Source: Albidovulum inexpectatum (GTDB taxonomy: Bacteria; Pseudomonadota; Alphaproteobacteria; Rhodobacterales; Rhodobacteraceae). Taken from it: 64,000 bases of DNA. This document shows, in pieces, positions 1 through 64,000 of this stretch (positions are counted from its first letter, which is position 1; every line of letters begins with the position of its first letter). Under the pieces are notes generated by a model. The model had not been told where the DNA came from and did not search any database. It saw only the letters and a program-made list of their open reading frames with translations. The stretch is from positions 62,001-126,000 of the forward strand of contig NZ_PRDS01000001.1 in assembly GCF_002927635.1 (NCBI RefSeq), read 5' to 3'. The translations under genes and the position numbers were made by a program.

Positions 1-543
1 GGTACAGGCGCCGTCGGTGATGATCAGGTCGATCGCGAAATATTCGATATAGAACTCGGCCTTCTGCTTCAGCGACTGGCCATAGAGCGTGTGCAGGATC
101 GCATGGCCGGTCCGGTCTGCCGCGGCGCAGGTCCGCTGAACCGGGGGGCCTTCGCCGAACTCGGTCGTATGGCCGCCGAAGGGACGCTGGTAGATCTTGC
201 CCTCCTCGGTGCGCGAGAACGGCACGCCGTAATGTTCGAGCTCATAGACGGCCTTTGGAGCCTCGCGGGCGAGATATTCCATCGCGTCCATGTCGCCCAG
301 CCAGTCCGACCCCTTGACGGTGTCGTACATGTGCCACTGCCAGTTGTCGGGGCCCATGTTGCCGAGGCTGGCCGCGATGCCGCCCTGGGCGGCGACGGTA
401 TGGCTGCGGGTCGGGAACACCTTGGTGATGCAGGCCGTGCGCAGGCCCTGTTCGGCCATGCCCAGCGTGGCACGCAGGCCCGCGCCGCCGGCGCCGACCA
501 CGACCACGTCGAAATTGTGTACTTCGTAGGGATAAGCGGTCAT
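1..543 (-). CDS. sdhA: Succinate dehydrogenase flavoprotein subunit, N-terminal part (cut by window edge)
   Basis: This is the FAD-carrying catalytic subunit of respiratory complex II, which oxidises succinate to fumarate on the cytoplasmic face of the inner membrane. Only the first 181 residues are present. Reading the minus strand, the protein opens with [20 protein letters not shown], whose GAGGAG is the dinucleotide-binding glycine loop; [10 protein letters not shown] near residue 47 contains the histidine that covalently holds FAD in this family. The start ATG is 10 bases after the sdhD stop, consistent with one sdhCDAB transcript reading leftwards; sdhB would lie outside the window. Identification is secure; the missing part prevents checking the fumarate-binding arginine. 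Confidence 0.97.
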
Positions 544-553
544 GTCCAGTTCC

Positions 554-925
554 TCAGAGCGCCAGACGGATCAGCGCGTAAAGTCCAGTCGCCATCAGCG
601 CATAGGACAGGCAGATGGTCGCAACGATCAGCGCCTTGCGCGTCAGGCCGCGGGTATAATCCTCGATCATGATCTGTGCGCCCTGGCGAAAGTGATAGAG
701 GCCGACAAGGATCGTCAGCCCGGCCACGATCGACGGGAAGGGGCGTTCGTAATAGGCCACGACTTCCTCGTGAGGGGCGCCCAGGATGCTGCCGAAGGTG
801 AAGACGAACAACGGGATCAGCACGGCCAGCCCGACGGCGGAAACCTGCATGATCCAGTGGTGCATCGTGCCGGACCGGGCCGAACCCAGACCTTCGGCGC
901 GCTTGCGGTCGGTCAGAAAGTGCAT
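554..925 (-). CDS. sdhD: Succinate dehydrogenase membrane anchor subunit D
   Basis: This 123-residue integral membrane protein is one of the two anchor subunits of complex II that hold heme b and the ubiquinone site. Three hydrophobic helices are visible at about residues 25-47, 62-80 and 95-120. The stretch [18 protein letters not shown] contains the conserved histidine region expected for SdhD, in which a histidine coordinates heme b and an acidic/tyrosine pair (EDY) lies near the quinone site. It starts 13 bases after the sdhC stop and is followed closely by sdhA, so it is the second gene of the sdhCDA(B) operon. The protein is short and variable in sequence, as is normal for this family. 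Confidence 0.93.
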
Positions 926-938
926 CTTCCGTCTCCTG

Positions 939-1322
939 TCACAGAATGACGAACGTGATCACGGTCAGCAGGACCGATCCGATGATGCAGGTCCAGCCCA
1001 GTTTCTCGGCCGTCTCGATATCCAGCCCGCGACCGCTGTCATAGATCAGGTGCCGGATGCCGGCGAGGAAATGATACCAGACGGCCCAGACCGATCCGAA
1101 GAATACCAGCTTGCCAAACCAGCTGCGCAACACGCCGTCTGCGACGGCAAAGTAGTCGGGCCCGGTCGCGGCGGCCAGGAACCACCAGACGATCAGAATG
1201 GACGCCACGATCAGCGCATTGCCCGTGATCCGTGTCAGGATCGATGTGATCGAGGTCAGCTGCGGGCGGTAGATCTGCAGATGTGGCGACAACGGGCGAT
1301 TGCCCCGGTTGACATCGGCCAT
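939..1322 (-). CDS. sdhC: Succinate dehydrogenase cytochrome b556 subunit C
   Basis: This is the first anchor subunit of complex II (127 residues). The N-terminus has RPLSPHLQIYRPQLTSITSI, the SPHL-x-IY motif typical of SdhC, followed by three transmembrane helices at about 30-52, 70-88 and 106-126. GIRHLIYDSGRG contains the heme-ligand histidine and the HLxxD motif shared by SdhC proteins. It is the first gene of the leftward sdhCDA run. The 230 bases before it, separating it from mch, contain a LacI-type palindrome and two copies of TGTGATCACG, so this operon very probably has its own regulated promoter rather than depending only on readthrough from mch. Confidence 0.95.
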   Translation of the reverse strand: MADVNRGNRPLSPHLQIYRPQLTSITSILTRITGNALIVASILIVWWFLAAATGPDYFAVADGVLRSWFGKLVFFGSVWAVWYHFLAGIRHLIYDSGRGLDIETAEKLGWTCIIGSVLLTVITFVIL

Positions 1323-1440
1323 GGTCTTTTCCCCTCGTGCCTTGCCCAGGCGCCATTCGAAACCCGGGACCTGCCAATGTCATAGCGCAAAAGTTCCGCT
1401 TGTCACGCCGCGAATGGCAAAAGGGCCGTCAAACGGAAAT

Positions 1441-1454
1441 TGTTAGCGCAAACA
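1441..1454. promoter_or_regulatory. LacI-type operator upstream of sdhC
   Basis: TGTTAGCGCAAACA is a 14-base near-perfect palindrome with one mismatched pair and a central GC step, the usual architecture of LacI/GalR-family operators. It lies about 120 bases upstream of the sdhC start and 8 bases from the tandem TGTGATCACG element. CceR, a LacI-family repressor of central carbon genes described in Rhodobacter sphaeroides, is an obvious candidate binder, but I am inferring this and cannot check its published motif here. A weaker relative lies at 5033-5046 upstream of mdh. Confidence 0.5.
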
Positions 1455-1462
1455 CGGTGCTA

Positions 1463-1493
1463 TGTGATCACGCAAAAATTTTTTGTGATCACG
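1463..1493. promoter_or_regulatory. Tandem TGTGATCACG operator upstream of sdhC
   Basis: Two identical copies of the 10-base sequence TGTGATCACG occupy 1463-1472 and 1484-1493. They are separated by an 11-base A-tract/T-tract spacer, so their centres are 21 bases (two helical turns) apart and on the same face of DNA. The core GTGATCAC is a perfect palindrome. The same arrangement with the same spacing occurs before sucC (6176-6206), and a single copy lies at the start of a GntR-family gene (16853-16862). The coincidence in three metabolically related places supports a shared regulator. Which protein binds is not shown by sequence. Confidence 0.7.
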
Positions 1494-1552
1494 CGACGGG
1501 TGAATTCTCGCGTCCATTCCATGCCTGAACGGCCATCCGAGTCGCCACGCGA

Positions 1553-2584
1553 TCATCGCGGTGCCAGCACCCAGTAGTCCAGATCCAGCAGGACGTCCGG
1601 CAGGTATTTGCCATCCTCGCCGCGCAAGGCGAAATCCGGCGCCTCGGCACGGACAGCGACCAGACGCAGGCGCAAGGCCCCCACACCGGGCGCGTCCGTC
1701 TCGGCCTTGTCCAGCACCTCGGACCAGGCGCGAATCGTATCGCCGGCAAAGCACGGATTTGCATGGGCGCCCGCGTTGAGCGCCACGATCATCTGCGCAT
1801 TCGCAAGCCCATTGAAGCTGAGCGCGCGTGCAAGGCTGATGACATGGCCCCCATAGATCAGCCGCCTGCCATCGTCCCGCGCCGTTGCGTCGAAATGCAC
1901 CTTGGCCGTGTTCTGCCAAAGGCGGGTGGCCAGCATGTGTTCGGCCTCTTCGATCGTGACCGCATCGACGTGATCGATGCGTTCCCCGATCTGATAATCG
2001 CCCCAGCGATAGCTCTCTCCGGCAAGACCGAAATCATAGGCCGAGAAATCAAGCCCCTTTGGCACGACAAGATGCGTGGGCGCCACATGGTCGGCAAGTT
2101 CGGGAATCGTGACCTTCGGCGCGGGTGCCTCGGCATTCCGCTTGCGCACCATGACCCAGCGAACATAGCTCAGAACGATCTCTTCGTGCTGGTTCAGGCC
2201 CTCGGTGCGAACCCAGACGACGCCCGACTTGCCGTTCGAATTTTGCTTCAACCCGATCACGGTCGAGCGCGCGCGCAAGGTATCGCCCGGCCAGACCGGC
2301 CGGAGCCACCGACCCTCGGCATAGCCAAGATTGGCCACCGCATTCAGCGAGATATCGGGCACGGTCTTGCCAAAGACGGTATGGAAGGCGATCAGGTCAT
2401 CCAGCGGCGCCGAAGGAAGGCCGCAGGCGCGTGCAAATTCGTCCGAGGAATGGATGGCGTGCCGGGCCGGATAGAGCGCGTGATAGAGCGCCCGTTCCCC
2501 GTGTCCCACGGTGCGCGGCACGGCGTGTTCGATCACTTCGCCCAGGCGGTAATCCTCGAAGAATCGGCCGGGATTCGTCTTCAT
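1553..2584 (-). CDS. mch: Mesaconyl-CoA hydratase (2-methylfumaryl-CoA hydratase)
   Basis: This 343-residue protein has two hot-dog folds of the MaoC dehydratase type in one chain. The length, the opening MKTNPGRFFEDYRLGEV and the context match mesaconyl-CoA hydratase of the ethylmalonyl-CoA pathway, which interconverts mesaconyl-C1-CoA and beta-methylmalyl-CoA during acetyl-CoA assimilation. RLIYGGHVISLARALSFNGL near residue 260 resembles the hydratase catalytic segment of MaoC proteins. The frame is open 48 bases further upstream, but the ATG at 2584 is preceded by AGGGAGA and gives the usual family length. It sits downstream of an NnrU-like gene and malyl-CoA thioesterase, with sdhC next; the gap on that side holds regulatory palindromes. 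Function is inferred from family and neighbours. Confidence 0.88.
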   Translation of the reverse strand: MKTNPGRFFEDYRLGEVIEHAVPRTVGHGERALYHALYPARHAIHSSDEFARACGLPSAPLDDLIAFHTVFGKTVPDISLNAVANLGYAEGRWLRPVWPGDTLRARSTVIGLKQNSNGKSGVVWVRTEGLNQHEEIVLSYVRWVMVRKRNAEAPAPKVTIPELADHVAPTHLVVPKGLDFSAYDFGLAGESYRWGDYQIGERIDHVDAVTIEEAEHMLATRLWQNTAKVHFDATARDDGRRLIYGGHVISLARALSFNGLANAQMIVALNAGAHANPCFAGDTIRAWSEVLDKAETDAPGVGALRLRLVAVRAEAPDFALRGEDGKYLPDVLLDLDYWVLAPR

Positions 2585-2635
2585 CCTGTCATGTCTCCCT
2601 GTTCCGCCGGCCCGGCCCGGGCGGAACAGCACGGT

Positions 2636-3208
2636 CTAGCCGTAAGTCCCCAGGAACGGGTTGTAGCCAAGCCAGCTGTGAATTGCCGCGACGATGCCAT
2701 AGACGACAAGCGCAATGATCGCGGCGACGATATCCTTCCTGACCGGTCCGGGCGCTGGCGGCACCCAGGGATCCCGCGCATTGATGAGCAGCATCGAGAC
2801 CACGGCCCACAGCCCGACACCGCCGAAAAGGACGATCGACGCCAGATCGCCATTCACAAGAAGATGCGCGATCGACCAGACGACCACCGAAGCCAGCATC
2901 GGATGCCGGATGCGGGGCCTCAGGCTGCCCTTGCTGTGCGACAGCGCAAAGAGGAACATCGCGATCAGCATCAGAAGGTTGTTGAGATGCCCCATCCCCG
3001 GCAAAGGCGTATAGATCGGAACGAATTCCGCCTGACGGTAGCCGATCACCATCAGGACGATGGCCACGATCGAAGCGACCGTGACAATCAGCTTGCCCGG
3101 ACCGTCGCCAATCCGCGCGCGAAGGCCTGGCGCCAGTCGCTTGAACAGATGAGACACCCACCACAGCGCCACGCCCGCAATCAGGATCTGCACGAACCGT
3201 TCCTCCAA
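2636..3208 (-). CDS. NnrU family membrane protein
   Basis: A 190-residue polytopic membrane protein with about five hydrophobic helices (roughly residues 5-22, 40-60, 75-90, 103-143 in two segments, and 160-180). The GHLNNLLMLIAMFLFALSHS region and the SLRPRIRHPML motif are typical of NnrU family proteins, first described near nitric oxide/nitrite reduction genes and distantly similar to isoprenylcysteine methyltransferase-like membrane proteins. The biochemical role is unknown. It lies between two ethylmalonyl-CoA pathway genes on the same strand (26 bases after the mcl2 stop, 51 bases before mch), so it is probably cotranscribed with them. No nitrogen-oxide genes are nearby in this window, which argues against a denitrification-specific role here. 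Confidence 0.85.
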   Translation of the reverse strand: MEERFVQILIAGVALWWVSHLFKRLAPGLRARIGDGPGKLIVTVASIVAIVLMVIGYRQAEFVPIYTPLPGMGHLNNLLMLIAMFLFALSHSKGSLRPRIRHPMLASVVVWSIAHLLVNGDLASIVLFGGVGLWAVVSMLLINARDPWVPPAPGPVRKDIVAAIIALVVYGIVAAIHSWLGYNPFLGTYG

Positions 3209-3234
3209 CAGGGATGATAGGCATGCAGTTTCCC

Positions 3235-4098
3235 CTATTTCGCACGCATTGCAATAGCTTGTGCGCGCGCAAGTATCTGACGGGCCGTCACGACGTGCAG
3301 GTTCTCGACGATCTTGCCATCGACGACCGCCACCCCCTTGCCTTCGCGCTCGGCCTCCTCGAAGGCCTGGATCTGACGGCGAGCCATTTCGATTTCATCC
3401 TCTGACGGGGCGAATTCCTCGTTCGCGATCTCGATCTGCGCGGGGTGGATCACGGTCTTGCCATCGAATCCGAGATCACGGCTCTGTCGGCATTCCGCGC
3501 GCAGGCCGTCCTCGTCCCTGAACGCATTGTAAACCCCATCGACGATCACCAGGCCATGCGCGCGCGCGGCCAGAAGGCAGAGCTGCAGGCTCGTCATCAA
3601 TGGCAACCGGTCCGCGCGGAACCGGCAGCCCAGTTCCTTGGCCAGATCGTTCGTGCCCATCACCATGCCGGCAAGCCGCGGATGCGCGGCGATCTCGGCC
3701 GCATTCAGCATGGCCTGTGGCGTTTCCATCATCGCCCAGATCGGCGTGTCGGGCACGCGGCCGGCCACGCTTTCGATATCGGCGGCCGAACCCACCTTTG
3801 GAACCAGGATCGCTTCAATGTCCGCATCCGCGAATGCGGCCAGATCGTCCTGCCCCCATGGCGTGTCCAGCCCGTTGATGCGGACGATCCTCGCGCGGGG
3901 ACCGTAATCCGTCGCGGCAAGCTTCTTGCGCAGCAACCCGCGCGCATTTTCCTTTTCGTCTGCGGCCACGGCATCCTCGAGATCGAAGATGATCGCATCC
4001 GCCGGCAGCTCTCGCGCCTTGTCCAGCGCACGTTCGCGCGAACCGGGGATGTACAGAACCGATCGATAGGGGCGCAGGCGGTCATCCGCAGCGGTCAT
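3235..4098 (-). CDS. mcl2: (3S)-malyl-CoA thioesterase (HpcH/HpaI citrate lyase-like)
   Basis: This 287-residue protein is a CitE-like member of the HpcH/HpaI aldolase superfamily. YRSVLYIPGSRERALDKARE and DAIIFDLEDAVAADEKENAR near residues 10-50 give the CoA- and metal-binding acidic residues, and FDGKTVIHPAQIEIANEEF near residue 215 is the C-terminal signature. The size and the neighbour mch fit Mcl2, which hydrolyses malyl-CoA to malate in the ethylmalonyl-CoA pathway, rather than the lyase Mcl1; both are close relatives, so the exact activity is inferred. A frame extends 57 bases further upstream, but the ATG at 4098 follows a strong GAGGAGG ribosome site. The gene heads the mcl2-nnrU-mch run. 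Confidence 0.82.
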   Translation of the reverse strand: MTAADDRLRPYRSVLYIPGSRERALDKARELPADAIIFDLEDAVAADEKENARGLLRKKLAATDYGPRARIVRINGLDTPWGQDDLAAFADADIEAILVPKVGSAADIESVAGRVPDTPIWAMMETPQAMLNAAEIAAHPRLAGMVMGTNDLAKELGCRFRADRLPLMTSLQLCLLAARAHGLVIVDGVYNAFRDEDGLRAECRQSRDLGFDGKTVIHPAQIEIANEEFAPSEDEIEMARRQIQAFEEAEREGKGVAVVDGKIVENLHVVTARQILARAQAIAMRAK

Positions 4099-4194
4099 CG
4101 AATCCTCCTCGCAATAATCTTTCGCCAAGAAGCACGGTTCTGGCATTTTCGGCAAGGACGAATTTGCCGCAGCGCAGAATTTTACGTCGGGGCA

Positions 4195-4944
4195 TCAGCC
4201 GATCTGCATCAGCGCCTGCCAGACCAGCCGTGCCGAAATGCCAAGCAGTGCATATGTGACCAGCCGGAAGAAAAGCGCCTGCGGAATGATGCGCAGCAGC
4301 CAGTAGCCCAGAAGGACCGACAGGACGGCCGGGATGAACAGCCATGCCGCGACAGACAGGTTGCCCGGCGACAGCTGTCCAAGCGCAAAATAGGGTATCA
4401 GCTTCACGGCATTGACGAAGGCAAAGAAGAAGGTCGTGGTTCCGGCATAGGTCGCCTTGTCCAGCCCCAGCGGCATGACATAGACCTGATAGGGCGGGGC
4501 GCCGGAATGACTGACGAAGCTGGTATAACCCGCAAGCGACCCCCAGACGAGCCCGGGCGCGATGCGCGGTTTGCGGCCGACGGCATGGGACGGGCGTCCG
4601 AACAGCAGGATCAGCGAATAGCCCAGACCGATCAGCCCCACGATTCCGCCTACCAGCGCCTCGGGCACGTTGGCGGCCGTCAGCCATCCTAGGCCGATCC
4701 CCAGAATGGCCGCGGGCGCAAGGATCATCAGCACGCGCCGATCGAAGGCATGGCGGTAGGCGTAGACTCCGAAGACATCCGAAACGACATAGACCGGCAG
4801 CAACAGCCCCGCCGCCGCGACCGGCGAGATCGTCAGCGACAGGACCGGCACGGCCAGCATCCCGACGACGGGCAGCCCCCCCTTCGACAAGCCGACCAGC
4901 ATGGCCGCGATCGTCGCCGCAAACCAGAAACCCTGCCCTTCCAC
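4195..4944 (-). CDS. TauE/SafE-type sulfite/anion exporter family protein
   Basis: A 249-residue membrane protein with about eight predicted helices, spaced as in the TauE/SafE family of anion permeases (pfam TauE). The motifs MLVGLSKGGLPVVGMLAVP in the first repeat and GSLAGYTSFVSHSGAPPYQV in the second repeat are diagnostic. Substrate cannot be read; characterised relatives move sulfite, sulfoacetate or other small organic anions. I choose the GTG at 4944 because an AAGGGGG ribosome site precedes it and because helix 1 begins immediately; the open frame upstream (to 5088) has no membrane or signal character. It is divergent from mdh and 96 bases before mcl2. Confidence 0.85.
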   Translation of the reverse strand: MEGQGFWFAATIAAMLVGLSKGGLPVVGMLAVPVLSLTISPVAAAGLLLPVYVVSDVFGVYAYRHAFDRRVLMILAPAAILGIGLGWLTAANVPEALVGGIVGLIGLGYSLILLFGRPSHAVGRKPRIAPGLVWGSLAGYTSFVSHSGAPPYQVYVMPLGLDKATYAGTTTFFFAFVNAVKLIPYFALGQLSPGNLSVAAWLFIPAVLSVLLGYWLLRIIPQALFFRLVTYALLGISARLVWQALMQIG

Positions 4945-4979
4945 GCGCGCGCCCCCTTCTGAACACGGGGCAGGCTTAG

Positions 4980-6086
<1,107 letters not shown>

Positions 6087-6106
6087 CGTGACCGCACACC
6101 AGGATC

Positions 6107-6139
6107 GGGCGCCGCGAAGGGAATCGCGGCGCCCTTTTT
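6107..6139 (+). terminator. Rho-independent terminator after mdh
   Basis: GGGCGCCGCGA at 6107-6117 pairs perfectly with TCGCGGCGCCC at 6124-6134 around a 6-base loop, followed by TTTTT. It lies 21 bases after the mdh stop and separates mdh from the sucC promoter region. Confidence 0.92.
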
Positions 6140-6175
6140 GCGCTCCACCCGGCATGGGCCTGCAAGACATGCGTA

Positions 6176-6206
6176 TGTGATCACACCCTTCAAACCTGTG
6201 ATCACA
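6176..6206. promoter_or_regulatory. Tandem TGTGATCACA operator upstream of sucC
   Basis: Two perfect 10-base palindromes TGTGATCACA at 6176-6185 and 6197-6206, separated by 11 bases (21-base centre spacing). Copy number, core and spacing are the same as at 1463-1493 before sdhC. The element is about 110-140 bases upstream of the sucC start, between the mdh terminator and sucC. The half site resembles a CRP/FNR TGTGA half, but the zero spacing between halves does not fit a CRP site; it fits a small dimeric winged-helix regulator such as a GntR protein better. Confidence 0.72.
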
Positions 6207-6314
6207 TTGTGCGCTTTTTTGCCCCCTGCCGCGATCGAACCCCAAGAATCCGTTTCGCCGGCGATGATTTCCGTGCATAGAGCGACATGAACCGAACGGA
6301 TACGGGGACCAGCG

Positions 6315-7508
6315 ATGAATATCCACGAATATCAGGCCAAGGCCCTTCTGCGCAGCTATGGCGCGCCGGTCTCGGATGGCCGCGTCGTGCTGCGGGCCGA
6401 AGAGGCCAAGACCGCGGCGGGCGAACTTGATGGCCCGCTTTGGGTCGTCAAGGCGCAGATCCATGCCGGCGGCCGCGGCAAGGGACATTTCAAGGAACCC
6501 GAGGCGGGCGACAAGGGCGGTGTGCGCCTGGCCAGATCGGTCGAGGAAGCCGCGATGGAGGCCCGCCGGATGCTGGGCCGCACGCTGGTGACGCATCAGA
6601 CCGGCCCCGCGGGCAAACAGGTCAACCGTGTCTATATCGAGGACGGGTCGGACATTGCGCGCGAACTTTACCTGGCGCTTCTGATCGACCGCAAGACCTC
6701 TCGCGTGGCGTTCGTCTGCTCGACCGAAGGCGGCATGGACATCGAGGAGGTCGCCGAAAAGACCCCCGAGAAAATCCTCAGCTTCTCGGTCGATCCGGCT
6801 TCGGGCCTGTCGGATTTCCACGGCCGCCGCGTCGCCTTTGCGCTGGGCCTGGAAGGCGCCCAGATCAAGCAATGCGTCCAGCTTGTCCGCAATCTCTATC
6901 GGCTGTTCATCGAAAAGGATGTCGAGCTGCTGGAGATCAACCCGCTGATCGTGACGCCCGAGGGCAACCTGAAATGCCTGGACGCCAAGATGAGCTTTGA
7001 CGGCAACGCGCTGTATCGGCACCCCGACATCGCCGATCTGCGCGACCCGACCGAGGAAGACCCCAAGGAGCTGGAGGCGTCGAAATACGACCTCAACTAC
7101 ATCGCGCTGGACGGCGAGATCGGCTGCATGGTCAACGGCGCGGGCCTCGCGATGGCGACGATGGACATCATCAAGCTCTACGGAGCGGAGCCCGCCAACT
7201 TCCTTGACGTGGGCGGTGGTGCCACCAAGGAGAAGGTGACCGAGGCGTTCAAGATCATCACCTCCGATCCGAACGTGAAGGGCATCCTGGTCAATATCTT
7301 TGGCGGCATCATGCGCTGCGACATCATCGCCGAAGGCATCGTCGAGGCGGTCAAGGAAGTGGGCCTGAAGGTTCCCCTGGTCGTCCGGCTGGAAGGGACC
7401 AATGTCGAAAAGGGCAAGGAAATCATCGAGAAATCCGGCCTGAACGTGATTGCCGCCGACGATCTGTCGGATGCCGCGCAAAAGATCGTCAAGGCGGTGA
7501 AGGGGTAA
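6315..7508 (+). CDS. sucC: Succinate-CoA ligase (ADP-forming) beta subunit
   Basis: The 397-residue beta subunit of succinyl-CoA synthetase carries the ATP-grasp domain (residues about 1-240) and the C-terminal CoA-ligase domain. It begins [19 protein letters not shown], the universal start of SucC, includes the nucleotide-binding [16 protein letters not shown] loop, [11 protein letters not shown] for metal/nucleotide contacts, and [13 protein letters not shown] in the C-terminal domain. The enzyme couples succinyl-CoA cleavage to ADP or GDP phosphorylation. It is followed after 4 bases by sucD, so the two subunits are cotranslated. The upstream region carries the tandem palindromes shared with sdhC. 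Confidence 0.98.
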
Positions 7509-7512
7509 GAAA

Positions 7513-8394
7513 ATGGCCATTCTCGTCAACAAGGACACCAAAGTCATCTGCCAGGGCATCACCGGCAGCCAGGGCACCTTTCATACCGAACAGGCCATCG
7601 CCTATGGCACGAAGATGGTCGGTGGCGTGACCCCGGGCAAGGGCGGGCAAACCCATCTGGGCCTGCCGGTCTTCAACTCGGTGCACGAGGCAAAGGAAAA
7701 GACCGAGGCGAACGCGACGGTCATCTATGTGCCCCCGCCCTTTGCGGCCGACTCGATCCTGGAGGCGATCGATGCGGGCATGGAGCTGATCGTCTGCATC
7801 ACCGAAGGCATCCCGGTGCTGGACATGATGCGCGTCAAGCGGGTGCTGCAGAATTCGGGTTCGATCCTGATCGGCCCGAACTGCCCGGGCGTCATCACGC
7901 CGGGCGAATGCAAGATCGGCATCATGCCGGGCCACATCCACAAGCGCGGCAAGGTTGGCGTGGTGTCCCGTTCGGGCACGCTGACCTACGAGGCCGTCAA
8001 GCAGACCACGGATGTGGGTCTGGGCCAGTCCACCTGTGTCGGCATCGGCGGCGACCCGATCAAGGGCACCGAGCATATCGATGTTCTGGAATGGTTCCTG
8101 GCCGATGACGAAACCGAAGCCATCATCATGATCGGCGAGATCGGCGGGACGGCCGAGGAAGAAGCCGCGCAGTTCCTGAAGGACGAAGCGAAGCGCGGCC
8201 GCAAGAAGCCGGTCGCCGGCTTCATCGCCGGGCGCACCGCGCCTCCGGGCCGCCGGATGGGCCATGCGGGCGCCATCGTCTCGGGCGGCCAGGGTGGCGC
8301 CGAAGCCAAGATCGAGGCGATGAAATCGGCCGGCATCGTCGTCGCAGACAGCCCCGCCGAGCTGGGCCAGGCCGTGCTGAAGGCCATCGGTTGA
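7513..8394 (+). CDS. sucD: Succinate-CoA ligase alpha subunit
   Basis: The 293-residue alpha subunit contains the N-terminal CoA-binding Rossmann domain ([19 protein letters not shown] at residues 11-29) and the C-terminal ligase domain with the phospho-histidine H251 in [20 protein letters not shown] near residue 125 is the family signature. Spacing from sucC is 4 bases. An inverted repeat follows the stop codon at once, which may reduce expression of the downstream sulfotransferase, sucA and sucB relative to sucCD. Confidence 0.98.
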
Positions 8395-8399
8395 GTTTT

Positions 8400-8431
8400 G
8401 CGCCGCCCCGGTCCAGTCTGGGGCGGCGCTT
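8400..8431 (+). terminator. Hairpin after sucD (possible attenuating terminator)
   Basis: GCGCCGCCCC (8400-8409) pairs perfectly with GGGGCGGCGC (8420-8429) around a 10-base loop, but only two T residues follow. Without a T-tract it is more likely a partial terminator or mRNA-end stabiliser between sucCD and the downstream genes. Confidence 0.5.
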
Positions 8432-8447
8432 CACCAGGGTGACGGAC

Positions 8448-9170
8448 ATGCCGTTCTTTCGGATTGGCGACAGGCTGCACTATTTCGCGCATGTGCCCAA
8501 ATGTGCCGGCTCGTCCGTCGAGGCCTATCTGCGCGCGCGCTTTGGATCGCTTGCATTCCTGGACAGCTCGCATTTTTCACGGCCTGCCCGGATGCGCTGG
8601 TCGCAGACATCGCCGCAACATGTCGCGGTCGAGGACCTGTACCGCCTGATCCCCCCGGAATGGATCGCCTCATCCTTTGCCGTGGTGCGACATCCGGTCT
8701 CGCGCCTGATTTCGGCCTTTCGTTTTCAGGCCGAGGTCGAGGCGACGGTCCCCGAGACCTGGAGCGTGAATGACTTTTTCGACGACTGGCTGAACCGATC
8801 CGCCAGCGAGCCGTTCGCCTATGACAACCATCTGCGTCCGCAATCCGATCTGGTTCCGCGGGATGCAGTCGTGTTTCGGCTGGAGGACGGCCTGGATGCG
8901 GTCGTGGCGCATCTCGACGCGCTTGCCGGCAACGCGGACGGCGAGCGCCACATCCCCCCCGAGAACATCCGCAAGTCGAAAATGTCTTCGGATTCGCCAA
9001 GATTACGGCTTCGCCCTGAAACGCTTGCCCGCATCGGCGCATTCTATTCCGAGGATTTTCGCCGTTTCGGGTATTCTCTGGAAGAACATCCCCGGTGGCC
9101 AAGGCCCGCGCCGGGGCAATCCGGCTTCGTCGCGCGCATCGCGCGGCGCCTGCGCATGGCGCGTTCATGA
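8448..9170 (+). CDS. PAPS-dependent sulfotransferase family protein
   Basis: A 240-residue cytoplasmic protein with the two hallmarks of the sulfotransferase P-loop fold: HVPKCAGSSVEAYL at residues 15-28 (the 5'-phosphosulfate loop, a variant of the sulfotransferase-family-2 HIPKTAGTS motif) and VVRHPVSRLISAF at 79-91 (the 3'-phosphate-binding strand and helix). The acceptor is unknown; relatives act on carbohydrates or lipids. The frame opens 57 bases upstream, but the ATG at 8448 places the P-loop at the usual distance and lies past the sucD hairpin. Its place between sucD and sucA is metabolically unexpected; it may simply ride on the operon. Whether it is an active transferase is not shown by sequence. 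Confidence 0.75.
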   Translation: MPFFRIGDRLHYFAHVPKCAGSSVEAYLRARFGSLAFLDSSHFSRPARMRWSQTSPQHVAVEDLYRLIPPEWIASSFAVVRHPVSRLISAFRFQAEVEATVPETWSVNDFFDDWLNRSASEPFAYDNHLRPQSDLVPRDAVVFRLEDGLDAVVAHLDALAGNADGERHIPPENIRKSKMSSDSPRLRLRPETLARIGAFYSEDFRRFGYSLEEHPRWPRPAPGQSGFVARIARRLRMARS

Positions 9171-9266
9171 CACCGCGCCCCGATCAACCCGCGCCGCCCG
9201 AAACGGACCCACGGCGCCAGAGATGTCTGTTCACGACAGGAGAGGCCATCGCGGCCGTTTGAGACC

Positions 9267-12233
9267 ATGACAGAACAGTCCCCCAACAAGCAGTTCCACG
9301 CATCAAGCTTTCTGCAGGGTGCGAATGCGGAATATGTCGAACAACTCTATGCCCGCTTTGCGCAGGACCCGGATTCGGTCGATGCCAGCTGGGCCGACTT
9401 CTTTCGGTCGCTGGGCGATCGCGCGGACGAAGTCCAGCGCGAGGCCCAGGGGGCATCCTGGAAGCGATCCGACTGGCCGCCCGCGCCGAATGACGAACTG
9501 ACCGCCGCGCTGACCGGCGAATGGCCCGCCGCCGCGGCCGAAGTGAAGGGGGCGGGCGACAAGATCAAGGCGCGCGCCCAGAAGATGGGTGTCGAAGTAT
9601 CCGACGCCCAGGTACGCCAGGCGGTTCTGGATTCGATCCGCGCCCTGATGCTGATCCGCGCCTATCGGATCCGCGGCCACCTGATCGCCGATCTCGATCC
9701 GCTGGGAATGCGGGACAAGACGCTGCACCCCGAACTTGATCCCAGGACCTATGGCTTTACCGAAGCCGACATGGACCGGCCGATCTTCCTGGACAAGGTG
9801 CTGGGGCTGGAACACGCCACGATGCGCCAGATCCTGGACATCGTGAAGCGCACCTATTGCGGCACGTTCGCGCTGCAATTCATGCACATTTCCGACCCTG
9901 AGCAGGCTGCCTGGCTGAAAGAGCGGATCGAGGGCTACGGCAAGGAAATCACCTTTACCCGCGAAGGGCGCCGGGCGATCCTGAACAAGCTGGTCGAGGC
10001 CGAGGGCTTCGAGAAGTTCCTGCATGTCAAGTACATGGGAACCAAGCGCTTCGGCCTTGACGGTGGCGAGGCGCTGATCCCGGCGATGGAGCAGATCATC
10101 AAGCGCGGCGGCGCGCTGGGGGTCAAGGAAATCGTCATCGGCATGCCGCATCGCGGGCGCCTGAACATCCTGGCCAACGTGATGGGCAAGCCCTATCGCG
10201 CGATCTTCAACGAATTCCAGGGCGGCAGCTTCAAGCCCGAGGATGTCGATGGTTCGGGCGACGTCAAATACCATCTGGGCGCCAGTTCCGACCGAGAATT
10301 CGACGGCAACAAGGTGCACCTGTCGCTGACGGCGAACCCCAGCCACCTGGAAGCCGTGAACCCGGTCGTCCTGGGCAAGGCGCGGGCCAAGCAGGACCAG
10401 CACGGCGATACCGAGCGCCGGGCGGTTCTGCCCGTGCTGCTGCATGGGGACGCGGCATTTGCCGGCCAGGGCGTCGTGGCCGAGTGCTTTGGCCTGTCGG
10501 GGCTGCGTGGTCACCGCACCGGCGGCACGATCCACATCGTGGTCAACAACCAGATCGGCTTCACCACCGCGCCGCATTTCTCGCGCTCGTCGCCCTATCC
10601 GACCGACATCGCCCTGATGGTCGAGGCGCCGATCTTCCATGTGAACGGCGACGACCCCGAGGCTGTCGTACATGCCGCCAAGGTCGCCACCGAGTTCCGC
10701 CAGAAATTCGGCAAGGACGTGGTGATCGACATGTTCTGCTATCGCCGCTTCGGTCACAACGAAGGCGATGAGCCGATGTTCACCAACCCGGTGATGTACA
10801 AGCGGATCAAGGCGCACAAGACGACGCTGCAGCTGTACACCGAACGGCTGGTCAAGGACGGCCTGATCCCCGAGGGCGAGATCGAGGATCTCAAGGCCGC
10901 GTTCCAGGCCCATCTGAACGAGGAATTCGAAGCGGCCAAGACCTACAAGCCGAACAAGGCCGACTGGCTGGACGGCCGCTGGTCCGGACTGGATCGCGAG
11001 GGCAAGGAATACACGCCGGGCAATACCGCGATCACGCCCGAGGTCATGCAGGCGGTCGGCAAGGCGATCACGACCGTTCCCGAGGGCTTTGACCTTCACA
11101 AGACCGTGGCGCGGATCATCGACAACAAGGCCCGCATGTTCGAAACCGGCAAGGGATTCGACTGGGCCACGGCCGAGGCGCTGGCCTTTGGCTCGCTGCT
11201 GGTCGAAGGCTTCCCGGTCCGCCTTTCGGGCCAGGACAGCACCCGGGGCACGTTCAGCCAGCGCCATGCGGCCTATGTCGATCAGACGACCGAGGAACGG
11301 TATTATCCGCTGAACCATATCCGGCCGGGCCAGAGCCGCTTCGAGGTCATCGACTCGATGCTGTCGGAATACGCGGTGCTTGGCTTCGAATATGGCTATT
11401 CGCTGGCCGAGCCGAAGGCACTGGTCATGTGGGAAGCCCAGTTCGGCGATTTCGCCAACGGCGCGCAGATCATGTTCGACCAGTTCATTTCCTCGGGCGA
11501 ATCGAAATGGCTGCGCATGTCGGGCCTGGTCTGCCTGTTGCCGCACGGCTATGAAGGACAGGGTCCCGAACACAGCTCGGCCCGGCTGGAGCGGTTCCTG
11601 CAGCTTTGCGCTCAGGACAACTGGATCGTGGCCAATTGCACGACGCCGGCGAACTATTTCCACATCCTGCGCCGGCAGCTGCACCGCACGTTCCGCAAGC
11701 CGCTGATCCTGATGACGCCGAAGTCGCTGCTGCGCCATCCGATGTGCATCAGCGATGCCGAAGACTTCACGACGGGCTCGACCTTCCATCGGGTTCTCTG
11801 GGACGATGCCGAAAAGGGCCATTCGGACCTGGAACTGGCTCCGGACGAAAAGATCCGCCGCGTCGTGCTGTGCTCGGGCAAGGTCTATTTCGACCTTCTG
11901 GCCGAACGCGACAAGCGCGGGCTGAACGACATCTATCTGCTGCGGCTCGAGCAGTTCTATCCGTTCCCGGCCCAGTCGATGATGAAGGAGCTGTCGCGCT
12001 TCCCGAACGCCGATGTGATCTGGTGCCAGGAAGAGCCCAAGAACCAGGGCGCCTGGTTCTTCGTCGAGCCGAATATCGAATGGGTGCTGAACCGCATCGG
12101 CAGCAAGGTCAAGCGCCCGGTCTATGTCGGCCGCCATGCCTCGGCATCGCCGGCAACCGGTCTGGCCAGCAAGCACAAGCAGGAACAGGACGCCTTGGTT
12201 GACGAGGCGCTGACGATCGGAGGCAAAGCCTGA
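9267..12233 (+). CDS. sucA: 2-oxoglutarate dehydrogenase E1 component
   Basis: This 988-residue thiamine-diphosphate enzyme decarboxylates 2-oxoglutarate and passes the succinyl group to SucB. The N-terminus has the E2-binding segment with [20 protein letters not shown], then the ThDP domain with [19 protein letters not shown] (around residue 290), [19 protein letters not shown] and [14 protein letters not shown], and the transketolase-like pyrimidine domain with RGTFSQRHA and [20 protein letters not shown]. It is slightly longer than the E. coli protein (933 residues), as in other alphaproteobacteria. The TGA overlaps the sucB ATG (TGATG), showing translational coupling. Confidence 0.98.
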
Positions 12234-13756
12234 TGAGTGTCGAAGTCAAAGTGCCCACGCTGGGCGAAAGCGTGACCGAGGCGACCGTCGCGACCTGGTT
12301 CAAGAAACCCGGGGACATGGTGGCCGCCGACGAGATGCTGTGCGAGCTGGAAACCGACAAGGTCACCGTCGAGGTCCCCAGCCCCGCAGCCGGCCGCCTG
12401 GCCGAGATCGTGGTGCCCGAGGGCGAGACGGTCGCCACCGGCGCGCTACTGGCCGTGATCGCCGAAGAGGGCAATGCCGGCCCCGAAGAGATGACCCCGA
12501 AAAAGGGCGCGCAGACCGCCCCGCAAGCCGAAGAGAGCAACATGGCCGAGAAAAAAGTTGACGTGATGGTGCCGACGCTTGGCGAAAGCGTGACCGAGGC
12601 GACCGTCGCAACCTGGTTCAAAAAGGTCGGCGACCCTGTCGCGGCCGACGAAATGCTGTGCGAGCTGGAAACCGACAAGGTATCGGTCGAGGTTCCCGCG
12701 CCCACGTCCGGTGTCCTGGCCGAGATCCTTGCGCCGGAAGGCACCACGGTCGATGCCAAGGCCCGCCTGGCCGTCATCGTCGAGGGGGCGGCGGGCGCCG
12801 CTGCAACCGCCCCGGCGGCAGCGACGGAAGAGCCCGCGCCCACGCCGGCTGCCGCGGGCAAGGATGTCGAGCACGCGCCCTCGGCGAAAAAGGCCATGGC
12901 CGAGGCCGGGCTGTCGCCCGATCAGGTTCAGGGCACGGGCCGCGACGGCCGCATCATGAAGGAAGACGTCGCCCGCGCGGCTGCCGCTGCCTCTGCCGCG
13001 CCGCGCCCCGTTGAACCGGCCCCTGCCCCGCGCGCGCCCGTCCCGGCCGAGGACGCCGCCCGCGAGGAACGCGTGCGCATGACCCGTCTGCGCGCGACCA
13101 TCGCCCGCCGCCTGAAGGATGCGCAGAACACCGCCGCGATCCTGACCACCTACAACGAGGTGGACATGTCGGGCATCATGGACCTGCGCAACTCCTACAA
13201 GGAAGCGTTCGAGAAGAAGCACGGCGTCAAGCTTGGCTTCATGTCCTTCTTCGTGAAGGCCTGCTGCCATGCGCTGAAGGAAGTGCCCGAGGTCAATGCC
13301 GAGATCGACGGCAACGACATCGTCTACAAGCATTATGTCCACATGGGCGTGGCCGTGGGCACGCCGCAGGGCCTGGTGGTTCCCGTCGTGCGCGATGCCG
13401 ATCGGCTTTCCTTTGCCGAGATCGAAAAGAAGATCGCCGAGCTGGGCAAGCGCGCCCGCGAGGGCAAGCTGACCATGGCCGAGATGCAGGGCGGCAGCTT
13501 CACCATCTCGAATGGCGGAGTCTATGGCTCGCTCATGTCCTCGCCGATCCTGAATCCCCCGCAGTCCGGCATCCTGGGCATGCACAAGATTCAAGAGCGT
13601 CCGGTCGTGGTGAATGGCCAGATCGTGATCCGTCCGATGATGTATCTTGCGCTGTCCTATGACCACCGGATCGTGGACGGCAAGGGCGCGGTGACCTTCC
13701 TTGTCCGTGTGAAGGAAGCCCTGGAAGACCCGCGTCGTCTGTTGATGGATCTTTGA
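12233..13756 (+). CDS. sucB: Dihydrolipoyllysine succinyltransferase (E2) with two lipoyl domains
   Basis: The 507-residue E2 core of the 2-oxoglutarate dehydrogenase complex. Domains in order: lipoyl domain 1 (residues 1-78, lipoyl lysine K43 in [10 protein letters not shown]), linker, lipoyl domain 2 (about 105-183, K149 in [10 protein letters not shown]), Ala/Pro linker, E1/E3-binding domain (about 208-245), Ala/Pro linker, and the catalytic succinyltransferase domain with SYDHRIVDG near the C-terminus. E. coli SucB has only one lipoyl domain; two are seen in some alphaproteobacteria. The two domains are also nearly identical at the DNA level, offset by 318 bases, indicating an in-frame duplication. 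An in-frame ATG at residue 104 begins the second copy. Overlaps sucA by one base. Confidence 0.96.
12250..12690 (+). repeat. In-frame tandem duplication of the lipoyl domain in sucB
   Basis: Bases from about 12254 to 12370 recur at about 12572 to 12688, an offset of 318 bases (106 codons). The copies differ mainly at third codon positions, for example CCCACGCTGGGCGAAAGCG against CCGACGCTTGGCGAAAGCG. The near identity suggests either recent duplication or gene conversion between the two lipoyl domains. Confidence 0.85.
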
Positions 13757-13765
13757 CAACAAGGC

Positions 13766-13788
13766 GGCCCGGACCTGTGGTCCGGGCC
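13766..13788 (+). terminator. GC-rich hairpin after sucB without a T-tract
   Basis: GGCCCGGACC (13766-13775) and GGTCCGGGCC (13779-13788) form a perfect 10-base stem around a 3-base loop 9 bases after the sucB stop. No T-run follows, so it is probably an mRNA 3'-end stabiliser or processing site rather than a full terminator; the MAPEG gene and lpd continue in the same direction. Confidence 0.45.
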
Positions 13789-13846
13789 ACGCCGACATGC
13801 CGGCAATGGCTTGCCGCCGGCTAATGCCACGCAGGAAGGAATGCCA

Positions 13847-14239
13847 ATGTCCAGTGAACTGAACATCCTTGCGCTATACGGCCTGTACACCGCGTTGGTC
13901 CTGATCCTGAAGGTGTCCGGGATGATGAGCCAGCTTGGCATGGGCTATCTGCTGTCATCGCGCGACGAACAGCGCAGCCTGCGCGGCATCACCGGCCGGC
14001 TGGATCGCGCGCTGAGCAACTCGATCACCGCAATGACGCTGTTTGCGCCCGCGATCCTGATCCTTGCAGCGAAAGACGCCTTTACGCCGGGGACGCTGAC
14101 GGCGGCCAAGGCCTTTCTGCTGGCACGGGTCCTGTATGTTCCCGCCTATGGATTTGGCATCATAGGCTTGCGCACCTTGCTGTGGCTGGCAGGATTTGCC
14201 GCCACTGTATTCCTTTATCTTGTTGCGCTGGCGGCCTGA
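13847..14239 (+). CDS. MAPEG family membrane protein
   Basis: A 130-residue protein with four hydrophobic helices (about residues 5-22, 55-75, 83-104 and 108-129), matching the MAPEG family (membrane-associated proteins in eicosanoid and glutathione metabolism). The loop RLDRALSNSITAMTLFAPAI contains the RxxxNxxE-like region of the family, with the acidic residue not conserved. Bacterial members near lpd have no established substrate. I choose the ATG at 13847 because AGGAAGGA lies 7 bases before it; the ATG 6 bases upstream sits directly against that site. It lies between sucB and lpd on the same strand, 37 bases before lpd. Confidence 0.8.
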   Translation: MSSELNILALYGLYTALVLILKVSGMMSQLGMGYLLSSRDEQRSLRGITGRLDRALSNSITAMTLFAPAILILAAKDAFTPGTLTAAKAFLLARVLYVPAYGFGIIGLRTLLWLAGFAATVFLYLVALAA

Positions 14240-14275
14240 GACCCCGCGCCACACACCACCACGAAGGAGAATTCC

Positions 14276-15670
14276 ATGGCAGAGTTCGACGTCATCGTCA
14301 TCGGTGCGGGCCCCGGTGGCTATGTCTGCGCCATTCGCTGTGCGCAGCTCGGGCTGAAGACGGCCGTCGTCGAAGGACGCGACACCCTGGGCGGCACCTG
14401 TCTGAATGTCGGCTGCATCCCGTCCAAGGCGCTGCTGCATGCCTCGCATTCGCTGCACGAGGCCGAGCACAATTTCGCAAAGATGGGTCTGACCGTGGCC
14501 AAGCCCAAGGTCGACTGGAAACAGATGCTGGCCTACAAGGACGACGTGATCGGCCAGAACACCAAGGGCATCGAGTTCCTGTTCAAGAAGAACAAGATCA
14601 CCTGGCTGAAGGGCTGGGGCTCGATCCCGGAACCCGGCAAGGTCAAGGTCGGGGACGAGATCCACGGCGCGAAGAACATCGTCATCGCCAGCGGGTCGGA
14701 ACCGTCCAGCCTACCGGGCGTCACGGTCGACAACGATGGCGGGGTGATCGTCGATTCCACGGGCGCGCTGGCCCTGCCCAAGGTGCCGAAGTCGATGATC
14801 GTGATCGGCGCGGGCGTGATCGGGCTGGAACTTGGCTCGGTCTATGCCCGGCTGGGCACGAAGGTGACCGTGGTCGAGTATCTCGACCACATCACGCCCG
14901 GAATGGATACCGAGGTTCAGCGCACGTTCCAGCGCATCCTGTCCAAGCAGGGGCTGGACTTCGTGCTTGGCGCAGCCGTGCAGGAGACCAAGGCGGCGAA
15001 GGGCAAGGCCAGCGTCACCTACAAGCTGCGCAAGGACGACAGCGAGGCCACGCTCGAGGCTGACTGCGTGCTGGTTGCCACCGGCCGGCGTCCCTTCACC
15101 GCGGGGCTTGGGCTCGAGTCGCTGGGCGTCGAGATGGAGCCGCGCGGCCAGATCCGCATCGACGATCACTGGCGCACCAATGTGCCGGGGATCTATGCGA
15201 TCGGCGATGCCGTCAAGGGGCCGATGCTGGCCCACAAGGCCGAGGACGAAGGCATGGCCGTGGCCGAGGTCATTGCCGGCCGCCACGGGCATGTCAATTA
15301 TGGTGTCATCCCGTCGGTGATCTATACCACGCCCGAGGTCGCCGCCGTCGGCAAGACTGAACAGCAGCTGAAGGAAGAGGGGCGCGCCTACAAGGTGGGC
15401 AAGTTCAGCTTCATGGGCAACGGACGCGCCAAGGCCGTGTTCCAGGGCGAAGGATTCGTCAAGATCCTTGCCGACAAGGAAACCGATCGGATCCTTGGCG
15501 CCCATATCATCGGGCCCGCGGCTGGCGATTTGATTCACGAGATCTGCGTCGCCATGGAATTTGGCGCCTCGGCCGAGGATATCGCGCTGACCTGCCACGC
15601 CCATCCGACCTATTCAGAGGCTGTGCGCGAAGCCGCCCTGGCCTGTGGCGATGGCGCGATCCACGCCTGA
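14276..15670 (+). CDS. lpd: Dihydrolipoyl dehydrogenase (E3 of the 2-oxoglutarate dehydrogenase complex)
   Basis: A 464-residue FAD- and NAD-dependent disulfide oxidoreductase that reoxidises the dihydrolipoyl groups of SucB. It has the FAD loop [13 protein letters not shown] (residues 8-20), the redox pair C42/C47 in [13 protein letters not shown], the NAD loop [19 protein letters not shown] near 180-200, the second FAD motif [18 protein letters not shown], and the C-terminal catalytic [17 protein letters not shown] before the ATG is a good ribosome site. It ends the suc block with a terminator at 15695-15719. The position makes it the OGDH partner, although E3 can be shared with pyruvate dehydrogenase. 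Confidence 0.97.
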
Positions 15671-15694
15671 TCGGGATCGCCGGAAGACGTGAAG

Positions 15695-15719
15695 GGGCGC
15701 CCCGCCGGGCGCCCTTTTT
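15695..15719 (+). terminator. Rho-independent terminator after lpd
   Basis: GGGCGCCC (15695-15702) pairs with GGGCGCCC (15707-15714) around a 4-base loop, followed by TTTTT. It ends the sucCDAB-lpd block. Confidence 0.9.
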
Positions 15720-16195
15720 CGGTCCTGCGACACAGGCGTGCGCAACAGGCTTGCAAGTTCAGAACCGGCCATTCCGCCCTTGGCCGGAGGATGAACCCTG
15801 CCAAGTTCTGGCGCTGCCGACAACAGGCCTTGGCCCGGCGAGCACCTCAGGCGGGTATGCTTGGGAACAAAGGAAAGTGATCCACGCGCCGGGATGTTGA
15901 TTGCAGCATGATCAGCGCGAACCGTGCATGCCGAAAACAGCCGGCAACTGCACGGCGCTGGCCCCACAGATGCAGGCCAATGGACAAGATCGACACGATG
16001 CCCAGGCATTCGCGCACCCGCTTGGGAATCCGGCGGTCATATATGCCGGGACGATGCACCCCCCAAACCAACCAGACACGAAACGGCCCGGACGCCGGCG
16101 GCGTGGGAAGACACAAGAATTGGGATGCCAGAAGGCCCTCGCCCCGGGCCCGAACGGCCCTGCTCATGAAACGAAAAGGCAAGCGGGGCGAGCCG
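15720..16195. other. 476-base stretch without a supported gene
   Basis: Between the lpd terminator and the stop of the GntR gene I see no frame with recognisable protein features on either strand; several open frames of 60-130 codons exist but have arginine/proline-rich, low-complexity translations typical of chance frames in GC-rich DNA. No tRNA, inverted repeat element or transposase remnant is visible. Confidence 0.6.
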
Positions 16196-16846
16196 CTACT
16201 GGGTCAGGTGTCGCAGGCCGTGCGTCACGTCGGTGCGCACCGCAAGCCGCAGCGCGGGTTCATCCCCGGCCTTGAGCGCGGCGATGATCATGCGGTGATG
16301 GCGCGGCGCCTCGGTCCGGGTCAGCCGCGCATAGACCGCGCGCATCGTCGGGCCAAGCTGCAGCCATACGGTTTCGGCAATCGCCAGCATCGCCGGGGCC
16401 TGCGCGCGCAGATACAGCGTTCGGTGAAACTCCAGGTTGGTCCGTATATAGCCTACGGCATCGCCCTTGACCGCGGCCTCGGCATTGGCCGAATTGATCG
16501 ACTGCAGCCGTTCAATCAGTGCCAGATGCGCGCGCGGCAGGGCGCGGCTGGCAAGCTCGGTCTCGATCAGGGCACGCAGGGCGGCAAGCTCCTCGATCCG
16601 CTCGGGCGAAAGTTCCGGCGTCGTGACCCGGCCCGAGGCCGAAAGGGTCAGCGCGCCTTCGGCCGCGAGCCTTCGCAGCGCCTCGCGCACCGGCGTCATC
16701 GATACGCCATAGGTATTGGCAAGTCCGCGCAATGTCAGCGCCTGCCCCGGGGCCAGCTCGCCATGCATGATCTTCTGGCGCAACGACCGGTAGATGCGGT
16801 CATGGGCCACCTGGGCAATATCCGTGGGGCGGGTTTGAGTCTGCAT
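16196..16846 (-). CDS. GntR family transcriptional regulator, FCD subfamily
   Basis: A 216-residue regulator with an N-terminal winged helix (residues about 8-70: VAHDRIYRSLRQKIMHGELA, then GVSMTPVREALRRLAAEGAL) and a C-terminal all-helical FCD ligand domain with the metal/ligand residues spread through LRALIETELASRAL, EFHRTLY and HHRMIIAALKAGD. FCD regulators usually sense small organic acids. I place the start at the ATG at 16846; a GTG at 16861 would add five residues. A TGTGATCACT palindrome (minus-strand reading) covers 16853-16862, immediately before this ATG, suggesting autoregulation; the same motif precedes sdhC and sucC. This makes it a candidate local TCA-cycle regulator. No Shine-Dalgarno is obvious for either start. 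Confidence 0.85.
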   Translation of the reverse strand: MQTQTRPTDIAQVAHDRIYRSLRQKIMHGELAPGQALTLRGLANTYGVSMTPVREALRRLAAEGALTLSASGRVTTPELSPERIEELAALRALIETELASRALPRAHLALIERLQSINSANAEAAVKGDAVGYIRTNLEFHRTLYLRAQAPAMLAIAETVWLQLGPTMRAVYARLTRTEAPRHHRMIIAALKAGDEPALRLAVRTDVTHGLRHLTQ

Positions 16847-16852
16847 GGCAGC

Positions 16853-16862
16853 AGTGATCACA
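16853..16862. promoter_or_regulatory. Single TGTGATCAC operator at the GntR gene start
   Basis: AGTGATCACA on the plus strand (TGTGATCACT on the coding strand) matches the tandem elements upstream of sdhC and sucC at nine of ten positions and contains the full GTGATCAC core. It lies 6 bases upstream of the ATG, where a bound repressor would block the gene. Confidence 0.6.
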
Positions 16863-16903
16863 AATCCGGCGCCAGCGTCAACGCCGCGCCGCGCCTGGCA
16901 TGT

Positions 16904-17593
16904 TCATGCGCCGAAATCCACAAGAAGCAATGCGCCGCCGTTCTGCTTCAGCCAGGCGCGGTGCTCGGCATAGTCGGGCATCAGTTCGGCAACGACCGAC
17001 CAGAAGCGGGGCGAGTGGTCCATGTGGACGAGATGCGCGACCTCATGCGCGGCGACATAGCGCAAGACCGGCAAGGGCGCCATGACAAGACGCCAAGAAT
17101 ACATCAATCGCCCGTCCGATGTGCAGGACCCCCAACGCGACCGGGTATCGCGCAACGTGATGCGGCTGAATTCGCGCCCCAGGCGGGATGCGAAATCGTG
17201 GCTGGCAGACCACAGACGCTCACGCGCTGACGCCTTCAGGAAAGCCTTCAGGACCGGGCCGGGCCGCGCTCCTGACGGCAGCAGGATCTTGTCATCCATG
17301 ACGACCGGCGCGCGCATTGCCCCTTCGGCAACGATCAGCTGCCGGCCTTCAAACGGCAGCGATCCGCCGATGACGACCGGGCGACCTTCCCCCGCCTGCT
17401 GCAGCACCCGGCGCAACCATGGCTCTTTCTGCCGGGCGAAGTCGATCGCCTCTTGATCCGTTCCCAGCGCAGGCACCGACAAGGTCACGCGGCCATCAAG
17501 GCGGCTGACACGCAGGCTGTAGCGCCTTGCGCGTGCGGATTTGCGCAAGGTGATCGTGATCGGGGGATCGCCGGGAAGGATGTGTCGTGTCAT
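16904..17593 (-). CDS. YgjP-like zinc metallopeptidase domain protein (WLM/DUF45)
   Basis: A 229-residue protein of the YgjP/DUF45 family. The N-terminal half (ITLRKSARARRYSLRVSRLDGRV) is the typical beta-rich part, and the C-terminal half has WGSCTSDGRLMYSWRLVMAP followed by YVAAHEVAHLVHMDHSPRFW around residues 180-200, containing the HExxH zinc motif and a third downstream histidine. Members are predicted metal-dependent hydrolases, often adjacent to restriction or DNA-processing genes, without a firm substrate. It is read leftwards toward the GntR gene with a 57-base gap to the GntR start codon. Catalytic residues appear intact. Confidence 0.85.
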   Translation of the reverse strand: MTRHILPGDPPITITLRKSARARRYSLRVSRLDGRVTLSVPALGTDQEAIDFARQKEPWLRRVLQQAGEGRPVVIGGSLPFEGRQLIVAEGAMRAPVVMDDKILLPSGARPGPVLKAFLKASARERLWSASHDFASRLGREFSRITLRDTRSRWGSCTSDGRLMYSWRLVMAPLPVLRYVAAHEVAHLVHMDHSPRFWSVVAELMPDYAEHRAWLKQNGGALLLVDFGA

Positions 17594-17737
17594 GGTGCCG
17601 CCTTTGCGCCAAGATTACCGTTTCGGCCGGAATGGGAAAGCCCCGGTCGCGGCCCACGCCAAAAGCCTTTGACAGCCTGCCCACGTTGTGGCAGTTGGCA
17701 TCGACTCTCGAACAGACGTGCACGGAAGGAGTGTTCC

Positions 17738-18061
17738 ATGGCCAAGGACGAATGGGGCGTCAAGCGCCTTTGCCCGCATTGCGGCAGCAAATTCTATGAC
17801 CTGGGCCGCGATCCGATGACCTGCCCGGAATGCGGCCAAAGCTTCACGCTGGAAGATCTGCTGAGCGGTTCGGGCCGGACGGTGGTCACCGATCAGACCG
17901 CGCTGAAGGACGACGATCTGGATACGGATCTGGATACCGAGGATCTGGACGCCGATGCCGGCGATGCGGATCTGGACGATGATCTGCTGGAAGACGACGA
18001 CGATGACACGGTCTCGCTGGACGAGATCGCAGACGTCGCCGATGACGACGAGGACAGTTGA
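17738..18061 (+). CDS. TIGR02300 family (FYDLN acid) protein
   Basis: A 107-residue protein with an N-terminal zinc-ribbon pair (LCPHCGSK at residues 9-16 and MTCPECGQ at 27-34), the FYDLGRDP motif that names the family, and a strongly acidic C-terminal half rich in aspartate (DDDLDTDLDTEDLDADAGD and onward). The family is restricted mainly to alphaproteobacteria and its role is unknown; the charge profile suggests a protein- or nucleic-acid-binding partner. The frame is open much further upstream, but GGAAGGA 8 bases before the ATG at 17738 and the family start MAKDEWGVKR fix the start. A strong terminator follows. Confidence 0.9.
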   Translation: MAKDEWGVKRLCPHCGSKFYDLGRDPMTCPECGQSFTLEDLLSGSGRTVVTDQTALKDDDLDTDLDTEDLDADAGDADLDDDLLEDDDDDTVSLDEIADVADDDEDS

Positions 18062-18091
18062 CAGCAGCAGCCCGTGCACATTTGCAGGCAG

Positions 18092-18118
18092 GGGGCGCGG
18101 CAATGCCGCGCCCCTTTT
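18092..18118 (+). terminator. Rho-independent terminator after the FYDLN-acid gene
   Basis: GGGGCGCGGC (18092-18101) pairs perfectly with GCCGCGCCCC (18105-18114) around AAT, followed by TTTT. Confidence 0.9.
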
Positions 18119-18195
18119 CCTTTGCGATCCGCTGCCAAGCGGATCGACACGAATTCCAGCCGAGCGGTTTCGTGGAAAAAAGCGAAATTTTCCGC

Positions 18196-18224
18196 TTGCA
18201 CCCCTCGCCAAGCTTGCCTATATC
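18196..18224 (+). promoter_or_regulatory. Sigma-70 type promoter of tRNA-Ala
   Basis: TTGCAC (18196-18201) and TATATC (18219-18224) are separated by exactly 17 bases, placing the transcription start near 18231, about 30 bases before the tRNA. The same TATATC -10 with a 17-base spacer occurs at the SRP RNA promoter. Confidence 0.75.
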
Positions 18225-18260
18225 GCGGCTCACACGGGCGGCAACGTCCGAGACCTCGGT

Positions 18261-18336
<76 letters not shown>

Positions 18337-19118
18337 ATTCTCCATATAATATCCCTCAAAAGCACTTGTTTGGGCGAAACTACGTCCGCTCCAGGTCGTG
18401 TTTGCTACAGTTTTGCTCCAGCTTTTGCTCCAGAAATCGCTTCGGTAACGGGTCGTGCGGGCCGGTGCTCGGGGTCGTTGTCCTGCCTGCGGCCGCGCCT
18501 GTCAGGGCCGATTCGTGGAGACATGGCGAGGGACAGCCGGATCCACGGGCATCTCATCGACAGAGGCGTGGACGGCAGCGTCTCGGGGACCCGCTTCAGG
18601 CCAGCTCTCCGGCCTGTGACCGAGCGCCTCACTGCCGCAGCCAGACACCACCTGCCCGGAATCTTTCTGACTACAGGCGCGCGGCTTTCGGGCGTGGATG
18701 GCAGTCGGCCGCATGACCGAACCGACCCGAGCGGTGGAATGCCCTGTCGGGTCATCATTGAACACCTCGCCAAGCGAAGCGTCGCTGGTTGACCAACCCT
18801 GGCGAGCGAAGGGCGCAACAGCGCAAGAGTCAGGATTTCGTTTTCGCGATACACTTCGGTGCCTTTTGAACTGCCAGGTGTGACAGTCCAGCCGCGCTGT
18901 TGGCACCGAACAGCCGGTCCATCACAAGGTCAGTCAGGCTGAAGGCAGGCCCCACGATGCGCCCAGCGGGCCGCAGTGACGGAAACGATGCCGTTTGCTC
19001 CTGCCGCGATCGTGCCCGATTCTGGCGCAGTGGCAGTTGCGGGTCAGCGCGGGCCTCGGCGGTCGCAGGTCCGCACCGCGCCCTTCCCGAGAGCCCGTTT
19101 TCTCGACTCGACCCTCTG
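18337..19118. other. Gene-poor segment directly 3' of tRNA-Ala
   Basis: No convincing gene is visible in these 782 bases on either strand; overlapping open frames of up to about 150 codons have no recognisable domains. Close to the tRNA there is a short three-fold repeat of a TTTTGCTCCAG-like unit (about 18408-18432). The location next to a tRNA 3' end would suit an old integration site, but I find no integrase, no direct repeat of the tRNA end elsewhere in the window, and no transposase. Confidence 0.5.
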
Positions 19119-19433
19119 TCAGCGCGGCGGCTTGCCTTCCGCCCCACGAGCCATCGCATCTTCCTCGCGAGCGATGGACCAATCAATCAGGCGGCGCCAG
19201 ATCGATTCGACAAGCTCCGCATCCAGGCTCTCTTGAACCGCTTTCGCTCGCACATTGCGGACCACCTCTTCGACACGCGCATCGATCCGGGCAGGCCATC
19301 CCAGAGCGGGCTTCAGCTCTGCCGCGCGGTCGATATAGCGGACACGGCGGGCCAGCAGGCGCACCAATTCTGCGTCCAGCTTGTCGATCTCGGCCCTGAC
19401 ATCGGCCATCGTCTGGCACTCTTCAGGCTTCAT
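19119..19433 (-). CDS. Chorismate mutase, AroQ type
   Basis: A 104-residue all-helical protein of the AroQ class II chorismate mutase family. VRAEIDKLDAELVRLLARRVRYIDRAAELKP shows the N-terminal catalytic helix with the conserved arginine and D-x-x-L-x-x-L-L-x-x-R spacing, and RVEEVVRNVRAKAVQESLDAELVESIWRRLIDWSI gives the second and third helices. It is a monofunctional enzyme converting chorismate to prephenate for phenylalanine/tyrosine synthesis; a PchB-like isochorismate lyase activity cannot be excluded from sequence. The pathway partner pheA lies in the same window at 42-43 kb. It is not obviously in an operon; a LysE-type exporter on the same strand starts 696 bases to its right. Confidence 0.88.
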   Translation of the reverse strand: MKPEECQTMADVRAEIDKLDAELVRLLARRVRYIDRAAELKPALGWPARIDARVEEVVRNVRAKAVQESLDAELVESIWRRLIDWSIAREEDAMARGAEGKPPR

Positions 19434-19493
19434 GTGTGCCTCCGGGTTTGTCGTCGCGAACTAGCGCAACTTCCAAGCAACGACAACGCCTGC

Positions 19494-20129
19494 TCAGCCA
19501 TCGGCGCGTCCCGTGCTCCACGCGAACCAGACGGCAATCACGGCCAGAAGGATTGCCAGCACGCGCCGCACGACCAACCGCTTATCGGGGTTCTCCAGCA
19601 ACGGACGCGCCGCGCCGGCCAAGGTCACGATGGCGGCATGAATTGCAGTCGCGACAGCGACGTAAATCATCGACAGCATCACCGTCGCTGCCAGAACGGA
19701 TCCCTGCGGCGGCACGAACCCGGGCAGAACCGCTATGAAGAACATCGCGGCCTTGGGGTTCAGCAGGTTCGCGATCAGACCTCTGCGAAAATACAGAATG
19801 GTCCGGGCACTGTCGGGCAAGGGCTCTTCGGCCCGGTCATCCCGTTGCCACCCCTCCCATGCCAGATACAGCAGAAACGCCACCCCGCCCCATCGCAGCA
19901 TCTCGTACAGGATGGGCGAAGCCGTGATCAGCGCCGCAAGCCCGAAAGCCGCGCCAAGCCCCACGATCGACAGGCCCAGGGCGACCCCTGCCACGGCGGC
20001 ATAGCCCAGGCGACGCCCCTCGCCCGCGGCCACGATGGCCAGCCAGCCCATGTTCGGGCCCGGCGTCAGCTCGATCACGATCGACGTGACGATGAATGCC
20101 AGCATCGAACCCGCCTGAAGATCGCCCAT
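19494..20129 (-). CDS. LysE/RhtB family amino acid exporter
   Basis: A 211-residue membrane protein with about six helices. The N-terminal TSIVIELTPGPNMGWLAIVAAGEGRRLG contains the family motif (TPGPN followed by a glycine/arginine-rich loop), and GLIANLLNPKAAMFFIAVLPGFV is the second conserved NPKA motif of LysE translocators. It exports amino acids or related compounds; the substrate is not predictable. It is encoded 4 bases after the hemF stop on the same strand, so it is probably cotranscribed with hemF, without evident functional link. Confidence 0.9.
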   Translation of the reverse strand: MGDLQAGSMLAFIVTSIVIELTPGPNMGWLAIVAAGEGRRLGYAAVAGVALGLSIVGLGAAFGLAALITASPILYEMLRWGGVAFLLYLAWEGWQRDDRAEEPLPDSARTILYFRRGLIANLLNPKAAMFFIAVLPGFVPPQGSVLAATVMLSMIYVAVATAIHAAIVTLAGAARPLLENPDKRLVVRRVLAILLAVIAVWFAWSTGRADG

Positions 20130-20133
20130 CGCC

Positions 20134-21024
20134 CTAGATCCACTTCGCCAAGGGCGGCAGGCTCATCAGGACGGCATTGGCATCATGCCCGGACTCCAGC
20201 CCGAATTTCGTACCACGGTCGTAAACCAGATTGTATTCCGCATACAGACCGCGGTGCACCAGTTGCGCCTCCCGGTCGGCCTCGAAGGCCGCAATGGCGG
20301 CGCGTCGCCGGACCAGCGGCAGGAAGGCCGGCAAGAAGGCGCGCCCGACATCCTGCGTAAAGGCAAAGTCTGCCTCCCAGTCTCCGGTATTCAGATCGTC
20401 ATAGAATATCCCGCCAACGCCCCTGGCACGCCCCCGATGCGGAATGAAGAAATATTCGTCCGCCCAGGCCTTGAAACGCGGGTAGTATTCCGCGTCATGC
20501 GCGTCGCAGGCGGCCTTCAGCGTCGCGTGGAAATGCCGGGTATCCTCGGGATATTCGATACAGGGGTTCAGATCCGCGCCCCCGCCGAACCACCATGCCC
20601 GCGGTGTCCAGAACATGCGGGTGTTCATGTGAACTGCGGGAACATGCGGATTTTGCATATGCGCAACCAGGCTGATGCCGCTGGCCCAGAAACGCGGATC
20701 CTCGTCCATTCCGGGAATTCCACGCGCCGCCATCGCCGCCTGTGCACGTTCTCCAAGCCGACCATGAACGGTCGAAACGTTCACCCCGACCTTCTCGAAG
20801 ACACGTCCGCCACGCATGACGCTCATCAGACCGCCCCCGGCGTCCTCGTCGTCGCTGCCACGACGGCGGGTTTCCGAAACGTCGAAGCGGCCCGGGGCGC
20901 GATCGCCACCGGGGCCGACGTCAAGCTCATCTTCCAGCGCCTCGAAGGCCGCCACGATCTCGTCGCGCAATTGGCGGAACCAGTCCGATGCCCGCTGGCG
21001 TTCCGCCTCCATCATGTCGGTCAT
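20134..21024 (-). CDS. hemF: Oxygen-dependent coproporphyrinogen III oxidase
   Basis: The 296-residue HemF decarboxylates coproporphyrinogen III to protoporphyrinogen IX using O2. Signatures include GGGLMSVMRGGRVFEKVGVN near residue 64, SLVAHMQNPHVPAVHMNTRMF, WWFGGGADLNPCIEYPEDT and AEYNLVYDRGTKFGLESG near the C-terminus. The ATG at 21024 follows AGAGG; an in-frame TTG 6 bases upstream is less likely. The oxygen-independent enzyme HemN is also present at 50.8-52.2 kb beside FnrL, so the organism has both routes. No FNR box is visible before hemF. Confidence 0.97.
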   Translation of the reverse strand: MTDMMEAERQRASDWFRQLRDEIVAAFEALEDELDVGPGGDRAPGRFDVSETRRRGSDDEDAGGGLMSVMRGGRVFEKVGVNVSTVHGRLGERAQAAMAARGIPGMDEDPRFWASGISLVAHMQNPHVPAVHMNTRMFWTPRAWWFGGGADLNPCIEYPEDTRHFHATLKAACDAHDAEYYPRFKAWADEYFFIPHRGRARGVGGIFYDDLNTGDWEADFAFTQDVGRAFLPAFLPLVRRRAAIAAFEADREAQLVHRGLYAEYNLVYDRGTKFGLESGHDANAVLMSLPPLAKWI

Positions 21025-21149
21025 GCCCAACCTCTTGTCACTTCACTGTGTCTGGCTATCACCTCGCGCCCCCTACCGCCAGCAACGCAATTGCCGCAGA
21101 CGGGCCAGGGGGCTAGACTTGCACCATCCCGACGAATGGACCCGGCCCC

Positions 21150-21548
21150 ATGCGCCCAACGCCCCTGGCCCTGATGCTCGTCCTGGCGCTGTCAGCTTGC
21201 GGCACGCCCCAGGAAAGGTGCATCCGCAACGTTTCGGCCGAGCTGCGCAGGCTTGACGCCCTGATCGCCGAAACCGAGGCCAATCTGGCCCGAGGCTATG
21301 GCTATGAAACCCGCGAGATCATCCGCCACGAATGGCAGATCTGCACCGACCTGATAGGCGATCCGCCAAAACCGGTGCATCGCATGTGCCTTGAGCCCGT
21401 CTGGGATACGGTCCGCCGCCCCATTGCCATCGACCCAGAAGCCGAACAGAGAAAGCTCGAAGGATTGCGCAACCGCCGAGCCGCCCTTGCGCCGGCCGTC
21501 GCCGAAGCGATCGCCGAGTGCCGCCTGCGCCATCCGCAGGATCAATAG
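21150..21548 (+). CDS. Small predicted lipoprotein of unknown function
   Basis: A 132-residue protein with a lipoprotein signal: MRPTPLALMLVLALSACGT, with LSAC as the lipobox and cysteine 17 as the lipidation site. The mature part has several further cysteines (CIRN, CTDL, CLEP, CRLR), which could form disulfides in the periplasm, and two amphipathic segments rich in Leu/Arg/Glu. I do not recognise a domain. It runs divergently from hemF and its end overlaps the stop of the SDR gene on the other strand by 7 bases. Confidence 0.8.
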   Translation: MRPTPLALMLVLALSACGTPQERCIRNVSAELRRLDALIAETEANLARGYGYETREIIRHEWQICTDLIGDPPKPVHRMCLEPVWDTVRRPIAIDPEAEQRKLEGLRNRRAALAPAVAEAIAECRLRHPQDQ

Positions 21549-22354
21549 GCCGGAACGGACACCGCATCGATCAGGCCACGCCCGCCATCCACCGCCAGGA
21601 TCTGGCCGGTGACGAATCCCGCCCCGTCCGAGGCAAGGAATTGCGCCGCATGCGCCAGTTCGGAAGCCGAGCCGATCCGGCCCATCGGCGTTCCGTCCTC
21701 GATGATCTCGCGCCAGTCGGGATTGTCCTTCAGACAGCTTTGCAGGCTTGCGCTCATGATGCTGCCGATGGCGATCCCATTGACGCGTATGCGATGCCCG
21801 GCAAGCGCCACGGCCAGGCTCCGCGTCGCCTGTTCCAGCGCGGCCTCGGCGATCGAGCAGGCCAGAAGCTGGGGATGGGCATGTCGCGCGGCAAGCGTGG
21901 TGATGTTGATGATCGACCCGATCGGACCGTCCTCGCGCCCGTCCTTTTCTGCCTGTGCAATCATCCTGCGCGCGGCCATCTGGCCCAGCTTGAGCGCCGA
22001 GAACAGGTTCCGCTGCATCATGATGTCCAGCGCCGGATCGTCCGGGTCCAGCGGGTCCGATGTCTGGATCTTCCGGCTGGCATTCACGACGATGTCGATC
22101 CGATCGAACGCGTCGATCGTGGCGGACAGCAGGTTCGCGATCGCCAGCTTCTTGTCCAGATCGCCCGCGAACCACCGGATCGAACCGCCATCGTCATCAG
22201 CATCGGCGCCGATTTCGTCCTTCAGCCGCGCCTCGTCATAATCGGCGAACATGACCTTGGCGCCGCGGTCCACGAAATGCCGGGCGATCGCCCGCCCGAC
22301 GCCGCAGGAAGCGCCGGTCACGATGGCGGTCTTGCCCGATATGGAAAGTGTCAT
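21542..22354 (-). CDS. SDR-fold protein lacking the usual catalytic tetrad
   Basis: A 270-residue protein of the short-chain dehydrogenase/reductase fold. The dinucleotide loop TGASCGVG (residues 13-20) is intact and the C-terminus (GFVTGQILAVDGGRGL) is a normal classical-SDR end. The active site is not: the NNAG motif is NAS at 91-93, the catalytic serine region is NITT at 150-153, and where the family has Tyr-x-x-x-Lys this protein has C166-x-x-x-E170 (LLACSIAEAALEQ). It may bind NAD(P) without reducing a carbonyl, or use other chemistry. The ATG at 22354 follows GGACAGGA. It lies 32 bases after an RsmC-like methyltransferase on the same strand. Confidence 0.8.
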   Translation of the reverse strand: MTLSISGKTAIVTGASCGVGRAIARHFVDRGAKVMFADYDEARLKDEIGADADDDGGSIRWFAGDLDKKLAIANLLSATIDAFDRIDIVVNASRKIQTSDPLDPDDPALDIMMQRNLFSALKLGQMAARRMIAQAEKDGREDGPIGSIINITTLAARHAHPQLLACSIAEAALEQATRSLAVALAGHRIRVNGIAIGSIMSASLQSCLKDNPDWREIIEDGTPMGRIGSASELAHAAQFLASDGAGFVTGQILAVDGGRGLIDAVSVPAY

Positions 22355-22386
22355 GGCATCCTGTCCGAATTGTTGCACAGAGCTGT

Positions 22387-23415
22387 TCAGCGTCTTGCCG
22401 CCGCGCCGGACCGGCCGGTCTGCACGATCGGGCGCGCGGCACAGATGATCTTGAAACCCGGCACCCCATCCAGTTCCCGGACGTCGCGGAACAGGCGCGC
22501 CAGAACGGGTTCATAGGGCAGGTGCCGATTGGCCACCATGAACAGGCGCCCACCAGGGGTCAGCATCCTTGCAGCCGCCTCGATGAAGACGGCGCCCAGC
22601 GATGGGTCCGCGTCGCGCCCCACATGGAACGGGGGATTGGTCACGATCACATCGAATGGCCGCTCGGGCACAAAGGTGGCAACGTCGGCCCAGTGGAAAC
22701 GCGCCCTGTCGTCCATGACATTTCGGCGCGCGCAATCCAGCGCCGTCGTATCCGCCTCGACCAGGTGCAGCTCGTCCACGTCCGGGCGTTCGAGAATCCG
22801 AGACGCCAGCCAGCCCCAGCCCGCGCCCAGATCGGCCACCACGCCGCGCAAGGTTTCGGGCAAGGCCTGTGCCAGGGCCACCGACCCCCGGTCGATCCGA
22901 TCGGCCGAAAACACCCCCGGCCGTGTCACGAAGCCCGGCGCGGGTTCCAGATCCCGCGCGCCCCAGTCCTGGAAACCTTCGCCCGCGTCAGCCTGGATAC
23001 GAAGGATGCGGCCATGCGCCTTCGCCAGGACATCTCCCAGCTTCGCGCGCGCGCGCAACTCCTTCTGCATCGTCTCGATACCGTCGGTCTTCTGCCCGTC
23101 CACCCACACGGGGCCGCCGGGGCGTACGCGCGCCACTGCCTCGGCCAGCCATGCGCGCCCCTGCTCGCGCGAGCGCGGCAGCAGAACCAGGGCAGCGGCG
23201 AAATTCTCGCCCGCCTCGTCCATACGGGTGACGACGTTCCAGCCGCGCGTCACAAGGGCATCATGATCCGGACGAAATCCCTGCACGACGACGCTACGGT
23301 CGCGCGGCAGGGCAGACAGATCGTCCTGCCCGCGGGCGCCGATCACAAGCACCCTGCCCTGTTCGGGCAAGGCCCCCGGCGCGCCAAGCGCAAGCGAAAT
23401 TCTGGGATGTGTCAT
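22387..23415 (-). CDS. RsmC-like class I SAM-dependent methyltransferase
   Basis: A 342-residue protein organised like RsmC/RlmG: a degenerate N-terminal methyltransferase domain (about residues 1-150) followed by a functional C-terminal domain. Motif I is VVADLGAGWGWLA, the acidic ribose residue is in LHLVEADTTALDCARRN, and motif IV is VTNPPFHVGRD, the NPPF of adenine/guanine N2 or N6 methyltransferases. The best guess is 16S or 23S rRNA guanine-N2 methylation; the exact base is not determined. Start at 23415 gives the family N-terminus. It lies 16 bases downstream of clpS on the same strand. Confidence 0.82.
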   Translation of the reverse strand: MTHPRISLALGAPGALPEQGRVLVIGARGQDDLSALPRDRSVVVQGFRPDHDALVTRGWNVVTRMDEAGENFAAALVLLPRSREQGRAWLAEAVARVRPGGPVWVDGQKTDGIETMQKELRARAKLGDVLAKAHGRILRIQADAGEGFQDWGARDLEPAPGFVTRPGVFSADRIDRGSVALAQALPETLRGVVADLGAGWGWLASRILERPDVDELHLVEADTTALDCARRNVMDDRARFHWADVATFVPERPFDVIVTNPPFHVGRDADPSLGAVFIEAAARMLTPGGRLFMVANRHLPYEPVLARLFRDVRELDGVPGFKIICAARPIVQTGRSGAAARR

Positions 23416-23431
23416 GTCGGGGCTCTCTGCC

Positions 23432-23788
23432 CTATTCCCGTTCCATCGTGCATTGCAGCGGATGCTGATGCCGCCGGGCAAAGTCCATCACCTGGGCAAC
23501 CTTGGTTTCGGCCACCTCGTAAGAAAACACGCCCACGACTGCCAGCCCCTTCTTGTGGACCGTCAACATGACCTCGAAGGCCTGGGCGTGGCTCATGTGG
23601 AAGAAGCGTTCCAGCACGTGGACGACGAATTCCATCGGCGTGTAATCGTCGTTCAGCAGGATCACCTTGTACAATGGCGGGCGCTGGGTCTTGGGGCGCG
23701 TTTTCGTGACGACGGACGACTCGCTGTCGCCGTCCTCGCCACCCGACATTGTGACCGGCCCGATCCTGAGCGCGTCCTTGACTGACAC
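23432..23788 (-). CDS. clpS: ATP-dependent Clp protease adaptor ClpS
   Basis: A 118-residue adaptor that delivers N-degron substrates to ClpAP. The core [19 protein letters not shown] with the DDYTPMEFV substrate-pocket residues, [25 protein letters not shown] and the following [15 protein letters not shown] are textbook ClpS. The N-terminal 35 residues are a poorly conserved extension with Ser/Asp/Glu residues, typical of flexible ClpS tails. The start used is a GTG preceded by AGGGAGAC; an ATG 13 codons downstream is a possible alternative. clpA is not in this window. It is divergent from the HAD phosphatase gene. Confidence 0.95.
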
Positions 23789-23962
23789 GAATGTCTCCCT
23801 GCGCTGCGGCTTGACGGCAGGCGCCGCCGTTTGCGACTCTGGCCGTCGAAAAATTTCAGGTTCCTTATATAGCGTCTGACGCGCGCGATGAAAGCCTTGG
23901 GGCCACCGAAGCTTTCACGACCCGGTTCGATCGCGCGGTTTCATGGCGGATCGAGACGAAAT

Positions 23963-24673
23963 ATGCTTGATGTCGACACTGTCGCCTTCGATGCCGACGA
24001 CACGCTTTGGCACAACGAACGCTTTTTCCGCCTGACCCAGCAGCGTTTCTTCAGGCTGCTGGCCGACCATGCGGACCCCGATCACCTGGCCGAACGGCTT
24101 CTGGCGGCCGAAAGACGCAATCTTGGGCGCTATGGCTTCGGCGTCAAGGGATTCACGCTGTCGATGATCGAAACCGCGCTGGAAGTGACCGAAGACCGCG
24201 TTCCCGCACGGGTCATCCGCGAGCTCATCGACGCCGGGCGCGAAATGCTCGCCCATCCGATCGAGCTGCTTCCACATGCGCGCGAGACACTGGCCGCCCT
24301 GCACGGTAGCTTCCGTATCATGCTGATCACCAAGGGCGACCTGCTGGACCAGGAGCGCAAACTGGCCCAATCCGGGCTGGGCGAGTATTTCGATGCGGTC
24401 GAGGTCGTTTCGGAAAAGACCGCCGACATCTATTCACGTCTTTTCGCGCGCCATGCGATTCGCCCCGAACGCGCGGCCATGATCGGCAATTCATTGAAAT
24501 CCGACGTCATTCCCGTGCTCCAGTTCGGTGGCTGGGGCGTGCATGTGCCGCATGACCTGACCTGGGAACTGGAACGGGCCGACCCGCCACGCGATCACCC
24601 CAGGTTCCGTGAATTGTCGCATCTGGGGCAATTGCCCGACCTCTTGCACCCCCCGCTGCCCATATCTGGTTAA
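23963..24673 (+). CDS. HAD-superfamily phosphatase (YjjG-like)
   Basis: A 236-residue HAD hydrolase. Motif I is VAFDADDTLW at residues 5-14 with the nucleophile aspartate and the general acid two residues later; motif II threonine is in FRIMLITKGD; the motif III lysine is in EVVSEKTADIY; and motif IV is replaced by RAAMIGNSLKSDVIPVLQFGGWGVHVP, which holds one aspartate. A helical cap follows motif I. Substrate is probably a phosphorylated nucleotide or sugar, not determined. The frame extends 75 bases upstream but the ATG at 23963 puts motif I at the N-terminus as in relatives. Confidence 0.85.
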   Translation: MLDVDTVAFDADDTLWHNERFFRLTQQRFFRLLADHADPDHLAERLLAAERRNLGRYGFGVKGFTLSMIETALEVTEDRVPARVIRELIDAGREMLAHPIELLPHARETLAALHGSFRIMLITKGDLLDQERKLAQSGLGEYFDAVEVVSEKTADIYSRLFARHAIRPERAAMIGNSLKSDVIPVLQFGGWGVHVPHDLTWELERADPPRDHPRFRELSHLGQLPDLLHPPLPISG

Positions 24674-24833
24674 GCGTGATCTTGGCCATACAACATATCG
24701 GCAGACAAGCCCGCATGTCAGGAAACCGCCACAACCACCCGGACACATTAAGGTTTTCCGATTGCCAAAGCCGTGCTAGCCTTGGGTAAATCACAAAAAT
24801 CCCGGCAATGATCCGGGGAACGAGGCAGGAATT

Positions 24834-26792
24834 ATGGGACGGGTATCTGCTTGTTTTGGGCAGTGCACGCGATGGACCGTTTGGGCGGTGGTCCTGATCG
24901 TCGTGCAATTGGCAATGCCGCTGGCGGCGCTCGCGGCGCCTTATGCGGATTACGTGATTGATGCCCGCACCGGCGAGGTCCTGCACCAGGAGAACGCGAA
25001 CACGCGTCTGCACCCCGCCTCTCTGACCAAGATGATGACGCTCTATATCGCCTTCGAGGCGATCGAGCATGGCGAGATCACGCTTGATACCAAGGTGACC
25101 ATCTCGCGCCACGCCGCCTCGCAGCCCCCTTCCAAGCTTGGGCTTCGTCCAGGGCAGCAAATCGCCTTGCGGTACCTGATCCGCGCGGCGGCGATCAAGT
25201 CTGCCAATGACGCGGCCACGGCGATCGCCGAAGCGATCGAAGGCAGCGAACCGGCCTTTGCCCGTCGCATGAACCGCATGGCAAAGGCGATGGGCATGAC
25301 GCGCACCAACTTTGTCAACGCGAACGGCCTGACCGCGAAGGGCCATTTGTCCACCGCCCACGACATGACGATCCTGGGGCGTCACCTGTTCTACGACTAT
25401 CCCCAGTATTACAACCTGTTCTCGCGCACCTCGGCCGATGCGGGGATTGCCCGCGTCTATCACACGAACCGTCGTTTCCTGGCCAGCTACAAGGGCGCCG
25501 ACGGAATCAAGACGGGCTACACCTCGGCCGCCGGTTTCAACCTGACCGCCTCGGCCCAGCGGGGCAGCAAGCGCGTGATCGTCACGGTCTTCGGCGGCAA
25601 GTCGGTGGCATCGCGAAATGCGCGGGTGGCCGAGCTCATGGATCTTGGCTTCGCGCGCTCGCCCAACCGGGTTGCTGTGCAAAAGCCGCCGCGACCGCCC
25701 TATTCCGGCAAGGTCGACGACGACGTCATGGTGGTGGCCGAGGCACGGCCGGGCACGAAAACCTTGCCCGCAGGCAAGGTCATCCGGCTGAATACCGCCG
25801 TCAAGGTCAGCCCCCGCCCGCGCCCCCGGCCCGGCCCCGAGACGGCGCCGGAAACCGAAGAGCTGCTCTTGGCCATGCAAGACACGATCGAAGCCGTGCT
25901 GACCGAGGCGCAGGACCCACCGGAACCCGAAGAAGCGCTGGCCCGGACCGAGGAACCGGCCGAGCCCGAAACCCTGCCCGCCCAGACGATCGAGATGGCT
26001 GCCGCCGCTCCGGCCACGGCCGATCCCGAACCCGGCTTCATTCAGGAAACCGCGCCGCAGCCTGAAACGCTGGCCGCGCTGGCCGAACCGAATGCCGAGA
26101 TCAGCCCCGAAACGCCGGAAGATCCGGCCGATCCGGTGGCGCAGGCGGTTGCGCTTGCGCTCGCCGATGCAAAGGCGCCGGAAAGCTCGCTGCGCCCGCG
26201 GCCTTCACCCTTCAGGATGGCCGCACAAACAGCGCCCGGCACTGAACAGCCGGTCGAGGTTGCCGAAGCCACCAAGGCCGCGCCAGCCGAACCGGACACC
26301 GCGCCCGAGCCCACAACCCTTGCCTCTGCGGTCACGGAAGAGCCCGACGCGTCCGCGCCAGCCGAGACGGTCATCGCCACGATCGAACCACAGGCCGAAC
26401 CGGTCGCAACGGAGGTGCGGGTCCAGCCAATCGCCCCGTCGCGGCCTGCCCCGCTTCGGATCAGGCCAGAACAGGTTGTTCTCGTCAGCTCTGCTTCCCC
26501 GGCTTCACGGGATCAGGACGTGCCGCTGGAGGTGGTCACCCGCGTCTCGACCTCGGGGGGGCGGGAATGGGCCGTCTCTGTCGGCCGCTTCCCAAGCAGT
26601 TATGAGGCCGAACGTCGCTTGCTGCAGATCGCGTTGACCGAAACCGCGACACTGGACGAATCCCTGCGCAAGGTCGTGAAGCGCAGCGGCGGATACGAAG
26701 CGCAGTTCGTCGGCCTGACCCGCGACATGGCCGAACTGGCCTGCCTTCGCCTTCAGGCACGTGCGGTGGAATGCGACGTTCAGGGGCCGTAG
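24834..26792 (+). CDS. D-alanyl-D-alanine carboxypeptidase (PBP5/6-like) with long linker and SPOR-like C-terminus
   Basis: A 652-residue exported penicillin-binding protein. A signal peptide ends near residue 35 (AALAAPYADY). The serine peptidase S11 domain has SLTK (S63-K66), SAN (S123-N125) and KTG (K226-G228), all intact, so D,D-carboxypeptidase activity on peptidoglycan is expected. After residue about 300 comes a roughly 250-residue linker very rich in Pro, Ala and Glu, then a C-terminal domain from about 570 (EWAVSVGRFPSSYEAERRLL and CLRLQARAVECDV) that resembles SPOR peptidoglycan-binding domains. The linker probably spans the periplasm or cell-wall layer. It converges with ccoS. Confidence 0.9.
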   Translation: MGRVSACFGQCTRWTVWAVVLIVVQLAMPLAALAAPYADYVIDARTGEVLHQENANTRLHPASLTKMMTLYIAFEAIEHGEITLDTKVTISRHAASQPPSKLGLRPGQQIALRYLIRAAAIKSANDAATAIAEAIEGSEPAFARRMNRMAKAMGMTRTNFVNANGLTAKGHLSTAHDMTILGRHLFYDYPQYYNLFSRTSADAGIARVYHTNRRFLASYKGADGIKTGYTSAAGFNLTASAQRGSKRVIVTVFGGKSVASRNARVAELMDLGFARSPNRVAVQKPPRPPYSGKVDDDVMVVAEARPGTKTLPAGKVIRLNTAVKVSPRPRPRPGPETAPETEELLLAMQDTIEAVLTEAQDPPEPEEALARTEEPAEPETLPAQTIEMAAAAPATADPEPGFIQETAPQPETLAALAEPNAEISPETPEDPADPVAQAVALALADAKAPESSLRPRPSPFRMAAQTAPGTEQPVEVAEATKAAPAEPDTAPEPTTLASAVTEEPDASAPAETVIATIEPQAEPVATEVRVQPIAPSRPAPLRIRPEQVVLVSSASPASRDQDVPLEVVTRVSTSGGREWAVSVGRFPSSYEAERRLLQIALTETATLDESLRKVVKRSGGYEAQFVGLTRDMAELACLRLQARAVECDVQGP

Positions 26793-26796
26793 GCTG

Positions 26797-26825
26797 CCAA
26801 GCCCGTGATGACCATCAGGGCTTGG
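26797..26825. terminator. Hairpin between convergent dacA-type gene and ccoS
   Basis: CCAAGCCC (26797-26804) pairs with GGGCTTGG (26818-26825), with further pairing possible in the loop. It lies between the two converging stops, partly inside the end of ccoS, and may act in both directions, although neither side has a clear T-run. Confidence 0.4.
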
Positions 26826-26973
26826 GATGATCGTCCCATTCACTGGACAGGATGCGGTGGGCGTCGCCGTCGGGGTCGTCGTATTGGCGGCTCTTCAGCG
26901 TCCACAGAAAGCCGACCAGACCAAGCCCGCCCAGAAACAACGACACCGGGATCAGAAAAACAAGCATTTCCAT
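26815..26973 (-). CDS. ccoS: cbb3-type cytochrome oxidase assembly protein CcoS
   Basis: A 52-residue single-pass membrane protein that is needed for cofactor insertion into the cbb3 oxidase. Read on the minus strand it starts MEMLVFLIPVSLFLGGLGLV, a single N-terminal helix, and continues with FLWTLKSRQYDDPDGDAHRI, containing the QYDDPDGDAHRIL motif characteristic of CcoS. It follows ccoI by 10 bases and is the last gene of ccoGHIS. Confidence 0.93.
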   Translation of the reverse strand: MEMLVFLIPVSLFLGGLGLVGFLWTLKSRQYDDPDGDAHRILSSEWDDHPKP

Positions 26974-26983
26974 CGGTCGGTCC

Positions 26984-29173
26984 TCATTTCAGGCGCAAGG
27001 CGTTCAGCGACACGGTGATCGAAGACGCCGACATTGCCAGCGCCGCGATCAGGGGCGTGGCCAGACCTGCCAGTGCAACGGGAATGGCGATCACGTTGTA
27101 GGCCAAAGCCAGCCCGAAGTTTTCAACGATCCGCCTGCGCGCAAGTCGCGCCAGGCGTATCGCCATGGCCAGAGGGCCCAGGTCCTGACCCAGAACGACG
27201 ATGTCGGAGGCGACCCGCGCCGCGTCCAGAGCATTCGCCGGCGAGATCGAGACATGCGCCGAGGCCAGCGCGACCGTGTCGTTCAACCCGTCGCCGACCA
27301 TCAGGACGCGCGCTCCCTCGGCTTGAAGTCGCGCGATGCGCTCGGCCTTGTCATGGGGGCTCTGGCCCGCGGACCATTCCGGGATTCCCAACGATTCCGC
27401 CATGCGTCGCACGGGTGCCTCGGCGTCACCCGACAGAAGAATGACGCGATGGCCGCCTGCGCGCAAATCGGCAACGGTCTCGGCCGCGCCCGGGCGCAGG
27501 CTGTCCGAGAACCGGATGGCGCGTGTCTGTCCGTCCGGCAGGGCAAGATAGGTCGCCGTTCCCTCGACCACGGGGGCACCAACCCATTCGGCGCGACCCA
27601 ACCGAACCACGGATCCATTCACGCGCCCTTCGACCCCCTGGCCGGGTATCTCGCGGATGTCTTGCACGGTGTCGGGACGCAACCCCATATCCGCCACGGC
27701 GCGCACCAGGGCCCTGGCCAGGGGATGGGCCGAGGCCGAGGCCAGTGCAGCCGCCAGGGACAGATCGCGCGGATCATGTGCCTCCAGGCCGACTGGCTCG
27801 GGCGCACCCAGCGTCAGCGTGCCGGTCTTGTCGAAAACCACCGTATCGATCTCGGCCAGCCGTTCCAGCGCTGTTCCGTTCTTGATCAGGAAGCCGTTTC
27901 GGAACAGGCGACCCGAAGCCGAGGTCACGACCGCCGGAACGGCCAGTGCCAGCGCGCACGGGCAGGTGATGATCAACACCGCGGCCGCGACGTTGAGCGA
28001 ATGGCGCAGATCACGCGTCGCGTAGAACCATCCTGCAAACGCGGCCAGGGCCAGAAGATGGACCACCGGCGCATAAGCCCGCGCCATGCGATCGGAAATC
28101 GACGTGTATCTGGTCCGCGCGCTTTCCGCCACGGCAACAAGGTCGGCCATCCTGTGCAGCGATGAATCGCGCCCCGCCGCGGTGACGCGCAAGACCAGCG
28201 GCCCGGTCAGGTTGACCTCGCCCGCACTGACACGCCCCCCCGGTTCGACGGGAACAGGCAGCGTCTCGCCGGTCAAGAGCGACCGGTCGAGTTCCGAGCT
28301 GCCCTCGACCACCTCGCCATCGGCCGGCATGCGTGCGCCGGGGCGCACGAGGACAAGATCACCCGCCTCGAGTTCGGCCACGGGAACCACGGTTTCCGCG
28401 CCGCCTATAAGCCGGGTCGCGCGCGGCACCTCCAGCGCCGCAAGTTCCTCGGCCGCCGAACGCGCCGCAGCGCGCGAGCGATAGTCCAGATAGCGCCCTA
28501 CCAGAAGAAAGAAGCACAGCGAGACGGCGGCATCGAAATAGGCATGCTGCCCGCTTTCCGCCGTCTCATACAGCGAAACGGCGGCGGCCAGGATCAGGGC
28601 CAGTGAGATCGGCACATCCATGCCCAGCCGGCGCGCCTTGATCGCTGCCCATGCCGATGAAAAGAACGGCTGCCCCGAAAAGGCCAATGTCGGCAGCGCG
28701 ATCGCGGCCGAAATCCAGTGGAACAGATCTCGCGTCGCCGATTCCGCCCCCGACCACACCGCGATCGACAGAAGCATGATGTTCATCATCGCGAAACCGG
28801 CCACGCCCAGCCGCATCAACAGATCGCGACCGCGGCGGTCGGTTTCGGTCATCGACAGCAGTCCCGGGTCAAGCTCGTGCGCGGGATATCCGATCGCGGC
28901 CAGTTTCTCGATCACGGCATCTGGCGTGATCGACGGGTCCGCCTCGACCGACACGCGCTTCAGCGTCAGATTTACCCGCGCGGAATGCACGCCTTGCATC
29001 TCGCGCAGCGCGCGCTCGACATCGGTTATACAGGCTGCGCAATGCGCAGTGGGCAGGGAAAAGACCAGCCCCGCCGGGCGTTTCTCGCGCGCCTCGGCCA
29101 GCCGTTCGGCAGCAGGCGCCGCGACACAGGCGGGACAGGCAGAAATGCTGCTGGCGGCGTAGCTGTCCGACAT
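26984..29173 (-). CDS. ccoI: Copper-translocating P1B-type ATPase CcoI (FixI)
   Basis: A 729-residue heavy-metal P-type ATPase that exports copper for assembly of the cbb3 oxidase. An N-terminal cysteine pair (CPAC, residues about 12-15) precedes a heavy-metal-associated domain with HCAAC; then come the membrane helices, the ion-binding CPC in TCPCALALAVPAV, the phosphorylated aspartate in DKTGTLTLG, the nucleotide-binding HP in ASAHPLARAL and the hinge GDGLNDTVALASAHV. The minus-strand start overlaps the ccoH stop (ATGATG), so the two genes are translationally coupled; the first of the two ATGs (29176) is an alternative. The TCA/CPC pattern and neighbours separate it from CopA. Confidence 0.96.
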   Translation of the reverse strand: MSDSYAASSISACPACVAAPAAERLAEAREKRPAGLVFSLPTAHCAACITDVERALREMQGVHSARVNLTLKRVSVEADPSITPDAVIEKLAAIGYPAHELDPGLLSMTETDRRGRDLLMRLGVAGFAMMNIMLLSIAVWSGAESATRDLFHWISAAIALPTLAFSGQPFFSSAWAAIKARRLGMDVPISLALILAAAVSLYETAESGQHAYFDAAVSLCFFLLVGRYLDYRSRAAARSAAEELAALEVPRATRLIGGAETVVPVAELEAGDLVLVRPGARMPADGEVVEGSSELDRSLLTGETLPVPVEPGGRVSAGEVNLTGPLVLRVTAAGRDSSLHRMADLVAVAESARTRYTSISDRMARAYAPVVHLLALAAFAGWFYATRDLRHSLNVAAAVLIITCPCALALAVPAVVTSASGRLFRNGFLIKNGTALERLAEIDTVVFDKTGTLTLGAPEPVGLEAHDPRDLSLAAALASASAHPLARALVRAVADMGLRPDTVQDIREIPGQGVEGRVNGSVVRLGRAEWVGAPVVEGTATYLALPDGQTRAIRFSDSLRPGAAETVADLRAGGHRVILLSGDAEAPVRRMAESLGIPEWSAGQSPHDKAERIARLQAEGARVLMVGDGLNDTVALASAHVSISPANALDAARVASDIVVLGQDLGPLAMAIRLARLARRRIVENFGLALAYNVIAIPVALAGLATPLIAALAMSASSITVSLNALRLK

Positions 29174-29628
29174 CATCCCCTCACGAAGAGATCCAGCCTT
29201 TGGCGGAACTTGGTGCCATCCTCGGCATGCGCTTCCAGAAGAAGCATCCACTTGCCCGGCGCCAGATCGGCCCGCGCGACGTAGTCGCCATTGTTCCAGA
29301 CGAATTCGGGCTGGCGATCCTGTGCCGCCATGGTCGTGCGCCCGACCGTCACGCTGAGATCGCGCACCCGCACGGGCTGGCCGGCGCGATCACGGAAGGA
29401 CAGCCGCAGCATCCCGTTTTCATACGCGTGCTCCAGGTTCCAGCCCAGCGCCTCTTGTGCGCGCCGTTCAGCGTCGAAGACCTGGCTGGCAACATAGGAG
29501 TTCTTGACCTCAAGCCCCGGGAACGTACGGATCGCAAGATAGGCCATCACCACGTTGACGGCGATGATGATGCCAAAGGCCGCAACCGTGATGAACAGGA
29601 CCTTCCTGCCTGTCAGTTCGCCTTTCAT
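29173..29628 (-). CDS. ccoH: cbb3 oxidase assembly protein CcoH (FixH)
   Basis: A 151-residue membrane protein with one N-terminal helix (KVLFITVAAFGIIIAVNVVMAYLAI) and a periplasmic beta-rich FixH domain (SFRDRAGQPVRVRDLSVTVG; PGKWMLLLEAHAEDGTKFRQ). It acts in cbb3 oxidase maturation, associating with CcoN/CcoP intermediates. The frame is open 174 bases upstream within ccoG, but MKGELTGRKV at 29628 is the family start and lies just before the ccoG stop. It is overlapped at its 3' end by ccoI. Confidence 0.93.
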   Translation of the reverse strand: MKGELTGRKVLFITVAAFGIIIAVNVVMAYLAIRTFPGLEVKNSYVASQVFDAERRAQEALGWNLEHAYENGMLRLSFRDRAGQPVRVRDLSVTVGRTTMAAQDRQPEFVWNNGDYVARADLAPGKWMLLLEAHAEDGTKFRQRLDLFVRG

Positions 29629-29629
29629 C

Positions 29630-31048
29630 CTACTCTCCCCGACCGTTGAACACGGTATCAGCATATACCCGCTCGTGCGATGCCGTATCGGCAATCCAGA
29701 TACGGATCTCGCTGCGTTCCGCGCGCGCCTGGCTCGTACCCGCTGGCGCCTCGACATACAGCCTTTGCGTGCGTGTTTCATCGGCCGGAACGGTGACTTC
29801 AAGCCGGTCCTGCCCCTCGAGCGTCAGGCGGTAATGGCCATCGGCGCTGATCGACACCCGAAACGTGCGCTCGTCAGGGTGCTTGTTGCGAATGCGCAGC
29901 GTATAGATGTTGCGGATCGAGCCGTCGGCCAGGGTCACGTAGATCGGGTTGCGTTCGGGCGTGACATTTATCTCGATGGGTGAGCGCAGGAACAATGCAA
30001 CGATCAGGCCCACACCAATGGCCGACCACAGGGTAAAGTACAAAAGCGTGCGCGGGCGGAAGACATGCTTCCAGACGGGAATGGGCGGTTTGCCCTCGCG
30101 CTCGCGAACCTCATCGGACAGGGCCATGTAACCGATCAGGCCGCGCGGCTTGCCGATCCGGTCCATCACCTCGTCGCAGGCATCGATGCACAGCGCGCAG
30201 GTAATGCATTCCAGCTGTTGGCCATCGCGGATGTCGATCCCCATCGGGCAGACATTCACGCAGGCCTCGCAGTCGATGCAATCGCCGAGGCCCACGCGGT
30301 TCTTGCCCTTGCCCCGCGGCTCGCCCCGCCAGGCGCGATAGGCGACGACAAGGGAATCCTCGTCCAGCATGGCTGCCTGGATGCGCGGCCAGGGGCAGGC
30401 ATAGATGCAGATCTGTTCACGCGCGAACCCGCCGAAGAAGAAGGTCGTGAAGGTCAGGATGCCCATTGTCGTATAGGCAATGGGATGCGCGTTGCCCGTG
30501 ACCAGATCGCGCGCGAGGGTCGGCGCGTCGGTAAAGTAGAAGACCCAGGCGCCACCCGTGGCCAGCCCGATCAGCAGCCAGATCGTCCACTTGGTCAGCC
30601 GAAGCCGCGCCTTGCGCAGGTTCCACTTCTCGTGCCACAGGCGCACCCGCGCGTTGCGGTCGCCCTCGATCCATCTTTCGACAAGGATGAACAGGTCGGT
30701 CCAGACCGTCTGCGGGCAGGCATAGCCGCACCAGACGCGCCCCAGCGCCGAAGTGAACAGGAACAGCCCCAGACCCGCCATGATCAGAAGGCCGGCTATG
30801 AAATAGAACTCGTCGGGCCAGATTTCGATCATGAAGAAGAAGAAGCGACGATTGGCCAGATCCACCAGAACCGCCTGATCCGGCATATTCGGCCCCCGGT
30901 CCCAACGGATCCAAGGGGTGATGTAATATATGCCAAGGGTGACGGCCATGATCAGCCATTTCAACGTGCGGAAACGACCCTTGACCCGGCGGGGAAAGAT
31001 CGGCTCGCGCGCTGCATACAATGTCTGCGGCTGGGGAGACTCGTTCAT
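29630..31048 (-). CDS. ccoG: CcoG (FixG/RdxA) membrane iron-sulfur protein
   Basis: A 472-residue polytopic protein with two [4Fe-4S] ferredoxin motifs (CIDCEACVNVCPMGID and CITCALCIDACDEV) between membrane segments and an IG-like periplasmic C-terminal domain. RVWCGYACPQTVWTDLFILV and ICIYACPWPRIQAAM are NapH/FixG-type cysteine motifs. CcoG is a proposed cupric reductase in cbb3 oxidase assembly. The start at 31048 (MNESPQPQTLYAAREPIF) is chosen over an upstream open frame by homology; an FNR box lies 58-71 bases before it. The gene is separated from ccoNOQP by an inserted, oppositely oriented gene. Confidence 0.95.
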   Translation of the reverse strand: MNESPQPQTLYAAREPIFPRRVKGRFRTLKWLIMAVTLGIYYITPWIRWDRGPNMPDQAVLVDLANRRFFFFMIEIWPDEFYFIAGLLIMAGLGLFLFTSALGRVWCGYACPQTVWTDLFILVERWIEGDRNARVRLWHEKWNLRKARLRLTKWTIWLLIGLATGGAWVFYFTDAPTLARDLVTGNAHPIAYTTMGILTFTTFFFGGFAREQICIYACPWPRIQAAMLDEDSLVVAYRAWRGEPRGKGKNRVGLGDCIDCEACVNVCPMGIDIRDGQQLECITCALCIDACDEVMDRIGKPRGLIGYMALSDEVREREGKPPIPVWKHVFRPRTLLYFTLWSAIGVGLIVALFLRSPIEINVTPERNPIYVTLADGSIRNIYTLRIRNKHPDERTFRVSISADGHYRLTLEGQDRLEVTVPADETRTQRLYVEAPAGTSQARAERSEIRIWIADTASHERVYADTVFNGRGE

Positions 31049-31105
31049 CTGGGCGGAATCCTTCTGTTCGCAGCGTGCTTTTCGCAGGAGAACCTCGTAA
31101 TGGCC

Positions 31106-31119
31106 TTGACCCAGATCAA
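31106..31119. promoter_or_regulatory. FNR box upstream of ccoG
   Basis: TTGACCCAGATCAA fits the FNR consensus TTGAY-N4-ATCAA. It is centred 64.5 bases upstream of the ccoG start, in the gap between ccoG and the divergent arylsulfotransferase-like gene. A sigma factor -10 is not clear on either side. FnrL at 52.2 kb is the presumed activator. Confidence 0.85.
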
Positions 31120-31238
31120 GCCGCTGACACATGCGACTTTCTGCCTCGGTACGCCTTTTGTGAAGACCTGGATCGCAAGGCCTGTATCCGCGACCATTCC
31201 TGGCCTACACTCCCGTTGGGGCCAGGTGCGGTGAGGGT

Positions 31239-32543
31239 ATGAGCGAAGAAAAAACTGGGCGCAGGGCCAGACTTGCGGCGCTGGCGGGCGCCGGGGTGCT
31301 GCTGTTTGGCCTTGGGCTGTTTGCGGGGGTGAAATCGATTCCGCCGGCGCCGCAATTGCGGCAGACCCTGGCAACGATGGGCCAGCTCAAGGTACTGGTC
31401 ACCGCGGCGCTGTTCAAACGCCCCGATCAGCATCTGGGCCCACGCTTGCACGAAGGCGAAGGGGTGACCATCGCGCGGCCGGACATCATGGCGCCCGGAG
31501 TGACCTTCATATCGGGCCTGTTCGGCCAAAGGCTGGGCTTTCGTCTGTTCGGTCGCGACGGGCAGATCCTGTATGATTGGCCCGTGGATTTCTTCCAGAT
31601 CGCGCCCGACGAGATGGAGCACCGCTACCACGCGCTGATCCATGGCGCCGTGCTGATGGAGAACGGAGACGTCGTCGCCAATCTCGACGGTCGCGGCATG
31701 GTGCGGCTGGACGCATGCGGAAAGATCATCTGGCGAAATCATTCACGCAGCCATCACGCGATCTTTCGCGACCATCGCGGCTGGCTGTGGGCTCCTTTGG
31801 GGGTTGCCGAACATCGCGCGCCCGACATTGCCGGCATCCCGTTCCGGATGGACCGGCTGGGTGCATTCAATCCCGAAACCGGCGACCAGATCGCCGAGAT
31901 CGACCTGCTGGACGTGTTGCAAAGATCTGACATGATCGGGCTGATCCAGGACATCTACCGCAGCCCCGAAGACGTGCTGCACCTGAACGACGTCGAAGTC
32001 CTGCCGCCCGATCTGGCGGCGAAATTCCCGATGTTCGATTCGGGCGATATTCTCGTCTCGCTGCGCAATCTCAATCAGCTTTGGGTGATCGACGGAACGG
32101 AACACCGCATCAAGTGGATCGGCGCAGGGGCGACCATCGGCCAGCACGACCCCGACTTCGAGCCGGACGGGACGATTTCGGTTCTCGACAATCGCCCGCG
32201 AACCCCGATTCGCGCGCCGGACGGCTATCCCGGGCCGCATGGCGGCAGCAGGATCCTGTTACTTGACCCCGAACGCGGGGGACATGCGGTTCTGTACCAG
32301 GGAGACGACCGAAATCCCTTCTACACGCCCTATCGGGGCAAGCATCAGGTTCTTGAAAACGGCAACGTGCTGATCGCGGAGACCGATGCCGGCAGGGCTT
32401 TCGAGGTGACGCCCGGCGGAGATATCACCTGGGAATATCTCAACATCTGGGACGCCACGAACAGCGGGTGGGTGCTGGATATCACCCGCTACCCGACCTC
32501 CCATGGCGATTTCGTTCAGGGCCTCGACTGCGCGGCAAAGTGA
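31239..32543 (+). CDS. Arylsulfotransferase (ASST)-like membrane-anchored protein
   Basis: A 434-residue protein with an uncleaved N-terminal helix (about residues 10-30) and a large periplasmic beta-propeller of the ASST/arylsulfotransferase-family type. Repeated blade motifs are visible, such as HALIHGAVLMENGDVVANLD, GRGMVRLDACGKIIWRNH, GKHQVLENGNVLIAETD and GRAFEVTPGGDITWEY. Some ASST proteins transfer sulfate between phenols without PAPS, but several bacterial relatives have no known activity. The ATG at 31239 follows GTGAGGGT. It is inserted between ccoP and ccoG in the opposite direction, breaking the usual ccoNOQP-ccoGHIS run. Confidence 0.8.
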   Translation: MSEEKTGRRARLAALAGAGVLLFGLGLFAGVKSIPPAPQLRQTLATMGQLKVLVTAALFKRPDQHLGPRLHEGEGVTIARPDIMAPGVTFISGLFGQRLGFRLFGRDGQILYDWPVDFFQIAPDEMEHRYHALIHGAVLMENGDVVANLDGRGMVRLDACGKIIWRNHSRSHHAIFRDHRGWLWAPLGVAEHRAPDIAGIPFRMDRLGAFNPETGDQIAEIDLLDVLQRSDMIGLIQDIYRSPEDVLHLNDVEVLPPDLAAKFPMFDSGDILVSLRNLNQLWVIDGTEHRIKWIGAGATIGQHDPDFEPDGTISVLDNRPRTPIRAPDGYPGPHGGSRILLLDPERGGHAVLYQGDDRNPFYTPYRGKHQVLENGNVLIAETDAGRAFEVTPGGDITWEYLNIWDATNSGWVLDITRYPTSHGDFVQGLDCAAK

Positions 32544-32590
32544 CCCCGCGCCAGATCTTGAACGGTTGCGGCGTTTCCCTATTAAACAAG

Positions 32591-32683
32591 GCGGCCGAAC
32601 ACTGAACGTGTCGGCCGCAGTGGGAAAAGGCACCGGCGCCCCCAGGAAACGCGCGAACAGGACGGGGCGCCGGCGCTCTCTAT
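32591..32683. terminator. Inverted repeats between converging asst-like gene and ccoP
   Basis: Two hairpins occupy the gap between the converging stops. GCGGCCGA with TCGGCCGC (32591-32618) forms one stem with a bulge; CGGCGCCCC with GGGGCGCCG (about 32634-32672) forms a longer one around a 20-odd base loop. Neither is followed by a long T-run, but their position between convergent genes suggests bidirectional termination. Confidence 0.5.
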
Positions 32684-32717
32684 CCGGGGGGCAGCGGGGC
32701 TGACCCCCCGAATTCCG

Positions 32718-33593
32718 TCATTCTCCGCCGCCACGGCTGTGGACCCAGGCGGCCACGGCGCGGATCTCGGCTTCGGACAGTTCCGCACCGCCCATGGGTG
32801 GCATCACACCAAAGCGGGAATAGGTCACGGTCTGGGTCAGCGTGTCGACATCGCCCCCATACAGCCAGATCGCATCGGTCAGGTTCGGCGCGCCCTGCGT
32901 ACGATCGCCGGTGCCGTCCTCGCCATGGCAGGCGGCACAATTGTCGGCAAAGATCACCTCGCCCTCGGCCGCCATGGCCGCATCATGCGCCTGCCCGGAA
33001 ATCTTCAGGACATACTGGACGACCTGGTCGATCTGCTCTTTCTCCAGGAGGCCGTCTGCACCGAAGCGCGGCATTTCGGAATAGCGGGCATCGGGATCTT
33101 CCTCGTTCCGGATGCCATGGCTGATCGTATAGTGGATGTCCTCGATCGTGCCGCCCCAGAGCCAGTCGTTGTCCAGCAGGTTGGGATAGCCCTTGTTGCC
33201 CGCGGCCCCCGATCCGTGACACTGGGCGCACCATGTGCGGAAGATCGCGCCACCCGCGTTCTGAGTATAGTTCACCAGTTCGGGATCATTGGCGATCTCA
33301 TTCAGGTCGACCGAAACCAGCCTCGCTTCGATCGGCGCATTGCGCTCTTCGAACTGCCTGATCTCCTCGGCAACCTCAAGGCGCGTATCGTGGCCAAGCA
33401 GGCCCTGCGTCGCGCCATTGATCAGCGGCCAGGCGGGATAGGCTATCGTGTAGATCACGCCCCAGATGATCGTGGCATAGAAGGTCCACAGCCACCAGCG
33501 TGGCAAGGGGTTGTTGTATTCCTCGATTCCATCCCAGCTGTGGCCGGTCGTCTCGACCGGGGGCTTGGTCGTCTTGGTCGGCTTTCTGCTCAT
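32718..33593 (-). CDS. ccoP: cbb3-type cytochrome c oxidase subunit III (diheme cytochrome)
   Basis: A 291-residue membrane-anchored diheme cytochrome c that carries electrons to CcoO/CcoN. After a cytoplasmic N-terminus there is one membrane helix (about 32-52, [20 protein letters not shown]), then two cytochrome c domains with heme sites C122-A-Q-C125-H126 and C219-A-A-C222-H223; the axial methionines fall in EMPRFGADG and MPPMGGAEL. The CDS overlaps ccoQ by four bases. It is the last gene of ccoNOQP, ending at a pair of inverted repeats. Confidence 0.96.
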
Positions 33594-33775
33594 TTCTTTG
33601 CCTCCTCGGTCGGGGCGGGGCGATCCTCGTGGCGGAAGGGAATGGTCGCGATCTCGTCATGAACGCGCCGGGATCCGGGCCGGAAAGCCCACAGGATCAC
33701 CCCGATGAAGATCAGGAACAGCGCCAGAAGCGCCCAGCTGTCGGCGAACTGGCGGGTGATGGTGTACAGGTCCAT
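33590..33775 (-). CDS. ccoQ: cbb3-type oxidase subunit CcoQ
   Basis: A 61-residue single-helix protein (helix about residues 13-30, [21 protein letters not shown]) followed by a charged cytoplasmic tail. It stabilises the cbb3 oxidase and, in Rhodobacter sphaeroides, protects it from oxygen. Its stop overlaps the ccoP start (ATGA type, four bases), and it begins 10 bases after ccoO. Confidence 0.9.
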
Positions 33776-33785
33776 GCTCCCCTCC

Positions 33786-34511
33786 TCAGCGCGCCGGGTC
33801 CGGTTCGAAGGTCGAGAAATCGACCATCGTGCCCAGAACCTGCAGGTAGGCGATCAGCGCGTCCATCTCGGTGATCCCGGGCTGGCCGTCGAAATTCGCG
33901 ACGACCGCGCCGGGATAGCGCTCGAGAAGCCCGTCTGTATCGGCCTCGGGATCGGCCTGCGCCAGGAAGTCGGCCCGCGCCAGCTCGATCATTTCCGGCG
34001 TATAGGGCACGCCCACCATCGCGTCGGTCTTCAGGCGATCCTCGATATGCTCGGGCTCGATCAACCGATTGGCCAGGAAGCCATATTTCGGCATCACCGA
34101 TTCCGGCACCACCGATTGCGGGTCGGTCAGGTGATCGACATGCCATTCGTTCGAATAACGGCCGCCGACGCGCGCCAGATCCGGGCCGGTGCGCTTCGAT
34201 CCCCACTGGAACGGGTGGTCATACATCGACTCGGCCGCAAGGCTGTAGTGACCATAGCGTTCGACCTCGTCCCGCATCGGGCGGATCATCTGGCTGTGGC
34301 AGACATAGCAGCCCTCGCGGATATAGATGTCGCGGCCGGTCAGCTCCAGCGGTGTGTAGGGACGAACGCCTTCGACCTTCTCGATCGTGTTCTCGATATA
34401 GAAGAGCGGTGCGATTTCTACGATACCGCCGACTGTGACCACCAGGAAGGACGAGATCAGAAGCGCCGTCGCGTTGGTTTCAAGGAACTTGTGCTTGTCC
34501 AGAATGCCCAT
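33786..34511 (-). CDS. ccoO: cbb3-type cytochrome c oxidase subunit II (monoheme cytochrome)
   Basis: A 241-residue protein with an N-terminal anchor helix ([21 protein letters not shown]) and a periplasmic cytochrome c domain; the heme site [12 protein letters not shown] is near residue 70 and the methionine ligand in [12 protein letters not shown] at 34511 follows GGAGAC; the frame is open 18 bases further. It lies 14 bases after the ccoN stop. Confidence 0.96.
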
Positions 34512-34525
34512 GTCTCCGGCCTCCC

Positions 34526-36124
34526 TCATTCAGCCGGGACAGCGCTGGAAGCGCGCGCCACGGCGGGCTGCTTCGCAACGGTTGCCCACAGGTTATAGAC
34601 CATGATCAGCGCACCGGTCAGGTACATCACGCCACCCAGACCGCGCACGACATACATCGGGAACTTGGCCGCGACCGTGTCGGCAAAGGCGTTGACCAGG
34701 AAACCCTGGGCATCGACTTCGCGCCACATCAGGCCTTCCATGATGCCAGTGACCCACATCGACGCCGCGTAGAGAACGATACCGATGGTCGCCAACCAGA
34801 AATGCCAAGCGACAAGGCGGATCGAGTACAGGCGTTCGCGGTTCCACAGACGCGGCACCAGGAAGTACAGCGCGCCGAAGGTGATCATGCCGTTCCAGCC
34901 CAGCGCACCCGAATGCACGTGACCGATGGTCCAGTCGGTATAGTGCGACAGCGAGTTGACCGCCTTGATCGACATCATCGGGCCTTCGAAGGTGGACATG
35001 CCATAGAAGCCCACCGAGATCACCATCATGCGGATGATCGGGTCAGTGCGCAGCTTGTCCCACGCGCCCGACAGCGTCATCAGACCGTTGATCATGCCAC
35101 CCCAAGACGGCATCCACAGGATGACCGAGAACACCATGCCCAGCGTCGATGCCCAGTCAGGCAGCGCCGTGTAGTGCAGGTGATGCGGGCCGGCCCAGAT
35201 ATAAATGAAGATCAGCGCCCAGAAGTGGATGATCGACAGCTTGTAGGAATAGACCGGGCGTTCGGCCTGTTTCGGCACGAAGTAGTACATCATGCCCAGG
35301 AAGCCCGCGGTCAGGAAGAAGCCCACCGCGTTGTGGCCGTACCACCATTGCGTCATCGCATCCTGGACGCCGGCAAAGACCTGCACCGACTTGGACCCGA
35401 AGATCGAGACCGGGATCGCCAGGTTGTTGACGACATGCAGCATGGCGACGGTCACGATGAAGGACAGGTAGAACCAGTTGGCCACATAGATATGCGGCTC
35501 TTTCCGCTTGACGATCGTGCCAAGGAAGACGGCCAGATAGGCGACCCAGACAATCGTCAGCCACCAGTCGACGTACCATTCCGGCTCTGCGTATTCCTTC
35601 GACTGGGTGGCACCAAGGATGTAGCCTGTGGCCGCCAGGACGATGAACAGCTGATAACCCCAGAACACGAACCAGGCGAGGTTGCCGCCCCACAGTCGCG
35701 CGGCCGAAGTGCGCTGAACGACATAGAATGACGTGCACAGCAGCGCGTTGCCACCGAAGGCGAAGATCACCGCCGAGGTATGCAGCGGGCGCAACCTGCC
35801 GAAATTCAGGTATCCTTGGGCCCATTCGAAGTTCAGCCCGGGGAAGGCCAGCTGGAATGCGATGAAGACACCGACCAAAAAGCCCACGACCCCCCAGAAT
35901 GCCGTGGCGATGACGCCGGCGCGAACCACCCCGTCATTGTATTCGTTCGCGGGTTGCAGCTTTTCTTCGCCGATCCCGCGAAGCACCCACAGGAAGGCGA
36001 TCGCGGCGGCCAGCATCACCGTCAGCGCGTTCACCGTATATGCAACGTCCCTGCCGTAATTGGCCGCGATCGCGGCCAGAACCGCGATCAGGCCCAATAC
36101 GGCGAGCTTGATGAAATCCCACAT
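34526..36124 (-). CDS. ccoN: cbb3-type cytochrome c oxidase subunit I (catalytic)
   Basis: A 532-residue, twelve-helix heme-copper oxidase subunit I with hemes b and b3 and CuB. Histidine ligands are visible in [18 protein letters not shown] (low-spin heme), [23 protein letters not shown] (CuB histidine with the cross-linking tyrosine of cbb3 type in a different helix from that of aa3 oxidases), [13 protein letters not shown] (CuB pair) and [16 protein letters not shown] (heme b3/b). The enzyme reduces O2 at low concentration and pumps protons. First gene of ccoNOQP; two FNR boxes lie 94-140 bases upstream, shared with a divergent universal stress gene. Confidence 0.98.
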
Positions 36125-36217
36125 CTCAGCGTTCCCTCGTCATGACGCCACCGCGATTCGCGCGGAATCGGGGCAGCATGATCTTCTGCCTTTTGGCCGT
36201 GCCGGTGCGCGGCCGCA

Positions 36218-36231
36218 TTGATCTGCATCAA
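36218..36231. promoter_or_regulatory. FNR box, ccoN-proximal
   Basis: TTGATCTGCATCAA is a perfect TTGAT-N4-ATCAA FNR site centred 100.5 bases upstream of ccoN. It is 32 bases (centre to centre) from a second site nearer the usp gene. Confidence 0.9.
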
Positions 36232-36249
36232 ACCTGCGTGAACCATGGG

Positions 36250-36263
36250 TTGATCGGAATCAA
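36250..36263. promoter_or_regulatory. FNR box, usp-proximal
   Basis: TTGATCGGAATCAA is a perfect FNR site. A TATATC-like -10 at about 36285-36290 would put the usp transcription start near 36297, so the site is centred near -41, the class II activator position for FNR. Confidence 0.88.
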
Positions 36264-36329
36264 GGCGACAAATCGGCATCGCCATATATCCTGAAGATGT
36301 CACAAGGCTCTGGAAAAGGGAGACATCCG

Positions 36330-37169
36330 ATGGCCTTCAAGTCCATATTGACGATTTCAACGGGACCAACCGGCATAGGGTCCCATATCGATGCCGCGAT
36401 CGAACTCGCCCGGCGCGAAGACGCCCATCTGGACGTCCTGTGCATTGGTGTCGATGTGACGCAGATCGGTTACTACTATGCCGGCGCCACGGCGATCCTG
36501 ACGCAAGAGGCCTACAACCAGGCAAAGGCCGATGCCGAGGCCGCCGAGGCCGCCATTCGGGCGCGCCTCAACCCCGAGGACATCCGCTGGGGCGTCGAAA
36601 CTGCCGTGGCGCAGATCGGCGCGATTTCAGGACCCGTGGCGATGCTTGCCCGCTATAGCGACGTGGTCGTGCTGCCCCAGCCTTATGGCAAAAGCAAGGG
36701 CGAGGCACCCGAAGCCGTGCTGGAAGCCGCCCTGTTCGAAGGCCGCGCCCCGGTACTTGTCCTGCCGGAAGGATATGACAGCGCCGATTTCGGCCGCCGC
36801 ATCGTTCTGGCCTGGAACGAAAGCGACGAGGCGCTCGTGGCCGCGCGCGCGGCCCTGCCTTTGCTGAAGGCCGCAAACCTGGTCGATATCTGCATCATTG
36901 ACCCGCCGTCGCACGGACCGGAACGCTCCGACCCGGGCGGGATGTTGTCGCAATACCTGGCGCGGCACGGCGTGAATACCGAAGTATCGGTTCTGGCCAA
37001 GACGCTGCCGCATACGTCAGAGGTGCTGAACCGGCATGTGCGCGACACGGCGGCCGACATGGTCGTGATGGGCGCCTACGGCCATTCCCGCTTCCGCGAG
37101 GCGATCTTCGGTGGCACGACCCGCAACATGCTCGAGCACGCCGAGGTTCCGGTCTTCATGGCCCATTAG
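36330..37169 (+). CDS. Universal stress protein with two Usp domains
   Basis: A 279-residue protein with two tandem UspA-like domains (about residues 1-145 and 150-279). The second domain has the ATP-binding-like VMGAYGHSRFREAIFGGTTRNML (G-x2-G-x9-G-[S/T]). Tandem Usp proteins under FNR control are known in several bacteria responding to anoxia. The ATG at 36330 follows AAAAGGGAG; an upstream in-frame ATG at 36297 falls at the predicted transcription start. Divergent from ccoN with two FNR boxes between; it converges with rsgA. Confidence 0.93.
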   Translation: MAFKSILTISTGPTGIGSHIDAAIELARREDAHLDVLCIGVDVTQIGYYYAGATAILTQEAYNQAKADAEAAEAAIRARLNPEDIRWGVETAVAQIGAISGPVAMLARYSDVVVLPQPYGKSKGEAPEAVLEAALFEGRAPVLVLPEGYDSADFGRRIVLAWNESDEALVAARAALPLLKAANLVDICIIDPPSHGPERSDPGGMLSQYLARHGVNTEVSVLAKTLPHTSEVLNRHVRDTAADMVVMGAYGHSRFREAIFGGTTRNMLEHAEVPVFMAH

Positions 37170-37181
37170 GGCAGATCGGCC

Positions 37182-38228
37182 CTAGCCCGAACGCGGGCGG
37201 CGCGGCGTCGGCCGGGCCGCCCTTTTCGTGCTTTCGGCGCGCTCGCGACGGATTCGCGGCGGAACCGACTTGGCGACCTCGGCGTCCTCTTCGCGCAGCT
37301 TGCGCCAGCGTTCCAGACGCGCCGGATCGACCTGCCCACTGGCCACGGCCTCCTGAACGGCGCAACCCGGCTCGGGTCCGTGCATGCAGTCCGAGAAGTG
37401 GCAATTCCGGGCAGCCTGCAGGATTTCGGGGAATGTCGCGTCGATCGCCTGAGCCATCCCCCCCAGCCGGATCTCGCGCATGCCCGGCGTGTCGATCAGC
37501 CACCCGCCGCCGGGCACGGGATACATCCGCCGCGCCGTCGTGGTGTGACGGCCGCGCATGTCCTCTTCACGCACGGCGCCGATCTCGATCCGCAGCCCGG
37601 TCAGGGCCGATGCAAGGGTGGACTTGCCCACACCCGACATGCCGATGAACGCCACGGTTTGTCCCGGCCCGCACCATTCGCGCAACCTGCCGGCCACATC
37701 GGGCGCCTTCGCATTCACCGCCATGGCAGGCACGCCGGGGGCGATCGCCGCCAGCCTGTCCAGATAACGCCGGGGATCGGGGCACATGTCGGCCTTGGTC
37801 AGGACAAGGACGGGGGGCACGCCGCCGGCATTCGCAAGCACAAGATAGCGCTCGATCCGAGCCTCGTTGAATTCCAGCGTGCAGCTGGAAACGATGAACA
37901 GGGTATCGACATTGGCGACGATCAGCTGCTCGCGCGTGCCATCACCGGCTGCGCGCCGGAATATCCGCGACCGGCGCGGCAGCACACGCTCGACGCGCTG
38001 CGTTTCTGGCGCATAGACGATCCAGTCACCCACGGCCAGCTCTCCCGCGGGCAGGTCGGGCGGCAGAAACAGGGTGACCGCGCCCTGGGGGCCAAGGGCA
38101 TCGATCCGATCGCGATTGACGCCGATCACACGCGCGGGATGAAGCCGCGCCGCTTCGTCCGTGGACAGATGCGCGGCCAGGTCGTCACCCCATCCCATGT
38201 CGATCAGGCTGGGTGGCTGGGCGGTCAT
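37182..38228 (-). CDS. rsgA: Ribosome small subunit-dependent GTPase RsgA
   Basis: A 348-residue late 30S assembly GTPase. It has an N-terminal OB-fold domain (about 30-95), then the circularly permuted GTPase domain with motif order G4-G1-G3: TKAD at 144-147, the P-loop GMSGVGKST at 196-204 and DTPGMRE at 246-252, and a C-terminal zinc knuckle C276-C281-H283-C289. A basic C-terminal tail (PRIRRERAESTKRAARPTPR) follows. It may have been gained by expansion since some close relatives lack the gene, but I cannot test that here. It converges with the usp gene. Confidence 0.95.
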   Translation of the reverse strand: MTAQPPSLIDMGWGDDLAAHLSTDEAARLHPARVIGVNRDRIDALGPQGAVTLFLPPDLPAGELAVGDWIVYAPETQRVERVLPRRSRIFRRAAGDGTREQLIVANVDTLFIVSSCTLEFNEARIERYLVLANAGGVPPVLVLTKADMCPDPRRYLDRLAAIAPGVPAMAVNAKAPDVAGRLREWCGPGQTVAFIGMSGVGKSTLASALTGLRIEIGAVREEDMRGRHTTTARRMYPVPGGGWLIDTPGMREIRLGGMAQAIDATFPEILQAARNCHFSDCMHGPEPGCAVQEAVASGQVDPARLERWRKLREEDAEVAKSVPPRIRRERAESTKRAARPTPRRPRSG

Positions 38229-38367
38229 GCATCCCCCCGGACAATGTCGCCGCCACGGTCTGCGCCCGATTGTATATGCCTGAAAATCAGAAACCGGCTC
38301 CTGAAGCTTGGTCGCGCGCGACTGCGCGATCTGCCATCCTGGCGTCTCCGCTTGCGGAGGGAGGGGT

Positions 38368-38461
38368 GAGAGGCTGGACAGCGACCCAGACGGGACTCGT
38401 TACGGCTGCTTCCTTCCGGACCTGACCGGGTTGGCGAGACGCCTGCCCGCGCCAACCTCTC
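38368..38461 (-). ncRNA. ffs: Small bacterial signal recognition particle RNA (4.5S type)
   Basis: On the minus strand this 94-base RNA begins GAGAGGTTGGCGCG and ends CCAGCCTCTC, which pair as the terminal stem. The middle has the universal SRP core: GGTCAGGTCCGGAAGGAAGC, that is the GGAA tetraloop flanked by the asymmetric and symmetric internal loops that bind Ffh. The promoter immediately upstream is near consensus. The 3' boundary is set from the pairing. Confidence 0.93.
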
Positions 38462-38468
38462 GCGGCTG

Positions 38469-38497
38469 GATATAGGCAAGCGCGCCCGGAATGGCAA
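38469..38497 (-). promoter_or_regulatory. Sigma-70 type promoter of the SRP RNA
   Basis: On the minus strand TTGCCA (38497-38492) and TATATC (38474-38469) are spaced by 17 bases, putting the start of transcription at about 38461, the first base of the RNA. The -10 is identical to that of the tRNA-Ala promoter. Confidence 0.82.
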
Positions 38498-38528
38498 GAA
38501 GCCGCACGGCACGTTGCCCGGGGACCGC

Positions 38529-40505
38529 CTACAGATGAATCCGCAGACGCAGAAAGCCGTCATCGGTTTCGCCCGCGGGTTCGGCCCGCAAATCCTTGAG
38601 ATCACCAAGATAGTCCAGCGCGCGCGGCCCCGTTTCATAGATGACCGTCGTCCCCGGCATCGCGGCGAGGCGCCAGTTGCCGTCCGCAGTCGGATTGATC
38701 GTTCCCTGTTCGACGATATACCGCACGATGATGTCGCGATTCGTGTCGGGCCCTTCGAACACGATCGTATCACCCTTTGCTCCGGGGAAATCGCCGCCAC
38801 CCGAGGCGCGGTAATTGTTCGTGGCAATGATGAATTCCTGATCGGGCGCGACCGGTCGTCCGTCATGGGCCAGATCAACGATCCGATTTGCCTCGGGGTT
38901 GATCAGCTCCCCCTTGGGCCCGAATTTCGACGGCTGAGAAATGTCGATCTGGTAGGTGACGCCGTCAATCACGTCGAAATTGTAGCTGGGGAAGTCCGGG
39001 TTCAGCAGCGGCTTGTCGGACGATCCCGGCGCGATCTGGTTGAAGATGCCAGCCGAACGCTCCAGCCAGTCCTTCAGCTGAGCCCCCGTCACCCGAACCG
39101 CGCGGATCGTGTTGGGGTAAAGATAGAGATCGGCCACATTGCGTATGGCGATGGCCCCGGCGGGGACATCGGTGAAATAGTCCGGCCCGCCGCGGCCGCC
39201 TGCCTTGAACGGGGCCGCGGCCGAAAGGATGGGCAGGGCTTCATGCTCGGTTCCCTGCATCATCTGCGCGATATACCATTTCTGCGCGTTCGACACGATC
39301 TGGACGGACGGATCATCGGTGATCAGCGCGAAATAGCTGTAAAGGGGCGCGGTTGTCTGGCCGACCGGGCGACGCACATAGGCCAGCGTCTCCTCATGCT
39401 CCTTGCGGACCGAGTCCAGAACCGCGGGCACGCTTTCGACAAGGGGGGTGATGCTGCGATCCTCGCCGCGCCGATAGATCGGGCGCGCCTCGCATTCGAA
39501 ATCGACGACCCGCCATTCGTTTCCGTCACGTTCCAGCATCAGGTCGATCAGCCCCATATGCGATCCCCAGAAACCCGCCATCACGGCCGGCTTTCCGGCA
39601 ATGGTGCCGCGCTTGGGGTCGACCAGTTCTCGGGCTTCGAACGCGGGCGATGGGAATACAAGGTGGCTGTGGCCGGTCAGCACCGCGTCGATTCCCTCTA
39701 CCCCCGCCAAGGGAACCGAGGCATTTTCCATCCCCGACTGGTGGCGCGCAGACCCGATACCCGAATGCGACAGCGCCACGATCAGGTCGCAGCCTTCCTC
39801 GCGCATCTGTGGCACCCAGGCGCGGGCGGCCTCGACGATGTCGCGTGTCGCGACCTTGCCCTCGAGATGGCGGCGATCCCAGTTCATGATCTGCGGCGGC
39901 ACGAAGCCGATCAGCCCGATCCGGATCGGGTGCCGCTGCCCGGCGCCGTCTGTCAGTTCGCGGTCCAGAATGACATAGGGCGGAACCAGCGTTTCGTCCT
40001 GGCGCGGGGTCGCCCCGACCTTGCGGACGACATTTGCCGAAACGATCGGGAAGCGTGCTCCGGCTACGGATTTCACAAGAAAATCCAGTCCGTAATTGAA
40101 CTCATGATTGCCCAGGGTCGAGGCGTCGAAACCCAGCGCGTTCATCGCCTGAATGACGGGGTGCAGGTCACCTTCGTTCATGCCGCGTTCATAGGCGATG
40201 TAATCGCCCATCGGGTTGCCCTGCAGGAAATCCCCATTGTCCAGCAGAATCGCGTTCGTCGATTCGGCCCTGACGGCCTGGATCAGCGCCGCCGTACGGG
40301 CCAGGCCGACAGTGTCGCTTTCTCGATCGGCATAATAGTCATAGGGATAGACATGCACATGCAGGTCGGTTGTCTCCATGATCCGCAGATGGGCCTGGTT
40401 GACCGACGCGCGGGCCGAGAAGGGGTGCAAGGCGATCAAGGATGCTCCGGCGGCCTGTGCCATGAAGTGTCGGCGGGTAATCGAATTCTGGTTGCTGGCG
40501 GTCAT
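38529..40505 (-). CDS. cpdB: Tat-exported 2',3'-cyclic-nucleotide 2'-phosphodiesterase/3'-nucleotidase
   Basis: A 658-residue periplasmic enzyme. The N-terminus has a twin-arginine signal (SITRRHFMAQAAGASLIAL), then a metallophosphatase domain (METTDLHVHVYPYDYY with metal-binding residues, LLDNGDFLQGN with D and N, TLGNHEFNYGLDFL with the N-H-E triad, VLTGHSHLVFPS) and a 5'-nucleotidase C-terminal domain. It hydrolyses cyclic phosphates and 3'-nucleotides for nutrient scavenging. ATG at 40505 follows AGGGGGAACCCC. A weak Pho-box-like sequence lies upstream. It runs divergently from nudC. Confidence 0.93.
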   Translation of the reverse strand: MTASNQNSITRRHFMAQAAGASLIALHPFSARASVNQAHLRIMETTDLHVHVYPYDYYADRESDTVGLARTAALIQAVRAESTNAILLDNGDFLQGNPMGDYIAYERGMNEGDLHPVIQAMNALGFDASTLGNHEFNYGLDFLVKSVAGARFPIVSANVVRKVGATPRQDETLVPPYVILDRELTDGAGQRHPIRIGLIGFVPPQIMNWDRRHLEGKVATRDIVEAARAWVPQMREEGCDLIVALSHSGIGSARHQSGMENASVPLAGVEGIDAVLTGHSHLVFPSPAFEARELVDPKRGTIAGKPAVMAGFWGSHMGLIDLMLERDGNEWRVVDFECEARPIYRRGEDRSITPLVESVPAVLDSVRKEHEETLAYVRRPVGQTTAPLYSYFALITDDPSVQIVSNAQKWYIAQMMQGTEHEALPILSAAAPFKAGGRGGPDYFTDVPAGAIAIRNVADLYLYPNTIRAVRVTGAQLKDWLERSAGIFNQIAPGSSDKPLLNPDFPSYNFDVIDGVTYQIDISQPSKFGPKGELINPEANRIVDLAHDGRPVAPDQEFIIATNNYRASGGGDFPGAKGDTIVFEGPDTNRDIIVRYIVEQGTINPTADGNWRLAAMPGTTVIYETGPRALDYLGDLKDLRAEPAGETDDGFLRLRIHL

Positions 40506-40747
40506 GGGGTTCCCCCTGTTCGAAAAGGTCGGATCGGGAAAGACCGTGCCAGAGTAACATGACATTGCTACGACTGTAGGATTTCGTTTGCGCCCAGACC
40601 ATCAGACCTGCGCACGACACGGGTGAATTTCGCGCATAGGTTGCATTTGCGCAACGGCCGCCGCGGCACCGGGCGTGCCCTTCGCGCAAACGCGACCACC
40701 CGGTTGCGGCGCGCGCGGCCACGTGCCAAATGGGCCGTGGAGGCCTG

Positions 40748-41707
40748 ATGCACGAGATTTCGACATTCGCATTCGCCGGTGGTGCGCTGGATCGCGTGGC
40801 GGCCCTGCGCGACGATGCCGCCGCCTTTGAACGATGCCTTCGCGGACCGCACGCGCGCATCCTGCCGCTGTGGCGCGGCAAGCCACTTATGGTGGCCGAC
40901 GCCCTGGGCTGGGTCAAGCCCGGCCATGCCGTTCTGGCGCAAACCGTGGAACCACCGATCCTGCTTGGGCGCGCGGGTGGTGACATCTGTTTCGCGGCGG
41001 ATGTCTCTGCCTGGTGCCCCGACGATCAGGATCTTCCTCAATCGGGCACATTCTTCGATCCGACCGAACAGCGCCACCCGGCACTGCCGCCGGATCATCG
41101 CTTCGTCGAGCTGCGCGCTGTCATGACCCGCCTGACGCCGACCGAGGCCGAGATCGCCGCCACCGCGAAGGCCATCACGGGCTGGCATCGCAGCCATCGC
41201 TTCTGTTCTTCCTGCGGGCAGCGCAGCGAGATGATCCAGGCCGGATGGCAGCGGTTGTGCCCGGCCTGTGGCGCGCGGCACTTCCCACGCACCGATCCGG
41301 TCGTCATCATGCTTGTGACGGCGGGCAACCGTGCTCTGATCGGACGTTCGCCGGGATGGCCCGACGGAATGTATTCCTGCCTTGCCGGCTTCGTCGAACC
41401 GGGCGAAACGATAGAAGCCGCCGTGCGTCGCGAAGTGGCCGAGGAGGCCGGAATCGGCGTCGGGCGGGTGCGCATCCTGGCATCGCAGCCCTGGCCCTGG
41501 CCGTCATCCCTGATGATCGGTTGTCATGCGCAGGCTCAGGACGATGCGATCAGCCTGAATGACAACGAACTGGAAGACGCGCGATGGATCACGCGAGAAG
41601 AGGCAATGCTTGCCCTTGCCGGCCGTCATCCGGACATTCGCCCGCCCCGCGCCGGGGCCATTGCGGCGCATCTGCTTGCACTATGGGTTGCAGCGCGGGT
41701 CGCGTGA
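40748..41707 (+). CDS. nudC: NAD(+) diphosphatase / NAD-decapping enzyme NudC
   Basis: A 319-residue Nudix hydrolase that cleaves NADH and also removes NAD caps from RNA. Domains: N-terminal NADase-like region, a zinc ribbon with CSSCG and CPACG (around residues 155-180), and the Nudix domain with GFVEPGETIEAAVRREVAEE (Nudix box) followed by SQPWPWPSSLM, the SQPWPFPxS signature of NudC. ATG at 40748 is preceded by GGAGG. It is followed by a SRPBCC gene on the same strand. Confidence 0.95.
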   Translation: MHEISTFAFAGGALDRVAALRDDAAAFERCLRGPHARILPLWRGKPLMVADALGWVKPGHAVLAQTVEPPILLGRAGGDICFAADVSAWCPDDQDLPQSGTFFDPTEQRHPALPPDHRFVELRAVMTRLTPTEAEIAATAKAITGWHRSHRFCSSCGQRSEMIQAGWQRLCPACGARHFPRTDPVVIMLVTAGNRALIGRSPGWPDGMYSCLAGFVEPGETIEAAVRREVAEEAGIGVGRVRILASQPWPWPSSLMIGCHAQAQDDAISLNDNELEDARWITREEAMLALAGRHPDIRPPRAGAIAAHLLALWVAARVA

Positions 41708-41747
41708 CAGCAGGATCGGCACGGATGCAGCAGGGGATCGAGAACAG

Positions 41748-42221
41748 GTGAAATTTTCCACCCGCGAGGATATCGCCGCGCCGATCGATTATGTCTTCGA
41801 GCGCCTGACCGACTTTCGCGCCTTTGAACGCGAAGCCCGCCGCCGCGGCATCGATCTGTCACGGACCGACCCGCTGGCAGAAATCGGCCCCGGCTTTACC
41901 TGGAGCCTGCGCTTCCCCCTGCGCGGAAAGATGCGCAGGCTGGTCTTCCAGATCGCCGACATCCAGTCGCCAAGCTTGCTGAAACTGGAAGGCCAAAGCT
42001 CGGGCTTCAACGTGAATTCCGAGGCGCAGCTGATCGCCCTGTCGCCCAGACGGACACGGCTGATGCTGTCCTTCGAGATCCGACCGCGCAACCTGCCCGC
42101 ACGGCTCTTGTTGCAAACCGTCCGGCTCAACAAGGCCAATTATTCACGCCGCTTCGCGGGCCGGGTCCAGCGGCATGCGGCCCAGATTGAACTGGACTGG
42201 GCCAAGGCCCAGCGCGGCTAG
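41748..42221 (+). CDS. SRPBCC (START-like) family protein
   Basis: A 157-residue protein with the helix-grip fold pattern of SRPBCC proteins. It begins MKFSTREDIAAPIDYVFERL (start codon GTG at 41748; the frame is open upstream but overlaps nudC), and continues with FRAFEREARRRGIDLSRTDP, GFTWSLRFPLRGK and a C-terminal helix. Binding partner unknown; members carry lipids or cofactors. It ends 4 bases before the convergent pheA stop and begins 40 bases after nudC. Confidence 0.72.
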   Translation: MKFSTREDIAAPIDYVFERLTDFRAFEREARRRGIDLSRTDPLAEIGPGFTWSLRFPLRGKMRRLVFQIADIQSPSLLKLEGQSSGFNVNSEAQLIALSPRRTRLMLSFEIRPRNLPARLLLQTVRLNKANYSRRFAGRVQRHAAQIELDWAKAQRG

Positions 42222-42225
42222 GCCT

Positions 42226-43083
42226 TCAGTGCCGGCTGGGATCGGCCGGATATACGCCCAGAATGGTCAGGGAAGAGGTAAAATAATCCAGCTCCTCGAG
42301 CGCGAGGCGCACGTTGGGATCGTCGGGATGCCCCTCGATATCGGCGTAGAACTGCGTGGCCGAAAAAGACCCGTCGACCATGTAGCTTTCCAGCTTGGTC
42401 ATGTTCACGCCATTCGTCGCAAAGCCGCCCAGCGCCTTGTACAACGCGGCCGGGATGTTGCGGACACGAAAGACAAAGGTCGTGATCATGCCGTGCTCGC
42501 CGCGACGGGTCAGGTCCAGTTCGCGCGCCATGACCAGGAACCGCGTTCGGTTGTGATCGGCATCCTCGATATGGCGGGCCAGGACCTCGAGTCCATAGAT
42601 CTCGGCCGCCAGTTCCGAGGCAAGCGCCGCGACATGCGGGTCGCCCCGTTCGGCGACGTCGCGCGCCGCGCGCGCATTGTCCGAACTCACCCGCCCCTGG
42701 ATCCCGTGCCTGCGCAGGAAGCCCGCGCATTGCGGCAGCAGAACGAGGTGAGAGTAGGCCTCGCGAATATCCGCAAGCGTGGCGCCGGGCACGCCCAGCA
42801 GGTTGATGTGGACGCGCACGAAGGCTTCGTTCACGATCCGCAGGCCGCTTTCAGGCAACAGGCGGTGAATGTCGGCCACGCGCCCGTAGGTCGTGTTCTC
42901 GACCGGCAGCATGGCCAGGTCGGCCTCGCCCGATCGTACGGCCTCGATCACCTCCTCGAAGGTGCGGCAGGGCATCGGCTCCATCTGCGGATAGGTGTCG
43001 CGGCAGGCCTGGTGGGAATAGGCGCCGGGCTCGCCCTGAAAGGCGATGCGCCCCGTCTTGGAACTGGGTGAAAGCGTGGTCAT
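42226..43083 (-). CDS. pheA: Prephenate dehydratase
   Basis: A 285-residue monofunctional prephenate dehydratase giving phenylpyruvate. The catalytic domain has IAFQGEPGAYSHQA near the N-terminus, AMLPVENTTYGRVADIHRLL and a C-terminal ACT regulatory domain with GALYKALGGFATNGVNMTKL-ESYMVDG and YFYADI-like blocks (here SATQFYADIEGH). ESR-P and GAL motifs around residues 195-215 are present in the variants ESYM and AAL. Chorismate mutase is a separate gene at 19 kb. It converges with the SRPBCC gene and is divergent from cycM. Confidence 0.95.
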   Translation of the reverse strand: MTTLSPSSKTGRIAFQGEPGAYSHQACRDTYPQMEPMPCRTFEEVIEAVRSGEADLAMLPVENTTYGRVADIHRLLPESGLRIVNEAFVRVHINLLGVPGATLADIREAYSHLVLLPQCAGFLRRHGIQGRVSSDNARAARDVAERGDPHVAALASELAAEIYGLEVLARHIEDADHNRTRFLVMARELDLTRRGEHGMITTFVFRVRNIPAALYKALGGFATNGVNMTKLESYMVDGSFSATQFYADIEGHPDDPNVRLALEELDYFTSSLTILGVYPADPSRH

Positions 43084-43204
43084 CGGGCCCCATCCTGACT
43101 GCGCCCGGCAGGCCCGGGCAATTCGCCGCGCTAACTATACCTTGAAAACGGTCAGGGGAAGCGGGTAGATACCGCGCGACGCATAGCCAGAACAGAGGCG
43201 CGAC

Positions 43205-43729
43205 ATGTTCGACACGATGACAGTTACGAAGGCGGGCGGCGCGCTTTGCGGCTCGCTGCTTGTATTCCTTCTGATCAAGTGGGCCGCTGACGGGCTCTAT
43301 CACACCGGGCCCGTGGCCCATGGCGGCGAAGAAGTCGCGCAGGCCTACGTGATCGACACCGGCGACACGGGCGGGGCGACCGAAGCGGCCCAGGAAGGCC
43401 CGGACTTTGCCACGCTGCTGGCCTCGGCCGATCCCGCCGCGGGCGAGAAGGTCTTCAACAAGTGCAAGGCGTGCCACAAGCTGGACGGCACAAACGCCAC
43501 CGGGCCGCATCTGGATGGCGTGGTGAACCGCCCCATCGGCTCGGTCGAAGGCTTCGGATATTCCGACGCGATGAAGAACCATGGCGGAACGTGGGATCCC
43601 GAAACCCTGTCGCACTTCCTGGAAAACCCCAAGGGCTACATTCCGGGCACGAAGATGTCCTTCGCCGGCCTCAAGAAGCCCGAGGACCGGGCCGACGTGA
43701 TCGCCTATCTGCAGCAATTCGGCGGCTGA
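43205..43729 (+). CDS. cycM: Membrane-anchored cytochrome c552 (CycM)
   Basis: A 174-residue cytochrome c carrying electrons between the bc1 complex and terminal oxidases. An N-terminal anchor helix ([20 protein letters not shown], residues 12-31) is followed by an acidic/Thr-rich linker and a cytochrome c domain with heme site C87-K-A-C90-H91 and Met ligand in GTKMSF. The arrangement matches Paracoccus denitrificans cytochrome c552, with the same opening [11 protein letters not shown] strong terminator follows. It starts 121 bases from the divergent pheA. Confidence 0.95.
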
Positions 43730-43756
43730 CGCCCGGTTTCCGGCCACCATCGGATC

Positions 43757-43786
43757 ATGGCCGCCCCCGCCGGGGCGGCCATTTTT
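43757..43786 (+). terminator. Rho-independent terminator after cycM
   Basis: ATGGCCGCCCC (43757-43767) pairs with GGGGCGGCCAT (43772-43782) around a 4-base loop, followed by TTTTT. Confidence 0.92.
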
Positions 43787-43900
43787 CGTGCCGCCGCGGC
43801 ACCCTGCCCCCGAAGGCTCACAAATTCGCAACTTGAAGCGCGCGCCATCGGCGTTCTAGGTTTCCACCTGGACCGGACACAATGCGCAGAGGACAGGGCG

Positions 43901-45781
43901 ATGCCGTCACATCAGGTCAAGCAGAACCGTTTCGCGTCTCTTTGTGCCGCCGCTTTCGGCGCGATCTGGGCATTCGCCCAGCCGGGCATGGCGCAGGATG
44001 TGACGATCTCGCATGCCTATTCGAATTTCGGCGCCATCAAGTATCCGGCGGATGTCGATCATTTGGACTATGTGAACCCGGACGCGCCGAAGGGCGGGGA
44101 GATCTCGATCTGGGCGCAGGGCGGTTTCGACAGCTTCAACCAGTATGCCTCGGACGGAGTCCCCGCGGCGCTGAACACGATCGGCAGCGAATCGATCCTG
44201 ATCTCGACCGACGACGATCCATATGCGCTGTACTGCTATTTGTGTACGACGCTGGAATACCCGGCGGACCTGTCCTTCGTGACGTTCAACCTGCGCGACG
44301 ACGTGACCTTTGCCGATGGCACGCCCATGACGGCCGAGGATGTCGCCTTCAGCTTCCAGCTGTTCCAGACCCAAGGCATACTTGAATACCGGCGCGTGGT
44401 CGAAGGCTTCATTGACCGGGTCGAGGTCGAAGGCCCCTATCGGATCACCTTCCACTTCACCGACAAGACCCCGATGCGTGACCGCGTGGGCTTTGCGGGG
44501 GGCACGCCCGTATTCTCCAAGGCCTGGTTCGAGCGGACCGGAGCACGACTGGATCGTGCGACCAAGGAACCCTTCATGTCCACCGGGCCCTTTGTCCTTG
44601 ACAGTTTCGACTTCAAGACGCGCGTGATCTATCGGCGCAATCCGAACTTCTGGGGCGCGGACCACCCGTTCAATCGCGGCCGATGGAATTTCGACCGGAT
44701 CCGGGTCGAGTATTTCGCCGATTCGGATGCCGCCTTCGAGGGTTTCAAGGCTGGCGACTACACCTTCCGCACTGAAAACTCTTCGCAGCAATGGGCGGCG
44801 GGCTACGACTTTCAGGCGATGCGCCAGGGCTGGATCAAGCGCGAAGAGATCCCCGACGGAAATGTCGGCACGCGCCTGTCGTGGGTCTTCAACCTCGATC
44901 GCCCGAACTGGCAGGATGGCCGCGTGCGCGATGCGATCGCCATGATGTTCAACTATGAATGGGCGCGCCAGACGCTGCAATACGGCCTGTATGAACGGCC
45001 CGTTTCGTTCTGGCCGAACACCGATCTGGCGGCCTCGGGCACGCCGGATGAGGGCGAACTTGCCATCCTGAAGCCGCTGGTGGACGAGGGTCTTTTCGAT
45101 CCGTCGATCCTGACCGAAGAGGCCCGCGTGCCGATCGTGCACGATCCGGCGAACAACCGTCCCTCGCGCCGCATCCTGCGCGAGGCCGCGCGCCTTCTGG
45201 AAGAGGCGGGATGGCAGATCGGCGACGATGGCCTGCGCCGCAACGACAGGGATGAGGTGCTGGAGCTGACGATCATCCAGTACAGCCCGATCTACGACAA
45301 GTTCATAAACCCCTTCATCGAGAACCTTGCCCTGATCGGCGTGCGCGGCCGGCTGGAGCGGGTCGACATCTCGCAATATGTCGAACGGCGTCGCAAGGGC
45401 GATTTCGATCTCGCCAACCAGGGCTTCGACATGGATTTCGAGCCCTCTGGCGGACTTGAGCAATGGTTCGGATCGAAGACGGCCGACGACAGCTCGCGCA
45501 ATCTGATGCGGCTGCGCCATCCCGGGATCGACCGCCTGATCCAGACCGTCGTGGCGGCCTCGACGCTGGAAGAGCTGAAGACAGCGGTTCACGCGCTGGA
45601 TCGCGGGCTGCGCAAGATAGGGTTCGACATCCCGCTGTGGTACAACCCCGAAACCTGGGTCGCGTATTACGACTTCTATCGCCACCCCGAGAATCTGCCG
45701 CCGCTTTCGGTGGGCGAGCTCGATCTGTGGTGGTATGACGCCGAGGCCGCCGAACGGCTGAAGGCCGCGGGCGCGTTCTAG
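43901..45781 (+). CDS. yejA: Peptide/oligopeptide ABC transporter substrate-binding protein (YejA-like)
   Basis: A 626-residue periplasmic solute-binding protein of family 5. A signal peptide ends about residue 29 ([10 protein letters not shown]). The SBP5 domain shows [20 protein letters not shown] and [20 protein letters not shown] near residues 55-170, and [13 protein letters not shown]-like repeats in the C-terminal lobe. The three following genes (yejB, yejE, yejF) complete a Yej-type peptide importer, which in enterobacteria and rhizobia takes up antimicrobial peptides such as microcin C. ATG at 43901 follows AGAGGACAGGG; the frame is open further upstream into the terminator. Confidence 0.93.
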
Positions 45782-45812
45782 GACCACACGAACGGAACGG
45801 GGCAAAGCGACC

Positions 45813-46898
45813 TTGGGCGCCTATATCCTTCGCCGGCTCTTGCTGATGATCCCGACGCTGTTCGGGATCATGCTGATCAATTTCGTCCTGACCCAGTTCG
45901 TCCCCGGCGGGCCCGTCGAACAGATCATCGCCCGGCTCGAAGGCCAGGGCGACGTGTTTCAGAACATTGCGGGCGGCGGCGACATCGCGCTGGAACAGGA
46001 AGCGGCGGGCAATGACCGCTATCTTGGCGCGCGCGGTCTTCCGCCCGAATTCATCGCCGAGCTCGAGCGCCAGTTCGGGCTGGACAAGCCCGCCCATGAA
46101 CGCTTCCTGAAGATGCTGGGCGACTATCTGACCTTCGATTTCGGCGAAAGTTACTTCCGCAAGATCTCGGTCATCGACCTGGTGATCGAAAAGCTGCCGG
46201 TTTCGATCACGCTGGGCCTGTGGTCGACGCTGCTGGCCTATCTGATCTCGATCCCGCTGGGCATTCGCAAGGCCGTCCGGGACGGCTCGCGCTTTGACAC
46301 ATGGACCAGCGGCGTCATCATCGTGGCCTATGCGATACCGGGCTTTCTGTTCGCCGTCCTGCTGATCGTGCTGTTCGCGGGCGGCAGCTATTGGCGCATC
46401 TTCCCGCTGCGCGGGCTGGTTTCCGACAATTGGGAGGAACTGACACTGATCGGCAAGGTCCTTGACTATTTCTGGCACATCACCCTGCCGGTCGTGGCCA
46501 CGACGATCTCCAGCTTCGCCACGCTGACGCTCTTGACCAAGAACAGCTTCCTGGACGAGATCAACAAGCAGTACGTGCTGACCGCCAAGGCCAAGGGTCT
46601 GACTGAACGGCGGGTTCTGTATGGGCATGTGTTCCGCAACGCCATGCTGATCGTGATCGCCGGCTTTCCGGGTCTGTTCATCTCGGTCCTGTTCGGCTCC
46701 AGCCTGCTGATCGAGACGATCTTCTCGCTCGACGGTCTGGGGCGGCTGGGCTACGAGGCCGCCGTCGCGCGAGATTATCCCGTGGTCTTCGGCACGCTTT
46801 ACGTCTTTGGCCTTCTGGGGCTTCTTGTCGGTCTGCTGTCGGATCTGACCTATGTGCTGGTCGATCCGCGCATCGACTTCGAAAAGAGGTCGGGATGA
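45813..46898 (+). CDS. yejB: ABC transporter permease YejB, TTG start
   Basis: A 361-residue inner-membrane permease of the oligopeptide family with about six helices and the EAA loop [24 protein letters not shown]. The start codon is TTG: the N-terminus [20 protein letters not shown] matches YejB from other bacteria residue for residue in its spacing, and GGGGCAAAG precedes it. No ATG in frame near this point gives the conserved first helix. It follows yejA by 31 bases and overlaps yejE by four bases. Confidence 0.92.
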
Positions 46899-48001
46899 TA
46901 CGTCTGTCGCCGCTGAACCAGCGCCGCTGGCGCAACTTCAAGGCCAATCGCCGTGCGTTCTGGTCACTTTGCATCTTTCTGGTGCTGTTCGCGATCTCGC
47001 TGATGGCCGAGGTCGTGGCCAACGACAAGCCGATCGTGCTCAGCTATCGCGGGCAGCTACATTTCCCGATCTACCGCTTCTACCCCGAGACCGCCTTCGG
47101 GGGCGATTTCCGCACCGAGGCCGTTTATCGCGAGCCCGAGGTGCAATGTCTCATCATCTCGGGCGGGCTGGAATCGTGCTTTGACGACCCCGAAGCGGTT
47201 ATCGAGGATGCGCAGGACGGGGTCGTCGACGGTCAGCCCATCCAGAAGGGATGGATGATCTGGCCACCGATTCCCTATTCCTATGACACGATCAACAATG
47301 TCGGCACGGCGCCTTCGCCGCCGGACAGGGATCACTGGCTGGGCACCGATGATACGTCGCGCGATGTATTGGCGCGCATCATCTATGGCTTCCGCCTGTC
47401 CATCCTGTTCGCGCTGATCGTGACATCCGTCTCCAGCCTGATCGGCATCGCCGCGGGCGCGGTACAGGGGTATTTCGGCGGCTGGGTGGATCTGAGCTTC
47501 CAGCGCCTGCTTGAAATCTGGGGCTATACACCGGGGCTTTACGTCATCATCATCCTGTTCGCGATCCTTGGGCGCAGCTTCTGGTTGCTGGTCTTCGTGT
47601 CGATCCTGTTCGGCTGGCCGGCGCTCGTTGGCGTGGTGCGCGCCGAATTCCTGCGCGCGCGCAACTTCGAATATGTCCGCGCGGCGCGCGCCCTGGGCGT
47701 GTCCGACCGCGTGATCATGTTCCGCCACATCCTGCCCAATGCGATGGTGGCCACGCTGACGATGCTGCCCTTCATCGTCACCGGCGCGATCGGCAGTCTG
47801 GCCGCGCTGGACTATCTGGGCTATGGCCTGCCCTCGAACCTGCCGTCGCTGGGCGAGCTGTCGTTGCAGGGCAAGTCGAACCTGCAGGCACCCTGGCTGG
47901 GCTTTTCGGCCTTTTTCACCTTTGCCATCATGCTATCGCTTCTGGTCTTCATCTTTGAAGGCGTGCGCGACGCGTTCGATCCGCGAAAGACCTTTGCATG
48001 A
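46895..48001 (+). CDS. yejE: ABC transporter permease YejE
   Basis: A 368-residue permease partner of YejB. After the first helix ([19 protein letters not shown]) there is a large periplasmic insertion of about 100 residues containing [20 protein letters not shown], typical of YejE, then five helices and the EAA loop [27 protein letters not shown]. The starts and stops overlap yejB and yejF by four bases each (ATGA junctions), showing translational coupling. Confidence 0.94.
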
Positions 48002-49596
48002 GCGTGCTTCTGGACATTCGCGACCTGCGCGTGGACTTCCACCAGGACGGGCGAGTGATCCCGGCCGTCCGCGGCGTCAGCCTGACGGTCAACCGGGGCG
48101 AAACCGTCGCCATCGTCGGCGAGAGCGGCTCTGGCAAGTCCGTCACGGCCCTGTCCACCGTTTCGCTGCTGGGACGCAACGCGCGCGTCTCCGGCTCGGT
48201 CCGTTATCAGGGCCGCGAGCTGATCGGCGCGCCCGAAGAAACGTTGCGTCAGGTGCGCGGCAACGACATCAGCTTTGTCTTTCAGGAGCCGATGACATCG
48301 CTGAACCCGCTGCACACGATCGAGAAGCAGATCGGCGAGAGCCTTCTGGTGCATCAGGGGCTGAAGGGCGAAGCGGCGCGGGCACGGATCGTCGAGCTGC
48401 TGACCAAGGTCGGCATCGACAATCCCGAAAGTCGGCTTGCCGACTATCCCCATCAGCTGTCGGGCGGGCAGCGCCAGAGGGTGATGATCGCCATGGCGCT
48501 GGCGAACGGGCCCGAGCTTCTGGTGGCGGATGAACCCACGACCGCGCTGGACGTGACGATCCAGGCCCAGATCCTGGACCTTCTGGCCGAGCTGAAGGAT
48601 CGCGAGGGGCTGAGCCTGCTGTTCATCAGCCATGACCTTGGCATCGTGCGCCGCATCGCGGATCGCGTCTGCGTGATGAAGGACGGCGAAATCGTCGAAC
48701 AGGGGCCTGCCGGCGACATCTTCGCCAATCCCCAGCATCCGTATACGCAGAAGCTTCTGGCGGCCGAACCGAAGGGCGGCCCCGATCCCGTACCGGAGGA
48801 TGCACCGGAAATCCTGTCCGCCCGTGATCTGCGGGTATGGTTCCCGATCCGTCGCGGATTGCTGCGGCGCGTCGTGGGCCATGTCCGCGCGGTCAACGCC
48901 GCCACCCTGTCGGTGCGCGAGGGCGAAACCGTGGGGATCGTCGGCGAAAGCGGTTCGGGCAAGACGACGCTGGCGCTTGCCCTGATGCGATTGATCGAAA
49001 GCGACGGACCGATCCTGTATCTTGGGCAGGATATCTCGGGCCTTGGGACGCGCGCCCTGCGCCGGTTGCGCCGCGACATGCAGATCGTGTTTCAGGACCC
49101 ATATGGCAGCCTGAGCCCGCGCATGACGGCCGAGCAGATCATCGCCGAGGGACTGAGCGTTCATGGTGTCGAACCGGGTCAGGACAAGCGCGAACTGGTC
49201 CGGCAGATCATGACCGAGGTCGGCCTGGATCCGGCGATGATGGAACGCTACCCGCACGAATTCTCGGGCGGCCAGCGTCAGCGCATCGCCATCGCGCGGG
49301 CCATGATCCTGCGCCCCCGCATCGTGGTGCTGGACGAACCGACCTCGGCGCTCGACATGACGGTGCAGGTCCAGATCGTCGATCTGCTGCGCCAGTTGCA
49401 GCGCCGCCACCGGCTGGCCTATCTGTTCATCAGCCACGATCTGCGCGTGGTCAGGGCGCTTGCGCACAAGGTCATCGTGATGCGCAAGGGCGACGTGGTC
49501 GAATCTGGCCCCGCCCACGCGATATTCGACTCGCCCCAATCGGACTATACGCGCGAGCTGATGCTGGCGGCCTTTGCCCATCACGCCGCCGAATAG
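47998..49596 (+). CDS. yejF: ABC transporter ATP-binding protein YejF (two nucleotide-binding domains)
   Basis: A 532-residue double ATPase. Each half has a complete set of motifs: Walker A GESGSGKSVTAL and GESGSGKTTLAL, signature LSGGQRQRVMIAMAL and FSGGQRQRIAIARAM, and Walker B LLVADEPTTALDV and IVVLDEPTSALDM. The C-terminal half ends with the oligopeptide-type extension. It powers the YejABEF peptide importer. The following glycosyltransferase begins only 7 bases after the stop. Confidence 0.96.
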   Translation: MSVLLDIRDLRVDFHQDGRVIPAVRGVSLTVNRGETVAIVGESGSGKSVTALSTVSLLGRNARVSGSVRYQGRELIGAPEETLRQVRGNDISFVFQEPMTSLNPLHTIEKQIGESLLVHQGLKGEAARARIVELLTKVGIDNPESRLADYPHQLSGGQRQRVMIAMALANGPELLVADEPTTALDVTIQAQILDLLAELKDREGLSLLFISHDLGIVRRIADRVCVMKDGEIVEQGPAGDIFANPQHPYTQKLLAAEPKGGPDPVPEDAPEILSARDLRVWFPIRRGLLRRVVGHVRAVNAATLSVREGETVGIVGESGSGKTTLALALMRLIESDGPILYLGQDISGLGTRALRRLRRDMQIVFQDPYGSLSPRMTAEQIIAEGLSVHGVEPGQDKRELVRQIMTEVGLDPAMMERYPHEFSGGQRQRIAIARAMILRPRIVVLDEPTSALDMTVQVQIVDLLRQLQRRHRLAYLFISHDLRVVRALAHKVIVMRKGDVVESGPAHAIFDSPQSDYTRELMLAAFAHHAAE

Positions 49597-49603
49597 GTGC
49601 CGG

Positions 49604-50815
49604 ATGAAGATCCTGCTGATCCATCAGAATTTTCCCGGCCAGTTCCTGCATCTGGCGCCGGCGCTGGCCGAACGCGGCCACACGGTCGTGGCCCTGACGG
49701 TCGATGGGAACAAGCGCCCGTCTCCCGTGCCCGTCCTGCGCTATCGCGTGCCCAAACCGCCGGAATTCCGCGGCGCGGGCCTGCACTACGCACAGATGGC
49801 CGAGCGCGGCGCGACCGTCGCGCGGGCCTGCGCGCGGCTGAGACGGGAAAAGGGCTTTGTCCCGGATGTCGTCTTCGGTCATGGCGGTTGGGGCGAAACG
49901 CTCTTCCTGCGCGAAGTCTGGCCCGAAGCGCGGCATCTGACCTATGCCGAATTCTACTATCGCGCACGCGGGGCGGATACGGGCTTCGATCCCGAATTTC
50001 CCCGCGATCCGGTCGCGATGGGAATCGGAACCGTCGCACGGCGGACCCATCTTCTGCAGGCGCTGGTCGAAGCCGACGCCGCCGTCGCGCCGACCGCGTG
50101 GCAGGCATCGACCTTTCCCCGGGGATTGCGTGATCGCATCCGCGTCATTCACGATGGCATCGACACCGACAGGTTGAAGCCCAACCCCGACGCCCGGTTC
50201 AAGCTGCCCGACGGCAGCACCATGCGCGCGAGCGATGAAGTCGTGACCTTCGTCAATCGCAATCTTGAGCCCTATCGCGGCTATCATGTCTTCATGCGGG
50301 CCCTGCCCCGCGTATTGAAGGAACGGCCTTCGGCCCAGATTGTCATCGTCGGGGGCGACCGCCAAAGCTATGGCCCCGCGGCGCCGGACGGCAAGAGCTG
50401 GAAACAGATCTATCTGGAAGAGGTCCGCGATCGGCTGGACCTGACGCGGGTGCATTTCGTGGGCCAGCTGCCCTACCCGCAATTCGTGGCCCTGATGCAG
50501 GTCAGCCGGGCCCATGCCTATCTGACCTATCCGTTCATCCTGTCCTGGTCGATGCTCGAGGCGATGAGCGTCGGCGCGCTGGTCATCGGCTCGCGCACCG
50601 CACCGGTGCAGGAGGTCATCCGCGACGGGGAAAACGGGCGCCTCGTCGATTTCTTCGACATCGACGGCTGGTCGCGGGCGCTGATCGAGGCACTGTCCGA
50701 TCCCGATTCGGCCATGCCCCTTCGGCAGGCGGCGAGGCAGACGATCCTTGATCGCTATGACCTGCGACGGATCTGCCTGCCGCGAATGATCGATTTCGTC
50801 GAAGGACGCGATTGA
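49604..50815 (+). CDS. Glycosyltransferase family 4 protein
   Basis: A 403-residue GT-B fold glycosyltransferase. The N-terminal domain begins MKILLIHQNFPGQFLHLAPA, and the C-terminal donor-binding domain has VTFVNRNLEPYRGYHVFMRA and YPFILSWSMLEAMSVGALVIGS with the conserved E-x7-E-like residues for the sugar nucleotide. The substrate is unknown; neighbours give no hint of a polysaccharide cluster, although a UDP-glucuronate epimerase lies 6.6 kb away. It follows yejF by 7 bases, so it is likely cotranscribed with the transporter. It converges with hemN. Confidence 0.88.
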   Translation: MKILLIHQNFPGQFLHLAPALAERGHTVVALTVDGNKRPSPVPVLRYRVPKPPEFRGAGLHYAQMAERGATVARACARLRREKGFVPDVVFGHGGWGETLFLREVWPEARHLTYAEFYYRARGADTGFDPEFPRDPVAMGIGTVARRTHLLQALVEADAAVAPTAWQASTFPRGLRDRIRVIHDGIDTDRLKPNPDARFKLPDGSTMRASDEVVTFVNRNLEPYRGYHVFMRALPRVLKERPSAQIVIVGGDRQSYGPAAPDGKSWKQIYLEEVRDRLDLTRVHFVGQLPYPQFVALMQVSRAHAYLTYPFILSWSMLEAMSVGALVIGSRTAPVQEVIRDGENGRLVDFFDIDGWSRALIEALSDPDSAMPLRQAARQTILDRYDLRRICLPRMIDFVEGRD

Positions 50816-50819
50816 GGCC

Positions 50820-52175
50820 TCACACGGCCGGGCTGTGCCCCGCGCGGGACAGGTCATAGGCATCGAATCCGCGCGCGATCATGCGGGTCAGCGGACGTCC
50901 CTGGGGCGGAATCCGCAGGCCCGTTTCGTCGATCTCGACCATCTCGCCAAAGGTGGCCTGCACGTCCTCGAACATCCGCCACAGGGCATCGCGGGACATG
51001 CCGAAATCGCGCGCGATCTCGGCCGCGTCGATGGCAAAATCGCACATCAGCATCTCGATCATCCGGGCGCGCATGCGATCCTCGCCCTGGAAGCGGTGGC
51101 CGCGGGCGGTCGCAAAACGGCCCTCTCGCACGGCCTTCGTGTAGGCGGCCGTGGCCGAAACGTTCTGCGCATAGCCCTGCGGGAAACGCGATATCGACGA
51201 TGCCCCCAGCCCGATCAGCACCTCCGACGCATCGTCGGTATAGCCTTGGAAATTGCGTCGCAGCCGCCGCTCGCGCGCGGCACGCGCCAGCCCATCCTCG
51301 GGCAGGGCAAAGTGGTCGATCCCGATCTCCTGATAGCCATCGGCCAGGAACAGGTCACGCGCAGTCTCGAAAAGACGCAGGCGTTCTTCGGGCCGCGGCA
51401 GCCGGTCGGACGGGATCATCACCTGCCGCCGCGCCATCCACGGCACATGGGCATAGCCATACAGCGCCACGCGGTCGGGCGAAAGCGACAGCAGCTTCTG
51501 TACCGAGGCGGCGATGCGCGGCCCTGTCTGATCGGGCAGCCCGAAGAGAATATCCGTATTCAGCGAGGAAATCCCTCGCGCGCGCAGCATGTCGGCCGCG
51601 CGTTTCGTCACCTCGAAGCTCTGGTCGCGGCCGATCAGCGCCTGAATCGCGGGATCGAAATCCTGCACGCCGATCGAGGCCCGGTTCATCCCCGATTCGA
51701 CAAGCGCATCCACACGCGCCTCGTCGATCTCGTTCGGGTCGATCTCGACCGAGAATTCGGCGTCCTTTCCCATCGGAACGGCGTCAAGGATCGCCGCCGA
51801 AAGCTCGCGGATATGGGGCGCGGGCATCATCGTCGGGGTGCCACCGCCCCAGTGCAGCCGCGAAAGGTGGACGCCGGGTGGCAAGTTTCTTCGCAGCAGC
51901 TCGATTTCCTGCTTCAGCACGTCCACATAGGCGCGCACGGGATCATCCGTACTGGTGCCCTGGGTGCGGCAGGCGCAGAACCAGCACAGCCTGCGGCAAA
52001 AGGGAACGTGGACATACAGCGAAATGCCCGCCCCTTCGGGAATGGCCGCGATCCATTCCTCGAAATCCTGCGGACCGACGGCCTCGGAAAAGTGCGGTGC
52101 TGTCGGATAGCTTGTGTATCGCGGCACGCGCGCGTCGAAGAGACCCAGCTTTGCGAGTTGCGATTCCCGTGTCAT
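50820..52175 (-). CDS. hemN: Oxygen-independent coproporphyrinogen III oxidase (radical SAM)
   Basis: A 451-residue radical SAM enzyme that makes protoporphyrinogen IX without oxygen. The [4Fe-4S] motif is FCRRLCWFCACRT (C-x3-C-x2-C-x-C as in HemN) with GGGTPT following for SAM, and SIGVQDFDPAIQALIGR and DILFGLPDQT in the barrel. ATG at 52175 gives MTRESQLAKLGLFDAR. There is no Shine-Dalgarno before it; the FNR box centred 42.5 bases upstream of this ATG implies a transcript starting at or within a base or two of the ATG. Divergent from fnrL. Confidence 0.95.
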   Translation of the reverse strand: MTRESQLAKLGLFDARVPRYTSYPTAPHFSEAVGPQDFEEWIAAIPEGAGISLYVHVPFCRRLCWFCACRTQGTSTDDPVRAYVDVLKQEIELLRRNLPPGVHLSRLHWGGGTPTMMPAPHIRELSAAILDAVPMGKDAEFSVEIDPNEIDEARVDALVESGMNRASIGVQDFDPAIQALIGRDQSFEVTKRAADMLRARGISSLNTDILFGLPDQTGPRIAASVQKLLSLSPDRVALYGYAHVPWMARRQVMIPSDRLPRPEERLRLFETARDLFLADGYQEIGIDHFALPEDGLARAARERRLRRNFQGYTDDASEVLIGLGASSISRFPQGYAQNVSATAAYTKAVREGRFATARGHRFQGEDRMRARMIEMLMCDFAIDAAEIARDFGMSRDALWRMFEDVQATFGEMVEIDETGLRIPPQGRPLTRMIARGFDAYDLSRAGHSPAV

Positions 52176-52210
52176 GCGCCTAGGGTTAGGACGACCCGCG
52201 CGCCCGGACA

Positions 52211-52224
52211 TTGACCCAAGTCAA
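52211..52224. promoter_or_regulatory. FNR box between hemN and fnrL
   Basis: TTGACCCAAGTCAA is a fully symmetrical FNR-type palindrome (TTGAC-N4-GTCAA). It ends 6 bases before the fnrL ATG and is centred 42.5 bases from the hemN ATG, fitting activation of hemN and repression of fnrL by its own product. Confidence 0.88.
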
Positions 52225-52230
52225 GAAACC

Positions 52231-52977
52231 ATGACCATCCACGAAAAAGTTGACGCACCGATGCAATGCGGGTCCTGCCCGATCCGCCACCGCGCCGTAT
52301 GCGCCCGGTGCGAGGCCGACGAGCTGGCCGCGCTGGATGCGATCAAGTTCTATCGCAGCTTTCAGGCTGGCCAGACGGTCATCTGGGCGGGCGACCAGAT
52401 GGATTTCGTGGCCTCGGTCGTCACCGGCGTGGCCACCCTGAACCAGGTGATGGAGGATGGCCGGACCCAGACGGTCGGCCTGCTGTTTCCATCGGATTTC
52501 GTCGGGCGGCCGGGGCGGTCGGGATCGCCCTACAACGTCGTGGCCGAGACGGATCTTCTGATGTGCTGCTTCCGCAAGAAGCCCTTCGAAGAGCTGATGG
52601 CGCGCACGCCCCATATCGCCCAGCGGCTGCTCGAGATGACCCTGGACGAACTGGATGCGGCGCGCGAATGGATGCTGCTTCTGGGCCGCAAGACCGCGCG
52701 CGAGAAGATCGCCAGCCTTCTGGCCATCATCGCCCGGCGCGATGCGGCGCTGCATCTGAACACCCCTTCGGGCCGGATGGTGATCGAATTGCCGCTGACG
52801 CGCGAGGCGATGGCTGCCTATCTGGGCCTGACGCTGGAAACCGTCAGCCGACAGATGTCGGCGCTCAAGCGCGAAGGTCTGATCGAACTTTCGGGCAAGC
52901 GCACCGTCATCATCCCCGATTACGAAGCCCTGATGATCGAGGCCGGCGAGGATGCCGATGGCGGCCTGCCCGCCTAG
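52231..52977 (+). CDS. fnrL: FNR-type oxygen sensor regulator FnrL
   Basis: A 248-residue CRP/FNR-family activator. The N-terminal iron-sulfur cluster cysteines are in CGSCPIRHRAVCARC (C13, C16, C24, C27), with the fourth ligand in LLMCCFRK (C112 or C113); the effector domain and dimer helix follow, and the winged helix has REAMAAYLGLTLETVSRQMS with the FNR recognition helix residues (E-x-x-S-R) for TTGAT half sites. It activates ccoNOQP, hemN and others at low oxygen. The ATG at 52231 follows a weak AAGAA; an FNR box lies just before it. Confidence 0.96.
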   Translation: MTIHEKVDAPMQCGSCPIRHRAVCARCEADELAALDAIKFYRSFQAGQTVIWAGDQMDFVASVVTGVATLNQVMEDGRTQTVGLLFPSDFVGRPGRSGSPYNVVAETDLLMCCFRKKPFEELMARTPHIAQRLLEMTLDELDAAREWMLLLGRKTAREKIASLLAIIARRDAALHLNTPSGRMVIELPLTREAMAAYLGLTLETVSRQMSALKREGLIELSGKRTVIIPDYEALMIEAGEDADGGLPA

Positions 52978-53064
52978 GGTCGCCCATCCGGCATTCGGTA
53001 CCGGTTTACCTTTGGCCAGCAGCGCCGTAACCTGCCGCCCGGTTCAGTCTCCGATACAGGTGCC

Positions 53065-54849
53065 ATGACAGACGCTTCCGCGCCCCGCTACCAGGTTCTT
53101 GCCCGAAAGTACCGGCCCGAGACCTTTGCCGACCTTGTCGGCCAGGACGCCATGGTGCGCACGCTGAAGAATGCCTTTGCCGCGAACCGCATCGCGCAGG
53201 CCTTCATCATGACCGGCATCCGTGGCACCGGAAAGACGACCACCGCACGCATCATTGCCAAGGGGCTGAACTGCGTCGGCCCGGATGGCACGGGCGGGCC
53301 CACGACCGAACCCTGCGGAAAATGCGAACATTGCGTGGCGATCATGGAAGGCCGCCATGTGGACGTGATCGAGATGGACGCCGCCAGCCGCACCGGCGTG
53401 GGCGATATCCGCGAGATCATCGAATCGGTGCACTACCGCGCGGCCAGCGCGCGCTACAAGATCTACATCATCGACGAGGTTCACATGCTCTCCACCAGCG
53501 CCTTCAACGCGCTGCTGAAGACGCTGGAAGAGCCGCCGGCCCATGTGAAGTTCATCTTTGCCACGACCGAGATCCGCAAGGTTCCGGTCACCGTCCTGTC
53601 GCGCTGCCAGCGCTTTGACCTGCGCAGGATCGAACCCGAGGTCATGATGGGCCTGCTGCGGCGCATCGCCGATGCCGAGGGCGCGCAGATCACCGACGAG
53701 GCGCTGGCGCTGATCACGCGCGCGGCGGAAGGCTCGGCCCGCGACGCGACCTCGCTACTGGACCAGGCGATCAGCCATGGCGCGGGCGAAACCACCGCCG
53801 ACCAGGTGCGCGCCATGCTGGGCCTGGCCGATCGGGGGCGGGTTCTGGATCTGTTCGACCTGATTCTGAAGGGAGATGCGGCGGGCGCGTTGAACGAATT
53901 GGGCGCCCAGTATGCGGACGGGGCCGATCCGCTTGCCGTCCTGCGCGACCTGGCCGAAATCACCCATTGGGTCAGCGTCATCAAGGTGTCGCCCGAAGCC
54001 GCCGACGATCCGACAGTCTCACCCGACGAACGCGCGCGGGGCCTCGCAATGGCCGAATCCCTGCCGATGCGGGTTCTGACGCGGATGTGGCAGATGCTGC
54101 TGAAGGCACTGGAGGAAGTCTCGGTCGCGCCAAACGCCATGATGGCGGCCGAAATGGCCGTGATCCGCATGACCCATGTGGCGGACCTGCCCGATCCCGA
54201 AAGGCTGATGCGCGCGCTGGCCGATGGCCCACGACCTGGCGCGGCGATCGCCGGTGTTCAGCCCTCATCGACCCCACCTTCGGGGGGCAATGCAAGCGTC
54301 AGTCATCACGCATCGCTCCCGACCGGCGCGGACACGCGGGCACATGGCTCATCGGCCCATGGCGCGACACAAGGCGGCGCCGCCACGGCGCTCGCGCAGG
54401 CGCCTCAGTCCCTGGCCTCGTATGCGACATTCGCCGATGTGGTCGAGCTGATCCGCGCCCACCGCGACGTGAAACTGCTGCTGGACGTGGAATCTCATCT
54501 GCGTCTGGTGCGCTATGCGCCCGGGCGGATCGAGTTCGAACCAACGCCCGACGCGCCGCGCGACCTGGCCGCCACGCTGGCGCAGCGCCTGCAATTGTGG
54601 ACCGGCGTGCGCTGGGGTGTATCCGTCGTGGCCGAAGGGGGCGCCCCGACGATCCGCGAGGCGCGCGAGGCGCGCGAAGCCAAGGCGCGCGAACAGGCGC
54701 GGGAAAACCCGGTCGTGCGCGCGGTGCTCACGGCCTTCCCAAAGGCAAAGATCACCGCCGTGCGCACGCAGGATGAATTGCTGGCAGCTGCCCGCGATGC
54801 GGCACTGCCCGAGGTGCCCGACGAATGGGACCCGTTCGAGGAAGAATAG
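53065..54849 (+). CDS. dnaX: DNA polymerase III subunits gamma and tau
   Basis: A 594-residue clamp-loader ATPase. The N-terminal AAA+ domain has GIRGTGKTTTARIIAKGLNC (Walker A), a zinc module CGKCEHC, IYIIDEVHMLSTSAFNALLKTLEEP (Walker B, DEVH) and SRCQRFDLRR (sensor 1/arginine finger). Domain III follows, then a variable Ala/Gly/Pro linker from about 390 to 455 and a tau C-terminal polymerase-binding domain. A run of six G at 54282-54287 could allow a slip, but no short gamma product is convincing. It begins the dnaX-ybaB-recR group. Confidence 0.97.
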   Translation: MTDASAPRYQVLARKYRPETFADLVGQDAMVRTLKNAFAANRIAQAFIMTGIRGTGKTTTARIIAKGLNCVGPDGTGGPTTEPCGKCEHCVAIMEGRHVDVIEMDAASRTGVGDIREIIESVHYRAASARYKIYIIDEVHMLSTSAFNALLKTLEEPPAHVKFIFATTEIRKVPVTVLSRCQRFDLRRIEPEVMMGLLRRIADAEGAQITDEALALITRAAEGSARDATSLLDQAISHGAGETTADQVRAMLGLADRGRVLDLFDLILKGDAAGALNELGAQYADGADPLAVLRDLAEITHWVSVIKVSPEAADDPTVSPDERARGLAMAESLPMRVLTRMWQMLLKALEEVSVAPNAMMAAEMAVIRMTHVADLPDPERLMRALADGPRPGAAIAGVQPSSTPPSGGNASVSHHASLPTGADTRAHGSSAHGATQGGAATALAQAPQSLASYATFADVVELIRAHRDVKLLLDVESHLRLVRYAPGRIEFEPTPDAPRDLAATLAQRLQLWTGVRWGVSVVAEGGAPTIREAREAREAKAREQARENPVVRAVLTAFPKAKITAVRTQDELLAAARDAALPEVPDEWDPFEEE

Positions 54850-54858
54850 GAGAAGAGC

Positions 54859-55203
54859 ATGTTCAAGGGATTGGGCGGACTTGGCGACATGGCCAAGATG
54901 ATGAAGGCTGCGCAGGAAATGCAGGGCAAGATGGCCGAACTTCAGGCCAGCCTTGATCAGATGACCGTCATCGGCGAATCCGGCGCCGGCCTGGTCAAGG
55001 CGACCTGCACGCTGAAAGGCGAAATCAAGGCACTGGACATCGACCCGTCCATCTTCGACCCGACTCAGAAGGAAGTGGTCGAGGACCTGATCGTCGCCGC
55101 GATCAAGGACGCGCAGAAGCGCGCCGCCGAACGCGCCCAGGACGAAATGAAGCGGCTGTACGAAAGCATGGGACTGCCCGCGGACATGAAGCTGCCCTTC
55201 TGA
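54859..55203 (+). CDS. ybaB: YbaB/EbfC family nucleoid-associated protein
   Basis: A 114-residue DNA-binding protein. The N-terminal helix [20 protein letters not shown] and the conserved [20 protein letters not shown] core and C-terminal helix [20 protein letters not shown] match EbfC. It sits between dnaX and recR in the same order as in many bacteria; it begins 9 bases after dnaX with GGAGAAGAGC as ribosome site and ends one base before recR. Confidence 0.95.
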
Positions 55204-55204
55204 G

Positions 55205-55801
55205 ATGACGGCCGCGCGCGACATCGAGGCGCTGATCGAGCTGATGGCCCGCCTGCCAGGGCTTGGGCCCAGATCGGCCCGTCGCGCGGTCCTGCACCTG
55301 ATCCGCAAGCGCGGTCAGGTCATGGCCCCGCTTGCCCAGGCCATGGCCGATGTCGCCGCACGCGCGCGCGAATGCGCGATCTGCGGGAATATCTGCACCG
55401 CGGACATTTGCGACATCTGCGCGGACGACCGCCGCGCCACCGGCGAGATCTGTGTCGTCGAGGATGTGGCCGATCTGTGGGCCATGGAGCGCGGCCAGGC
55501 CTATCGCGGCCGCTATCACGTCCTGGGCGGCACATTGTCGGCGCTCGATTCGATCGGGCCCGACGAACTGGGCATACCGCGGCTGGTCGCGCGCGTACGC
55601 GAGGAAAACGCGACCGAGGTCATCCTGGCCCTGAACGCCACGGTCGATGGCCAGACGACGGCACATTACATCGCCGACGCATTGCAGGGCACGGGCGTAG
55701 CCGTCAGCTCGCTGGCCCAGGGCGTCCCGATCGGGGGCGAGCTTGACTATCTGGACGACGGAACGATCCAGGCCGCCCTGCGCGCACGAAGGCGGCTCTA
55801 G
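55205..55801 (+). CDS. recR: Recombination mediator protein RecR
   Basis: A 198-residue protein that works with RecO/RecF to load RecA at gaps. Domains: N-terminal HhH ([21 protein letters not shown]), a C4 zinc finger ([19 protein letters not shown]), a Toprim domain with [17 protein letters not shown] and [18 protein letters not shown] (metal acidic residue in E), and C-terminal Walker-like [17 protein letters not shown]. It is two bases after ybaB. Confidence 0.97.
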
Positions 55802-55836
55802 AACCGCATGATCGGCAACATCACGGAGAGACAGGA

Positions 55837-57102
55837 ATGATCGCGGACATACCGGGGCTCATGCAGGCGGTGCGGGACCGCTTTGCCCATGTCGAAACCT
55901 GCCCGTTCGAGGGCCCGCGAATCTTTTTCGAGAATGCCGGCGGCGCCCTGCACCTGAAATCGGTGATCGAGACGTCAGCCGCCTATGCGGGCTATCCCGA
56001 CAACCAGGGGCGCGACAACCCCGCCAGCCGCGCGCTGATGGCCGCCATCGAACGCGGTCGCGCCGACATGCGGCTGTTCCTGAACGCCCCCGATGGCGAG
56101 GTCTTCGTCGGCGAAAGCGGCACCGAGGTGCTGTTTCGCCTGATTCGCACCGCGGCCCTGGCCGCGGCGGAAGGCGGGCGCATGATCTCGACCACGCTCG
56201 AACATCCCGCCTCGCGCAGCGCCATGGCCCGCTGGGCCCAAGCTACCGGACGGCCGCATGTCCTGGTGCCGCACGACGATGCGACGGGCACCGTTTCGGC
56301 CGATGCCTGGGAGGACCACCTGGGCCCCGATATCCGGGTCGCGACGATCATCCACACCTCTCCGGTGACGGGGATGGCGGTCGATGTCGGCGCGATTGCC
56401 GCGCGAATTCGCGCGCATGCCCCGGATGCCTTCATAATCGTGGACGGGATCCAGCATGCCAGCCATGGAAATATCGACGTGGCCGCGCTGGCGATCGATG
56501 GCTACGCCGTCTCTCCCTACAAGGTCTTCTCGCGGCATGGCTATGGCGTGGGTTGGGCTTCCGAACGGCTTACCGCCTGCGAAAAGGAACAGATTCGCGG
56601 CGGCCCAGGGCGCAACTGGGAACTTGGCACGCGCGATGCGGGGTCCTATGCGACCTTCTCGGACGTCGTGTCCTATTTCGACTGGCTGGGCAGCCAGTTC
56701 ACGGACAGCACCGATCGGCGCACGCGAATCCTGGCCGCGGCCGAAGCGATTCACGACCATGAAGGACGCCTGATGCGCGCCATGCTGCACGGCACCGGCA
56801 ACCTGCGCGGCCTGGCCGAGATGCCGGGCATCACCCTGATCGGCGGCGATCGGGTCGAGGGGCGCGAGGGCGTCGTCTCGCTGACGCTCGACGGCATGCC
56901 GGCTGCCGATCTTGTCAGGTTCCTGAACGATCGCGGCATCCGCACCCATACCCGCAAGGCCGACCATTATTCCGGCAACGTGCTTGCACCGCTGGGGATG
57001 GATGCCTGCGTGCGCGTCTCGATCTGCCACTACAATACCGAAGGTGAGGTCGCACGATTCCTTGCCGCGATGGAGGAGGCGCGGGCGGCGACAGGCGCCT
57101 GA
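55837..57102 (+). CDS. Aminotransferase class V / cysteine desulfurase-fold protein
   Basis: A 421-residue PLP-dependent protein of fold type I. The N-terminal RIFFENAGGALHLKSVIET places it in the class V family; the PLP lysine is in VSPYKVFSRHGYGVGW (K around residue 230), and ISTTLEHPASRSAMARWA and GIQHASHGNIDVAAL hold the usual PLP-contacting residues. The cysteine loop of Suf/Isc desulfurases is not evident, so a cysteine desulfurase activity is doubtful; an isopenicillin-N epimerase-like or other role is possible. It follows recR by 35 bases and has its own weak ribosome site (AGACAGGA). Confidence 0.82.
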   Translation: MIADIPGLMQAVRDRFAHVETCPFEGPRIFFENAGGALHLKSVIETSAAYAGYPDNQGRDNPASRALMAAIERGRADMRLFLNAPDGEVFVGESGTEVLFRLIRTAALAAAEGGRMISTTLEHPASRSAMARWAQATGRPHVLVPHDDATGTVSADAWEDHLGPDIRVATIIHTSPVTGMAVDVGAIAARIRAHAPDAFIIVDGIQHASHGNIDVAALAIDGYAVSPYKVFSRHGYGVGWASERLTACEKEQIRGGPGRNWELGTRDAGSYATFSDVVSYFDWLGSQFTDSTDRRTRILAAAEAIHDHEGRLMRAMLHGTGNLRGLAEMPGITLIGGDRVEGREGVVSLTLDGMPAADLVRFLNDRGIRTHTRKADHYSGNVLAPLGMDACVRVSICHYNTEGEVARFLAAMEEARAATGA

Positions 57103-57252
57103 CCGCTGGGGGTGCGAATCGATGCCGGTCGCATATGCGGGCGGCATCGACCGGGCAGAACACCCATGCCGGCATGCACCGAACGAATGGCAATGACACG
57201 CGTTAGCGCAATTCAGGGCCTTTCCCGGACGCCAGGGTCTTGTCGGGGGTGT

Positions 57253-57329
57253 TGGTGGCTAGGGGCGGACTTGAACCGCCGACCCCATGATTATGAGTCA
57301 TGTGCTCTAACCAGCTGAGCTACCTAGCC
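57253..57329 (-). tRNA. tRNA-Met (anticodon CAT, elongator type)
   Basis: On the minus strand a 77-base cloverleaf: acceptor GGCTAGG with CCTAGCC, D arm AGCTCAGCTGGTTAGAGC, anticodon stem CATGA/TCATG with loop CTCATAA, T arm GGCGGTTCAAGTCCGCC and encoded CCA. It lacks the initiator features, so it is elongator Met, though a lysidine-modified tRNA-Ile(CAT) cannot be ruled out by sequence. Confidence 0.93.
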
Positions 57330-57341
57330 GCAACGGCGGCG

Positions 57342-57370
57342 TAGGTATGCCAGACCCCGCCCGCCGTCAA
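57342..57370 (-). promoter_or_regulatory. Sigma-70 type promoter of tRNA-Met
   Basis: On the minus strand TTGACG (57370-57365) and TACCTA (57347-57342) are 17 bases apart, giving a start near 57335, just before the tRNA 5' end at 57329. Confidence 0.75.
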
Positions 57371-57386
57371 GAGAGAAATCGCACCC

Positions 57387-58397
57387 TCAGACACCGTAAT
57401 GGGCGCGGTACCATTCGACGAAGGCACGCATGCCGGTGCGAATGTCGGTCTGGGGCCGATAGCCGGTCAGACGTCGCAGCAGCGAATTGTCCGCCCAGGT
57501 GGCGACCACGTCACCCTTCTGCATCCCCATCAGGTTGCGCACGGCCTTGCGGCCCGTGGCCTGCTCGATCGCGGCGATGAAATCGTTCAGCGCGACCTTG
57601 TCGCCATTGCCGATATTGACCACCCGCCATGGCGCGACGGGCGAAAGGGAATCGCCTTCCTCGATCGCATCGGGCGATTCGGGACGCACGGGAACCGCGT
57701 CGATCAAAAGCCGGATGCCGCGCACGAGATCCTCGACATAGGTGAAGTCGCGATACATCTGGCCATGGCCATAGACGTCGATCGGCTCGCCCGCCAGGAT
57801 CGCGCGGGTGAATTTGAACGGCGCCATGTCGGGTCGTCCCCACGGACCGTAGACCGTGAAGAACCTGAAACAGGTCGTGGGCAGGCCATAGAGATGCGCC
57901 CAGGAATGCGACAGCGACTCGGTGGCTTTCTTGGTCGCGGCATAGATCGACATCTGCGAGTCGGCCTTTTCGGTCTCGCGATAGGGCATTTTCGTGTTCG
58001 CGCCATAGACCGACGAGGTCGAGGCCAGAAGCAGATGCCCCACACCGATCTCGCGCGCGGCCTCCATCACGTTGAAGGTGCCCTCGATATTGGCCGACAG
58101 ATAGCTGCGCGGCGCCTCCAGCGAATAGCGGACGCCTGCCTGGGCCGCGAGGTGAACGACAGCGTCGGGGCGAAACTCGGCGATATCCGCGCGCAGGTGC
58201 TCGGCATCCTCCAGCATGAATTCGGCAAAGGAAAAGCCGTCCCGGGGCGTCAGCCGATCCAGGCGCGCGCGTTTCAGCGCCACGTCGTAATAGGCCGTCA
58301 TGCCGTCCATGCCGCGCACGATGTGGCCTTCGTCCAGCAGCAGCCGGGCAAGATGATAGCCGATGAACCCCGCCGCGCCGGTGATGTAGACACGCAT
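57387..58397 (-). CDS. NAD-dependent epimerase, UDP-glucuronate 4-epimerase type
   Basis: A 336-residue extended SDR. It begins MRVYITGAAGFIGYHLARLL (NAD loop G-x2-G-x2-G), has the S/T-Y-K triad in STSSVYGANTKMPYRETEKA and SIYAATKKATESLSHS, and RFFTVYGPWGRPDMAPFKFT, a signature of UDP-glucuronate 4-epimerases (LpsL/CapI type). It makes UDP-galacturonate for surface polysaccharide. ATG at 58397 follows GGAGGGATC; a longer frame is open upstream but overlaps the divergent selD gene's region. Confidence 0.9.
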   Translation of the reverse strand: MRVYITGAAGFIGYHLARLLLDEGHIVRGMDGMTAYYDVALKRARLDRLTPRDGFSFAEFMLEDAEHLRADIAEFRPDAVVHLAAQAGVRYSLEAPRSYLSANIEGTFNVMEAAREIGVGHLLLASTSSVYGANTKMPYRETEKADSQMSIYAATKKATESLSHSWAHLYGLPTTCFRFFTVYGPWGRPDMAPFKFTRAILAGEPIDVYGHGQMYRDFTYVEDLVRGIRLLIDAVPVRPESPDAIEEGDSLSPVAPWRVVNIGNGDKVALNDFIAAIEQATGRKAVRNLMGMQKGDVVATWADNSLLRRLTGYRPQTDIRTGMRAFVEWYRAHYGV

Positions 58398-58509
58398 ATC
58401 GATCCCTCCTTCGCTGGCCCGAGCCATAGCGCCTTCGATGCGGGGGCGAAAGACCGGGCATGGCGCATGGCGTCGATTGGCGCTAGGGGATTGGGCAAAG
58501 GAGGTGTCG

Positions 58510-60690
58510 ATGCAGGTGCAGATTCCGCTGACGCGCGACCTTGTGCTGATCGGGGGCGGGCATACCCATGCGCTTGTCCTGCGCATGTGGGGCATGAAAC
58601 CCCTGCCCGGCGTCCGGCTGACGCTGATCAACCCGACGCCGACCGCGGCCTATTCGGGCATGTTGCCGGGCCTCGTTGCCGGGCATTATCCCCGTTCGGC
58701 GTTGCAGATCGATCTGGTCAAGCTGGCGCGTCATGCCGGGGCCAGGCTGATCCTTGGCCGCGCCGAGGGCATCGACCGGGAGTCGAGACGTATTCGCATT
58801 TCCGGCCGCGCGCCCGTCGCCTATGACATTGCCTCGATCGACATCGGCATCACCTCGGACATGCCCGGCCTGCCGGGTTTCGCCGAACATGCCGTGCCTG
58901 CCAAGCCGCTGGACGCCTTTGCCGATCGGTGGGAGGCGTTCGTCGAGGCGGTCGAAGCCCGCCGCGCGCCCCCCGACGTGGCGGTGATCGGGGCAGGTGT
59001 CGCCGGGGTCGAGCTTGCCCTGGCCGCGCGTCACCGGCTGGGAGATCACGCGCGCGTTGCCTTGATCGAGCGCGCCCGGGCGCTGTCCACATTGGGATCT
59101 GGAGCGCGCCGTGCGCTTTTGCGCCATCTGCGACAGGCCAATGTCACCTTGCACGAGGCCGCCCGCGCGACCGAAGTCACCGAGGACGGCGTCACCCTGG
59201 CCGACGGTCGGCTTGTGCCGGCGCGGTTCGTCATCGGCACCGCGGCCGCGCGGGCCCAGGATTGGCTGGAAACCACCGGCCTTGCCCTGACCAACGGTTT
59301 CGTGCGCATCGGCCCGACCCTGCAAAGCGAAACCGACCCCGCGATCTTTGCCGCAGGCGACATCGCCCACATGGTCCATGCACCGCGCCCGAAGGCCGGC
59401 GTCTATGCCGTCAGGCAGGCGCCGATCCTGCTGCACAACCTGACCGTGGCCCTGACCGAGAAGGGCCGGATGCGCCGCTATCGACCCCAACGCGACTATC
59501 TGAAGCTGATCTCGACCGGCCATCGCGGGGCGGTGGCCGACAAGTGGGGCCTGCCCCTGGACGGCGCATGGCTGTGGCGCTGGAAGGACCGGATCGACCG
59601 CGCGTTCATGCGCAAGTTCCAGGACCTGCCGCGCATGGACCCACCCGCCCTGCCCGATCCGGTCGCTTCCGGGGTGGCCGAGGAACTGGGGCGCGGCAAG
59701 CCGCTTTGCGGCGGATGCGGGGCCAAGGTGGGCCAGGCCGATCTGCGCGCGGCATTGGCCGACCTGCCCGCCCCCGCGCGCGAGGACGTCCTTTCCCGGC
59801 CCGGCGACGACGCCGCGGTCCTCGCCCACGGGGACGGGCGGCAGGTGATCACGACCGACCATGTGCGCGCATTCGTCGAAGACCCCTGGCTGCTTGCCCG
59901 CATCACGGCCATTCATGCCATGGGCGATGTCTGGTCGATGGGGGCCCGCCCGCAGGCCGCGCTGGCGCAGATCATCCTGCCGCGGATGAGCCCGCGCCTG
60001 CAGGCCGAGACCCTGCGCGAGATCATGGCCGCCGCCGCCGAAACCTTCGGCGCCGAGGGTGCCGACGTCGTGGGCGGGCATACGAGCCTGGGCGCAGAAC
60101 TGACCATCGGATTTGCCGTGACGGGCCTGACCGAAGGCGAACCGATCCGGCAGGCGGGTGCCCGCCCCGGCGACTGGCTGATCCTGACCAAGCCGATCGG
60201 CACCGGGGTGATCCTGGCCGCCGAAATGGCCCGCGAAGCCCCCGGGGAAGTGGTTGCAGCCGCGCTGGCCTCGATGGCCCGTCCGCAGGGACAGGCCGCG
60301 CGCATCCTCGCCCCCGTGGCCCATGCCATGACCGACGTGACGGGCTTTGGGCTTGCGGGGCATCTGCTGACCATCTTGCAGGAATCGGGCACGGCCGCGC
60401 GCATCTCGCTGGCCCATGTGCCAATCCTGCCGGGCGCCGAGGACCTGGCGCGCGCCGGACACGGATCGACCCTGCTGCCGGCGAACAGGACGGTCGCGGC
60501 GCACATGTTCCTGACCGAAGGCCCCCGCGCCGATCTGTTGTTCGATCCGCAGACCGCCGGCGGCCTGCTGGCCGCGATCCCGGCGGATCAGGCCGAAACG
60601 GTCCTTGCCGCGCTGCGCGCGAATGGCACGGATGCGGCCGTCATCGGGGCGGTGACCGAAGGCGACCCCTTCATCACGGTCGAGGATTGA
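58510..60690 (+). CDS. selD: Selenide, water dikinase fused to an N-terminal FAD/NAD oxidoreductase
   Basis: A 726-residue fusion. Residues 1-390 are a pyridine nucleotide-disulfide oxidoreductase domain of NDH-2-like type with LVLIGGGHTHALVL at the FAD site, VIGAGVAGVELALAAR for NAD and PAIFAAGDIAHM for the second FAD motif. From about 395 comes SelD, with C400-x2-C403-x2-K406 in LCGGCGAKVG (the catalytic Cys and Lys of E. coli SelD), PGDDAAVLAHGDG and VVGGHTSLG, ending with SelD C-terminal GLAGHLL. It makes selenophosphate from selenide and ATP. The strong GGAGG ribosome site fixes ATG at 58510. mnmH converges next to it. Confidence 0.95.
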   Translation: MQVQIPLTRDLVLIGGGHTHALVLRMWGMKPLPGVRLTLINPTPTAAYSGMLPGLVAGHYPRSALQIDLVKLARHAGARLILGRAEGIDRESRRIRISGRAPVAYDIASIDIGITSDMPGLPGFAEHAVPAKPLDAFADRWEAFVEAVEARRAPPDVAVIGAGVAGVELALAARHRLGDHARVALIERARALSTLGSGARRALLRHLRQANVTLHEAARATEVTEDGVTLADGRLVPARFVIGTAAARAQDWLETTGLALTNGFVRIGPTLQSETDPAIFAAGDIAHMVHAPRPKAGVYAVRQAPILLHNLTVALTEKGRMRRYRPQRDYLKLISTGHRGAVADKWGLPLDGAWLWRWKDRIDRAFMRKFQDLPRMDPPALPDPVASGVAEELGRGKPLCGGCGAKVGQADLRAALADLPAPAREDVLSRPGDDAAVLAHGDGRQVITTDHVRAFVEDPWLLARITAIHAMGDVWSMGARPQAALAQIILPRMSPRLQAETLREIMAAAAETFGAEGADVVGGHTSLGAELTIGFAVTGLTEGEPIRQAGARPGDWLILTKPIGTGVILAAEMAREAPGEVVAAALASMARPQGQAARILAPVAHAMTDVTGFGLAGHLLTILQESGTAARISLAHVPILPGAEDLARAGHGSTLLPANRTVAAHMFLTEGPRADLLFDPQTAGGLLAAIPADQAETVLAALRANGTDAAVIGAVTEGDPFITVED

Positions 60691-60706
60691 CCCGTCACCG
60701 GCGGGA

Positions 60707-61771
60707 TCAGACACGCGCCAGCATGTCAAACGCCGCACGCGCCACGCGCGCGGCTATCTCGGGCAGGGCATCCGCGCCAAGATCGGCGACCTCGATCACC
60801 CGGTCGCGCGTGGATTCGAACCGCGCGCGGTGCTTTTCGTAGCGCGGATCATAGTGGAACTGCATCAACTCGGCCGCCAGCGTGACGTGATCGCGGGCCT
60901 CGGCCAGCGCCAGCCAGCGCGCGATACGCTCGGCCGGATGCAGGGGACGCAGCAGCGCGATCACCTCGGCAAGGCGCGCCGCGTCTTCGGTCAGGTCGGC
61001 ATAGCCGCGCGCCAGGTACCGCGCCCGCGCCTGAAGCGGCGCGGCTAGACGCAGCCGGGGTGCGTTGCACATCGCCTGCCAAAGCCTCTTGGGCAATTGC
61101 ACCGCGCCGATGCGCGAGCTCTCGGCCTCGACGACGACCGGGCGGGCGGGGTCCAGCGTGGCCAGCGCCATCGCCAACCGCCCCTCGAACGCCTTCTGCG
61201 ACGGCTGACCGCCCATGCGCGCGCCAAACAGCGAGCCGCGGTGATTGGCCAGACCTTCCAGGTCGATCACCTGCAGCCCGTGCTCCGGCAGCAGGTTCAG
61301 GATCTCGGTCTTGGCCGTCCCGGTATTGCCGTCCAGAACCATGACCGGCGCGCGCACCGGCGCATTCTGCAGCTCGTCCACAACCAGCCTGCGCCAGGAC
61401 TTGTAGCCTCCGTCGATCAGTTCGACCCGCCAGCCCACCTGTGACAGGATCGTGGCGAACGACCCCGAACGCTGCCCCCCGCGCCAGCAATAGACCAGCG
61501 GCCGCCAGCCACCGGGCTTGTCGGCCAGCGGACCTTCCAGATGACGCGCGGCATTGCGGGCGACCAGGGCCGCCCCGATCTTGCGCGCCAGAAAGGGCGA
61601 TTGCTGCTTGTAGATCGTGCCCACACGCGCGCGCTCGGCATCGTCAAGCACCGGCAGGTTGATCGCGCCGGGCAGGTGATCCTCGGCATATTCCGAGGGC
61701 GAACGCACGTCGATCACCGCGTCGAAGTCGAACGCGGCAACCTGCGACAGGGATGTCAGAACCAGAGCCAT
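60707..61771 (-). CDS. mnmH: tRNA 2-selenouridine synthase MnmH (SelU/YbbB)
   Basis: A 354-residue enzyme that replaces sulfur of 2-thiouridine at tRNA position 34 with selenium from selenophosphate. N-terminal rhodanese domain with the catalytic C95 in VYCWRGGQRSG, and a C-terminal P-loop domain with VLDGNTGTAKTEIL (G148-T155), which binds the geranyl or ATP moiety. ATG at 61771 gives the conserved start MALVLTSLSQ. It converges with selD; the two genes end 16 bases apart. No selA or selB is in the window. Confidence 0.94.
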   Translation of the reverse strand: MALVLTSLSQVAAFDFDAVIDVRSPSEYAEDHLPGAINLPVLDDAERARVGTIYKQQSPFLARKIGAALVARNAARHLEGPLADKPGGWRPLVYCWRGGQRSGSFATILSQVGWRVELIDGGYKSWRRLVVDELQNAPVRAPVMVLDGNTGTAKTEILNLLPEHGLQVIDLEGLANHRGSLFGARMGGQPSQKAFEGRLAMALATLDPARPVVVEAESSRIGAVQLPKRLWQAMCNAPRLRLAAPLQARARYLARGYADLTEDAARLAEVIALLRPLHPAERIARWLALAEARDHVTLAAELMQFHYDPRYEKHRARFESTRDRVIEVADLGADALPEIAARVARAAFDMLARV

Positions 61772-61880
61772 GGCCACCTCATAGCGCCACGGATGGCCGC
61801 CGGAAAGACGGTGCGACACCGTTGCGCCAGATCAAGGCGCACGCAGCCCCGGCACGAATATGGTATCAACAGGAGACGCC

Positions 61881-62588
61881 ATGACCGCGACCGTATTCAG
61901 AACCAGAGGGCTGACGCGCATCTATGACACCGGCAAGGTGCAGGTGCGCGCGCTGGATGGCGTCGATCTGGACCTGTTCGAATCGGAATTCACGGTGCTT
62001 CTGGGGCCTTCGGGATCGGGCAAGTCCACACTCCTGAACATCCTTGGCGGGCTGGACCGGCCAAGCTCGGGCACGGTGATGTTTCGGGATATCGACCTGA
62101 CAAGGCTGGATGACACTCAGTTGACTGCCTATCGGCGCGACCATGTCGGGTTCGTGTTCCAGTTCTACAATCTGGTCGCCTCGCTGACGGCGCGCGAGAA
62201 CGTCCAGCTTGTCACCGATGTGGCACGCGACCCGATGCCACCAGAAGACGCCCTGCGCCTGGTCGGGCTGGAAGCGCGGCTTGACCATTTCCCTGCCGAA
62301 CTGTCGGGCGGCGAGCAGCAGCGCGTTGCCATCGCCCGGGCCATCGCCAAGCGACCGGACGTCCTGCTGTGCGACGAACCGACCGGGGCGCTGGACAGCA
62401 AGACCGGCGTTCAGGTGCTCGAGGCGCTGCATATGGTCAACATGCAACTGGGAACGGCAACCATCGTCATCACGCACAACGCCGCGATCCGGCGCATGGC
62501 ACACCGTGTCGTGCGCTTTCAGGATGGCCGCGTCCTGTCGGTCGAAACGAACGATCACAGGATCGCACCGCAGGAGATCGCATGGTGA
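61881..62588 (+). CDS. ABC transporter ATP-binding protein (MacB/LolD type)
   Basis: A 235-residue ATPase with Walker [22 protein letters not shown]-loop [12 protein letters not shown], signature [15 protein letters not shown], Walker [14 protein letters not shown] and H-switch VITHN. The sequence pattern, with PTGALD and FQFYNL, is that of MacB/LolD/FtsE-like ATPases working with FtsX-type permeases. Its end overlaps the permease start (ATGGTGA). Start at 61881 follows AGGAGA. Confidence 0.92.
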
Positions 62589-64000
62589 TGCGCGCGCTGG
62601 ACAGAAAGCTGTTGCGCGATTTTGCGCGGCTGTGGGCCCAGGCGCTGGCGATTGCGGTTGTACTTGGCTGTGGCGTGGCGGCGCTGGTCACCTCATTCGG
62701 GATGTACCAGGCGCTGAATGAAAGCCGGCACGCCTATTACGAACGCAACCGTTTTGCCGATATCTGGGCCAGTGCGCGGCGGGCGCCGATCCATCTCGTG
62801 CCGCTGGTCGAATCCATTCCCGGCGTGCGCAGCGTCGAGGCCCGGATCGAGGGCATGGTCACGCTGGACCTTCCCGGCCGGGTGCCGATCGCGGTGGGTC
62901 ACATCGTGTCGCTGCCGACTTTCGGCCCGCCGGTGCTGAACGTCCCCGTTATGCGGTCCGGCCGCCTGCCCGACCCCGATGCCCGCGACGAGATCGCGGT
63001 CAACGAGCCCTTCGCGCGCGCGCACGGCTTTGCCCTCGGAGACCGCATCGTGGCAAACATCAACGGCAAGCGGCGCGTTCTGGTCATCACGGGCACGGTC
63101 CTGTCGCCCGAATTCATCTATACGCTGGGTCCCGGCGCGCTGATGCCCGACCGGGAAGGCTTTGCCGTCATCTGGATGCCCGAGCGCGCGGCCCAGGGGG
63201 CCTTTGACATGAACGACGCCTTCAACAGCCTGACCGTCGCGCTGCATTCCGGGGCGCGGATCCAGGACGTGATCGCCGCGATCGATCGGCTGCTCGAGCC
63301 TTATGGCGGAACCGGGGCGCATGGCCGCGACCGGCAAGAGTCCGACAGCTTCGTCTCGGCCGAGATATCTCAGCTCTGGACCATGACGATCGTGATGCCG
63401 CCGATATTCTTCGGCGTCGCGGCCTTTCTGGTGAACATGGTCCTTGGCCGGATCGTGGCGCTGGAGCGGACCGAGATCGGCCTGCTGAAGGCGCTGGGCT
63501 ATTCGAATGCGACGATCGCGGTGCATTACCTTGCGCTTGCCGCGCTGACCGCGATCGTGGGTGTGGTCCTTGGCTGGATCGTCGGCGCACGGATGGCCGG
63601 GGGGCTGGCCCGGCTTTATGCGCGGTTTTTCGATTTTCCCTATCTGATCCTGCGCGCTTCGTGGACCGTTTACGGAATCTCGGGCCTCCTGGCGCTGGCA
63701 TCGGCCTCGGTCGGCGCGCTGCGCGCGGCGCTGTCCGCGGCACGGCTGCCACCCGCGATCGCGATGCAGCCGCCTGCCCCGCCGTCGTTCCGGCGCACGG
63801 CAATCGACCGCGCCTTCGACCACCTGCGCCTGTCCCAGCCGACGATGATGATCGTGCGCTCGATCCTGCGCTGGCCGCTGCGGGCCGCGGTCAGCGTGCT
63901 TGGCCTGTCGATGGCGGTCGCCGTGCTGGCAGCCGCAAGCTTCTTCGACGGGGCGCTTGACCGGATGATCTGGCTGACCTTCGACCAGGCCAATCGCCAG
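62582..64000 (+). CDS. ABC transporter permease, FtsX/MacB-like (cut by window edge)
   Basis: The first 473 residues of a large FtsX-type permease. After helix 1 ([20 protein letters not shown]) there is a MacB-like periplasmic domain (about residues 45-260), then helices beginning [40 protein letters not shown], the FtsX coupling loop. A second similar repeat seems to begin near the right edge ([21 protein letters not shown]), so the complete protein probably has eight or ten helices like the DevC or LolCE-like permease family. ATG at 62582 follows AGGAG; it overlaps the ATPase gene by 7 bases. Confidence 0.9.

Follow-up and report, generated by a model that had tools for sequence, protein, structure and literature searches.

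Paired operators before sdhC and sucC in Albidovulum inexpectatum as predicted sites of an AkgR ortholog, and their conservation across the family

Analyzing a 64,000-nucleotide stretch of the Albidovulum inexpectatum genome (the window), we found that sdhC and sucC are each preceded by a pair of short palindromic putative operators, and that the gene at 16196-16846 encodes a GntR/FCD protein, very probably an ortholog of AkgR, that would activate both operons as paired dimers and repress its own gene. A single regulator shared by the two operons, namely this GntR protein, is well supported by the sequence comparisons presented here. The system is the already known AkgR regulon; the original prediction had inferred well that one regulator controls both operons and left the link to AkgR unmentioned. 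Our computation adds to it, at the level of predicted features, a family-wide double-operator rule, co-occurrence of pair and regulator, a site in the promoter of the regulator itself, and a phasing of operators against target promoters.

The two genes and their operators are arranged in the window as follows.

939..1322, minus strand: sdhC, succinate dehydrogenase cytochrome b556 subunit (TIGR02970)
1463..1472, minus strand: predicted proximal AkgR operator of sdhC, TGTGATCACG, with the GTGATCAC core at 1464-1471; the pair is conserved in relatives
1484..1493, minus strand: predicted distal AkgR operator of sdhC, TGTGATCACG, core 1485-1492
6176..6185, plus strand: predicted distal AkgR operator of sucC, TGTGATCACA
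6197..6206, plus strand: predicted proximal AkgR operator of sucC, TGTGATCACA
6315..7508, plus strand: sucC, succinate--CoA ligase beta subunit (NF001913)

Both copies of TGTGATCACA before sucC and both copies of TGTGATCACG before sdhC were confirmed to the base where the original prediction had placed them, and the centre-to-centre spacing of 21 bases is, as it had said, the same for the two pairs. Measured by cores, the sdhC pair ends 141 bases 5' of the sdhC start and the sucC pair 109 bases 5' of the sucC start. The absence of further paired copies, noted earlier for the 64 kb, extends to the whole 3.0-Mb genome, where the only exact GTGATCAC pairs at gaps of 5-20 or 0-30 are those two and where about 0.007 pairs at gaps 11-15 are calculated for 64 randomly placed copies, the number that the genome holds. 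Seven copies fall in the window against 0.89 expected, a count reached by 0 of 100 shuffles, with those outside the pairs at 955 (within the sdhC coding sequence), 16854 (just 5' of the GntR start codon) and 59845 (within a long ORF). Tolerating up to three mismatches at gap 13 gave 34 extra places in this genome (none with one mismatch, 3 with two, 31 with three); we rejected a wider set of degenerate pairs, and weak targets are possible. As a control we read GTGATCAC backwards, a word given little weight because it contains CTAG, which is rare in many bacteria; it formed no pair at gaps 11-15 in any family genome, and elsewhere formed one in G243 (gaps 0-30), five in G320 (from the class-wide draw below) and one in the host genome (mismatch scan). 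Searching the literature, we found no report tying TGTGATCACA to Alphaproteobacteria.

To place the regulator, we compared the surrounding genes with those of G051, a genome whose cytochrome b matches PDB 5kkz chain A exactly; we take the latter to be R. sphaeroides cytochrome b. An lpd-suc-mdh-mch-sdh cluster is common to the window and G051, with sdhD (TIGR02968), mdh (TIGR01763), sucA (NF006914) and lpd (TIGR01350) recognized by family in the window, and sdhA and sdhB just to its left, both with aligned counterparts in G051 that keep the order; sdhB has iron-sulphur subunit domains and the other gene is presumably sdhA, going by position and size. The order in G051 is lpd-MAPEG-sucB-sucA-sucD-sucC-mdh-(TauE)-(CitE-like)-(NnrU-like)-mch-sdhC-sdhD-sdhA-sdhB-GntR-DUF45, where the MAPEG, TauE, NnrU and DUF45 labels are our presumptive ones, and exact pairs again precede sucC and sdhC. 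The regulator and its own site are listed here.

16196..16846, minus strand: akgR ortholog, GntR/FCD transcriptional regulator (PF00392 and PF07729), 78% identical to the G051 GntR protein encoded after sdhB
16854..16861, minus strand: one copy of GTGATCAC within the akgR promoter, 7 bases 5' of the ATG and 20 bases 3' of the first base of TTGACG

In the R. sphaeroides numbering given in a portion of PMC4344238, sucCD are RSP_0967-6, 2-oxoglutarate dehydrogenase RSP_0965-62, Mdh RSP_0968 and sdh RSP_0974-6, and the GntR-family protein RSP_0981 (AkgR) is the predicted regulator of sucCD, sdh and 2-oxoglutarate dehydrogenase. From its position and these locus numbers (same portion of PMC4344238), we infer that the GntR gene after sdhB in G051 is RSP_0981/AkgR. 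The resemblance to the AkgR regulon is close, as both have a GntR-family regulator with predicted targets sucCD and sdh (PMC4344238, in part) and the same TCA gene neighbourhood, and the GTGATCAC found here before sdhC, sucC and akgR, with predicted sites before sucCD and sdh both here and in relatives, is the word given as the AkgR motif in an excerpt of PMC6365646. The same excerpt proposes GTGATCAC as the site of the GntR protein PS417_07240 of Pseudomonas simiae, 32% identical to AkgR, whereas the site there is single and precedes a deoxyribose catabolism cluster (PMC6365646).

The window differs from the AkgR regulon in that akgR lies beyond lpd rather than after sdhB, sucD and sucA are separated by an additional ORF, and no GTGATCAC precedes sucA. 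The 2-oxoglutarate dehydrogenase genes have no site of their own, as the window holds no copy of GTGATCAC from 6206 to 16853, and their co-transcription with sucCD is possible. The inserted ORF (8391-9170), which we read presumptively as a sulfotransferase-type protein, interrupts the suc cluster; in G051 about 60 bases separate sucD from sucA. The regulator and a DUF45-like neighbour form a two-gene block that flanks the TCA cluster at one end in the window (beyond lpd, 16196-17593) and at the other in G051 (after sdhB, C4:2739669-2741023).

Evaluating 248 family genomes from 247 genera, we found an exact pair with a gap of 11-15 bases in 221 (one pair in 45, two in 169, three in 7), for a yield of 404 pairs at these gaps vs 34 over the remaining 26 gap lengths in the 0-30 range. 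The original prediction had expected paired sites to concentrate before TCA or related genes rather than to be equally frequent elsewhere or lost from close relatives; neither of these refuting outcomes was seen, as the host genome has no further exact pair and 221 of the 248 family genomes retain one. Among 29 pair loci from other genomes (one per genome as fetched, with no random draw), 13 lie before sdhC, 14 before sucC, one before sucA (L040) and one before a fumC-like gene (L037); the one relative with a pair before sucA is G177. Chance, or retention of the word for methylation, restriction or another reason, is to our minds virtually without probability: GTGATCAC contains GATC, and its 64 genome copies are not far above the roughly 42 obtained by scaling up the window shuffles, but the family preserves the pair, its spacing and its position relative to genes, because of which we consider chance refuted for the pairs; the scans of the host genome and of the family alike led us to reject a chance origin.

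Third pairs were viewed in three of the seven three-pair genomes (L037, L132 and L128). At L037 (G042) the exact pair at 1501-1529 precedes the fumC-like gene, named from its translation, and fumarase may belong to the regulon in that genome. The third pair of L128 (G238) lies inside a long open frame and beside none of the tested TCA genes. Larger operator arrays were seen before sucC, with three copies of GTGATCAC at 21-base steps in L132 (from 1501, the array that holds its third pair) and L215 (from 19918). In L190 (from 20203), three copies so spaced are followed by a fourth after a further 26 bases, and in L199 (from 20180) the steps measure 21 and 26 bases.

We then set pair against regulator across the family. 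Choosing a cut-off of E<1e-60, just under which fall G033 (8.9e-58) and G122 (6.6e-56), and scoring at most 12 first-look candidates per genome, so that orthologs could be missed, we detected a GntR ortholog in 222 of the 248 genomes. Pair and ortholog occurred together in 217 and were both absent in 22, leaving 4 genomes with only the pair and 5 with only the ortholog (Fisher p=7e-23, uncorrected for phylogeny; presence lists and pair counts were transferred by hand into the co-occurrence and tally tables). All four pair-only genomes carry the pair before sucC or sdhC and represent either cases against a strict rule or missed or diverged regulators. Of the ortholog-only genomes, one, G040, carries a pair with one mismatch 5' of sucC, and the other four have relaxed-match loci without TCA genes. 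When up to two mismatches were allowed in the 22 genomes with neither, 3 gave no match, the loci fetched for 17 (one each) held none of the tested TCA genes, and 2 others had a match with no locus fetched.

In 289 genomes drawn from the whole class, 4 of them in the family and 3 of those 4 also in the family draw, the picture for the regulator was the same, with the ortholog in 4/4 family genomes and 0/285 others (best other match 3.5e-44). Exact pairs occurred in seven genomes, these four family members and three others, with one of the outside pairs within a long reading frame (L095) and the remaining two from one other family. In the latter, the pair at 992-1020 of L094 is directly followed by a GntR-like frame, and a GntR homolog is encoded some 2.5 kb from the pair at 1501-1530 of L093 (G261); what we take to be TonB-receptor-like frames adjoin both pairs, on the other flank from the GntR-like frame in L094. 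Other FCD GntR proteins may share the GTGATCAC word.

Both parts of the original regulatory proposal, one regulator for the sdhC and sucC operons and the GntR protein at 16196-16846 as candidate, are strengthened by this co-occurrence, and the candidate also by the GTGATCAC in its own promoter. We think it very improbable that the main binder is some other protein, for example one of CRP/FNR type or the GntR paralog encoded at C2:428515. The host genome does encode eight FCD proteins, one of them 39% identical to the window GntR, but pair presence tracks the window GntR and the other seven FCD loci have no GTGATCAC within about 1.5 kb. TGTGA and TCACA do resemble CRP half-sites, but in a CRP/FNR-type site they stand 6 bases apart, and we rejected such a site because the half-sites are contiguous, with no 6-base spacer, in all four copies.

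Returning to the AkgR ortholog, we examined its own promoter among the best 80 of at least 570 confirmed matches, which lean to close relatives and from which L155 was dropped for having too little upstream sequence. Of these 79 named loci, 42 carry one GTGATCAC in the regulator promoter, 13-21 bases 5' of the codon aligned to residue 1, and in 39 of them its first base lies 18-20 bases 3' of that of TTGA[CT], where a -10 would fall; the other 37 lack it, 31 of them retaining TTGAC. The self-site was present in 10 of 30 ortholog loci from the family search and absent at the regulator locus of the R. sphaeroides-like genome G051. Lying over the putative -10, the self-site suggests autorepression of akgR. 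The akgR message may be leaderless, as the start codon falls at about the expected transcription start. In G187, a pair with a 5-base gap (C1:3357949-3357969) lies about 60 bases 5' of the match to the regulator ortholog.

The target promoters, with a further candidate site, were assigned as follows.

1379..1406, minus strand: putative sdhC promoter, -35 GTGACA at 1406-1401 and -10 TATGAC at 1384-1379
1441..1454, minus strand: CceR-like site lying 5' of sdhC and 3' of its operator pair, TGTTTGCGCTAACA, fitting the RSP_1663 motif
6252..6281, plus strand: putative sucC promoter, a weak match, -35 near GTTTCGC (6252-6258) and -10 CATAGA (6276-6281)

Comparing promoters after leaving out identical ones and loci without an exact pair, we found 14 of 18 occurrences of GTGAC[AT] among 19 distinct sdhC promoters at offsets 57-60 from the proximal operator, and an alignment of 35 sucC promoters showed two conserved T columns, at offsets 47-48. 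When 36 sucC promoters were scanned for consensus -35 and -10 elements, the best positions were scattered (one group at offsets 11-15, a smaller group at 47-49 and some at other positions), and the sucC call is therefore tentative and based on the T columns. A conserved -35-like element would in this way lie downstream of the pair at an offset of about 48 for sucC and about 58 for sdhC. If these are -35 elements, 17-base spacers would centre the proximal operators near -88 (sucC) and -98 (sdhC), one helical turn apart, which we read as placing them where an activator, rather than a blocking repressor, would be expected.

That AkgR would activate its targets here is taken from the R. sphaeroides literature; direct activation by AkgR was reportedly described by Imam et al. 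in mBio in 2015. One might suppose that AkgR does bind the pairs, only as repressor sites, given that many GntR/FCD proteins are repressors and that the self-site overlaps the putative -10. We judge this improbable, as the pair lies some 50-60 bases 5' of the conserved -35-like element in the sdhC and sucC promoters and AkgR is termed a transcriptional activator in the excerpt of PMC6365646. The site at 1441-1454 fits the published predicted motif of CceR (RSP_1663), [A/G/T]GTT N6-8 AAC[A/C/T] in a portion of PMC4344238; CceR itself is a LacI-family regulator of central carbon metabolism, and its motif differs from the AkgR word and is no paired palindrome. The strict pattern recurred in 2 of 19 sdhC and 1 of 36 sucC promoters.

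Taking these observations together under activation by AkgR, we propose that the ortholog encoded at 16196-16846 would recognize GTGATCAC as its operator, and that two of its dimers would occupy each operator pair on the same DNA face, separated by two helical turns. From there, 5' of the sdhC and sucC promoters, they would turn on both operons in concert, while the single operator overlapping the akgR -10 would let AkgR keep its own level down; binding, cooperativity and autorepression are all read from sequence. Against this model we count the L128 pair away from TCA genes, the 9 discordant genomes, the self-site missing from 37 of the 79 loci (best 80 of at least 570), the lack of a 2-oxoglutarate dehydrogenase pair and the possible use of the same word by other FCD GntR proteins. 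A broader formulation, which we offer tentatively and rate a little short of even, is that AkgR acts as a spacing-coded dual switch, in which a pair at either of two distances from the -35, one turn apart, would give cooperative activation and an operator over the -10 autorepression, an arrangement held nearly family-wide with arrays of three or four in some members. A motif picked out of raw sequence is hereby tied to a named TCA-cycle regulator, its double operator with a 21-base period appears as a family-wide rule rather than a local curiosity, and testable predictions of cooperativity, autorepression and helical phasing follow for the control of flux through the steps from succinyl-CoA to fumarate.
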